A stretch of DNA of 40,282 nt, taken from contig CAJXKR010000002.1 of NCBI GenBank assembly GCA_913055815.1, positions 1-40,282 on the forward strand, read 5' to 3'. The position numbers were made by a program, and so were the translations under genes. Of the stretch, positions 1 through 40,282 are shown in pieces. This stretch comes from an uncultured Desulfohalobiaceae bacterium (GTDB lineage Bacteria; Desulfobacterota; Desulfovibrionia; Desulfovibrionales; Desulfothermaceae). The notes below the pieces were generated by a model, which worked only from the letters and a program-made list of their open reading frames with translations, did not search any database and was not told the origin of the DNA. Position 1 is the stretch's first letter. The number at the start of each line of letters is the position of its first letter.

Positions 1-470
1 AGCATTTTCTTCCCTCCTGACAGAGGTTTACGACCCGAGGGCCTTCTTCCCTCACGCGGCGTCGCTGGGTCAGGCTTCCGCCCATTGCCCAAGATTCCCC
101 ACTGCTGCCTCCCGTAGGAGTTTGGGCCGTGTTCCAGTCCCAATGTGGCTGATCATCCTCTCAAACCAGCTACCCATCGTCGCCTCGGTAGGCCGTTACC
201 CTACCAACTAGCTAATGGGACGCGGACCCTGCCAATGGCGCATGCTTGCATCAGAGGCACACTTTACCGCAAATCTCCCTGGAAATATGCGGATTATCCG
301 GTATTAGCCCCGCTTTCGCAGGGTTATCCCGAACCATCGGATGGGTTGTCCACGCGTTACTCACCCATCCGCCGCTTTACTCACCACCGAAGTGGCTTTC
401 TCGCTCGACTCGCATGTGTTAGGCACGCCGCCAGCGTTCATTCTGAGCCAGGATCAAACTCTCATATTTA
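1..470 (-). rRNA. rrs: 16S ribosomal RNA, 5' part (gene runs off the left edge)
   Basis: On the minus strand the universal 27F site (AGAGTTTGATCCTGGCTCAG) lies at about 443-462, followed by the 338-region site ACTCCTACGGGAGGCAGCAG near 100-120. The mature 5' end should be near position 470. The piece covers V1, V2 and the start of V3. The stretch GTCAGGAGGGAAGAA near the left edge and the start GAATGAACGCTGGCGGCGTG are typical of Desulfovibrionales. The 3' part of the gene and the rest of the operon lie outside the window. Open reading frames inside this region are not genes. Confidence 0.98.
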
Positions 471-530
471 ATCCTCAATATCTCTATGCGATATTACTTA
501 CCTTGCTGTCTATGCCCGACTCACTATTTA

Positions 531-545
531 ATTGTCAAAGAACCA
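531..545 (-). promoter_or_regulatory. rRNA leader boxA-like antitermination site
   Basis: The minus strand reads GGTTCTTTGACAATT about 65 bases upstream of the 16S 5' end, close to the boxA consensus (TGCTCTTTAACAA) used for Nus-dependent antitermination in rRNA leaders. A perfect 7-bp dyad (TTTCAGT-TAT-ACTGAAA) at 565-581 lies just upstream in the same leader. Role inferred from position and similarity. Confidence 0.5.
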
Positions 546-690
546 AACACTAGTTAGATATCTCTTTCAGTTATACTGAAAAATTTTCCAATCTGCTAAC
601 TATGTATTTAAAGATCAAATTAGAGCTATTTCTCTTGAAATGTAGCTATGTGATGTGATCTATGCAGGAAGAACTTTATCTATAATTTTT

Positions 691-718
691 ATAATAATAA
701 ACTTTTTCGTCTTGTCAA
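691..718 (-). promoter_or_regulatory. Probable sigma-70 promoter of the rRNA operon
   Basis: The minus strand has a perfect -35 TTGACA (713-718), a 16-base spacer and a -10 TATTAT (691-696), set in very AT-rich DNA about 215 bases upstream of the 16S 5' end. A short dyad (TTACC-AAGT-GGTAA, 734-747) lies just upstream of the -35. The rest of 471-841 is AT-rich leader and intergenic DNA without a gene. Confidence 0.6.
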
Positions 719-841
719 TATCAAAAATTAAATTTACCAAGTGGTAAGTTTTAAATAAAGAAAGTTCCCGAAAACAGAAAATAATTTGTATACTTACTTT
801 ATTGCTTTGTCAACAATTATCTAAAAAAAATAAAGGAAAAT

Positions 842-1522
842 ATGAAGAGATTCGAAAATATCGTTCAAATAGCCGGAATCAAGTCCTTGCAGGAAGCAAG
901 GCTCCTGATGGAGTGTGGAGTGGATCTCCTGGGATTCCCACTTTTTCTCAAAGATAACATCGAGGACCTGAACACAGCTCAAGTAGCTGAGATAACTTGC
1001 CAAATAAAAAATATAACTACCTGCTCAGTAATAACTTATTTGGATAAATCTCAAGACATTATTGACATATGCAAACACATAGATATTTCAACTGTTCAGC
1101 TACACGGGGATATGTCTTTAAAAGAAATCAGGAAATTAAAATCCAAGGCCCCGTACATAACAATAATAAAAAGTCTGATAATCGGAAAATTCGACTGCAT
1201 GGCCCTGAAGAAACAACTAGCCGAATTTGAGCCCTATTGCAGAGCATTCATAACTGACACTTTTGACCCTCAGACAGGTGCATGCGGAGCCACAGGCAAA
1301 ATGCACGATTTAAACACCAGCAGGGAACTGATCTCATTATCAAACAGACCCGTAATTATTGCCGGGGGTCTTACACCGCAAAATGTTCATGATTCCATAA
1401 TGTTTGCTAGACCCGCTGGTGTAGATGCGCATACCGGGGTTGAGGATAGCGAGGGCAATAAAAGCGAAGCCAGGGTCAAAGAATTTGTTGAAAACGCACG
1501 AAATGGTTTTGCTGCTCTATAA
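842..1522 (+). CDS. Phosphoribosylanthranilate isomerase (TrpF)-like protein lacking the catalytic cysteine
   Basis: This 226-residue protein has the TrpF layout along its whole length: an N-terminal strand VQIAGIKS where TrpF has KICGIT, then VQLHGD (85-90), FITDT with the putative general-acid Asp139, GACGATGK (phosphate loop), AGGLTPQNV (174-182) and GVDAHTGVED (193-202, TrpF GVDVSSGVE). In TrpF the Cys of KICG is the general base of the Amadori rearrangement; here it is Ala11. The Ser pair of the GVDVSSG loop is also changed. I therefore see a TrpF-fold protein that may have lost or changed activity. No other trp genes are next to it. An AAAGGAAA ribosome site precedes the ATG. It stands alone, convergent with the next gene 28 bases away. 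Confidence 0.85.
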   Translation: MKRFENIVQIAGIKSLQEARLLMECGVDLLGFPLFLKDNIEDLNTAQVAEITCQIKNITTCSVITYLDKSQDIIDICKHIDISTVQLHGDMSLKEIRKLKSKAPYITIIKSLIIGKFDCMALKKQLAEFEPYCRAFITDTFDPQTGACGATGKMHDLNTSRELISLSNRPVIIAGGLTPQNVHDSIMFARPAGVDAHTGVEDSEGNKSEARVKEFVENARNGFAAL

Positions 1523-1550
1523 ACCATCAACATAGCCAATACCAAAGATT

Positions 1551-2363
1551 TCAAGCAGAATTTGCCCCTTGTACCAACATTTCCGGATCATCGCTCATAA
1601 TGCCGTCAACTCGCATTTCAAGGAACTCCCGCACCTTCTCCCTGTCATTCACCGTCCATACATGCACTTCAAAACCCATATCATGGGCAATTTTCAGATT
1701 ATCAGCCGACATCAGCCTATGTCCGTCGTAAAATTCCGGTATTTGAAGTGCACTCCCACTGGTATCAAAGCTATCTTCCATGTTCCCGGAAATCCAATCA
1801 AAAAACTCCCTGGTCTTTCGATATCCCAAGGCAAAAGGGATATTTTTATCAAGAACCCGTGAATTGCCATCTACAAGATGATCGTGCTCACTGGCCACTA
1901 AAACCCTTTCCTGGAGATTATATTCCAGGATCAAATCCAACGACCTTTCTACCAGATCAAAACTGTCCAGCTTAAAATCCAGGTTGAACATGGCTTGTGG
2001 AAAATGCCTCAAGACTTGTTCAAAAGTTGGGACGCTGAAATCGTGCAGATTAAAAATACTCAAGTTTTCACTGGCAGGAAGCATGGACTCTTTCGGGGTT
2101 AACTGCTTCAATTCCTCCAGGCTCAAATCGCTGATTTTGGCATCCGAGCCAAAGATTCTTGACAAGTATTGATCGTGATGTATTACCGGTACCCCGTCCC
2201 TGGTCAACCAAAGATCCATTTCCAGATACCGGACTCCACAGGCCAGGGCAGATTCAAAGGAAGGAAGGGTGTTTTCCACAACACGGGAAGGATTGCCCCT
2301 GTGTCCGAACAACCTGGGTTTGGGTAAATCAAAGAATTGTGATTTATTAATAACTGCCTCCAA
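1551..2363 (-). CDS. Glycerophosphodiester phosphodiesterase family protein
   Basis: This 270-residue TIM-barrel enzyme would hydrolyse glycerophosphodiesters to an alcohol and glycerol-3-phosphate. Family motifs are present in order: FGHRG near residue 19 (catalytic His), ENTLPSFESAL, EMDLWLTRDGVPVIHHD (metal-binding Glu/Asp and second His), FNLDFK mid-protein, and VHVWTVNDREKVREFLEMRVDGIMSDDP split across the C-terminal strands typical of UgpQ. No signal peptide is visible, so a cytoplasmic location is likely. The start is unclear: the reading frame opens at TTG 2363, but the only good Shine-Dalgarno (GGAGG, 2357-2361) overlaps that TTG and sits 5 bases before an in-frame ATT at 2351. No ATG is near. 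The function call is firm, the start is not. Confidence 0.9.
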   Translation of the reverse strand: MEAVINKSQFFDLPKPRLFGHRGNPSRVVENTLPSFESALACGVRYLEMDLWLTRDGVPVIHHDQYLSRIFGSDAKISDLSLEELKQLTPKESMLPASENLSIFNLHDFSVPTFEQVLRHFPQAMFNLDFKLDSFDLVERSLDLILEYNLQERVLVASEHDHLVDGNSRVLDKNIPFALGYRKTREFFDWISGNMEDSFDTSGSALQIPEFYDGHRLMSADNLKIAHDMGFEVHVWTVNDREKVREFLEMRVDGIMSDDPEMLVQGANSA

Positions 2364-2407
2364 AGCGAAGGGAAAAATTCAATCCGTTAAAAAATTTTCC
2401 TTTAACT

Positions 2408-2442
2408 AGTAAAACTGATCAGTTTCATTGTGCAGTTTTACT
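2408..2442 (-). terminator. Inverted repeat at the 3' end of the cyclophilin-like gene
   Basis: A perfect 10-bp dyad (AGTAAAACTG and CAGTTTTACT) flanks a 15-base loop and overlaps the stop codon of the gene at 2438-2821. The stem is AT-rich and no long U-run follows, so termination is only a possibility. Confidence 0.35.
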
Positions 2443-2821
2443 GACCTTCCTCTACCAAAGCTGTAACACTACCAGAGAGTTGATTAAGCTCACCCCAATC
2501 CGCTTCCACTTTGCCTATTTGATGTACAGGAAAGGCAGCGCGGATTTCGTCACCTTTACTGGCAGGAGTGGGGCCCCAGAAGATGCACAACCATCCCGTG
2601 TCCTGATGGAATGCCAAATCCCCCACGTCCATGATCTCCATACTGTCATCCTCAAAAGCTTCAACTGATGCGGATACTGGACCGTAAAGCTCTTCGCCCC
2701 ACTTATCCATGTTGGCCCTGAAAGGAAGTTGGTCCTTGAGCGCCTCTCCACCGGGAGTATCAAAAAGTTCCCCTTTTATCACGATTGCATCATTAAGAGT
2801 GATTCTAATGTTTTTGCCCAT
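2438..2821 (-). CDS. Cyclophilin-like fold protein (TM1367/AF0381 type)
   Basis: The product is about 127 residues. It begins with NIRITLNDAIVIKGELFDTP and contains LPFRANMDKWGEELYGPV and the family signature GDLAFHQDTGWLCIFWGPTP, as in the cyclophilin-like beta-barrel family (Pfam PF04126). Those proteins share the cyclophilin barrel, but prolyl isomerase activity has not generally been established for them. I chose ATG 2821 because GGAGAGGG lies about 6 bases upstream; the upstream GTG at 2827 would overlap that ribosome site. The protein appears cytoplasmic. It is flanked by minus-strand genes but separated by over 70 bases on each side, so it is probably transcribed alone. Confidence 0.85.
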   Translation of the reverse strand: MGKNIRITLNDAIVIKGELFDTPGGEALKDQLPFRANMDKWGEELYGPVSASVEAFEDDSMEIMDVGDLAFHQDTGWLCIFWGPTPASKGDEIRAAFPVHQIGKVEADWGELNQLSGSVTALVEEGQ

Positions 2822-2946
2822 AAACACCCTCTCCGGTTTTTGGCCTTGTAAATAATATTGCTTTATCGACTCCCTTCAGTTGTATTATAATACTTTAACA
2901 TGATTTCTAGCACTATTTTTATCCATTATCAAACTAATATTGTGTA

Positions 2947-3594
2947 TCACGGAATATCTAGAAATTTATGCACTTGCAGTCCCAGTCTCCAATTGGGATT
3001 TTGCAGGCAAAAATTGACAGCCGCTCGAAGATTTTCCTGATAATTATCCCCACTTTTGGGCTGCAGAAAAAAATGCTCAAAATCCCAGTGTTCGAACTCT
3101 ACAGGATCCAGCATATCCTGCGGAAAGATCAATTTCAACTCCTTCCCGGATCTGATCTTTACTTCGGTGTTGGCTTTGGGACTTACACAAACCCAATCCA
3201 AATTGGAAGGTAGATTCAAAGTACCGTTGGTCTCTACAGCGGTTTCAAAACCGGCATTATTAAAAAGCTGAACCAAATCTTCCCCCAATTGCAGGGCGGG
3301 TTCTCCACCGGTAAACACTACAAACGGCCGGCCCAAGTAATGATTACTTGAATTCACTGGCCAGAAGGAACTAACCCTTTCAAACAATTGCAAAGCGGAA
3401 TCGAATTTGCCGCCTGTATCTTGATCCAAATTTACAAAATCTGTATCGCAAAATCTGCACTCTGCAAACTCCCTGTCCTTTTCCAGCCCAGACCATAAAT
3501 TGCACCCGGCAAAGCGGCAAAAAACCGCTGTCCTGCCGGAATGCGCTCCCTCTCCCTGCAGTGAATAAAATATTTCCTTTACAGTATATCCCAT
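2947..3594 (-). CDS. queE: 7-carboxy-7-deazaguanine synthase QueE
   Basis: A radical SAM enzyme of the queuosine/7-deazaguanine pathway that contracts 6-carboxytetrahydropterin to 7-carboxy-7-deazaguanine. The 215-residue protein begins YTVKEIFYSLQGEGAHSGR, then FCRFAGCNLW and a cluster motif of CX14CX2C type (C of GCNLW, then CRFCDTDF), which is the spacing seen in the E. coli subclass rather than the plain CX3CX2C. FVVFTGGEPALQ (GGE motif for SAM) and VETNGT follow, and the C-terminus LGLQVHKFLDIP matches QueE. Its neighbour upstream is queC, the next step in the pathway, on the same strand with a 125-base gap. queD was not found in the window. Confidence 0.95.
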   Translation of the reverse strand: MGYTVKEIFYSLQGEGAHSGRTAVFCRFAGCNLWSGLEKDREFAECRFCDTDFVNLDQDTGGKFDSALQLFERVSSFWPVNSSNHYLGRPFVVFTGGEPALQLGEDLVQLFNNAGFETAVETNGTLNLPSNLDWVCVSPKANTEVKIRSGKELKLIFPQDMLDPVEFEHWDFEHFFLQPKSGDNYQENLRAAVNFCLQNPNWRLGLQVHKFLDIP

Positions 3595-3719
3595 ATTAAC
3601 CCATATGCCCTGCCGGGAACCGAAGTATGAAATATCCCTTGATTGTTGAACAACAAGGTTTCAACTCTTTTTTTTACTTAAACACGTAATCACATAATCA
3701 CGTAACCACTTCACTGATT

Positions 3720-4403
3720 TTACTCCCTGTACAAAGTGGGATCCTCCATGCCGGCTTCGGAAAATCCCTTTTTCCGCAGCACACAACTATCGCATTTTCC
3801 GCAGGCCAAACCGTTTTCGTCCGGATCATAACAGGAATGGGTCCAGCTGTAATCTATCCCCAGCTCTATACCTTTTTGGATTATTTCTCCCTTGGACATA
3901 TAAATAAGAGGTGTATGTATCTTATAAGTTAGTTCCCCGGTGGCACTTTTCTTGGTTGCCAGATTGGCCATATTCTCAAAGGCTTTTATGTATTCGGGAC
4001 GGCAGTCAGGGTATCCGGAATAATCCACAACATTCACACCAATAAAGATATCGCTCGAGCCCAGCACTTCCGCCCATCCAAGGGCATAAGACAAGAAGAT
4101 CGTGTTTCTGGCAGGTACATATGTGACCGGAATTTCAGAACCATGTTCAGCATCCGAATACTCGGGCACTTCCATATCCCGGGTAAGGGCGGAACCGCCA
4201 ATCTCCTGCAATGGAACCTTCAATGTCAAATAATGATTTATCCCCAATTTGGAAATGATTTTTTCAGCTGCCTCCACCTCAATGCTGTGCCTCTGGTGAT
4301 AGGAAAACACCAGGGGGCAGGGCTCAAATCCTTCGGACCTGGCTATTTCCAGACAGGTAGTGGAATCCAGTCCCCCGGAAAACAAAACTATCGCTTTACT
4401 CAT
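3720..4403 (-). CDS. queC: 7-cyano-7-deazaguanine synthase QueC
   Basis: An ATP-dependent enzyme that converts 7-carboxy-7-deazaguanine to preQ0 with ammonia. The 227-residue protein opens with the PP-loop ATPase motif LFSGGLDSTTCLEIA, has PVTYVPARNTIFLSYALGWA in the middle, and ends with the zinc site CYDPDENGLACGKCDSC (four Cys). The ATG at 4403 follows AAGGGAT at a suitable distance. It probably forms a queC-queE unit read leftward. The gap to queE (3595-3719) holds near-repeats of CACGTAATCA and no gene. I looked for a preQ1 riboswitch upstream and did not see one. Confidence 0.96.
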   Translation of the reverse strand: MSKAIVLFSGGLDSTTCLEIARSEGFEPCPLVFSYHQRHSIEVEAAEKIISKLGINHYLTLKVPLQEIGGSALTRDMEVPEYSDAEHGSEIPVTYVPARNTIFLSYALGWAEVLGSSDIFIGVNVVDYSGYPDCRPEYIKAFENMANLATKKSATGELTYKIHTPLIYMSKGEIIQKGIELGIDYSWTHSCYDPDENGLACGKCDSCVLRKKGFSEAGMEDPTLYRE

Positions 4404-4542
4404 GTATTATCCCTTACCTAGCCTGCTCGGATTCTTGATTTTAAAATCGGAACAAGTTATATTAAATAATTGTTAACATAATGTATGGTTGTAATAAACT
4501 GTTCAGGGCATCCCAGAATTATTCCCTGCAGACGGTTTGATC

Positions 4543-5853
4543 ATGAAAAATTCCGAGATCATCACCCAATTCGGCAATCAAATATTCAACAATCCGAATT
4601 ATACTCAGAATTACAAACAGAACACGGACTACCTGTCATCTAAAGACCACTATACAAATCTTTTCGCACAAAAAATAGAAAACAGCTATTCCGGGAGCCA
4701 ATTCAATAAAAGCCTGAACTATGCACTGTCAGTACTGGATGAAAGAACCAATGATTTTAGCAAGCTGTTAGATTCTTACCATCTTCCTGCAAGCAACAAC
4801 TCTGAATACTTTCGCACCACCAAAATTTCGGATCCGGAAAAAATGGATGCAATAGCTAGTTCAGAAGCTTCTCCCGGTTCTTACTATATCAAGATTGAAA
4901 ACCTGGCACAGTCCCAAATCAGCAAAAGCAAGCTACTGTCTTCCAACTCGGAAACGGAATTAAAAGAAGGTAAGTACGAGTTTAGCTTGAAGACCGATGA
5001 TTCCAGTCTGCTTTTCAGCGTGACTCTAAACAAGGAGCAAATTAGCACCAACAAAGACCTCTTGCAAGGTCTGGAAACTGAACTAAATTCCGTGGACACA
5101 AATCTGAACATAACTGTACAAGAGACCCCAAAAAAGACTTATACAGATTTTTCAGAAGCCATTTACGAGGACATGTCCTACTTGCTTATTAGCCATAACC
5201 GGAGCGGAGATGAAAAATGGTTCCAACTTCAGGATGAATCCGGAGGTTTAATCGATTTCTTGGACTTGAACAGCATGTCCTATGCCGGGCAAAATGCTTC
5301 ATTCTATTTAAACGGAAATCTGGAGTCTTCCCCGGACAATTCGATTTCACTGGATAATAACCAATTGGATATAAATTTCAAGGAAGAGTCTGAAAATTCG
5401 GTACTGCTGGAAGTGAAAAAAGGGGAAAAAGAGGTCACGGAACAAACCAAACAAATTGTGGATACTTACAACGACTACCTGAACTGGTTGGAAAACAACC
5501 ATTCCTTTATCGAACCCGGCCTTAGGTCCAATCTGGCGGACATGACGATATCCCGCTCCAAGGAACTGGCATCAATAGGTATAAACGTGGCAAACGAGAC
5601 TGCCAGAATGGAGTTAACCGATTATTTCGAGTCCGCACTTAGGAATAAAACTGAAAAAGTAAAAGAGACCCTTATTTCCGAGGAAGAAGGCTTGTTTCAC
5701 CAAATGAAAAAAAAATTGCAAGAAGTGCTCCAGGAACCAATTCAAAACTTCGGCAACAACCGGAAACAATTTGCAATTTATACCAAATGGGGGCTTAGCA
5801 GGCAAGAAGACACCTCGCAATCCTCGTTTGCAGCATTTGATCAATATATTTAA
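4543..5853 (+). CDS. FliD-like (flagellar filament cap / HAP2-related) protein
   Basis: About 436 residues, rich in Asn, Ser and Glu, without signal peptide or membrane segment. Two regions recall flagellar cap protein FliD: around residue 105-130 the text SPGSYYIKIENLAQSQISKS resembles the FliD N-terminal segment with its conserved LAQ core, and later FYLNGNLESSPDNSISLDNN resembles the FliD 'NG...ss.N.i' segment, followed by QIVDTYNDYLNWL as in the helical C-terminal part. FliD caps filaments outside the cell. No other flagellar gene is nearby, so this may be a diverged or secondary FliD or another extracellular coiled-coil protein. Two starts are possible, TTG 4537 and ATG 4543; neither has a clear ribosome site and I prefer the ATG. 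Confidence 0.6.
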   Translation: MKNSEIITQFGNQIFNNPNYTQNYKQNTDYLSSKDHYTNLFAQKIENSYSGSQFNKSLNYALSVLDERTNDFSKLLDSYHLPASNNSEYFRTTKISDPEKMDAIASSEASPGSYYIKIENLAQSQISKSKLLSSNSETELKEGKYEFSLKTDDSSLLFSVTLNKEQISTNKDLLQGLETELNSVDTNLNITVQETPKKTYTDFSEAIYEDMSYLLISHNRSGDEKWFQLQDESGGLIDFLDLNSMSYAGQNASFYLNGNLESSPDNSISLDNNQLDINFKEESENSVLLEVKKGEKEVTEQTKQIVDTYNDYLNWLENNHSFIEPGLRSNLADMTISRSKELASIGINVANETARMELTDYFESALRNKTEKVKETLISEEEGLFHQMKKKLQEVLQEPIQNFGNNRKQFAIYTKWGLSRQEDTSQSSFAAFDQYI

Positions 5854-5994
5854 TACATTGATAACATCCCGACCCACAGGAAGCGTTCAATACAAACCTA
5901 CCTTGTTTGGCATATTATATACTTTGACATACAAATACATTTTTTCTAATCTGTTATCTTATCTACACTTAAAGTTAGAGGAGGTTGTTAAGAG

Positions 5995-6453
5995 ATGAGC
6001 AAGAGACTGAGCCTGGAGGATTTTAATACAGTAAAGGATATAACTCTGCTATGGGGAGACATGGACGCCTTTCAACACATAAACAACATCAAGCACTTCC
6101 GTTACTTTGAAACAGCCAGGATTCATTATATGGAAGAAATAGGACTTTTCGACTTAATGGCCCAAACAGGGGTGGGGCCAATATTGGCAGAGACCAGTTG
6201 TAAGTATATAACTCCCTTGGTTTATCCGGACACTATTTCAGTTGGAACGAGGACTACAGCGATCAAGGATTCGGAATTTCATCAAGAGTACTTGATCCTG
6301 AGTCAAAAGAACGAAATGAATGCCGCTATCGGCTACGCCAAAATAGTGGCCTTTGACTATCAACAACAACAAAGGACTCAACTTCCCAGGGAGATCATAG
6401 ACAGGATTGTACAAATAGACAAGGAAGCAGAACAGAATTATTCCCTGTCATAG
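5995..6453 (+). CDS. Acyl-CoA thioesterase, 4-hydroxybenzoyl-CoA thioesterase/YbgC type (hotdog fold)
   Basis: The 152-residue protein has the 4HBT signature GDMDAFQHINNIKHFRYFETA near residues 20-40. The Asp that begins this motif acts in catalysis in the YbgC/4HBT group, and the following Gln-His-Ile-Asn is a common variant (usually GHVNN). The rest (VGPILAETSCKYITPLVYPD, then a conserved YAKIVAFD strand) fits a complete single hotdog domain. Substrate cannot be told. A strong Shine-Dalgarno (AGAGGAGGT, about 5977-5985) precedes the ATG. Its last 16 bases overlap the end of the convergent cca gene. Confidence 0.9.
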   Translation: MSKRLSLEDFNTVKDITLLWGDMDAFQHINNIKHFRYFETARIHYMEEIGLFDLMAQTGVGPILAETSCKYITPLVYPDTISVGTRTTAIKDSEFHQEYLILSQKNEMNAAIGYAKIVAFDYQQQQRTQLPREIIDRIVQIDKEAEQNYSLS

Positions 6454-7514
6454 AGTTTTTCCAGGTGGGCGCTTCGCATTTGTTTAAGTTTTTCTCCGGA
6501 GCGGGCGCCCAAACCTTGATCCTTTTCAGGCAGCCGAACTCCCATAATTTCCTTCAAATCCCTGTTCATTCTATCACTAAAATCCTTGTCCCGTCCTATC
6601 CTCACCAATTCAAAAATTTGCTGCAAAAATCCCTTTTTGTGCAGATCCATCAACAAATCCACCTTTTCAGTTGAAGGTAGTTCCGGATATTCCTCGGCTC
6701 GACTGGAATAATATTCCGCAGCGGTCCCGCCCTGGATAAATTTTTTTGGCAATCTCAATTTAATACCCAAATTCCCTGCCAAGGAGTTCTTCTGTTCCCT
6801 TTTTTGCCGAGCATCAACCACTCCCATGCCTTTTCTGCTGTCCTTAGCAAAATCCTGGCAAAGACCCATCCAGACAAGTAAAGGATCACCAGCCAACTTG
6901 TCCATCAAGGAAGCGGTTTGTTCCAGGGAGGACAGGGAGTGTAATTCCTCGAACCAGGGAGAAAGCAGATCTGTTTGCCGGATCATGCGCAAGAATCTCC
7001 CCGGCATCGTACATGAGCAAGCCTTTTTTAATTCCTGTCCCACCCTCTCGGCAGATACTTCCTGAAGAATATTCGATGCCCCCACCTGGCGCATAACCGA
7101 AAACAGGGATTCGTGCACTTTAAAATCCGTTAGACAAGCAGCAATCCGGGCTGCCCGATATACCCTCAGCCCGTCGTCAAAAAAATTCTTGTCCTGTACC
7201 GGACGCAGGACCTTGTTTTGCAGATCATCCAAAGCGCCTTTAATGGAAAACAGTTCACCCTGCTGGTTCTTGGCCAGGGAATTTATTGTCAAATCCCTGG
7301 ACCATAAATCCTGGTAAACATCTTCCTGCTCGGACAAGGTGTACTCACTGCCCCTGTATATATACACGGGCTTGTCTCCACCCACTTTCTTGGCCTGCGG
7401 AAAGGATTCCAAAAAATCCTTTTCCCGGGCACCAATCACTACATAGTCCTTGTCCTGAACAGTGCTTCCCAACAATTCGTCCCGGACCGATCCTCCTACC
7501 AGGTATATCTTCAA
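6438..7514 (-). CDS. cca: CCA-adding tRNA nucleotidyltransferase (class II)
   Basis: The enzyme adds or repairs the 3'-CCA end of tRNAs. The 358-residue protein opens with YLVGGSVRDELLGSTVQDKD, the class II nucleotidyltransferase signature with two metal-binding Asp, followed by RDLTINSLA and GLRVYRAARIAA (ATP/CTP binding). The usual GGAVRD is GGSVRD here. The C-terminal half lacks the His-Asp pair of the E. coli-type HD phosphohydrolase domain and ends LGARSGEKLKQMRSAHLEKL. The start is TTG 7514, preceded at 6 bases by GGAGG; no in-frame ATG fits. It overlaps the convergent thioesterase gene by 16 bases. Confidence 0.92.
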   Translation of the reverse strand: MKIYLVGGSVRDELLGSTVQDKDYVVIGAREKDFLESFPQAKKVGGDKPVYIYRGSEYTLSEQEDVYQDLWSRDLTINSLAKNQQGELFSIKGALDDLQNKVLRPVQDKNFFDDGLRVYRAARIAACLTDFKVHESLFSVMRQVGASNILQEVSAERVGQELKKACSCTMPGRFLRMIRQTDLLSPWFEELHSLSSLEQTASLMDKLAGDPLLVWMGLCQDFAKDSRKGMGVVDARQKREQKNSLAGNLGIKLRLPKKFIQGGTAAEYYSSRAEEYPELPSTEKVDLLMDLHKKGFLQQIFELVRIGRDKDFSDRMNRDLKEIMGVRLPEKDQGLGARSGEKLKQMRSAHLEKLYDRE

Positions 7515-7597
7515 GCCTTCCCTCCGATCTTACAAAAAATCTAGTGTCTTGTCATACTTTAAATGTCGGTCAGAATAAGCACGTTAATTGCAATTCT

Positions 7598-7693
7598 GTC
7601 ATCCCGGACCCCGTATCGGGGTACGGGGCAGGCTTTGATCCGGGATCCAGTCTTTTTTCTGTTTTTCTAGATTCCGGCCTTCGCCGGAATGAC
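7598..7693. repeat. MITE-like element with GTCAT-type terminal inverted repeats
   Basis: A 96-base element bounded by GTCATCCCGG and CCGGAATGAC, inverted with one mismatch. Inside are further dyads: CCCCGTATCGGGG, GATCCGGGATC, and a hairpin ATTCCGGC-CTTC-GCCGGAAT at 7671-7690. Elements with GTCATTCCGG-type ends are common short intergenic repeats in many proteobacteria. It has no coding capacity and would need a transposase supplied from elsewhere. Confidence 0.75.
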
Positions 7694-7797
7694 ATTAGTG
7701 TAAAAGCGACAAATTATGTGTGACAAAGCACTAGTACATTCATCCTGACATTATAATCCCGTTCTATGAATAATGCCCTTATTATTAGCAAGGATGA

Positions 7798-7968
7798 CTG
7801 GAGACTGAGTACGATTTGTTTTACAAGTCCAACGGTTTCGATCTGCTGTTACCCAGGCTCTTGGGAGGTAAGCAGACAACCCGGAAAGAACTCCCCGGAT
7901 TCGGTGAAGACAGCTTTTGCCTGGGCTGCAAGATATGCACCCGTCCCAAGTCCCCTTTTGCTAGATAA
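7798..7968 (+). pseudogene. Remnant of a Cys-motif C-terminal domain (possibly molybdopterin-biosynthesis MoaB/Mog-like)
   Basis: One frame is open for 56 codons after a TGA at 7795, with no start codon or ribosome site, and it reads as ordinary protein: YDLFYKSNGFDLLLPRLLGG, then ELPGFGEDSFCLGCKICTRP and SPFAR before a TAA. The ending FCLGCKIC...PKSPFAR resembles the short CxxCxxC...CPFGK tail found after molybdopterin-binding (MoaB/Mog) domains in some anaerobes, although the last Cys is Ser here. I infer a decayed gene end next to a MITE-like repeat. The rest of 7515-8033 shows no gene. Confidence 0.35.
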
Positions 7969-8033
7969 TTGCGCTCAATAGGATAAAATTCTTACTGGGA
8001 AAAATTCAATCCGGCGGCACGGGCTTAATAAGT

Positions 8034-9392
8034 TTATCGATTGGAAAGCAGCCCGTGGTGGCTCATTTTGGTCCTTAGCTGCTTTCTGGAGATGCCCAGG
8101 ATCCTGGCAGCGGCACTTTGGTTCCATTCAGTTTGGTCCAGTGCCTTGCAAAGCACGTTCTTTTCCACTTCCAGAAGGTTAAGGTTGTTCGAGGTATGGT
8201 TTTCCTCCTTCAAATCCGTTAGCCTGGGAGGAATACAGGCAGTGGTGATATATTCCCCGGTACAGAGCACCACCGCCCGTTCGATTACATTCTCCAATTC
8301 CCGAACGTTACCTGGCCAGTCGTAGGCCAAAAATATTTCCACAACCTCGTTCGCCACCCCTTCAATGGACTTGTTGTGCTTGGCATTGTAGCGCTCCAGG
8401 AAGAAATCGGCCAAAAGGCTGATATCCTCCTTGTGTTCTCTTAGTGGCGGCAGGTGCATGCTGATCACGTTGAGCCTGTAGTGTAGGTCCTCACGCCAGT
8501 TGCCATCCCTGATCTCCTGTTCCAGATCCTTGTTGGTCGCTGCCAGTATCCTGGCATTGATACTGAATTGCTTGTTACCTCCCACCCTGTTGAACTTCTT
8601 CTCTTGCAGGAATCTGAGTAGCTTTTTTTGTACTCCCAGGGGCAATTCCCCTATCTCGTCCAGGAAAAGGGTCCCGCCTTCAGCCATTTCTATTTGTCCC
8701 TTTTTATCTGCGGTAGCCCCGGTAAAGGCTCCCCTGACATGGCCGAAAAGTTCGGATTCCAGGAGTGTTTCCGGCATGGCGGCACAATCTATGGTTACAA
8801 AGGGCTTGTCGTGATACCCACTGGAATAGTGTATTGCCCTGGCTACCAATTCCTTGCCAGTACCTGTTTCACCTGTGATCAAGATATTGGATTCGTACCC
8901 CGCAACCTTTTCCAGCAGGTCAAAAAGATCCTGCATGGGCTTGCTTTTGCCCACAATGCCACCCAGGCTGTACCTTTGCCGCAATTGTTTTTTCAATTCC
9001 ACGTTCTCTTGTTCCAGGTTTTTCCTTTCCAGGGCTTTTTGCACCAACACGGAGAGCTCCTCCAGATTGACCGGTTTTGTCAAGTAGTTGTATGCCCCCA
9101 GCTTCATTGCCTGGACTGCGTTGTTGATGCTTCCATAGGCGGTGATTATAATAACCTTGATTCCCGGCCTGCACTCCACTATGTCCTGCAAGATATCCAG
9201 GCCGCTTTTCCCTGGGAGTTTCAAATCTGTTACAACCAAATGCACATCCGACTTGCCCAACTCGTTCCAAGCACCTTCTGCAGAGTTGGCGGTCAGCACC
9301 TCGTAGCCCTCCTTTTTCAGGAAGGTGGAGAGCACTTTCAGGGTGTTTGCCTCGTCATCTATAATAAGTATCTTTTGGTTTTCTTCCCGCAT
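8034..9392 (-). CDS. Sigma-54-dependent response regulator, NtrC family
   Basis: A 452-residue transcription activator. The receiver domain (about 7-120) has the acidic pair DDE at 12-14, phosphoacceptor Asp56 in VVTDLKLPG, and Lys106 in the TKPVN motif. The AAA+ domain (about 145-380) has Walker A GETGTGKE at 174-181 and the sigma-54 contact loop GAFTGA at 221-226. The C-terminal Fis-type helix-turn-helix is SAAARILGISRKQLRTKM. It is the last gene of a three-gene unit, 11 bases after the histidine kinase. Its likely targets are the two dyads at 12709-12758 and the -24/-12-like promoter before the transporter/oxidoreductase cluster; that link is inference from position. Confidence 0.95.
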   Translation of the reverse strand: MREENQKILIIDDEANTLKVLSTFLKKEGYEVLTANSAEGAWNELGKSDVHLVVTDLKLPGKSGLDILQDIVECRPGIKVIIITAYGSINNAVQAMKLGAYNYLTKPVNLEELSVLVQKALERKNLEQENVELKKQLRQRYSLGGIVGKSKPMQDLFDLLEKVAGYESNILITGETGTGKELVARAIHYSSGYHDKPFVTIDCAAMPETLLESELFGHVRGAFTGATADKKGQIEMAEGGTLFLDEIGELPLGVQKKLLRFLQEKKFNRVGGNKQFSINARILAATNKDLEQEIRDGNWREDLHYRLNVISMHLPPLREHKEDISLLADFFLERYNAKHNKSIEGVANEVVEIFLAYDWPGNVRELENVIERAVVLCTGEYITTACIPPRLTDLKEENHTSNNLNLLEVEKNVLCKALDQTEWNQSAAARILGISRKQLRTKMSHHGLLSNR

Positions 9393-9403
9393 AAATAAAC
9401 CTG

Positions 9404-11014
9404 TTACTCGTTGTTAAGACCCTTAACCAAACTGGTATCGGTTTTTACTCCGGGTATGGTTATGGTAAAGCTGCTCCCATACCCTGGCGTGCTTTGTACA
9501 TCAATACTACCCTGGTGTTCTTTTACATTCTGTTCCACAATTGCCAATCCAAGCCCGGATCCTTTGACTTTTCCGGTATAAAATGGCTTGAACATATCCT
9601 CTTGTTTGTCCGCTGGAATGCCTTCACCCGTATCCTGGATACAAAGGTGAACGTTATTATTTTCCAACCAGTTGTATACACGAATCATCCCGCCAGGGTC
9701 AGTGGCCTGGACAGCATTGACCAGGATGTTCAGCACTGCCTGCTTGAGCTTGGAGCCATCGAAATAAAAAGGAGGGATGCCCGGATCCAGGTTTGTCTCA
9801 AGCTCAATATCCTTGTCCTTGATCTCGCTATCTACAAGTTGCAGGGTTTCCCGTATCATTTGATTGAAATCCGACAACGTTATTTCAGCAGGGCCAGGTT
9901 TGGAAAAATTCAGGAAATCCTGGACAATATCGCTGAGTCTTTTGCTTTCTTCCTGGATGATGGATAAAAATTCCTGTAATAGCTTGCCGGAAAAATTGTT
10001 CTTCAAATAGTCGGCAGATCCCTTGATTGCGTTCAAGGGATTCTTTATCTCGTGGGCAACCTGGGAGGCCATCTGTCCCAGCAGGGACAATCTCTCCATC
10101 CTGTTCTTTTCCAGGTTTGCCTGCTCCAGCTTGTTTATATTCAGCTTCAAGTTCTTTACCATTTGGTTAAAGACCAGATTGAGCTCTCCTATCTCGTCTC
10201 CAGCAGCATGCTTGAACACTGGACAATTCATACACTTGCTCTGCTGCTGGAAATCGTTCAAGCTGGACATCCAGCACTGTTCCATATCCCTGGCTTCACA
10301 GTCAGGATTTAGACACTTGAAATAATATGCGCAGTCCATACTACGTTCATTGGAAATTTCCAGATCCAGGTCTCCCAGTTGTACCCGGTGCATGTTTTCC
10401 TTCAGCTTGCTTATTCTCTTGGTCATCATCCAGGCAAGCAAATAAGAGGAGAACATGCCCACAAAAAACAGTGCTGCGGAGAGGTAGAAAAGGTTGTAGC
10501 GCAACTCTTTTAGATTGGCAGCCACCAATTGAGATTCCTTGTACTTGTCTATCCCCAACACCGCCCACCCCAAGAGTTCTCCCCCCACCCGGACAGGGGC
10601 AAAATAATCCTGTATTGAAAGTCCCCTTATTTTTTTGTTCTTTATAAAAAAATCTTTTTTCTCGGGCAGTTGTACTTTATTACCCAGATTGGATCTATCT
10701 GTATGCGCTACTATCCTGCCCCTGGAATCGATAATATATGCATATTTGGACATTATGCTCTTTTGGGTGGATTTAACCAAACTGTCCAGTTGCTGGTAAT
10801 TATTCAGCAATAGCGGATCAACCGATTCCAAACTCAATTTTTTTACCATGCTGCGGTTTTTTTTCCTTAAATTTTCACTGAGATTTTGTGCATGGTATTT
10901 GTCTATGATTATAAAGAAGGCAATCAAGATTATCAGGATATTCACCAAAATGGCCAAGGTAAACTTGTGTTTCAGTTTCAACCTGTTCAGCAGGCTTGTT
11001 ACTCCGGTAATCAT
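9404..11014 (-). CDS. Membrane sensor histidine kinase with Cys-rich insert in the HAMP region
   Basis: A 536-residue kinase. TM1 is about 18-37 and TM2 about 174-196, enclosing a Cache/PAS-like periplasmic region (YAYIIDSRGRIVAHTDRSNL, about 91-110). A HAMP-like segment begins at about 197 (TKRISKLKENMHRVQLGDLD), is interrupted by about 40 residues with six Cys (228, 234, 239, 247, 261, 264), and resumes at GDEIGELNLVFNQM. The HisKA H-box has His321 in VAHEIKNPL; the ATPase boxes are NILVNAVQA, DTGEGIP and GSGLGLAI. The Cys set could hold a metal or FeS centre or be a thiol switch, which is inference. It overlaps the upstream binding-protein gene by ATGA and lies 11 bases before the response regulator. 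Confidence 0.93.
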   Translation of the reverse strand: MITGVTSLLNRLKLKHKFTLAILVNILIILIAFFIIIDKYHAQNLSENLRKKNRSMVKKLSLESVDPLLLNNYQQLDSLVKSTQKSIMSKYAYIIDSRGRIVAHTDRSNLGNKVQLPEKKDFFIKNKKIRGLSIQDYFAPVRVGGELLGWAVLGIDKYKESQLVAANLKELRYNLFYLSAALFFVGMFSSYLLAWMMTKRISKLKENMHRVQLGDLDLEISNERSMDCAYYFKCLNPDCEARDMEQCWMSSLNDFQQQSKCMNCPVFKHAAGDEIGELNLVFNQMVKNLKLNINKLEQANLEKNRMERLSLLGQMASQVAHEIKNPLNAIKGSADYLKNNFSGKLLQEFLSIIQEESKRLSDIVQDFLNFSKPGPAEITLSDFNQMIRETLQLVDSEIKDKDIELETNLDPGIPPFYFDGSKLKQAVLNILVNAVQATDPGGMIRVYNWLENNNVHLCIQDTGEGIPADKQEDMFKPFYTGKVKGSGLGLAIVEQNVKEHQGSIDVQSTPGYGSSFTITIPGVKTDTSLVKGLNNE

Positions 11015-12654
11015 TTGAAATCCACCAAATTCTCCAAGTGTAAGTATTCGTTGTATTCAGTCCTGTTGAACCCGCAGATCCTGGCCTGTTTGATTTTTTC
11101 CACAGGTTGCAGTTCTATTAGGGCTTGTTCCACTTTTTGGATCAATTCATTGGAGGCTCCGGGAGTGGATACAAGCGGCCAGTTGGGGAAATAGGATGTA
11201 TAATCAACTACCCGGATTTTTTGCATGTCCACTGTTTCCCGGACCATGCTTAACGCTGCTTCCCGGATAAATCCTGCATCCACCTTGCCGCGGTAAACAG
11301 CCAAAACAACCTGTTCGTGCCTTTTGCCCTCGCTAATTTCCGCCTGTTCCTGGATATCTATACCCTTTTCTTGTAAAAGTAGTTTTTGAAACCAATGCCC
11401 CCCAGCCGACTTTTGAGAAACAATCATGATCTTTTTACCCACCAGGTCTTGCAGTTCCCGGATATCGCTATCCTTTTTGGCAATAATTGCTCCCCTGAAT
11501 TCGTCCCTGGGTTTCCTCGGTTCCGGGCTTACGGTTTGAACCAAGGGACGCAGATCGATTTCCCTGTTCAAAAGCAAAAATACGTAAGGATTCTGGTATG
11601 CAAAGTCCACTTTGTTCTGCTTTACTATGCGGACAAACTCCTCAAAATCCTTGGGAATAACCAATCTGAATTCCCTGCCAGTCTTTTGGGTCAAGTACTC
11701 TGCCAGTGGTGAAAACATCCGATACATCTTTATCGAGGAATACAGGGGCAAGATCCCCAGCTTCAGGGCATCAGGGGGGTAGGTCAAGTAGTTGTCCCCG
11801 GTTGTATTGTTGAGTGCGATGCGCACTATATTGTATTCCCGGTCCTGGACAGGGGCAAAGGAATGCATGCGCTCCCTGGAAGGGCGGTATTCCAGGAGGG
11901 CCTTTTTAAGGTCAGATGCCAATTCCTTGTCCATGTCCCTGGAAACACACAAAAGGTATTGGGGCAGGGGCTTGGACTGCTTGATCACCCTGAGCCCTGC
12001 GGAACGATATTTATTGGCTGTTTTCAGGCTTATACCCCCCACATCGAAATCACCCACCAAAACACTCAGAGCTACCTGATCCTCTTTTTGCAAGTATTCC
12101 ACCCTGGAAAAATCCTTTAATCCAAGGCCGATTTCGTTGAACATTGCCAAGGGCATTAAAGAGCTGGAGGTGGAGTGCCTTTTCCCCAGGGCCAGGCTTT
12201 TACCCCGGAGTTGGACAATCTTTTCCAGGCCGGAATCCTTCCTGGCTACCAGAGCAGATTTGTTGTGCGGTTCTCTGTTTTTATGGACCTTGACCAGGGG
12301 GGTTACCTTGTATTTGTGCCTGGCCCGGCAATAGGCGGAAGGATCCAAATAGGCAATATCTGCCTCGCCTTTTTCGATCCCCCTCAAAGTCGCTTCGAGA
12401 TCTTCCTTTACCCTCATGTTTATCGATATATCAAGTCTTTTTTCCAAGTACTTCTTTACCGGGAAAAATTGTCGATACATCAGGCTGACTTTTCCCACCG
12501 GCTGCAGGAATAAATTCAGTTGCTCCGCACCCTGCTTTTCCTTGGCCAGGACTTTTTCACCTGTGCCAAAAAGCACAAGACTCAAAACGAGCATCAAACC
12601 TGAAAATACCAGGAAGAAACCTTGTTTGCTTTCATGGACTTGCTTTTTATTCAT
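11011..12654 (-). CDS. Exported tandem PhnD-type substrate-binding protein (putative sensor subunit)
   Basis: About 547 residues: an N-terminal signal or anchor segment (GFFLVFSGLMLVLSLVLFGT) and two PhnD/phosphonate-binding-like domains. The first begins LNLFLQPVGKVSLMYRQFFP, with GEADIAYLDPSAY; the second begins LKLGILPLYSSIKMYRMFSP, with NKVDFAYQNPYVF. The repeated 'D-A-Y..P..Y' motif lies in the family's ligand pocket. No ABC permease or ATPase is nearby; instead the gene overlaps a histidine kinase by 4 bases, so the protein probably presents a ligand to that kinase. TtrS and ThsS, sensors of tetrathionate and thiosulfate, carry PhnD-like domains in the kinase itself. I chose ATG 12654 (AAGG upstream); longer starts at 12678 or 12729 lack a ribosome site and run into the operator-like dyads. 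Confidence 0.88.
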   Translation of the reverse strand: MNKKQVHESKQGFFLVFSGLMLVLSLVLFGTGEKVLAKEKQGAEQLNLFLQPVGKVSLMYRQFFPVKKYLEKRLDISINMRVKEDLEATLRGIEKGEADIAYLDPSAYCRARHKYKVTPLVKVHKNREPHNKSALVARKDSGLEKIVQLRGKSLALGKRHSTSSSLMPLAMFNEIGLGLKDFSRVEYLQKEDQVALSVLVGDFDVGGISLKTANKYRSAGLRVIKQSKPLPQYLLCVSRDMDKELASDLKKALLEYRPSRERMHSFAPVQDREYNIVRIALNNTTGDNYLTYPPDALKLGILPLYSSIKMYRMFSPLAEYLTQKTGREFRLVIPKDFEEFVRIVKQNKVDFAYQNPYVFLLLNREIDLRPLVQTVSPEPRKPRDEFRGAIIAKKDSDIRELQDLVGKKIMIVSQKSAGGHWFQKLLLQEKGIDIQEQAEISEGKRHEQVVLAVYRGKVDAGFIREAALSMVRETVDMQKIRVVDYTSYFPNWPLVSTPGASNELIQKVEQALIELQPVEKIKQARICGFNRTEYNEYLHLENLVDFK

Positions 12655-12708
12655 GGATACCTTTTTAAATTTTTCCATGCAGTAGTTTTGTTTCACTGCG
12701 TGAGAGAA

Positions 12709-12758
12709 TTGTCCCAGGCAGAACAACAAAACATAGCATTTTGTCCTCTTTGGGACAA
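12709..12758. promoter_or_regulatory. Two 18-bp dyads 32 bp apart: probable NtrC-type activator sites
   Basis: TTGTCC-N6-GAACAA (12709-12726) and TTGTCC-N6-GGACAA (12741-12758). The second is a perfect dyad and the first has one mismatch. The centres are exactly 32 bp apart, about three helical turns, so both lie on one face of the DNA. They fall between the divergent sensor operon and transporter/oxidoreductase cluster, about 85 and 117 bases upstream of the start expected from the -24/-12-like element at 12808. This is the usual place for sigma-54 enhancer sites. The binder is probably the NtrC-type regulator at 8034-9392. Confidence 0.6.
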
Positions 12759-12807
12759 CAGTAAAAGTTAAAAAAATATCAACCCGGCAAAATCAATATC
12801 TTAGTAC

Positions 12808-12825
12808 TTTGGCATGTTTTTTGAT
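12808..12825 (+). promoter_or_regulatory. Sigma-54 -24/-12-like promoter of the transporter/oxidoreductase cluster
   Basis: TTTGGCATGTTTTTTGAT keeps the -24 element (TTGGCAT) and the strict GG-N10 spacing, but the -12 dinucleotide is GA instead of GC. Together with two upstream dyads and a linked sigma-54 activator this is a credible though imperfect promoter. The start would be near 12836, giving a leader of about 530 bases before the first gene. Confidence 0.5.
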
Positions 12826-12842
12826 ATAAGTGACGGGTTTAA

Positions 12843-13088
12843 GATGAAAAAAGTTTTATGTTTTAGAGTTTTAAGGTGTAGAATAAGACTTTTCTCGCAA
12901 CGAAAGTATTCGTTGACGAGATTGCCCATCATTCGTTGTGGCCGCCAGGGCATGGGAGTTAACATGAAAAAGTTTTATGTTTTAGAGTGTTAAGGTTTTA
13001 AGTAAGAAAAAGAACCAATAGCCTGTTTATTCAACAAGTTGAGTACCTTTTCATGCTTCGTTGTGGCTGCCAGGGCATGGGAGTTAAG
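12843..13088 (+). repeat. Two tandem units of a modular dispersed repeat
   Basis: Unit 1 (12843-12962) and unit 2 (12963-13088) both begin with ATGAAAAA-GTTTTATGTTT and end with a block containing TTCGTTGTGG and CAGGGCATGGGAGTTAA, so a GGGAG ribosome site plus ATG marks each junction. The middle differs: unit 1 carries a hairpin (TCTCG..AACGAA-AGTA-TTCGTT..CGAGA, 12892-12920), unit 2 carries a block seen again, inverted, at 39066-39159. Bases 12959-13052 are identical to that inverted copy over 94 bases. Related units lie at 18899-19119. Short open frames start at these ATGs but soon end, so I do not call genes. Confidence 0.75.
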
Positions 13089-13112
13089 ATGAAAAAAGAA
13101 GCCTTTAAGCTC

Positions 13113-13226
13113 AAAAGCTGTTGAATTTTTGAACAAGAATAAAAGAGAGATTATGAGCCCATAACTCCTTAACTGCTTCCTGCTTAACAGCTTTTTTCGC
13201 CCCGCCCTGTCAAGGCAGGGACGGGG
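13113..13226 (+). promoter_or_regulatory. Structured part of the long leader before the TauE-type gene
   Basis: AAAAGCTGTT (13113-13122) and AACAGCTTTT (13186-13195) form a perfect 10-bp long-range pair directly followed by a T-run, as in a terminator or antiterminator arm. A second hairpin follows at 13200-13226 (CCCCG-CCCTG / CAGGG-A-CGGGG, one bulge). An attenuator or remnants of repeats are both possible. Confidence 0.35.
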
Positions 13227-13363
13227 TCGGGATCGCCCTTGCTTCGTTGTGTTTAATAGGAAAATACAGTCCAATACTGAGAGAGTTGGGTGTGTAATGA
13301 ATAAAGGCACTAACAGGAAACAATAAACTGTTATAAAACTAAAGCCCCCAAAAGGAGGAATTG

Positions 13364-15070
13364 ATGAGACAGCTGAAACCTGTGAAATGGATTTTTCCAA
13401 TTGTCGCGCTCTTGATGTTTTTATTGCCGCAGATCTTGTTCGCTGCTCAAGGGAAAATACAGGCCCAAATAGAAGGCAAAAAGCACAAGGCCGGGGACAA
13501 GATCACTATCAAAGGGCAAATACAGCCAGGGAGCGATCTGAACGTAGCTGTATTTTCGGAAAGGGAGTTTGCTCCGCAGGAAGCAGAAGGGGTGAACGAA
13601 AAAAAGGCCTTTAAGGATGCAGTAAGAAATCATGCGTTTGAGATGGATACATCCGTGCCTGTGTTTTACTACATGCTCACGAACGAGCCCTCGCAGTACG
13701 GGAACATCTCCAAGGAAAAGTTCGGTGGCCCCTCTTTTATCGATGGGCTGTACAGTACTACAATGTTCAATTTGACAAACTGGGACAATCTGGACACGCA
13801 GCTGAAAAACTATCTGGGACCTTTGGACTCCAGGGAAAAATGGTCCTTTTACAAGTACAACCACGAAAACACCTACGGAATTAATACTGTGACCAAGGAA
13901 AGGACCCAAGTGGGCAAGGTGACCATATTTTCCCGCAGTGTGCTCTCGGATCACGAGAAGAGCGGCAACTACTGGGACAAAGGCACAAGCATAGACCTGG
14001 ACAAAGAGACCGGTAAATTTACAGCCACTTTCAACTCCTTTAGGCATACCCCGCCGGACACTGACTTCAACGTCTATGTAAACGGGGAAAAGATCGGGAG
14101 CTACAACCTGGCAGGCAACGGTTTCTGGCTCTCCATGGGCGGAAGGTATATGAATCCCCTCTGGATCATTATAGGCGCCATCCTGGTAGGTGCCTTCTTC
14201 TCCCTGATCGGTGCAGCAGGAGGAATGCTCATGGCTGCCTTCCAGGTTATGGTGGTAAACACCATGGGCCCCGTAGGCTTGAATGCCGCCAATGTGCTCA
14301 GGCCTTCCAACGTGGCACTGACCCTGTTTTCTCCCCTGGGCGGTTTTTACCGCTATGCAGTAAAGGAAAAGCGCGTGGCCTGGCCTGTGGGGATATCGTT
14401 CGGTATAGGTATACTACTTGGCTCCATCTGGATAGGCAAATACGTAACCGAGCTTCTACCCATGTCCAGTTACAAGGAATGGCTGGCAGTTTTGGTCGTG
14501 CTAATGGCTATTAGAACCGTGTACGAACTGACCCCGAGGGTTATGGAGAAGCGCAAGAATATCAAGGCAATGACAGAAAAATTCAACCAGGAAGTACAAA
14601 AGGCCAGGGAAGAAGGCCGTGCCACTCAAATGGGCAAAATTGAACCCGTACAAAGGGGAATTTTCGATTACAGGTTCAAATTCTGGGGAGAAGAGTTCAG
14701 GATCAACCCATTTCTCTTTTTCATCATCGGAGTAGGTGTGGGGATTGTATCCAGGTGCTTCGGAATCGGCGGGGGATTTCTGCTCACACCGATCATGACC
14801 ATGATCGGGGCCCTGCCTATGTATGTTGCTGTTCCGGTGTCCCTGGTGGGTACCTGCTTCTCCAGTATCGGTTCCTTTATAGGCTATTTGGCCAACGGTT
14901 ATTTACCTGACTTCTGGATTGCCCTGGCCATAGTCATTGGCGGTTTTGTGGGCGGAGTAATCGGAAGCAGGATGCAAAAGATGTTCACCGAGGTGCAGCT
15001 TAAAATTATCCTGGCACTGGTACTCTTTTTCCTGTTCTTCCGCTTCTTCAAGATCGAGATCTGGATCTAG
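13364..15070 (+). CDS. TauE/SafE (TSUP) family transporter with a large N-terminal exported domain
   Basis: A 568-residue membrane protein. A signal-like segment (WIFPIVALLMFLLPQILFA, about 9-28) is followed by about 235 polar residues (HKAGDKITIKGQIQPGSDLN onward) that should lie outside the cytoplasmic membrane. The rest is the TSUP transporter with about eight helices: GAFFSLIGAAGGMLMAAFQV and, after a cytoplasmic loop rich in charged residues (about 390-440), GVGVGIVSRCFGIGGGFLLT, the paired glycine-rich half-repeats of the family. TSUP proteins move sulfite, sulfonates or other sulfur anions. The ATG at 13364 has AGGAGG at 5 bases; the TTG at 13361 is too close to it. It is first in the cluster facing the PhnD-like sensor operon. 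Confidence 0.92.
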   Translation: MRQLKPVKWIFPIVALLMFLLPQILFAAQGKIQAQIEGKKHKAGDKITIKGQIQPGSDLNVAVFSEREFAPQEAEGVNEKKAFKDAVRNHAFEMDTSVPVFYYMLTNEPSQYGNISKEKFGGPSFIDGLYSTTMFNLTNWDNLDTQLKNYLGPLDSREKWSFYKYNHENTYGINTVTKERTQVGKVTIFSRSVLSDHEKSGNYWDKGTSIDLDKETGKFTATFNSFRHTPPDTDFNVYVNGEKIGSYNLAGNGFWLSMGGRYMNPLWIIIGAILVGAFFSLIGAAGGMLMAAFQVMVVNTMGPVGLNAANVLRPSNVALTLFSPLGGFYRYAVKEKRVAWPVGISFGIGILLGSIWIGKYVTELLPMSSYKEWLAVLVVLMAIRTVYELTPRVMEKRKNIKAMTEKFNQEVQKAREEGRATQMGKIEPVQRGIFDYRFKFWGEEFRINPFLFFIIGVGVGIVSRCFGIGGGFLLTPIMTMIGALPMYVAVPVSLVGTCFSSIGSFIGYLANGYLPDFWIALAIVIGGFVGGVIGSRMQKMFTEVQLKIILALVLFFLFFRFFKIEIWI

Positions 15071-15086
15071 TTTTGCCACCGTGTCC

Positions 15087-15120
15087 GCACCCATTAACCG
15101 GGGCTCCGGTTGATGGGTGC
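15087..15120 (+). terminator. Strong intercistronic hairpin (terminator or attenuator)
   Basis: A 15-bp stem with one G-U pair and a GGCT loop (GCACCCATTAACCGG and CCGGTTGATGGGTGC), followed by AAATTTTATT. It begins 16 bases after the TauE-type stop codon and may partly terminate transcripts or set mRNA stability between the first and second gene. It would bury an ATG at 15113. Confidence 0.6.
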
Positions 15121-15148
15121 AAATTTTATTAACAAGGATGTATCTTTT

Positions 15149-15778
15149 ATGGATGCAATTTGGCTTTTTATACTGGAATGCGCCAACCTGGCCAAAGTTG
15201 GCTTGAATCAAGCCTTCAGCCCCTTGCACTTCCTGGGGCCGGCATTTACCCTGTTTGTTATAGCCCTGTTGACCGCACTTCTAACCCACATCCTCTCCAA
15301 GCACATCAAGACCAGGAGGTTGCAAAAACTGCAACAGGAGTTCGAGTACTGGTACAAGATAAGACATCAGGCCCTGAATTCCGAACAAGACCAGGACAGG
15401 GGGAAACAAAAGGCCAGGGACATAGACAAGGGAAAGCTGAACGAATTATACTACAACTATTTTATAGAAGGGCTGTTGAACAATCTTTTGACCAAATACA
15501 TCCCTGTTCTCAGTGTATTGGTCTACATCAATCATGCATACAATCCAGAAAGGCTGCAGGCAGTCTTTGGCCGGGAATATGTTTTCAGTCTCTGGAACCA
15601 GGGTAGTGATCCCATCCTCGTGGGTTCCATATTCTGGTTTATTATCTGCCTTGTACTGAGTTATATATTTATTTTTGCCCTTAAGCATTACTTGGGGGCA
15701 AGAATACGCAAATCAAAAGAAACACCCGCATTGCGCGGAAAATCTGCTTCTGCAGCAAATACGGGAATGAATTTATGA
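15149..15778 (+). CDS. Small three-TM membrane protein, DUF106/EMC3-like in layout
   Basis: About 209 residues. A first membrane helix (FTLFVIALLTALLTHILSKH) is followed by a long charged helical region rich in Lys, Gln and Glu (RLQKLQQEFEYWYKIRHQAL onward, about 50-105), then a helix LLTKYIPVLSVLVYI and a last helix VGSIFWFIICLVLSYIFIFA. One helix, a cytoplasmic coiled coil and two helices is the order in DUF106/EMC3/TMCO1 proteins of the YidC/Oxa1 superfamily; the resemblance is in layout and is not proof. I chose ATG 15149 (AAGGA about 10 bases upstream) over starts at 15110-15113, which fall inside the hairpin. Its stop overlaps the next start by ATGA, so the two proteins are probably made together. 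Confidence 0.75.
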   Translation: MDAIWLFILECANLAKVGLNQAFSPLHFLGPAFTLFVIALLTALLTHILSKHIKTRRLQKLQQEFEYWYKIRHQALNSEQDQDRGKQKARDIDKGKLNELYYNYFIEGLLNNLLTKYIPVLSVLVYINHAYNPERLQAVFGREYVFSLWNQGSDPILVGSIFWFIICLVLSYIFIFALKHYLGARIRKSKETPALRGKSASAANTGMNL

Positions 15779-16215
15779 AAGATACTCTGGAAGTTTTGGT
15801 CCAATGGCTGGACTTGAAGGTACCGAATTGGTTCGCCCTGATCTCCGGGGCCTCCTTGGGCATCCTGGGAGTCTGTGCCCTGGGTTTCCTGGTAGTGGTG
15901 TTCGCCCCGGACAAATCCATAATCCTAATGCCCGGCGTGGTATTGTTTTGCGGTATTAGTTGCGGATACAAGTTCTGGGAAAAAAGACAAAACGACATCA
16001 GGCTGCTCAAGATTGGCATGTATCTGCTGGCCGGTCTTATCACCGCCGGAGTGGGAATTGCGATCCAGTACAACCTGGACAGGTATTTATTTCAGACCCA
16101 GACTCCCCCAGGGGCAATACTGCTACTTATTGTTTGCGGTCCTTTGGGTGCAGTCCTGGGAGTATGGCTGCGTGATAAATATGAGAGACTGCAACAAACA
16201 GGTACGAATCCATAA
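15775..16215 (+). CDS. Small four-helix membrane protein of unknown function
   Basis: 146 residues with four likely membrane helices: about 20-43 (ALISGASLGILGVCALGFLV), 48-65 (IILMPGVVLFCGISCGYKF), 78-98 (GMYLLAGLITAGVGIAIQY) and 113-131 (GAILLLIVCGPLGAVLGVWL). I recognise no family. Its ATG overlaps the stop of the preceding three-TM protein gene, and the oxidoreductase gene follows 27 bases later, so it belongs to the same operon. It may serve the transporter or anchor the enzyme to the membrane, which is a guess. Confidence 0.8.
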   Translation: MKDTLEVLVQWLDLKVPNWFALISGASLGILGVCALGFLVVVFAPDKSIILMPGVVLFCGISCGYKFWEKRQNDIRLLKIGMYLLAGLITAGVGIAIQYNLDRYLFQTQTPPGAILLLIVCGPLGAVLGVWLRDKYERLQQTGTNP

Positions 16216-16242
16216 AAAAGTGTTTCAACAGGAGTTAGTGAT

Positions 16243-18333
16243 ATGGCAGAACAAGTTTACAGCCAGTGCTTTATGTGTTCCATCCGTTGTCCCATAAAGG
16301 TTACAGTGGAAAACGGACAAGTTCGCTTCATCCAGGGCAATCCCCATGTACCGGGAATCAAGGGAAGCTTGTGTCCCAAGGGTGTCGCAGGGTCCGCTCT
16401 TGTGAACGATCCCCAGAGGGTGCAATCCCCCATGATCAGGAACGGCCCCAGGGGGAGCGGACAATGGAGAAGTGCATCCTGGGACGAGGCACTTGATTAT
16501 ATCGCGGACAAGGTAAACAAAATAAAGGAGCAATACGGGGGCAAAAGTATTGCCTTCGGGGAACGCGCCCAATTAAGCACCCATGTGAGCAAGACATTTA
16601 CCAGGGCTGTTCTGGAATCCCCCAACTACTTCTCGCACGATGCCCTTTGCAAGGGTTCTATAAATACCGCGTGCAGATCCTTGTTCGGTTATACCGACGG
16701 GCAGATCGGCATGGACTATTCCAACGCCAAACACCTGGTTCTTTACGGCAGGAATATATTCGAGAGCATCCAAGTCAAGCCGGTGAATCAAATCATGGAT
16801 GCCCTGGAAAACGGGGCAAAACTCACATATATCGATCCCAGGGTAACAGTTACCGCCAGCAAGGCCCACCGCTACTGGATGATTCGTCCCGGCACGGATC
16901 TGGCTTTGAATTACGGACTTATCCATACCATAATAAACGAAAGGCTCTACGACCAAACATTTGTGGATAATTGGGTCAAGGGCATGGATAAGCTAAGCCA
17001 ATTTATCCGTCCCTACACACCGGAATGGACTGAAGGGGAAACCGGGATACCGGCTACGGAAATCCGGGAATTTGCCCGGGAAGTTGCCAAGGACAAGCCC
17101 TCGGTGATCTTTCACATGGGATACAGGGGTGCGCACCATCAAAATGAAATCCACCTCAGGCGTTCCATAATGATACTGAACTCCCTCATGGGGAGCATAG
17201 AAGCCAAGGGAGGCAATTTTATCAAGAAAGGGCCTGGAGAAGTAGACGCAAAACCGGCCAGAAAACTTACAGAACAAGACCTTCCCCATGTGGATGAGGC
17301 CAGGTTCGACAAGGTGGGCACTCCGGATTTTCCCTTGCCAGATCCCAACCACGGAGTAGCCCAAATGTTGCCCCAGGCTATCCTGGACCAGGACCCATAC
17401 CCGATCAAGGGACTTTTTGCATTCAGGTTCGATCCCTTGATGTCCATACCTGATACCAACTTCACCAAAAAGGCTTTGCAAAAACTGGAACTGGTGGTGA
17501 GCATAGATATAAATTACAGCGACATAGCCTGGAATTCGGATGTAATACTCCCGGAATCCACTTATCTGGAGCGCATGGACAGTCCGCAGCAAGCAAACAG
17601 CCTGAAACCACAGATCTTTTTGCGTCAGCCGGCTATAAGCCCGGTGTTTGATACCCTGCCCGGGCCTATTATCCTGAAGCGATTGGCTGAAAAGATGAAC
17701 GCTGGCGAATATTTCCCCTACAACAGCATGGAGGAGTTGGTTGACTGGCAGCTGGAACCCACTGGATTTTGCCTGCAGGACTTCAGGGAAAAAGGCTTTG
17801 TATCCTATACAGACAAAAGTATCTTCTGGGACAGGGAAGATGGTCTCAAATTCAAGACCCCTTCGGGAAAGATAGAGTTCGATTCCTCACTTCTGGAAAA
17901 CGCTGGCTTTGATTCCTTTCCTGAATACGAATCAGCCTCCAAGCCCAAGCAAAAGGACGAGTTCAGGCTGATCGTGGGTAGATGTGCTCAGCACACGCAC
18001 GTATCCACGCAAAACAACCCCCTGCTCAACGAATTGGTCCCGGAGAACGTACTCTGGATTAATTCCAAAAAGGCGGAAGAACTGGGAATTGGTAACAATT
18101 CCCTGGTAAGAGTGGTATCCGGACAAGCTTCCGGTACAATAAAAGCCAAGGTTACTGACTGCATCCATCCGCATTCCGTATTTATGCTCCACGGATTCGG
18201 GCACGAATCCGAACTTGCCCTGCGCTCCTTCAACAAGGGGGTTTCGGATGCAACCCTGCAAAAAAACGTTACTGACAAGGTAGGCGGCAGTCCGGGATTG
18301 CACGAAACCTTTGTGCAAGTAAAGACAGCTTGA
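16243..18333 (+). CDS. Molybdopterin oxidoreductase, polysulfide/thiosulfate reductase-like catalytic subunit, no Tat signal
   Basis: A 696-residue member of the DMSO reductase superfamily binding bis-MGD and one [4Fe-4S] cluster. Cluster ligands are Cys9, Cys12, Cys16 and Cys44 (CFMCSIRC, then GSLCPKG). The likely Mo ligand is Cys136 in SHDALCKGSINTACR, as in PsrA/PhsA-type enzymes. Later landmarks are YIDPRVTVTASKAHRYWMIR (MGD binding), SDVILPESTYLERMDSPQQ and a C-terminal MGD domain with GRCAQHTHVSTQNNPLLNEL. PsrA and PhsA are exported with a twin-arginine leader; this protein starts at the cluster motif, so it should be cytoplasmic. Substrate is unproved; a sulfur oxyanion or polysulfide fits the neighbours. 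AGGAG lies 8 bases before the ATG. The ferredoxin subunit follows 64 bases downstream. Confidence 0.93.
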   Translation: MAEQVYSQCFMCSIRCPIKVTVENGQVRFIQGNPHVPGIKGSLCPKGVAGSALVNDPQRVQSPMIRNGPRGSGQWRSASWDEALDYIADKVNKIKEQYGGKSIAFGERAQLSTHVSKTFTRAVLESPNYFSHDALCKGSINTACRSLFGYTDGQIGMDYSNAKHLVLYGRNIFESIQVKPVNQIMDALENGAKLTYIDPRVTVTASKAHRYWMIRPGTDLALNYGLIHTIINERLYDQTFVDNWVKGMDKLSQFIRPYTPEWTEGETGIPATEIREFAREVAKDKPSVIFHMGYRGAHHQNEIHLRRSIMILNSLMGSIEAKGGNFIKKGPGEVDAKPARKLTEQDLPHVDEARFDKVGTPDFPLPDPNHGVAQMLPQAILDQDPYPIKGLFAFRFDPLMSIPDTNFTKKALQKLELVVSIDINYSDIAWNSDVILPESTYLERMDSPQQANSLKPQIFLRQPAISPVFDTLPGPIILKRLAEKMNAGEYFPYNSMEELVDWQLEPTGFCLQDFREKGFVSYTDKSIFWDREDGLKFKTPSGKIEFDSSLLENAGFDSFPEYESASKPKQKDEFRLIVGRCAQHTHVSTQNNPLLNELVPENVLWINSKKAEELGIGNNSLVRVVSGQASGTIKAKVTDCIHPHSVFMLHGFGHESELALRSFNKGVSDATLQKNVTDKVGGSPGLHETFVQVKTA

Positions 18334-18397
18334 AAAAATGGCAATCCAAAAGGATGGAAAAACACAATAAAGCTAACAGTTAAGCGGAGCTAAAAAT

Positions 18398-18898
18398 ATG
18401 AGCAAATACTATCTGTTTCAGGATCAAAAGAAATGTATTGGTTGCGAGGCATGTGTGGCAGCCTGCAAAGTCAAGAACAATCTTTCTTACGGTCCCCTGC
18501 CCTGCCTGATAGTAACAGTGGGACCGAAATGGGTGGGTGAGCAGCCCAGGACTTCCTTTACCTATATGTCCTGTTTCCATTGCGAGAACCCCTGGTGTGT
18601 TGCTGCCTGCCCCACTGGTGCCATGCAGAAGAGGAGCGAAGATGGTATTGTCTTTGTGGACCAGAACCTGTGTGTGGGCTGCAAGACCTGTATGTCCGCA
18701 TGTCCATGGGGAGCCCCGCAGTGGGATCCTTCCAACGGCAAGGTGGTAAAGTGCGACTTGTGCATGGATCGCGTGGACGCAGGGCTGGATCCAGCCTGCG
18801 TTACTGTCTGCACCACTGACTGTCTCCATTTCGGGACCCCGGATCAAATACCGGAAATCAGGAGAAAGAGATATGCCCGGGCCAAGGCTTGGGAATGA
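18398..18898 (+). CDS. Four-cluster ferredoxin subunit (NrfC/PhsB/PsrB type)
   Basis: A 166-residue electron-transfer protein with four [4Fe-4S] motifs in the DMSO-reductase beta-subunit order: CIGCEACVAAC (13-23), CFHCENPWCVAACP, CVGCKTCMSACPWG and CDLCMDRVDAGLDPACVTVC. These wire electrons to the molybdopterin subunit encoded just upstream. No signal peptide is present, consistent with a cytoplasmic complex. No NrfD/PsrC-type membrane quinol subunit follows; flavin and NuoG-like subunits follow instead, suggesting electrons come from NAD(P)H or ferredoxin rather than quinol. GGAG lies 8 bases before the ATG. Confidence 0.95.
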   Translation: MSKYYLFQDQKKCIGCEACVAACKVKNNLSYGPLPCLIVTVGPKWVGEQPRTSFTYMSCFHCENPWCVAACPTGAMQKRSEDGIVFVDQNLCVGCKTCMSACPWGAPQWDPSNGKVVKCDLCMDRVDAGLDPACVTVCTTDCLHFGTPDQIPEIRRKRYARAKAWE

Positions 18899-19119
18899 TA
18901 GAAAAGTTTTAAGGTTTTAAGGTGTTAAGGTTTTAGGTAAGAAAAACAACTAGTTATTCCAACTGACTACCGATATACAGACTACAGACGCACTGTTTTT
19001 GCCCGCAAGGGAATGGGAGTTAACATGAAAAAAGTTTTATGTTTTAGAGTTTTAAGGTTTTAAGGTGTAGAATAAGACTTTTCATCATTCGTTGTGCCCG
19101 CAAGGGAATGGGAGTTAAT
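18899..19119 (+). repeat. Dispersed repeat units that provide the start region of the flavoprotein gene
   Basis: A partial, diverged unit (18899-19022) and a fuller one (19023-19119) of the family seen at 12843-13088. Both end in GCCCGCAAGGGAATGGGAGTTAA. The second ends exactly at the ATG at 19120, so its GGGAG is the ribosome site of the real gene. The segment also has short AAGGTTTTAAGGT-type repeats. It may separate expression of the flavin/NuoG-like part from the first part of the cluster. Confidence 0.7.
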
Positions 19120-21285
19120 ATGAATATAAGCAGATGCCAAGTGATAGAGACCTACGATTGGATCCAGGGGAAGCAGGATGCCGGAGAGTTGACACATCCG
19201 CGCTGCAGGCAGAAGGCTTCGGAAGCCCTGGAACTTGTGCACGATATCGCAACAGGCAGTGCAGGGAACGAACATTTGACCGCCCTGACATCCCTGGGCA
19301 AGACACTGGAACAAGAGGGACTCACCCCGGAATGTAAACAGCTGGGCCAAAAACTGAGCCAAATACTGCAAGAGAACCGGGAAGTCTTTCAAAGTCATAT
19401 ACTGACTCATACCTGCCCCAGCGGGGATTGTCCCCAACTCACCCCCTCCCCCTGCCAAATGGCCTGTCCGGCTGGAATCGATGTTCCCAGCTATCTCACC
19501 CTGATCGGACAGGGCAGATACGAAGAGGCAATACGCATAATCAGGCGGGACAATCCCTTTGCTTGGGTTTGCGGACTGGTCTGCACCCATCCCTGTGAGT
19601 TTATGTGTGTAAGGGGCAGGATGGACAGTCCCATTTCCATAATGCAACTAAAAGGATTTGCTGCGGAAAAGGCAATATCCGCACAGAGATATATAAACCC
19701 GGAACAACAGGAAGATAATGGGAAGAAGGTCTGCGTACTGGGAGCCGGTCCCGGAGGCTTGGCCGGGGCATACTACCTGGCCCTGATGGGCTACCGGGTG
19801 ACGGTGTTGGAGTCCCTTCCGGTTGCAGGCGGTATGATGATGGTGGGCATTCCCAGATATCGCCTGCCCAGGGAAGTTATAGACCGGGAAGTCTCCATGA
19901 TAGAAGATCTGGGTGTGGAAATCCGCCTGAACACCAAAGTGGGCAGGGATGTCAGCATCCAGGACCTGAAAAACGAGGGTTTTCAAGCCTTCTTGCTAGC
20001 GATTGGTGCACATACTTCCTACAAGCTGGGTATCGAGGGTGAAGACGATTATCAGCAGGTAGAGTCTGCAGTGGATTTCCTGCGCAGGGTGAATCTGGGT
20101 AATCACCGCAAACCCGGCAAGAGGGTTGCCATCGTGGGTGGCGGCAATGTCGCCATCGACGCTGCCAGGACCTGCATTCGCCTGGGGTGCGAATCCGTAA
20201 GCGTCCTCTACCGCAGAAGCCACGACCAAATGCCAGCGCACAAGGAAGAAGTGATCGAGGCTGAAGAAGAAGGAGTGGGCTTTTCCTTTCTTACCGTACC
20301 ATCCCGGATCGTGGGTGAACAAGGCAAGGTGTGCGGGATAAAATGCCTGCGGGCGGAACTAAGCGAGCCTGATGCAAACGGCAGGCAAAAACCAATGCCA
20401 GTTGAAGGTAGTGAACACACTATGGAAGTGGATGCTGTGATCCCGGCCATTGGGCAGGGAGTGGATGCTAGCGGCTTGGAAGACCTGCAGGAGATCAGCT
20501 GGACCAAAAGGAATACCATCTCCGTACATACCTCCAGCATGGAGACGCATTCACCCGGATACTTCGCAGCAGGAGACGTGGTAACAGGTCCGGCAACCAT
20601 AGTAGAAGCGATAGCAGGCGGAAAAAAGGCGGCACTGGCAATCAACCGCTATTTCGAGGACATTCCCCAGCCTTCGATGCCGCCTGTACCTGTCAGGAGG
20701 AGAAAACTGGACTTCCCTAATATACCCGCCTCCCTGAAGATGGACCTGGACAGGCCGAATGTGGAGGTACTAAACACTGAGAGGAGAAGGATCACCTTTC
20801 AGCAAGTGCACCTGGGACTGACTGAAGACAAGGCCAATAGTGAGTGTAAAAGGTGTTTGAGATGCGACGTTTGCATGAGGTGCGGCAAGTGTGTACAGAT
20901 TTGCAGGGATCAGATGGGAATAGACGCACTGCAAATCGGATACTTGGATTTTGATAATCCGGGCAGGACAGACTTGAAGATTGCCGCGGAACGTTGTATA
21001 TGCTGCGGAGCCTGCGCCACAAACTGCCCCACCGGGGCAATGCAAATGTACGATCAAGACGGAGAACGCGTTCTTTCCCTGTGTGGTACTGAACTGAACA
21101 GATTAAAGCTTGAATATTGCGAGTATTGTGGTAAGGTCTTGGGACCGAGGAGGTACCACGATTATATTACCAACAGGCTAAAGGACATAAGCCCGGCCCT
21201 GGGCAACCGCAGTATCTGCATAGATTGCGCCAGGAAGCACAGCGGTCAAGTGCACGCGGAAACCGAGCCCCCGAACAAATTTTAG
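19120..21285 (+). CDS. GltD/NfnB-like FAD-NAD(P)H oxidoreductase with N-terminal degenerate NuoF-type domain and C-terminal ferredoxin domain
   Basis: About 721 residues in four parts. Residues 1-105 resemble the NuoF C-terminal FeS domain (spacing of THPRC, LTPECKQLGQ and SHILTHTCPSGDC), but the CxxCxxC of NuoF is reduced to one Cys, so the N3-type cluster is probably lost. Residues 106-185 are the GltD-type FeS domain (CQMACPAGIDVPSYL, VCGLVCTHPCEFMCVRG). Then comes the two-nucleotide core: FAD site VLGAGPGGLAGAYYLALMGY, NAD(P)H site VAIVGGGNVAIDAARTCIRL and GYFAAGDVVTGPATIVEAIA. The C-terminus has two [4Fe-4S] motifs (CDVCMRCGKCVQIC, CICCGACATNCPTGAM) and a zinc-ribbon-like end (CEYCGK, CIDCARKH). 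It likely passes NAD(P)H electrons to the ferredoxin and Mo subunits. ATG 19120 is chosen for GGGAG at 5 bases; ATG 19108 lacks spacing. Confidence 0.92.
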   Translation: MNISRCQVIETYDWIQGKQDAGELTHPRCRQKASEALELVHDIATGSAGNEHLTALTSLGKTLEQEGLTPECKQLGQKLSQILQENREVFQSHILTHTCPSGDCPQLTPSPCQMACPAGIDVPSYLTLIGQGRYEEAIRIIRRDNPFAWVCGLVCTHPCEFMCVRGRMDSPISIMQLKGFAAEKAISAQRYINPEQQEDNGKKVCVLGAGPGGLAGAYYLALMGYRVTVLESLPVAGGMMMVGIPRYRLPREVIDREVSMIEDLGVEIRLNTKVGRDVSIQDLKNEGFQAFLLAIGAHTSYKLGIEGEDDYQQVESAVDFLRRVNLGNHRKPGKRVAIVGGGNVAIDAARTCIRLGCESVSVLYRRSHDQMPAHKEEVIEAEEEGVGFSFLTVPSRIVGEQGKVCGIKCLRAELSEPDANGRQKPMPVEGSEHTMEVDAVIPAIGQGVDASGLEDLQEISWTKRNTISVHTSSMETHSPGYFAAGDVVTGPATIVEAIAGGKKAALAINRYFEDIPQPSMPPVPVRRRKLDFPNIPASLKMDLDRPNVEVLNTERRRITFQQVHLGLTEDKANSECKRCLRCDVCMRCGKCVQICRDQMGIDALQIGYLDFDNPGRTDLKIAAERCICCGACATNCPTGAMQMYDQDGERVLSLCGTELNRLKLEYCEYCGKVLGPRRYHDYITNRLKDISPALGNRSICIDCARKHSGQVHAETEPPNKF

Positions 21286-21356
21286 CAGTACTTGCGTGTC
21301 TTGGACTGAATAAGTCGGGCTAATCTGGAGATTTTAATAAGAAACGGGGTAACATT

Positions 21357-21566
21357 ATGACATTTAGCCAGGGACAAAAGGTGGAGATTTTTCAAAGCTC
21401 CGGGGACGAAAGCTGGGAGACCTACATGGAGGAATTTATAGGAATGCACGGGGTAATCACCGACCCGGATGCGAACAAGAACGACCCGGACGACCTGGTG
21501 GAAGTCAGCCTGGACGAGAAGGGCACTTTCCGCTTTCCCCAGGACTGCTTGAAGATAATTTCCTGA
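21357..21566 (+). CDS. Small conserved-looking acidic protein, possible SH3-like fold
   Basis: 69 residues, acidic, without Cys clusters except one Cys near the end (FPQDCLKI). The pattern GQKVEIF, then FIGMHGVITDPDAN, LVEVSLDEKGTFRFPQD suggests a small beta-barrel of SH3/KOW type, but I do not recognise a family. It sits between the flavoprotein and NuoG-like genes, 71 bases after one and 18 before the other, in the same direction, so it is probably an accessory or assembly protein of that enzyme. Its ribosome site is weak. Confidence 0.7.
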   Translation: MTFSQGQKVEIFQSSGDESWETYMEEFIGMHGVITDPDANKNDPDDLVEVSLDEKGTFRFPQDCLKIIS

Positions 21567-21584
21567 ACACGAGGATAATCGCAT

Positions 21585-22337
21585 ATGCCAGAGGTAATAC
21601 TGAACAATAGCCCAATTTCGGCAAGACAAGACCAAAACATCCTGGAACTGGCCCGTGAACATGATATCGAGATACCGGCGCTCTGTTACCACCCGGCGCT
21701 TTCTCCGGCCGCTTCCTGCAAATTGTGCGCAGTGGAAGTAAAGACCCCGGACAAGCCTTTCCAGATCAAGCTGGCATGTGTTACAAAAGTAAAACCGGGA
21801 ATGGAGATAAAGACAGAATCAGCAGCAGTTTACGAGGCCAGGACTACTGCCTTCAACACCCTTATAAGATATGCACCTGAATCCGAAGCTATTCGTGACC
21901 TGGCCCGCAAGTTCTCTATTGACCTTGGTCCTACACCGGACGAATGCATCCGTTGCAGGCTCTGCATCAGGGTTTGCAAAGAAGTAGTGGGGGCCGATGC
22001 CCTGGGTATGGAAAAGAGGGGAAGTGAAAATTTTGTAGTTCCCAAAGAGGGGAATGAATGTATCGGCTGCGGTACCTGCGCAAATATTTGCCCCACAGGT
22101 GCAATCAAAATGAAGGACCGGGACAATATTCGCTACATCTATATAAGGGATGAAATAATCAGCCAAAACCCCTTGCTTCGCTGCGAGGCCTGCGGGAAAT
22201 ACTTCGCTACCAGCAAGTTCCTGAACCTGGTACAACAAAGGGAGCGCGAGGCACAACATCCTGAATTGAAGGAACAACACAATTACTGTCCCACGTGTGC
22301 CAAACTCCTTTCTGACAAGACAAAACTATCTCCCTAA
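21585..22337 (+). CDS. NuoG N-terminal-like FeS protein ([2Fe-2S] plus two [4Fe-4S])
   Basis: 250 residues. The N-terminus is a [2Fe-2S] ferredoxin fold with Cys34, Cys45, Cys48 and Cys65 (CYHPALSPAASCKLC, LAC), as in NuoG, HndD and HoxU. The His-Cys3 cluster segment that normally follows in NuoG is absent. Two [4Fe-4S] motifs follow: Cys121/124/127/131 (CIRCRLCIRVC) and Cys159/162/165/169 (CIGCGTCANICPTGAI). The tail carries a zinc-ribbon-like pair (CEACGKYFATSKFLN and CPTCAK) that resembles the tail of the flavoprotein two genes upstream. It probably connects an electron donor to the enzyme complex. GAGG lies 10 bases before the ATG. It is the last gene of the cluster. Confidence 0.9.
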   Translation: MPEVILNNSPISARQDQNILELAREHDIEIPALCYHPALSPAASCKLCAVEVKTPDKPFQIKLACVTKVKPGMEIKTESAAVYEARTTAFNTLIRYAPESEAIRDLARKFSIDLGPTPDECIRCRLCIRVCKEVVGADALGMEKRGSENFVVPKEGNECIGCGTCANICPTGAIKMKDRDNIRYIYIRDEIISQNPLLRCEACGKYFATSKFLNLVQQREREAQHPELKEQHNYCPTCAKLLSDKTKLSP

Positions 22338-22688
22338 GAGCTGTCATTTCTCCAAAAATTTTTAGTATACTGGACAGTCAAAAGTTTTAACATAATCTTC
22401 TGAAACTACGATTTGTTATATCGCACCTGAATGCACCTTCCCTCCTTATAACATAACTCATTGTTTTAATTCAAAAAATCGAAAATAGAATCTAGAGCTT
22501 CGAACTCTTTCTTTAATTTGTTGTTTTAAAGATTTTCATTTTTTGGCTGAACTAAAATTAGAATTGCCGCAGGATAAAATAATCCATTGAAAAACAGAAT
22601 ACTTGCTGATAAAAATACGTATAAAATCAGTCTTTGGATGTGGAGTGGCTTCTATTAATTAAACTGATAATAATTGTGAGAGATAAGC
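22338..22688. other. Intergenic region, no gene seen
   Basis: 351 AT-rich bases between the oxidoreductase cluster and the HDOD kinase gene. No convincing open frame, terminator hairpin or sigma-54 site was found. A weak sigma-70-like pair (TTGAAA at 22587-22592, 17 bases, TAAAAA) points toward the kinase gene. Confidence 0.4.
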
Positions 22689-25361
22689 ATGAACGACAAT
22701 TCAGTTAATGCAAACAAACAAATCAAATTCTTGCTAAAAACGATCAGAGAAATACCCACGATCCCCTCAGTAGCTGTAAAAGTACTGGAATCAACCGCTT
22801 CCGACGACATTGACATTACCTACCTAGCCAATATTATAGAATCTGATCCGGCACTTAGCTTAAAGATATTGAAACAGGCTAACCGTTCGGGTAACCCTTT
22901 GTCTCAACAAATCAATTCCATCCAACATTCTATCACCTATTTGGGAATGAATACCATCAGGTGTATCTTGTTGGGGATTTTATCCCAGGATTACCTTGGC
23001 AGTCAAAACCTGGACCTCCTGGAGTGGAAAAGACAAATCTGGGCCCATAGCTTGGCATGCGCAGTAGCAGCCCAATTGATAGCTGAGACCACTTATCCTG
23101 ATTTAAAGGATGAAGCCTTCACTGCCGGAATTTTGCACGACATAGGCAAAATAGTTATAATGACCGCGTTACCGGGAAAATATAAAGACATACTTCAGGA
23201 GGACGCTTCTCAGGGAGTTATGTACCAAGAGATGGAACAGGATATTTTTCATTGTGACCATACCCTTGCCGGTAAGTGGCTTGGCCAGAAATGGTCCCTA
23301 CCAGACTATCTTTTGAATACAATTTCTTATCATCATCAGCCAGTAGAATATCTAGACTCTTTGAGAGACAACAAGTATCTGGTCTTGATTCTTAAACTGG
23401 CAAACAATCTTGCACACGAATATTTCCTGGACTTAAAGTGGAACAACCAATTTATTCAAGAATACAAGTACTTAACTAGAGAACTCGAAATTGATCAAGA
23501 AACACTGGATAATATCAGACACAAAATACCTACACTATATTCCCAAAGGGCATATTACTTTGAACTGGAAAACGACTTGTACAAAATTCAGACCCCTTTA
23601 ATCCAGAAAGCCAATCAAAAACTTTCCTCTATCTCCGTGCAACTTGAAAACAAGAAACAAAAACTCCAAGAAAACAACAAGTTGCTTTTCTTTATCAATG
23701 ATCTGGCAATGAATTTATCCAACTCCGGTTCTTTTGACGATGTTTTCTATAACACAGCGAACACTTTTCTGGAATTCCACAAATTCTACGCAGGAGTGAT
23801 ATATATCGTAGATATAGAGAACAGGATGTTGGAAGGACGAACCTGGATACAGAATCAAAGAAGCAAAAAGCTGAACTGCTTTCTGGATAATGAAGGCCTG
23901 CCTATATGGGATCAACAAACAGAAAATTTTCCTACTGGACTAAAAGAAATCCTTTCCTCCTATAAGTCCAGACTGGAATTCCAAACCCCTCAACCTGATT
24001 TATTCAATGATAATATATACTTTAGGCATCCATTCTACATAATTCCTCTAATTTCCAATTCCCACAATATCCGGGGAGAATTTTGTTTTGCACTCAATAA
24101 AAAGGCATTGAACATCAGTAGCGAGGAAAGACAAGGCTTAAAACAAACTTCAAACCTGATAATATCTACCTTTGAAAAACTTAAACTGCAAGAGAACCTG
24201 GAAGTCAAGAATGAAGAATTGAGTTTGACCTTGAACAAAAATCAACAATTGAGCCAGGAGCTAATACAAACCGAGAGGCTAGCTGCGGTGGGACAATTGG
24301 CAGCCGGAGCAGCTCACGAAATTAACAATCCATTGGCTATTATAAATGCCAGGGCGCAACTTATTCACTCCAAGGAAAAAGACGAAAACAAAAAGCAGCA
24401 GTTAAATCAAATAACCGGACAGATAGAGAGAATAAGCGAGATTCTTTCCAATCTTATGGATTTTGCCAGGCCATCTCCTCCCCAATTTACCAAGGCTGAT
24501 ATCACATCTATTATTGACAAGGTACTCAACTTTGTACAACCCAAGCTAGATAAATTTGCTATTCAAACACACAAGGAATATCATCCTGACACCCCAATGA
24601 TTCAGGCTGACATAAATCAATTGGAGCAAGCCTTTTTAAATTTTATTATCAATGCGCAACATTCTATGGAAGAACAAGGGGGCACTTTGCAGATAAGGGT
24701 TTCTCCCTTTAGGAGAAAAAAATATCTAAAAATAACTATTGAAGACACTGGCATCGGAATACCCCCAAAAAATTTGAATAAAATATTCAATCCCTTTTAT
24801 ACCACCAAACAACCGGGAAAAGGAACTGGACTCGGCCTTTCCACCTCTCTTTCCATTATCGAGAACCACTACGGTAAATTGGATATCGACAGCCAGGAAA
24901 ATCATGGCACCTCTGTTACAATTCAATTACCTATAGATTTAGAAGAATTGCGACCGACAAAGGAAAGAATCTCATTACCCAAGCAAAACCAAAGCCAAAA
25001 ATCTCAAATCCTTATTGTGGATGATGAAAAACATATACGAGAGATACTCCACGAAACATTGGCTAACGAAAGCATGGAAATAACCACTTGTGAGAGTGCA
25101 GATCTAGCCCTTAACTACCTGGATGAACAAAACTTCGACCTTATGCTCTTGGATTTGCGTATGCCTGTGTTGGACGGTCTCTCCATGATCAACGAAATCA
25201 AGGAAAAAGAAATAGATCTGCCTATTATCGTGATAACAGGTTTAGCCACCTTTGAAGAAATGGAAGAAGCCCTGGGTAAAGGTGTCTACAAGTGTATAAA
25301 AAAGCCCTTTCATATAAAACATTTGGTCAAAGACATCTACGACGTACTCTCCAATAACTGA
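22689..25361 (+). CDS. Soluble hybrid histidine kinase with HDOD, GAF-like, kinase and receiver domains
   Basis: 890 residues without membrane segments. An HDOD domain (about 15-210; IPTIPSVAVKVLE, ESDPALSLKILKQANR, AGILHDIGKIVI) is followed by a coiled coil, a GAF-like region (about 340-500, starting NSGSFDDVFYNTANTFLEFH), another coiled coil, HisKA with His543 in AAHEINNPL, an ATPase domain (NFIINAQHSMEE, DTGIGIPPKN, GTGLGLSTSLSI) and a C-terminal receiver with Asp822 in LLDLRMPVLDG. The HDOD half keeps HD of the HD superfamily (LHDIG), although HDOD domains usually lack nuclease activity. It is translationally linked to the next ATPase gene, since its TGA overlaps the following ATG. Confidence 0.93.
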   Translation: MNDNSVNANKQIKFLLKTIREIPTIPSVAVKVLESTASDDIDITYLANIIESDPALSLKILKQANRSGNPLSQQINSIQHSITYLGMNTIRCILLGILSQDYLGSQNLDLLEWKRQIWAHSLACAVAAQLIAETTYPDLKDEAFTAGILHDIGKIVIMTALPGKYKDILQEDASQGVMYQEMEQDIFHCDHTLAGKWLGQKWSLPDYLLNTISYHHQPVEYLDSLRDNKYLVLILKLANNLAHEYFLDLKWNNQFIQEYKYLTRELEIDQETLDNIRHKIPTLYSQRAYYFELENDLYKIQTPLIQKANQKLSSISVQLENKKQKLQENNKLLFFINDLAMNLSNSGSFDDVFYNTANTFLEFHKFYAGVIYIVDIENRMLEGRTWIQNQRSKKLNCFLDNEGLPIWDQQTENFPTGLKEILSSYKSRLEFQTPQPDLFNDNIYFRHPFYIIPLISNSHNIRGEFCFALNKKALNISSEERQGLKQTSNLIISTFEKLKLQENLEVKNEELSLTLNKNQQLSQELIQTERLAAVGQLAAGAAHEINNPLAIINARAQLIHSKEKDENKKQQLNQITGQIERISEILSNLMDFARPSPPQFTKADITSIIDKVLNFVQPKLDKFAIQTHKEYHPDTPMIQADINQLEQAFLNFIINAQHSMEEQGGTLQIRVSPFRRKKYLKITIEDTGIGIPPKNLNKIFNPFYTTKQPGKGTGLGLSTSLSIIENHYGKLDIDSQENHGTSVTIQLPIDLEELRPTKERISLPKQNQSQKSQILIVDDEKHIREILHETLANESMEITTCESADLALNYLDEQNFDLMLLDLRMPVLDGLSMINEIKEKEIDLPIIVITGLATFEEMEEALGKGVYKCIKKPFHIKHLVKDIYDVLSNN

Positions 25362-26773
25362 TGGTTGGCACTATGACCCGGATAATTTCGGTAGCAAGCG
25401 GAAAAGGTGGAGTTGGCAAGACTTCGTTTTCCATAAATCTTGCCTTTTCACTATCAAGCTTAGGCAACAGGGTTTGTTTGGTTGATGCGGATTTGGGATT
25501 AGCCAATGTAGATGTATTACTGGATTTATACCCTGAATTCACCCTGGATAATATAATTTTCGACAACACCTCCCTGCAGGAAACCTTGCTGAGCATCGAC
25601 GAAAATCTGGATATTCTTCCCGGAGGATCTGGGATCACCAGTCTGGCCGATCTATCTTCTGAAGAAAGAAACAAATTGGTTCAAAGATTACAAAGACTTC
25701 AGGAATACGAATATATTCTTATTGATAATTCTCCGGGCATCACTGCCGGTGTGATATCCTTTTGTTTAGCTACCAAGGAATTAATCTTGGTTATATCCCC
25801 GGAAGTAACCTCGATTGCGGATGGTTATGCCCTACTAAAGAGTCTGAGGGAAAACGGGCTCAATCTTCCGCCTTTTCTGATTATCAATAAAGTTAACACT
25901 AAAAAGGAAGCCCAAAGAATACTAAACAAACTCAATACTGCTTCCAAAAAATTCCTGGGGTTATCTTTCTTGTTTTTGGGGATTATACCAGAAGATCCTT
26001 GTTTCAAGGCTGAATTGGAACACAATTGTCCAGTAGTAGATTTATATCCCCACAATCCTGCTTCTCAATGCTTTAACAACATTGCAAACAGGCTGCATTC
26101 AAGGCCACACAAGGAACAATTCCGCAGCTCTATTCAAGAATTCTGGGAAAAAACTCTAAATCAATTCAAGAATAGACTGCAGTCAAAAGAATCACACAAA
26201 AAATCTACACCTCCTGCGAAAACCAATGAAAACAAAGAACCACCCAGCAAGAATATTGAAGAACAAATCCGGACAATGAAAGAAACCATACATACCCTTC
26301 TCTCTTTGTCCAATTCCCAGCTTACAAATTATATTGAAAGAATATCACCACTTGACAATTTTTATGGGGATCTTTCGAACTTGTTAAAAAGAATGGAAAC
26401 ACAGCTCCCCCAAAATGTTCCTGCTTGCCGACGTAACGTTGGGATTATATCCAATGACGAAGATATGAAGAAACTGATTCACGATGTGTTAGCCAGTCAT
26501 GGTTTTAACCCGTTGGATTTAAACAATCGCCCGGAAAAAACAAAAGAATCGGACCTAATAATCTACAATTTCGAACGTTTTTTGGATAACGGCAATCAAT
26601 TGAAAATCCTGGACTCAGAAAACAAGATTCCGGTTATTTTTCTATTAGGTATTTACTATTACAATAATCCTCCTGTATTTTTGGAAAAAAAGACAGAAAA
26701 AAAACTAATTCCCGTACCTTTCAATATCAAAACTCTGTTTAATGCTATTAATGACCTGATTGTAGACAGTTAA
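25361..26773 (+). CDS. MinD/FlhG-type ParA ATPase with C-terminal pseudo-receiver domain
   Basis: 470 residues. Residues 5-255 are a MinD/FlhG-like deviant Walker ATPase: SVASGKGGVGKTSFSINLA (P-loop), VDADLGLANVDVLLDL (switch I with LGLANVD as in FlhG), ILIDNSPGI (Walker B; usually DTGAGI or DTPAGI) and LIINKVN. A linker rich in Lys, Glu and Pro (about 265-305) leads to a C-terminal 110-residue region that reads like a receiver fold without its active site: NVGIISNDEDMKKLIHDVLA, then DLIIYNFERF where the phosphoacceptor Asp would be, and LIPVPFNIKTLFNAIND where the conserved Lys-Pro would be. It may position a signalling or flagellar complex. ATG 25361 overlaps the previous stop; ATG 25373 is an alternative. 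Confidence 0.88.
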   Translation: MVGTMTRIISVASGKGGVGKTSFSINLAFSLSSLGNRVCLVDADLGLANVDVLLDLYPEFTLDNIIFDNTSLQETLLSIDENLDILPGGSGITSLADLSSEERNKLVQRLQRLQEYEYILIDNSPGITAGVISFCLATKELILVISPEVTSIADGYALLKSLRENGLNLPPFLIINKVNTKKEAQRILNKLNTASKKFLGLSFLFLGIIPEDPCFKAELEHNCPVVDLYPHNPASQCFNNIANRLHSRPHKEQFRSSIQEFWEKTLNQFKNRLQSKESHKKSTPPAKTNENKEPPSKNIEEQIRTMKETIHTLLSLSNSQLTNYIERISPLDNFYGDLSNLLKRMETQLPQNVPACRRNVGIISNDEDMKKLIHDVLASHGFNPLDLNNRPEKTKESDLIIYNFERFLDNGNQLKILDSENKIPVIFLLGIYYYNNPPVFLEKKTEKKLIPVPFNIKTLFNAINDLIVDS

Positions 26774-26965
26774 GCTATTATAAAACCTAATAAACTTTAA
26801 ACTTGTATTTGTCCTGTTTGAAGTTTTAAACCCCGAAGGGGTTAAATTGCGATTTGTAGCCTGAATAAATTTACAAAACATCTATTTTATATTAGGAAAG
26901 AACAAATATTTTTTTAATTTTATCTTTTGAATAATCCTCCAATCAAACCTAAAGGTATTTCATAA

Positions 26966-28441
26966 ATGGACAAGGAAAACCCAAATATACTGATAGCTGA
27001 GGATGAATACGAACTGAGAGAAATATGCTCTGAAGCCTTGCAAGCTTCCGGATACAATGTTTTTGAAGCCTCAAACGGGATTGAGGCATTGAATATATTG
27101 CAGGAAAAAGATATAGCTTTAGTACTTTCAGATATCCGAATGCCGGAGATGGATGGAATACAGCTCTTGAATCAGATAGTTATGGAGAATATAGATGTAG
27201 ATTTTATAATTATCACCGGCTTCGGCAGCATTGACACTGCAGTGGAAACAATCAAGAAAGGTGCTATTGATTACCTGCCCAAACCATTTAATATAGACCA
27301 CTTGAGACTACAAGTTGATAAAGCTATAAATCAACGCTTGGAGCGGGAAGAAAAAAACATTCTCGATAAGAGAGTCCAGGTCTTAAAATTAAGTCAAGAC
27401 TTGAACAAACATTTGGAACTAAATACATTGCTCGATGAATTCCTTTTTCATATAGAAAAAAATTTTTCACCTTCCAGTACCGGAATATTCCTAAAAGCCG
27501 ATCAAAGCAACGAACTGAAACAGGCCAGGGCAAGTGGAAAATTACTCTATGCCGATTCAACAACACTGAATATTATTCGAAAATTGTGCAAGGAAACAAT
27601 GGAAAAACAGCATTACAAACTGATAGATCCATATACTATAAAAAAAGATGCTTATCTGTACTCACTTTTAAGAGATTCTAAATTGAACTATTCCATGCTA
27701 TTCGCTCCAATCCTAAAACAAGAGGCTTGCTTGGGAGTTGTGGTATTAATGCGCGATAATACAAAGTCCTTTTATACCAATGATGATCTGCAGCTGTTAA
27801 AAGTATTTACTTCCCAGACTGCCTCAGCTATAGAAAATGCCAAGCTATACGGACAATTGCAGGTAATGAATCAAGAGATCATCAGATCTCTCACCCAGGC
27901 TGTGGAAGCCAAAGATATTTATACTCGAGGTCATTCCTATCAAGTAGCAAATTACGCAACCCAATTGGGAAAGAGACTGGGGCTCACATCCGGGGAATTG
28001 AGTCAATTATATTATGCCGGTTTGGTCCACGATATCGGCAAAATCGGCATCCCTGACAACATCTTAAATAAACCCGATACATTAACTCCTGAAGAATATT
28101 CCATTATGAAGAGGCATCCGGAATTGGGGAAGAATATTTTGCTACAGGTCAAAAGCCTGGAAAACATTTTACCCATAATTTATCATCATCACGAATATGT
28201 GGATGGTAATGGGTATCCGGACAAACTCAGGGATTCGCAGATTCCCTTTCTTGCCAAATTAATCAGTTTAGTGGACGCCTTTGATGCCCTGACTTCGGAC
28301 AGGGCCTATAGATATGCACTCTCGGTTCCTGAAGCCTTGAGTATAATACAAGCTAAGGCCGGCCAACAATGGGATACAGAACTAATTGAAATTTGGGTGG
28401 ATATTGTAAACAAGGAAAACCCAAAGGTAAATATCGGATGA
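26966..28441 (+). CDS. Response regulator with HD-GYP cyclic-di-GMP phosphodiesterase domain
   Basis: 491 residues. Receiver domain (about 5-125) with Asp56 in LSDIRMPEMDG and the conserved Lys in LPKPFN. A GAF-like middle (about 140-305) contains YSMLFAPILKQEACLGVVVL. The C-terminal HD-GYP domain has His355-Asp356 in LVHDIGKIGIPDNI, the HHHEYVDGNGYPDKL segment with the GYP triad, and DAFDALTSDRAYR. Such enzymes linearise or fully hydrolyse cyclic-di-GMP. The gene lies 192 bases after the ATPase gene in the same direction; the gap holds a small dyad AACCCC-GAA-GGGGTT (26829-26843). AAAGG precedes the ATG. Confidence 0.94.
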   Translation: MDKENPNILIAEDEYELREICSEALQASGYNVFEASNGIEALNILQEKDIALVLSDIRMPEMDGIQLLNQIVMENIDVDFIIITGFGSIDTAVETIKKGAIDYLPKPFNIDHLRLQVDKAINQRLEREEKNILDKRVQVLKLSQDLNKHLELNTLLDEFLFHIEKNFSPSSTGIFLKADQSNELKQARASGKLLYADSTTLNIIRKLCKETMEKQHYKLIDPYTIKKDAYLYSLLRDSKLNYSMLFAPILKQEACLGVVVLMRDNTKSFYTNDDLQLLKVFTSQTASAIENAKLYGQLQVMNQEIIRSLTQAVEAKDIYTRGHSYQVANYATQLGKRLGLTSGELSQLYYAGLVHDIGKIGIPDNILNKPDTLTPEEYSIMKRHPELGKNILLQVKSLENILPIIYHHHEYVDGNGYPDKLRDSQIPFLAKLISLVDAFDALTSDRAYRYALSVPEALSIIQAKAGQQWDTELIEIWVDIVNKENPKVNIG

Positions 28442-28444
28442 ATT

Positions 28445-28489
28445 TAGGGCATATATCCTTAAACTTAAATATCAGGATGATATGCCCTA
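28445..28489. terminator. Hairpin between convergent genes (possible bidirectional terminator)
   Basis: TAGGGCATAT (28445-28454) and ATATGCCCTA (28480-28489) form a perfect 10-bp outer stem, with ATCCT/AGGAT pairing inside. It sits between the HD-GYP gene and the chemoreceptor gene, which converge here. No clear U-run follows on either strand, so the terminator role is inferred from position. Confidence 0.5.
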
Positions 28490-28513
28490 TAAAAAATCAA
28501 GGCTGCTATGTTC

Positions 28514-30553
28514 TTATTGCATCTGTTTAACTATTTGTTCCAGATCCTGGGCCAATCTATTCAACTCGGAAATGGCCTGCGAAGATTGCTGCATAGTTTC
28601 CGCCGCCTCAGTAGCGGTTCTGTTCACTTCTTCAGTGGATTGATTGACTTGTTCACTTGCAGAGGATTGCTCTTCAGAGGAAGTGGCTATGTTTTGCACC
28701 TGCTCGGCATTTGACTCTGCAAGTCCCACAATCTCCTGCAAGTAATTGCTGGCCTTGCGTGACTGTTCGGACGTCTCTTCCACCGCTTTTTCAGTTTCTG
28801 TCACCTCTTCCACATTCTTTTCCGTACCCGAGGTTATGGAACTTATGGTATTGCCCACTTCCTTGGTTGCCTCCATGGTCTTTTCAGCCAGCTTGCGCAC
28901 TTCGTCCGCCACCACTGCGAATCCCTTTCCGGCTTCTCCGGCACGAGCGGCTTCGATTGCCGCGTTGAGTGCCAGCAGGTTAGTCTGGTCAGCAATGTCG
29001 TTTATCATGTCCATCACCTGGTTTATACCCTGCACATCCTTACTGAGCTGGTCCATGGAACTTTTCACGTTTTGTGTCCTCTGGTTGACACTGTGCATAT
29101 ATTCGGATACCTGGTCCACTATCTCCTTGCCTTCGTTGGCCTTTTTCTTGGTGCTTTCGGATTGTTCCGCCGCGCTGGAGGCATTTCTGGATATTTCCAG
29201 TATGGAGGAATTCATTTGTTCCATGGCCGTGGACACTTCGGAAGCCCGTTTTTGCTGTTCCTCCGCTCCGGTACTGGCTTCTTCTATCTGGGCGGAGAGT
29301 TCCTCTGTAGCACTGGCCAAACGCTCGGAAACATCGTTTGCCTGGCTGGAGAGCTCATACAGTTGGGAGTTCTGTTCCTGGATCTTTTTCTCTTGTTCCT
29401 TTATATCAGTAATATCGGCTATGGTAATAAACACGCTTGCCAGTTCCCCCTTGTCGTCGAACAAGGGTGCTGAATCCACTTGAATATGCTTGATATTGCC
29501 CTTTCTGGTCTCGAATTCGGCCTGTGTGCCCAAAATTGGCCGCCTTTCCTGAATTGTCTTTTCCGTTATAGTAGACCTGGTGGCATCGTTGTAAAAGGCA
29601 AGGCCCGCTTTTTCCCCGATCAACCTCTCCTTGTCGTCTTCTTCCACCAGCATAGCGGCTGCCTTGTTGAATTTTTTGATATAAGCGTTCTGATCCGACC
29701 AAACCAGGGGAGTAGCCATTTCCTCCAAAACTGATTCGTAGTAATTTATGCTCTCCTTTATCTTCTCCGTCATTATGTTGATCTTTTCAGCAAGCTTACC
29801 TATCTCGTCGCTACGATCAATCTGCAGTTTTGCAATATCCAGGTTTCCATCGGCAATACTCTCAGCATGTCTGTCCATGTCAACAATGGGTCTGGAGATA
29901 CGCTTGGCCAGGTAAAAAATTCCCACTGCAATCACGGCAGTTATACCTATCCCGATTAAGGTTATTTTCAAAAACATGGAGACGATGCTATTCCAGACAT
30001 CATTGACATATATTCCTGAAACCAAGACCCATCCCCAGGGTTCGAATTCCTTAACATAGGACAACTTGGGTTCTTCACGGTCCTCGTCGTCGTAATACTG
30101 CCAGTGGTATTCTACAAACCCTGCTCCTTTGTCCTTGGCTACCTCCACCATCTCTTTAATTAAATATTTGCCGTTAGGGTCCTGGAGACCGGAAATATCC
30201 TGGCCCTCTAATTGGGGCTGGTACGGGTGCATTAACATTCTCGGCTTTTTATCGATTATATAAAAATAATTCCGTTCTTTCGGTCCGTACCTGACACCTC
30301 TTATGGCCTCTTGAGCAGAGGCTTTGGCTTTGGCTTCGCTCATCTCACCGTCCTTGGACAATTCATAATAGTGGTTCAGGATAGCCATTTGAGCCTGGGT
30401 CAGATTTTTCACCTTGCTTTTTTTCTCTTGCCATAGTGAATCGTAAACATCCGGAAAATAGACTAAACTCAATACTATCGAAAAGACAGCTATTAGCAGG
30501 ATCATGGTGACAACCAATTGATTCTGAAAACTCTTGAACCGAAAGAGACGCAT
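28514..30553 (-). CDS. Methyl-accepting chemotaxis protein with sCache_2-type sensor and PAS domain
   Basis: 679 residues. TM1 (about 12-32), a periplasmic single-Cache region ([20 protein letters not shown], then [17 protein letters not shown]), TM2 (about 193-213), HAMP ([20 protein letters not shown]), a PAS domain (about 275-390, with [20 protein letters not shown] at its end) and the cytoplasmic signalling hairpin with the near-invariant tip [20 protein letters not shown] and [13 protein letters not shown]. It ends LEQIVKQMQ and so lacks a CheR-binding pentapeptide. The ATG has GGAGGT a few bases upstream. A sigma-54 promoter lies at 30677-30692. No che genes are in the window. Confidence 0.96.
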
Positions 30554-30676
30554 ATTACCTCCAAAATTATAAATTATTTTCTGTAACTTAAAGACACACC
30601 CTTATCTTTACACATAAGCACAAGGTCTACAACAACTTTCATTAATGTCAATACTGCAAACATAAATAAACATTGT

Positions 30677-30692
30677 TGCAAACAAGGTGCCA
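30677..30692 (-). promoter_or_regulatory. Sigma-54 promoter of the chemoreceptor gene
   Basis: The minus strand reads TGGCACCTTGTTTGCA, matching TGGCAC-N5-TTGCA with GG-N10-GC spacing. It lies about 125 bases upstream of the chemoreceptor ATG, pointing toward it. The rest of 30554-30923 is AT-rich and shows no gene. Confidence 0.75.
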
Positions 30693-30923
30693 AAATCAAA
30701 AACTAACAAAAACCATTTAATTGCAGCAGGTTAGGTAAAAAAGGATGGAGTCGTAAAATTATATGGGTTTGTTTTTTTCAAGTTCAGCTTGAATCGAGTC
30801 AAACCAAATTTGACAAATAAAGATTAACAAATTCCAGACTGGTAAAGACGTTCCTGAAGGAAATCCAACTCCCCTTCCGTTTTGACCTAACTGAAAACTA
30901 AAGACATTGCCCCATCCCTTGTC

Positions 30924-33161
30924 TTATCCATAGATCCAGATTAGATAGCCTAGCATCATAAACAGCAAAACAGGTTGCAACGCTCGAATGCCCCATTCCA
31001 AAACCCGATATAATCTTTCATTTTTATAATAAAATGCGGTGCGTACTGCAATGGTAACCATGATCCCGATAAGAAGCCACATATAGACAAAGAAATACAC
31101 ATAGTCGATTGACACCAGATAACCAATATTGGGGAGTTGATCAGCCGTCATCAGGCTCAAGGAGACCGTGGTTAACAGCAGGATGACCCCCAAATTAAGC
31201 CTGGCGGCAAAAGGCGGACCCTCGGGAACAATAAAAGTCATGGCGTAGCCAAGAATAAAAATAAAGAACAAGGGGACCATGTTCTTGAATATGTAGCTGG
31301 CGGCATTGCGTTCGATCTTTGCCATGACATTGAACCGGGAATAAGTTATGCCCGTATCAGCATCGGAGTGGAACAGACGGGGATTCCCCAGTGTGGAGTC
31401 TGCCACTCCAATATCCGAATAGGCAAGGATATCTTGCAGTTGCCATTTGTTTTCTCCCTGAAAACCCGAGTGCTGCTGCAACCGGCTTAAGAGACTGCTT
31501 CCTTTGTGCCGTTGCATACCAATGTCGTCTGCCACAAAAATAAGCCGCTCCCTGTTGAGTTCTTTGTGCCGGAAGCGGATACGCAGGGTTTGCTCGTCAA
31601 AGGGGTAGTTGTGAAACTGAAATGGCTCCTGGAATTCAGACTTCACCCGGTAGGCACGGTAGTGCATATCGTCCACGGTGGTAGCCCTCATGGGATCAAC
31701 ATTTTCTCCCAACTGCACATCACTGTTAAAGAACTCGATCTTGGAGTAGTCCAGTGGATTCACATGCCGGAACCAAATGTAAAAGTCTGCGATAAAGCTC
31801 TCATTTTTTTGGTCAATGTGCACGATCTCATTTATATCCAGCCCGGTATAAACCACATCTGTTTTATAAAACAGATCATCCTGAAATGAAAGTAGATTGC
31901 CCTTCTGGATATGTTTGTCTACATCAAGGAGTTGGTCCGGATTGAGCACCGGGGTGAGTTGCACCGGGGCGGAAACGAGATTGTCCCTGACGTAGAGCCC
32001 AAAGGGTGAGGGATTGTCTGCATTGCCCTGTGCATCGAAATATATATGCCCGGTAACACCGGTATAGGACTTGTCTGGATTGGAATAACCTTGCAGGATA
32101 TCCCGCAGCTGCCTCCGCTGGCTGGAGAGTTCAGCATCCGGGTCTACACGCTCCAGGGCCTGCAGGACAAGTCCTGCGGCATCATAATTGCTTGCGCTCA
32201 AAGCATCTGGCTCTTGGTCATGTTCGTGTATGAAATCACGGCTGAATTGTTGGGCTTTCCTGTTGGCGATATCCCGGATAAAATAGGTAGTGGTGTAGAT
32301 CCCGTTGGTGTAGTCACCTGCATCTTCGGAGTCGCTTAGACCTGAAGCCACTTCCTTGGGAAATGTACCCAGCCCCAGGGAATCGCCCCCCAAAACAGGT
32401 ATATCCAGATTGGATTTTTGAAGACGTCGCACCAAATCCGCCGCCTCTTTATCCAGCAAGGCCACATACATCCCGCCGGAGTCTTTATCCTTTTGCAATT
32501 GCTCGATAATCCTGTCCAATTTTTGGGATACATTGTCCTCAAGAGAATTGATCCCCCAGTTATTCTTGATATTCAAGTCCAATTCCCGGGCAGCGGAACG
32601 AAAAGATTGCATCAATGTCCGGCCATAGGCATCATCTTCATATACGATGTTCACATCCGACTGATTCAAGACCCCGGACATATACAGAGCAGAGAGCTTA
32701 CCCTGCAACCTGTTGTCCGAGACTACCCGAAAATACCAGGGATTGCCTTCAGTAACATCAGGCGCGGCTGCACTCCCGGTTACTGCCGGAATCCCCCTGT
32801 CTTGATATATTTCACCTCCTTGCAGGGACAAGGAACTGTAATAGTGACCGATAACCGCCAGGCACCGGCTCTCATCAGCGATCCTCCTTGCCTGTTTGCG
32901 GGCCAACTTTTTGTCGTGCTTGTTGTCATAGACTTCAACAACAACTTCCCTACCCCGGATTCCTCCCTTGTCATTGATATTTTGCACCTGCAGGCGGACT
33001 CCGTTCACCATGGCATTACCGCTTTTTTTATCCTTGCCGCTCATGGGACCGATGACAGCAATACGCAGTGGCTCCTGGGCCTGGGCAACAGAAGAGATAC
33101 TGATGAGAATGGTTAGGCAGGCTATTGCCACTTTGATATAAAAGCTAAAGTAAGTATACAA
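30924..33161 (-). CDS. Periplasmic binding domain fused to a pentameric ligand-gated ion channel (Pro/Cys-loop receptor family)
   Basis: 745 residues. Signal peptide 1-29 (AQAQ at its end). Residues 31 to about 405 are a type-1 periplasmic binding protein of the branched-chain amino-acid (LivJ) class: LRIAVIGPMSGKDKKSGNAM, AVIGHYYSS, IPAVTGSAAAP, YEDDAYGRTLMQSF, SASNYDAAGLVLQAL. Residues about 430-620 match the channel's beta-sandwich: VYTGLDINEIVHIDQKNESF, ADFYIWFR, and the Pro-loop NYPFDEQ at 518-524. Four TM helices follow: M1 622-644 with the conserved Pro630, M2 652-672 (Arg654 = 0', Leu663 = 9'), M3 681-706, M4 about 725-744. Where GLIC and ELIC have Glu at the inner mouth of M2, this has Ala-Ala-Arg, like the P-A-R of anion-selective animal receptors. 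The start is TTG 33161 with GGGGA 9 bases upstream. It is flanked by a chemoreceptor and a divergent hybrid kinase. Confidence 0.93.
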   Translation of the reverse strand: MYTYFSFYIKVAIACLTILISISSVAQAQEPLRIAVIGPMSGKDKKSGNAMVNGVRLQVQNINDKGGIRGREVVVEVYDNKHDKKLARKQARRIADESRCLAVIGHYYSSLSLQGGEIYQDRGIPAVTGSAAAPDVTEGNPWYFRVVSDNRLQGKLSALYMSGVLNQSDVNIVYEDDAYGRTLMQSFRSAARELDLNIKNNWGINSLEDNVSQKLDRIIEQLQKDKDSGGMYVALLDKEAADLVRRLQKSNLDIPVLGGDSLGLGTFPKEVASGLSDSEDAGDYTNGIYTTTYFIRDIANRKAQQFSRDFIHEHDQEPDALSASNYDAAGLVLQALERVDPDAELSSQRRQLRDILQGYSNPDKSYTGVTGHIYFDAQGNADNPSPFGLYVRDNLVSAPVQLTPVLNPDQLLDVDKHIQKGNLLSFQDDLFYKTDVVYTGLDINEIVHIDQKNESFIADFYIWFRHVNPLDYSKIEFFNSDVQLGENVDPMRATTVDDMHYRAYRVKSEFQEPFQFHNYPFDEQTLRIRFRHKELNRERLIFVADDIGMQRHKGSSLLSRLQQHSGFQGENKWQLQDILAYSDIGVADSTLGNPRLFHSDADTGITYSRFNVMAKIERNAASYIFKNMVPLFFIFILGYAMTFIVPEGPPFAARLNLGVILLLTTVSLSLMTADQLPNIGYLVSIDYVYFFVYMWLLIGIMVTIAVRTAFYYKNERLYRVLEWGIRALQPVLLFMMLGYLIWIYG

Positions 33162-33682
33162 AAGAGCATTCCCCTTTGTGTATAAGGTCCTAGTCGTAAC
33201 TGGCAGGACTCAAACACAGCCGAACGGACAATTACCCGGGTTCAACTTTAATATTTTTTTGAGAAATGGCTTAATATTTGACTTGGTTATTTTAGAATTG
33301 TATAGACCTCGCATGATGTCAAGGGAAATATTGCTGCAAATCCAGAAAGACAATTTGATACTTGTTCTCGCTTATCTTTATATTTAAACCTTTCTTACGG
33401 GAATAGTATACATCTCAAGAGTAAATAATTCATTTTTTAAATCAAAACCCACACTGCAATAAATCTTTATAATTAAAAGAATAAAACAATACAGAAACAA
33501 TCTTTAAACTATCGGATTTTAATCTAGTTCCCATCCGGAAACTCCTAATTTCCGGATTTCGTTGTGCTTCCCGGATATAACTAACAAATCCCCACAAGAA
33601 CAATTTCTAATTGCTTAAACAGTTTTTATCTAATATATTCTGAATCAAAATACCAAAGTGTATTCTGCAACAAGGAGCCTTA
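33162..33682. other. Divergent intergenic region with a perfect dyad, no gene seen
   Basis: 521 bases between the channel gene and the hybrid kinase gene. A perfect 9-bp dyad ATCCGGAAA-N7-TTTCCGGAT lies at 33533-33557, without a U-run, and could be an operator or a mRNA hairpin. It is followed by TTCGTTGTG, a string also found in the dispersed repeats. No open frame looks real. Confidence 0.45.
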
Positions 33683-36600
33683 ATGAACTCAAACCTAGAT
33701 CCCCAGCAATGGGGGAAATCTCTTTTTGATGCAGTCACGGAACTAGTGACCACTCTGGATCTTAATATGCGGATCCAGTGGGCCAATCAGGATACTGCCA
33801 AGTCAGTAAATGAAAATCCCGAGAACCTGCTGGGACATTATTGCTTCCAGGTCTGGTACAATCGGGACATCCCCTGTGAAGAGTGCCCGGTCCAAATGAC
33901 CATACAGACCGGGGAATCCCAAGAAAGCGAAGTGGCATCACCCGACGGCAAGTATCAACATGTAAGGACCTATCCACTGAACTCCCAGGAGGGAAATTTA
34001 GAGGGAGTTGCCGTGCTTGGCAGGGATATCACCGAGTGGAAGCAGATGGAAAAGGAACTGCAGCAGCGAAGATCTGAATTGGAAAAGCAGGAAGAGCTGT
34101 ACCGCAGTCTGGTGGAAGATCATCCCTATTTTGTTGAACGCTTCCTGCCTGATACCACGATTATTTTTGCCAACAACGCCATGGCGGAATCCATTGGCTA
34201 TCCCCCTGAACAGCTCAAGGGCCGGAAATGGATAGATTTCATTCCCGAGGAGGAGCGCACCCTGATTCTGGAACAACTGGCAGAACTGACTCCTGAAGAT
34301 TCGATTTGCAGCTACGAGAATTCCTGTTTTGCCAGTAATGGTTCCAAGCGTTTGCACAGCTGGACCCACCAGGCCTTTTTCGACGACCAGGGTGAAATTA
34401 GCTACTTTCAGTCAGTCGGAACGGATGTCACGGAACGCAAACAGGCAGAAAGGGCCCTGCAAGAGTGGGAAAACTACTACCGCACCATATTCGAGACTTC
34501 GGGCTCGGCAATGTTTATTATTGAACACGATACCACCATTTCCCTCGCCAATTCAAACTTCGAACGAATGACCGGATATTCCAGACAGGAAGTCGAGGGG
34601 AAGAAATCCTGGACCGAGTTCGTGCACCCGGATGATGTGACCTGGATGAAGGAAAAGCACTACTTTCGAAGGCAATATCCCTCCGGAATCCCACTTGAAT
34701 ACGAATTCCGCTTCTTTGCACGCAATGGCGAACTGCGTCATGCCTATCTAACCATCGATTTGATCCCGGAGACTACAAAGAGCGTGGTTTCGGTTGTAGA
34801 CATAACAGAACGCAAAAACACCGAAGCAGCCATGCGCCGTTCCGAGAACTACTACCGCGCCATATTCGAGACTTCGGGGGCGATAATGTTTATTGTTGAA
34901 GAGGACACCACCATTTCGCATGTCAACTCCAACTTCGAGAATTTGACCGGATATTCCAGACAAGAGGTAGAGGGGGAAAAATCCTGGACCGAGTTCGTAA
35001 ACCCCGGTGATCTGGAATGGCTGCAGGAATACAATTATTCGCTGCGCCAGCATCCAAATACGGCACCACGCCAGAATGAAATAAACATAACCAACCGCCA
35101 AGGAGAAAGCAAGGATCTGTATTTGGCAGCAGCCAGGATACCGGGGAGCAATCAAAGGGTCGTCTCATGTATTGACATCACCGAAAGCAAGCGGGCAGAG
35201 GATTTGTTGCGGGAGAGCGAGGAACAATACCGCCTACTGGTGGAAAACGCCTTTGAAGGTATCGGGGTTGCTCAAGACGGTGAATTTAAATGGATAAATC
35301 CACGCATAGTCGAAATGATGGGTTGTTCCCAAGAAGAACTAACCACTATCTCTATTTTCGATTTTGTGCACCCGGAAGACAAAGAAGCAGTGATAAAAAA
35401 ACATTACCAGAGGATGCAGGAAATCAAGCCGCCTAGAATATACTCCTTCAGAATCTTGAGCCCTCAAAACGAAGTCCTGTGGTGCCAGGTATCAGTGATT
35501 GGCATAAATTGGCAGGGCAGGCCAGCGGATTTATGCTTTTTCTCCGATATATCCCAGCAAAAAAGGATCGAATCTGAACTGGAAGAGGCGAAACAAAGAG
35601 CAGAAGCAGCCAACAGATCCAAATCCGAGTTTTTGGCCAATATGAGCCACGAGATTCGTACGCCTCTAAACGGTATCCTGGGAATGTTGCAATTATTAAA
35701 GACCTCTGCCCTGGATGAACAGCAAGAAAGATTCGTAGACACCGGCCTGGATTCAACAAGACGGCTTAACAGGCTTTTGACCGATATCCTGGACCTCTCC
35801 AAGATCGAGGCAAACAAACTGGTAATCAAGCAGGAGGAATTCGTATTTACTGATGTGATACAAACCATAAGGGATATTTTTAATCAACTCACCCAAAAGA
35901 ACCAGAATGAAATCAATATCAGCCTGGACGAGAACATCCCGGAAATGCTAATCGGGGACAGCACCCGCCTGAATCAGATCCTGTTCAATCTGGTGGGCAA
36001 TGCAAATAAATATACCCAAAACGGCCAGATTGGATTGGAAGTGTCTCTATTGCCAGCTGTACAGCCTGACAACTGCAGACTACTGTTCGTGATCGCGGAC
36101 AATGGACAAGGAATCCCTGAAGACAGGATAGACAGGATCTTTGACATATTCACCCAGGGCAGCGATGCCTCTTACACCCGGGAATTTGAAGGCGCCGGCC
36201 TGGGCCTTCCCCTGGTCAAAAGGCTCGTGGATTTGATGAACGGCAGTATATCCCTTAGCAGCAAAGAGGGTGAAGGGACCACGGTTTATGTCAGCCTCCC
36301 CTTCGGGATACCGGAGTCCATGCAGCAAGACACGGATGACTCGCAGGCCGCTGAAAAGCCCTTTACAGCAAGCAATTCACGCGTGCTAGTGGTGGACGAC
36401 GACGAAACAACCCAACTCTATATTAAGCGCCTGCTGGAAATGCAGGGTGTTGCAACCAACGTGGCAGAGGACGGGAAAGAAGCCCTGGATTGGCTTGAAA
36501 AAGATGATTTCGACTGCATCTTGATGGATGTGCAAATGCCTGTACTGGACGGTGTAGAGGCAACAAAAAAGATCCGCTCTTCAAATGCGGACTTCAAAAA

Positions 36601-36739
36601 AATACCCATTGTCGCCATGACGGCTTACGCCATGACCGGAGACCGGGAAAAATTCCTGCAGGCAGGCATGGACGACTATATTGCCAAGCCGGTGGACAGG
36701 GATGGACTTTTGGCAATACTGGAGAGAAATATAAATTAA
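33683..36739 (+). CDS. Soluble hybrid histidine kinase with five PAS domains and a receiver
   Basis: 1018 residues, no membrane segment. Five PAS domains: about 10-125 (with HYCFQVWYNRDIPCEECPV, a Cys-containing PAS variant), 135-255, 262-380, 387-505 and 510-635, joined by short coiled coils such as ITEWKQMEKELQQRR. PAS3 and PAS4 are near duplicates (YYRTIFETSGSAMFIIEHDT and YYRAIFETSGAIMFIVEEDT). HisKA follows with His656 in FLANMSHEIRTPLNGILGM, an ATPase domain (NLVGNANKYTQNG, DNGQGIPEDR, GAGLGLPLVKRL) and a receiver with Asp949 in CILMDVQMPVLDG and Lys in DYIAKPVDRDG. AAGGAG lies 5 bases before the ATG. It is divergent from the channel gene; the signal is unknown. Confidence 0.95.
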   Translation: MNSNLDPQQWGKSLFDAVTELVTTLDLNMRIQWANQDTAKSVNENPENLLGHYCFQVWYNRDIPCEECPVQMTIQTGESQESEVASPDGKYQHVRTYPLNSQEGNLEGVAVLGRDITEWKQMEKELQQRRSELEKQEELYRSLVEDHPYFVERFLPDTTIIFANNAMAESIGYPPEQLKGRKWIDFIPEEERTLILEQLAELTPEDSICSYENSCFASNGSKRLHSWTHQAFFDDQGEISYFQSVGTDVTERKQAERALQEWENYYRTIFETSGSAMFIIEHDTTISLANSNFERMTGYSRQEVEGKKSWTEFVHPDDVTWMKEKHYFRRQYPSGIPLEYEFRFFARNGELRHAYLTIDLIPETTKSVVSVVDITERKNTEAAMRRSENYYRAIFETSGAIMFIVEEDTTISHVNSNFENLTGYSRQEVEGEKSWTEFVNPGDLEWLQEYNYSLRQHPNTAPRQNEINITNRQGESKDLYLAAARIPGSNQRVVSCIDITESKRAEDLLRESEEQYRLLVENAFEGIGVAQDGEFKWINPRIVEMMGCSQEELTTISIFDFVHPEDKEAVIKKHYQRMQEIKPPRIYSFRILSPQNEVLWCQVSVIGINWQGRPADLCFFSDISQQKRIESELEEAKQRAEAANRSKSEFLANMSHEIRTPLNGILGMLQLLKTSALDEQQERFVDTGLDSTRRLNRLLTDILDLSKIEANKLVIKQEEFVFTDVIQTIRDIFNQLTQKNQNEINISLDENIPEMLIGDSTRLNQILFNLVGNANKYTQNGQIGLEVSLLPAVQPDNCRLLFVIADNGQGIPEDRIDRIFDIFTQGSDASYTREFEGAGLGLPLVKRLVDLMNGSISLSSKEGEGTTVYVSLPFGIPESMQQDTDDSQAAEKPFTASNSRVLVVDDDETTQLYIKRLLEMQGVATNVAEDGKEALDWLEKDDFDCILMDVQMPVLDGVEATKKIRSSNADFKKIPIVAMTAYAMTGDREKFLQAGMDDYIAKPVDRDGLLAILERNIN

Positions 36740-36993
36740 AGTTATACTGCTAAACCCAGGAATAAAAAACACTTGCATCAAGGAGCCAAGATGAACGATG
36801 GACCTTGATCTGTCTAGAGCGTCAGGAAAACTCCCTTCTTGATTTTGTCAGGCTTTTGCAAGAGCCGGATGGGAACTTCTAATGCACAATGCACGGTCAA
36901 ACTCAGCAGCTACCGTATCCATTCTAGCCAATAACCAGTTGACACCCCAGGATAAAATTGCCGCAACTCTAAACAGGTCCAGTATGTTTTGCT

Positions 36994-37022
36994 TCCGGGA
37001 AGGGGCACAACCCCTTCCCGGA
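36994..37022. terminator. GC-rich hairpin between convergent genes
   Basis: A perfect 12-bp stem (TCCGGGAAGGGG and CCCCTTCCCGGA) with a 5-base loop, ending 6 bases from the stop of the small exported protein gene on the minus strand. It is the probable terminator for that gene and perhaps for the hybrid kinase. The stretch 36740-36993 has no gene; it holds a stray ribosome site plus ATG at 36791 that stops after five codons. Confidence 0.65.
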
Positions 37023-37028
37023 CATATA

Positions 37029-37328
37029 TTAATCAACTTCCACTGAATAGTATCCCGGGCCCACAATCACCGTCTTGCCATCGGAAATAAAATATACAGT
37101 GGGACTGCCCTGATTGCTGTCAATCTTGAAATTTCCGGTCCAGACCTTCCTGCTTCCGTCATGGCCGGTCCAGACTACTTTTCTCTTTAATCCCATGGTG
37201 GAACTTTGAATACTCTTCATTTTCCTCTGACAACTCTCGCAGCCGTATACTCCGGAGAAGATAACAAACACGCTAAAAAGTGCCAGAATAACAAGTGTAA
37301 ACTTACCTGCCATACCTTTTGCCTCCAT
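37029..37328 (-). CDS. Small exported protein of unknown function
   Basis: 99 residues. A hydrophobic N-terminal segment (TLVILALFSVFVIFSGVYG) is followed by Cys-Glu-Ser-Cys, so the protein is either a lipoprotein (the lipobox VYGC is atypical) or a secreted protein with a CxxC pair. The mature part is basic and likely beta-rich: KRKVVWTGHDGSRKVWTGNF, IDSNQGSPTVYFISDGKTV, with two WTG repeats. I recognise no family. AAAGGAG lies 7 bases before the ATG at 37328, so this start is preferred to the Met six residues later. It is transcribed alone; 37329-37580 upstream has no gene. Confidence 0.75.
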   Translation of the reverse strand: MEAKGMAGKFTLVILALFSVFVIFSGVYGCESCQRKMKSIQSSTMGLKRKVVWTGHDGSRKVWTGNFKIDSNQGSPTVYFISDGKTVIVGPGYYSVEVD

Positions 37329-37580
37329 GATTTAACTCCTTTCTGATTTTATTTTTAATACAAGTTATAAAGCTGGACTTTATTCACTTAATCGATTCTG
37401 AACAAAATCCACCTTTCTGCATCTCAGATTAAAATTCACTACCAAACCCCTTGGCAATAGCTGTAACCTAACAAAAGGCAGTAATGCCATCTGGCCGGGA
37501 ATTTTATATTTGCTGAACCTATGCCAATGACTGCCTGTAAAAACCTGCTGAAAGTTTACAACAAATACCCGGCTTTGAAT

Positions 37581-38087
37581 TCAAGCGTTTATCTCCTTGA
37601 ACTCTTCCCTGTCAGCTCCGCAAACCGGGCACTTCTTGGGAGCCTTGCTCTCGTTCACATAGCCGCAAACCTGGCAAACATAGTATTCCTTCACTTCGTC
37701 CTTCATTACATGGTACATTGCCTGATCGTACAACTTGGCATGCTTTTTCTCCGCGTCCTTGGCCCGGCTAAAAGTCAAGGATGCGTCCTGTTCCCCTTCC
37801 TGTTCCGCATCCTTTACAAAATCAGGGTATTCGTTTTCACTTATGGACACCTCCCTGTTAAAGGACTCCAGCAAATTGGTTTCCGTATCCTTGATCACAA
37901 TATCCTGCAACAGGTTCAAGTGATTGCTTGCATGGACTCTTTCGGCCTCTGCTATAGCCTTGAACAAAAGTTCTGCCTGTTCCTCGCCCTCCTCCCGTGC
38001 TTTCTCCGCATAGGCCAAGAGCCGGAAATACGCCTTTGCCTCGCCTACAAAAGCCTTGTAAACATTTTCCCTGGTTTTTTCCTGCAT
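37581..38087 (-). CDS. Rubrerythrin
   Basis: A 168-residue non-haem iron peroxidase that reduces hydrogen peroxide in the cytoplasm of anaerobes. The ferritin-like four-helix domain carries the di-iron ligands in EAKAYFRLLAYAEKAREEG, AIAEAERVHASNHLNLL and SRAKDAEKKHAKLYDQAM. The C-terminal rubredoxin-like domain binds one Fe by VCQVCGYVNESKAPKKCPVCG (split: VCQVCGY near 137-143 and KCPVCG near 153-158). Length and order match classical rubrerythrins. It appears monocistronic. I saw no clear PerR-type site upstream. Confidence 0.97.
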   Translation of the reverse strand: MQEKTRENVYKAFVGEAKAYFRLLAYAEKAREEGEEQAELLFKAIAEAERVHASNHLNLLQDIVIKDTETNLLESFNREVSISENEYPDFVKDAEQEGEQDASLTFSRAKDAEKKHAKLYDQAMYHVMKDEVKEYYVCQVCGYVNESKAPKKCPVCGADREEFKEINA

Positions 38088-38304
38088 AAGACTTCTCCAA
38101 TAAGATTTAAATTAGTTCAATATGTTAAAACACTGCAACCAACAGATTTTACTTCCCTCAAGGTATACTATGCTAGTTGGAACAGTCTATAAATAAATAT
38201 CCATAAGATCAAGACAGCATTGTTATATATCAGCAATTCTAATTTTAAAAAATGTAACACCAACGCGAAAATTTTATATTAACTTACTGGTGTAACAACA
38301 TGTA

Positions 38305-38413
38305 TTTAAGCCGCAGCCGGGTGGTTCGCAGTGCGACTTGCTTAGCTTGCGACGTTTTAAACGTCGTAAGCTAAGCACCCGGAGCAAAAGCGAGCTACCC
38401 GGCAAGGCTTAAA
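38305..38413. repeat. Nested multi-branched inverted-repeat element
   Basis: An intergenic element with an outer stem TTTAAGCC (38305-38312) / GGCTTAAA (38406-38413), a second stem CCGGGT (38317-38322) / ACCCGG (38397-38402), and a central 37-base near-perfect hairpin at 38340-38376 (GCTTAGCTTGCGACGTTT paired with AAACGTCGTAAGCTAAGC, one G-U). ACCCGG occurs again at 38377-38382, and TCGCAGTGCGA forms a small side hairpin. It could be a REP/BIME-like mobile repeat or a structured RNA. The rest of 38088-38630 shows no gene. Confidence 0.7.
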
Positions 38414-38630
38414 GTTAGTGTTAAAAAATATTCAGTTTGGGCTGGATTAAAATTAGAATTACTGGTTATATATTTCCAAACTCCCAGCACAACAACACTG
38501 CAAATATACCACGGGGATCGGAAAAAGCAATAATCCGAGCTTTTTTTAAGAATATTTCTTTGCTACCATGCGGTATTATTTAATTCAGGAAAAGTTCTGC
38601 TTGTAAAACGATTAAATTGAATCTGTTGAT

Positions 38631-38864
38631 ATGCTGACTATACATTGCTCCGGCTGCAAGAGGAAACTGTACAAATACCGCAAGGTCGGTTCCGGAAAGG
38701 TCCTGCGCTGCCACAAAAAGAGAATAAACCAGATATATAACTGCGAGTTTTGTGCCCAGGCAATATGGTGTAAATGCGGTCAACGTATTGGCATTGACAA
38801 GGGCTTGTATTACAAGATGATCACCAACGCCTTTACTTACACCGGAACCAAGGACACGAAATAA
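38631..38864 (+). CDS. Small zinc-ribbon-like protein
   Basis: 77 residues, basic, with several Cys pairs: CSGCKRKLYKY near the start, a lone Cys in VLRCHKK, then NCEFCAQAIWCKCGQRIGID. These can form one or two zinc ribbons, as in small RNA- or DNA-binding proteins. The KVGSGKVLRCHKKRI stretch is strongly basic. I cannot name a function. No clear ribosome site lies before the ATG, but the Cys spacing and codon sense argue for a real gene. Neighbours are not informative. Confidence 0.7.
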   Translation: MLTIHCSGCKRKLYKYRKVGSGKVLRCHKKRINQIYNCEFCAQAIWCKCGQRIGIDKGLYYKMITNAFTYTGTKDTK

Positions 38865-38957
38865 CCTGGCACCACCATTTTTGGGTAAATGTTTGGATGC
38901 CAAGACCTTAACCCACATGACCTACGGGCCAGAACGAAATCTGGAATAGCTGTTAAA

Positions 38958-39159
38958 TTGTTCTCGACTACGAAGTAGCGAGAACAACTCCTTCATTTTA
39001 ACTCCCATGCCCTGGCGGGCACAACGAAGCATGGGCAATCTCGTCAACAAACACTTTTGTAGCGAGAAAAGGTACTCAACTTGTTGAATAAACAGGCTAT
39101 TGGTTCTTTTTCTTACTTAAAACCTTAACACTCTAAAACATAAAACTTTTTCATGTTAA
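38958..39159 (-). repeat. Inverted copy of the modular dispersed repeat with flanking hairpin
   Basis: Read on the minus strand, 39159-39066 is identical over 94 bases to 12959-13052. It continues with a TCTCG...CGAGA hairpin like the one in unit 1 at 12892-12920 and with TTCGTTGTGCCCGCCAGGGC and GGGAGTTAA. A further hairpin at 38958-38987 (TTGTTCTCG-A-CTAC-GAA-GTAG-CGAGAACAA) closes the element. It fills most of the gap 38865-39217; no gene is there. Confidence 0.8.
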
Positions 39160-39217
39160 ACTTTCACAAGCAGACCTTTAGCAACAGCTTATTGGCCTGC
39201 CTATCCGGAGTTGTTTT

Positions 39218-40126
39218 ATGCAGGGAGCCTGGTATGCCCTGGGACTTACTCTTTTCGCGGGTTTGGCCACCGGCATCGGAAGTATAATTGCCTTTACCGC
39301 AAAAAGGCACAGTCACCGCTTCCTCTCAATCACCACCGGATTCTCGGCTGGTGTAATGCTGTACGTTTCCTTTGTCACAATACTCCCTAAAGGTGCGGAA
39401 GCGCTCACTGCCAGGTACGGAGATCACTGGGGACAATGGCTAAACATGGCAGCCTTCTTCGGGGGTATCTTTTTGATTTCCCTGATAGACACCTTGATTC
39501 CGGAGGCGGAAAACCCTCATGAGACACATTCGGATCAAGAACTCTCCCTTCTTCAAAACCCCTCGCCCCCCAATGGTCAGGTCCAGGGAGAATCCGGGAC
39601 CGGGGCTACAGGCTCAGCACCGGGGACCCATGAGCACGGCGCCGATAACAAGGGGCTCATGCGCATGGGAATGTTTACTGCACTTGCTATTACCATACAC
39701 AACTTTCCGGAGGGCCTGGCCACCTTTGTTTCCGCCCTGCAAGATCCGAGTCTGGGCGTGGCCATCGCTATCGCAGTTGCCTTGCACAACATTCCGGAAG
39801 GTGTTGCAGTCTCGGTACCCATATTCTTCGCTACTGCAAGCAGAAAAAAGGCGTTTGTATATTCCCTTCTTAGCGGCTTGTCCGAACCAGCAGGCGCAGT
39901 TGTAGCATTCCTGGGCCTGTACATATTTGCAAGCAAGGAAACCGGAACCCTCCCCCTGGAGATCATGGGCATACTCTTCAGTGCAGTGGCCGGAATAATG
40001 GTCTACATCAGCGTAGACGAACTGCTGCCCACGAGCAAGGCCTATGGCAAGGGACACGACAGCATCCTCGGGTTGGTGACAGGGATGTTCGTAATGGCCC
40101 TGAGCCTCCTATTGATGAAGGCATGA
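39218..40126 (+). CDS. ZIP family divalent metal transporter (ZupT-like)
   Basis: A 302-residue membrane protein that would import Zn2+ or other divalent metals such as Fe2+ or Mn2+. Typical eight-helix ZIP order: the first helices contain [16 protein letters not shown] and a [20 protein letters not shown] segment; a cytoplasmic loop (about 100-145) carries His residues (HETHSD, GTHEHG); the metal-path motifs are [15 protein letters not shown] in helix 4 and [14 protein letters not shown] in helix 5. GGAG lies 7 bases before the ATG. Expressed alone, directly downstream of the inverted dispersed repeat. The remaining 40127-40282 is AT-rich without a gene. Confidence 0.95.
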
Positions 40127-40282
40127 CATCTGTCCCACAAGAGGTTAACAAACACTCCAACACGGCAATTTTGTTCTAAATAAAATATTCTTTCTTATCA
40201 ATAAATTATCTTTTTACTCCAGTTTTGCTTTGAAAATTTATAACTATTTAAACGCTTGATGTTCAAGTTTTCATTAAATCTT

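Follow-up and report, generated by a model that had tools for sequence, protein, structure and literature searches.

The window, by which we mean the whole stretch of 40,282 nucleotides that was analysed, contains two divergent gene groups separated by the intergenic region studied here. The reverse strand encodes a periplasmic PhnD-type binding protein with two Phosphonate-bd domains (11011..12654; PF12974 and TIGR01098, each matched twice), a sensor histidine kinase with an sCache domain (9404..11014; Pfam sCache_3_2, HAMP, HisKA and HATPase_c) and an NtrC-type response regulator (8034..9392; Pfam Response_reg, Sigma54_activat and HTH_8), of which the first is likely to be the signal receptor and the last is the proposed binder of the operators described below. 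In this regulator the receiver aspartate (TDLK), the GAFTGA motif of the AAA+ domain and the Fis-type helix-turn-helix are all intact. On the forward strand, a gene for a sulfite-exporter-like permease of the TauE/SafE type, which has an extended N-terminal region (13364..15070; PF01925, orthologues found) is the predicted first gene of the controlled operon, and is followed by two small membrane-protein genes (15110..16215), the first of them EMC3/TMCO1-like with a PF01956 match barely above cut-off. Next are forward-strand genes for a molybdopterin oxidoreductase, a four-cluster FeS subunit, a GltD-like flavoprotein and a 2Fe-2S/4Fe-4S protein (16243..22337), a set which is conserved in related loci and which probably represents the rest of the tauE operon or linked units. 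The bacterial protein with the EMC3/TMCO1 insertase-family match (15110-15778) adjoins tauE in nearly all loci. The best matches of the molybdoenzyme were PhsA in NCBIfam (below cut-off) and the thiosulfate/polysulfide reductase 2vpw in the PDB, with only 43.6 bits against the arsenite oxidase model, and the oxidoreductase has no space for a signal peptide at its start (MAEQVYSQCFMC). The window also contains the 5' part of a 16S rRNA gene (1-469, reverse strand), truncated by the contig end, and rpoN is present elsewhere in the same genome (PF04552 match at C210, E 7.8e-62).

The initial annotation had described two TTGTCC-N6-GRACAA dyads 32 bp apart in the intergenic region, together with a -24/-12-like element with GG-N10 spacing, and all of these are present on the forward strand. 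Exact matches to the dyad pattern are found at 12709..12726 (distal operator, dyad 1, TTGTCCCAGGCAGAACAA) and 12741..12758 (proximal operator, dyad 2, TTGTCCTCTTTGGGACAA), with dyad 2 matching exactly on both strands and being the better palindrome of the pair; their start-to-start distance of 32 bp corresponds to 3.05 helical turns, placing the pair on one face of the DNA, and is conserved. Two exact dyads in the window compare with 0.03 expected from shuffled windows, and the draft genome (353 contigs with 3.07 Mb in total, 85% complete) contains the exact pattern three times, twice in the window pair and once (C155:2092) within a 469-aa reading frame. The predicted σ54 promoter element TGGCATGTTTTTTGAT is located at 12810..12825, and when compared with the consensus (TGGCAY...TTGCW, GG-N10-GC spacing) it keeps GG-N10-G and has one mismatch in the 16-mer, with GA instead of GC at -12. 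Such an element alone is not significant, as 0.87 one-mismatch matches are expected per window, and hence the case for the promoter rests on comparison between genomes; the composite of dyad and promoter element was found in 0 of 20,000 shuffled upstream sequences. With transcription predicted to start at approximately 12836, the dyad centres are at about -86.5 and -118.5, close to the -85 and -117 given initially and within the roughly 80-150 bp upstream that is expected of paired activator sites. The spacer between operators and promoter contains a perfect match to the IHF motif WATCAANNNNTTR (AATCAATATCTTA, 12791..12803, forward strand), for which the chance in a shuffled spacer is 0.007; because none of the four other promoters described below has a perfect match at the corresponding place, we regard it as a possible IHF site.

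Among 296 other genomes of the order that were searched, 6 have orthologs of tauE, and orthologs were also found in 25 further loci. The paired dyads, here called circuit A, are shared by five tauE-type promoters in four genomes (the window, G033, G006, and two in G002), with dyad spacings of 32, 32, 32, 31 and 34 bp, so that each of the four other promoters has a counterpart of the distal dyad 31–34 bp upstream of the proximal one. The distance from the start of the proximal dyad to the T of TGGnA-N6-TTG is exactly 69 bp in all five, and the position of the promoter element is thereby conserved, while the core TGT.C...G.ACA is present without exception in the ten dyad sites when read on both strands. 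The second tauE copy of G002 (G002:C17:41495-43162) has its own dyad pair and promoter, with no other cluster genes nearby. A search for the composite of proximal dyad and promoter in 348 genomes of the order recovered the five promoters and one match in G206, with a single further match (G499) in the phylum sample, while the backward-read control gave none among the genomes listed. The matches in G206 and G499 are located inside long open frames without a tauE-cluster homolog nearby and were dismissed as chance, with approximately 0.5 chance matches estimated for 16 fixed bases in the DNA searched. Extension of the regulon was also considered: other exact dyads are scattered in seven genomes, with those at C155 and near the regulator in G006 lying in coding sequence, and in G002 a further dyad, located between tauE and the EMC3-like gene, lacks a -24/-12 element at a distance of up to 300 bp. 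As dyad counts were close to the backward-read control for most genomes, we do not claim any further regulon target.

The distribution of the regulator mirrors that of the dyads. Orthologs of the window regulator (E<=1e-135, 348 genomes) were found in three other genomes, with 66% (G002), 62% (G006) and 54% (G033) identity, and a scan of related genomes, as proposed in the initial annotation, placed the dyad arrangement at tauE in exactly these regulator-bearing genomes, although with four genomes both the co-occurrence and the tauE comparison are small. The recognition-helix region of the four orthologs reads SRKQLRTKM or SRKRLRTKM and is unlike that of any other regulator compared. G218, G023 and G038 contain tauE without such dyads, and their closest regulator has at most 47% identity. 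In G006 the phnD-kinase-regulator operon (approximately 126-131 kb) and tauE (approximately 2,795 kb) lie far apart on a contig of 2,864 kb, separated by about 0.2 Mb around the circle or 2.7 Mb along the contig, and the dyads are kept at tauE, while no good dyad was found upstream of the phnD operon, an arrangement that speaks for tauE as the target of the sites and for the regulator as their binder. The sequence elements, the constancy of their spacing and the joint presence of dyads and regulator were observed directly, and together the fixed 69 bp and the co-occurrence strongly support the view that the dyads are the sites of the neighbouring NtrC-type activator next to a σ54 promoter, as had been suggested for the window. 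The G033 ortholog (L023:5551-6921) has a glutamate in place of the phospho-acceptor aspartate (TDLK to AELE) and GAFTSA for GAFTGA, and a homolog of the phnD sensor was not found in the draft genome of G033; this regulator may resemble a natural phospho-mimic that does not need phosphorylation to act.

The autoregulatory alternative, in which the dyads chiefly control the divergent phnD-kinase-regulator operon and tauE is controlled otherwise, draws on dyad 1 being located just ~55 bp ahead of the start codon of phnD (12654) and on the intergenic position of both dyads. It is difficult to reconcile with G006, where the phnD operon has no good upstream dyad and the distant tauE has the pair, with the G002 tauE copy that has a dyad pair without a linked regulator, or with the fixed 69 bp that leads to a tauE-directed σ54 element, and we consider it very unlikely. 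It is even harder to maintain that an unrelated repressor or global regulator occupies the dyads and that the -24/-12 match is accidental: while the match by itself does not exceed chance expectation for a window of this size and its GA at -12 is off consensus, the 69 bp are invariant in five promoters and the dyads co-occur exactly with an NtrC-type regulator ortholog, leaving this as the least probable of the readings considered.

The window promoter itself could also be decayed and nonfunctional, having lost the C at -12 and acquired repeats in its leader, with another promoter driving tauE. The assembly does read GA at -12, and only in the window, with GC (TTGCT) in all four other promoters, so that the strength of the window promoter is uncertain; the GA at 12823-12824 may also be an assembly error. 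The initial suggestion that this GA may render the promoter weak and tightly dependent found no support in the comparison. Moreover, about 400 bp of dispersed repeats, overlooked in the initial annotation, are located between the promoter and tauE, after the predicted start (forward strand, approximately 12840..13250, with two full copies at 12936-12966 and 13061-13091), giving a predicted leader from promoter to tauE start of ~525 nt versus 79-164 nt for the other four promoters. Weighed against such decay are the intact state of both operators, of the rest of the promoter element, of the regulator genes and of the entire operon, as well as the only σ70-like match of the region (12959-12988), which is at chance level; loss of function is thus unlikely, albeit the most plausible of the three alternatives to σ54-dependent activation of tauE.

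The leader repeat TTGTGGCCGCCAGGGCATGGGAGTTAANATG has 45 occurrences in the window genome (<=3 mismatches) and none in 777 kb of relatives' DNA (<=6 mismatches), and no known RNA element was found in the leader with Rfam at the gathering cut-off. Within the window, copies of the repeat family TTGTGSCCGCCAGGGCATGGGAGTTAANATG are located at 12936-12966, 13061-13091, 18997-19027, 19092-19122 and 38994-39024 (reverse strand). The TTGTGSCCGCCAGGGCATGGGAGTTAANATG repeat terminates in an apparent ribosome binding site and ATG, and a few copies continue directly into long reading frames, for instance that of the GltD-like gene. Hairpins of the form TCTCG...CGAGA are found beside these repeats, with paired changes (CTAC/GTAG, CCAC/GTGG), and there is one partial match to a Y1-transposase in the window genome.

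A different arrangement, circuit B, was found at 11 tauE loci of other Desulfobacterota, two of which (G023 and G038) belong to the same family as the window. In each of them a -24/-12 element is preceded, at a distance of 153-176 bp, by at least one TGCAA-N8-TTGCA site, and in 10 of the 11 by a second such site 76-89 bp further upstream, the paired sites being about 87 bp apart overall; the loci were first assigned to this circuit by visual inspection and scanned afterwards, with approximately 0.4 one-mismatch matches expected by chance per upstream region. Paired TGCAA-N8-TTGCA sites are located upstream of tauE in L028, L029, L032-L035, L039, L045, L050-L052 and L054, with L052 having the pair and no clear promoter match. 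Some of the circuit-B promoters are almost 600 bp from tauE, so that another small gene may come first. Several circuit-B loci encode another NtrC-type regulator, whose helix is LERQALQQIMRRY and whose gene often directly follows the EMC3-like gene; this regulator is 67% identical in G038 versus at most 50% in circuit-A genomes. In the tauE tree the circuit-A sequences form a well-supported group with the circuit-B locus L032 nested inside (99/95), and therefore either the swap took place within this clade, or circuit A arose twice. The different operator and regulator at the same tauE set indicate that σ54 control persisted through an exchange of the activator together with its sites, and we think it somewhat probable from these sequence comparisons that the tauE gene set passed between two unrelated NtrC-type regulators with retention of a σ54 promoter. 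Two alternative circuits on one target would represent a compact case of rewiring of σ54 control.

With a probability of roughly 0.87, the 117-bp stretch serves as enhancer and promoter for the genes of the tauE-molybdoenzyme set, switched by the PhnD-type protein, the kinase and the σ54 activator. In the proposed mechanism, a ligand that is probably an oxyanion, of sulfur or of another element, would bind the periplasmic PhnD-type protein, which would in turn switch on the histidine kinase, allowing it to phosphorylate the NtrC-type regulator. The phosphorylated regulator would form an oligomer on the two TTGTCC-N6-GGACAA dyads, approximately three helical turns apart, and the DNA between enhancer and promoter would bend, possibly with involvement of IHF, after which the AAA+ domain would remodel σ54 RNA polymerase at TGGCATGTTTTTTGAT in an ATP-dependent manner, resulting in initiation at approximately 12836. 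Here it is the phosphorylation of the regulator, its binding, the looping and the start site that we infer. The divergent phnD operon may also be under the control of these dyads. For a tauE-molybdoenzyme gene set that is widespread in sulfate reducers yet uncharacterised, the analysis thus predicts an exact operator together with its promoter and regulator; a direct description of this gene set was not found in the literature on sulfur disproportionation. The operator prediction is exactly testable, and may reveal both the signal and the substrate.

Comparison with known systems points to the AioX-AioS-AioR/aioBA system as the nearest counterpart, with a PhnD-like binding protein, a kinase and an NtrC-type regulator encoded beside a molybdoenzyme operon. 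Upstream of aioBA there are two tandem palindromes and a -24/-12 element, found only where aioXSR is present (PMC3834237, PMC6011840), and the same layout of sensor, kinase, regulator, two palindromes and a -24/-12-like element is found in the window. In contrast to AioXSR, the binding protein of the window has two PhnD domains, and the enzyme is PhsA/PsrA-like and is preceded by tauE. Since the cognate enzyme is not AioA, the window system is best described as working like AioXSR without being AioXSR. According to the main text on the Desulfovibrio vulgaris Hildenborough regulons (PMC4641369), NtrC-type regulators of this species, which belongs to the same order, have small local regulons and TGT...ACA-type half sites, with the nearest activator site usually less than 100 nt from the promoter; the spacing of TGT and ACA is given there as 9, 11 or 12 bp, compared to 10 bp here, and the same main text lists no TauE, thiosulfate or phosphonate target. 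The GlrR (QseF) sites at enterobacterial glmY and glmZ have the same TGTC/GACA half sites and are likewise bound by a two-component NtrC-type regulator, but the half sites are 10 bp apart versus 8 bp here, and the target genes are unrelated (PMC4987338). This kind of regulation is already known from other bacteria, and the present comparison adds an exact predicted operator for an uncharacterised gene set and a probable case of regulator replacement.
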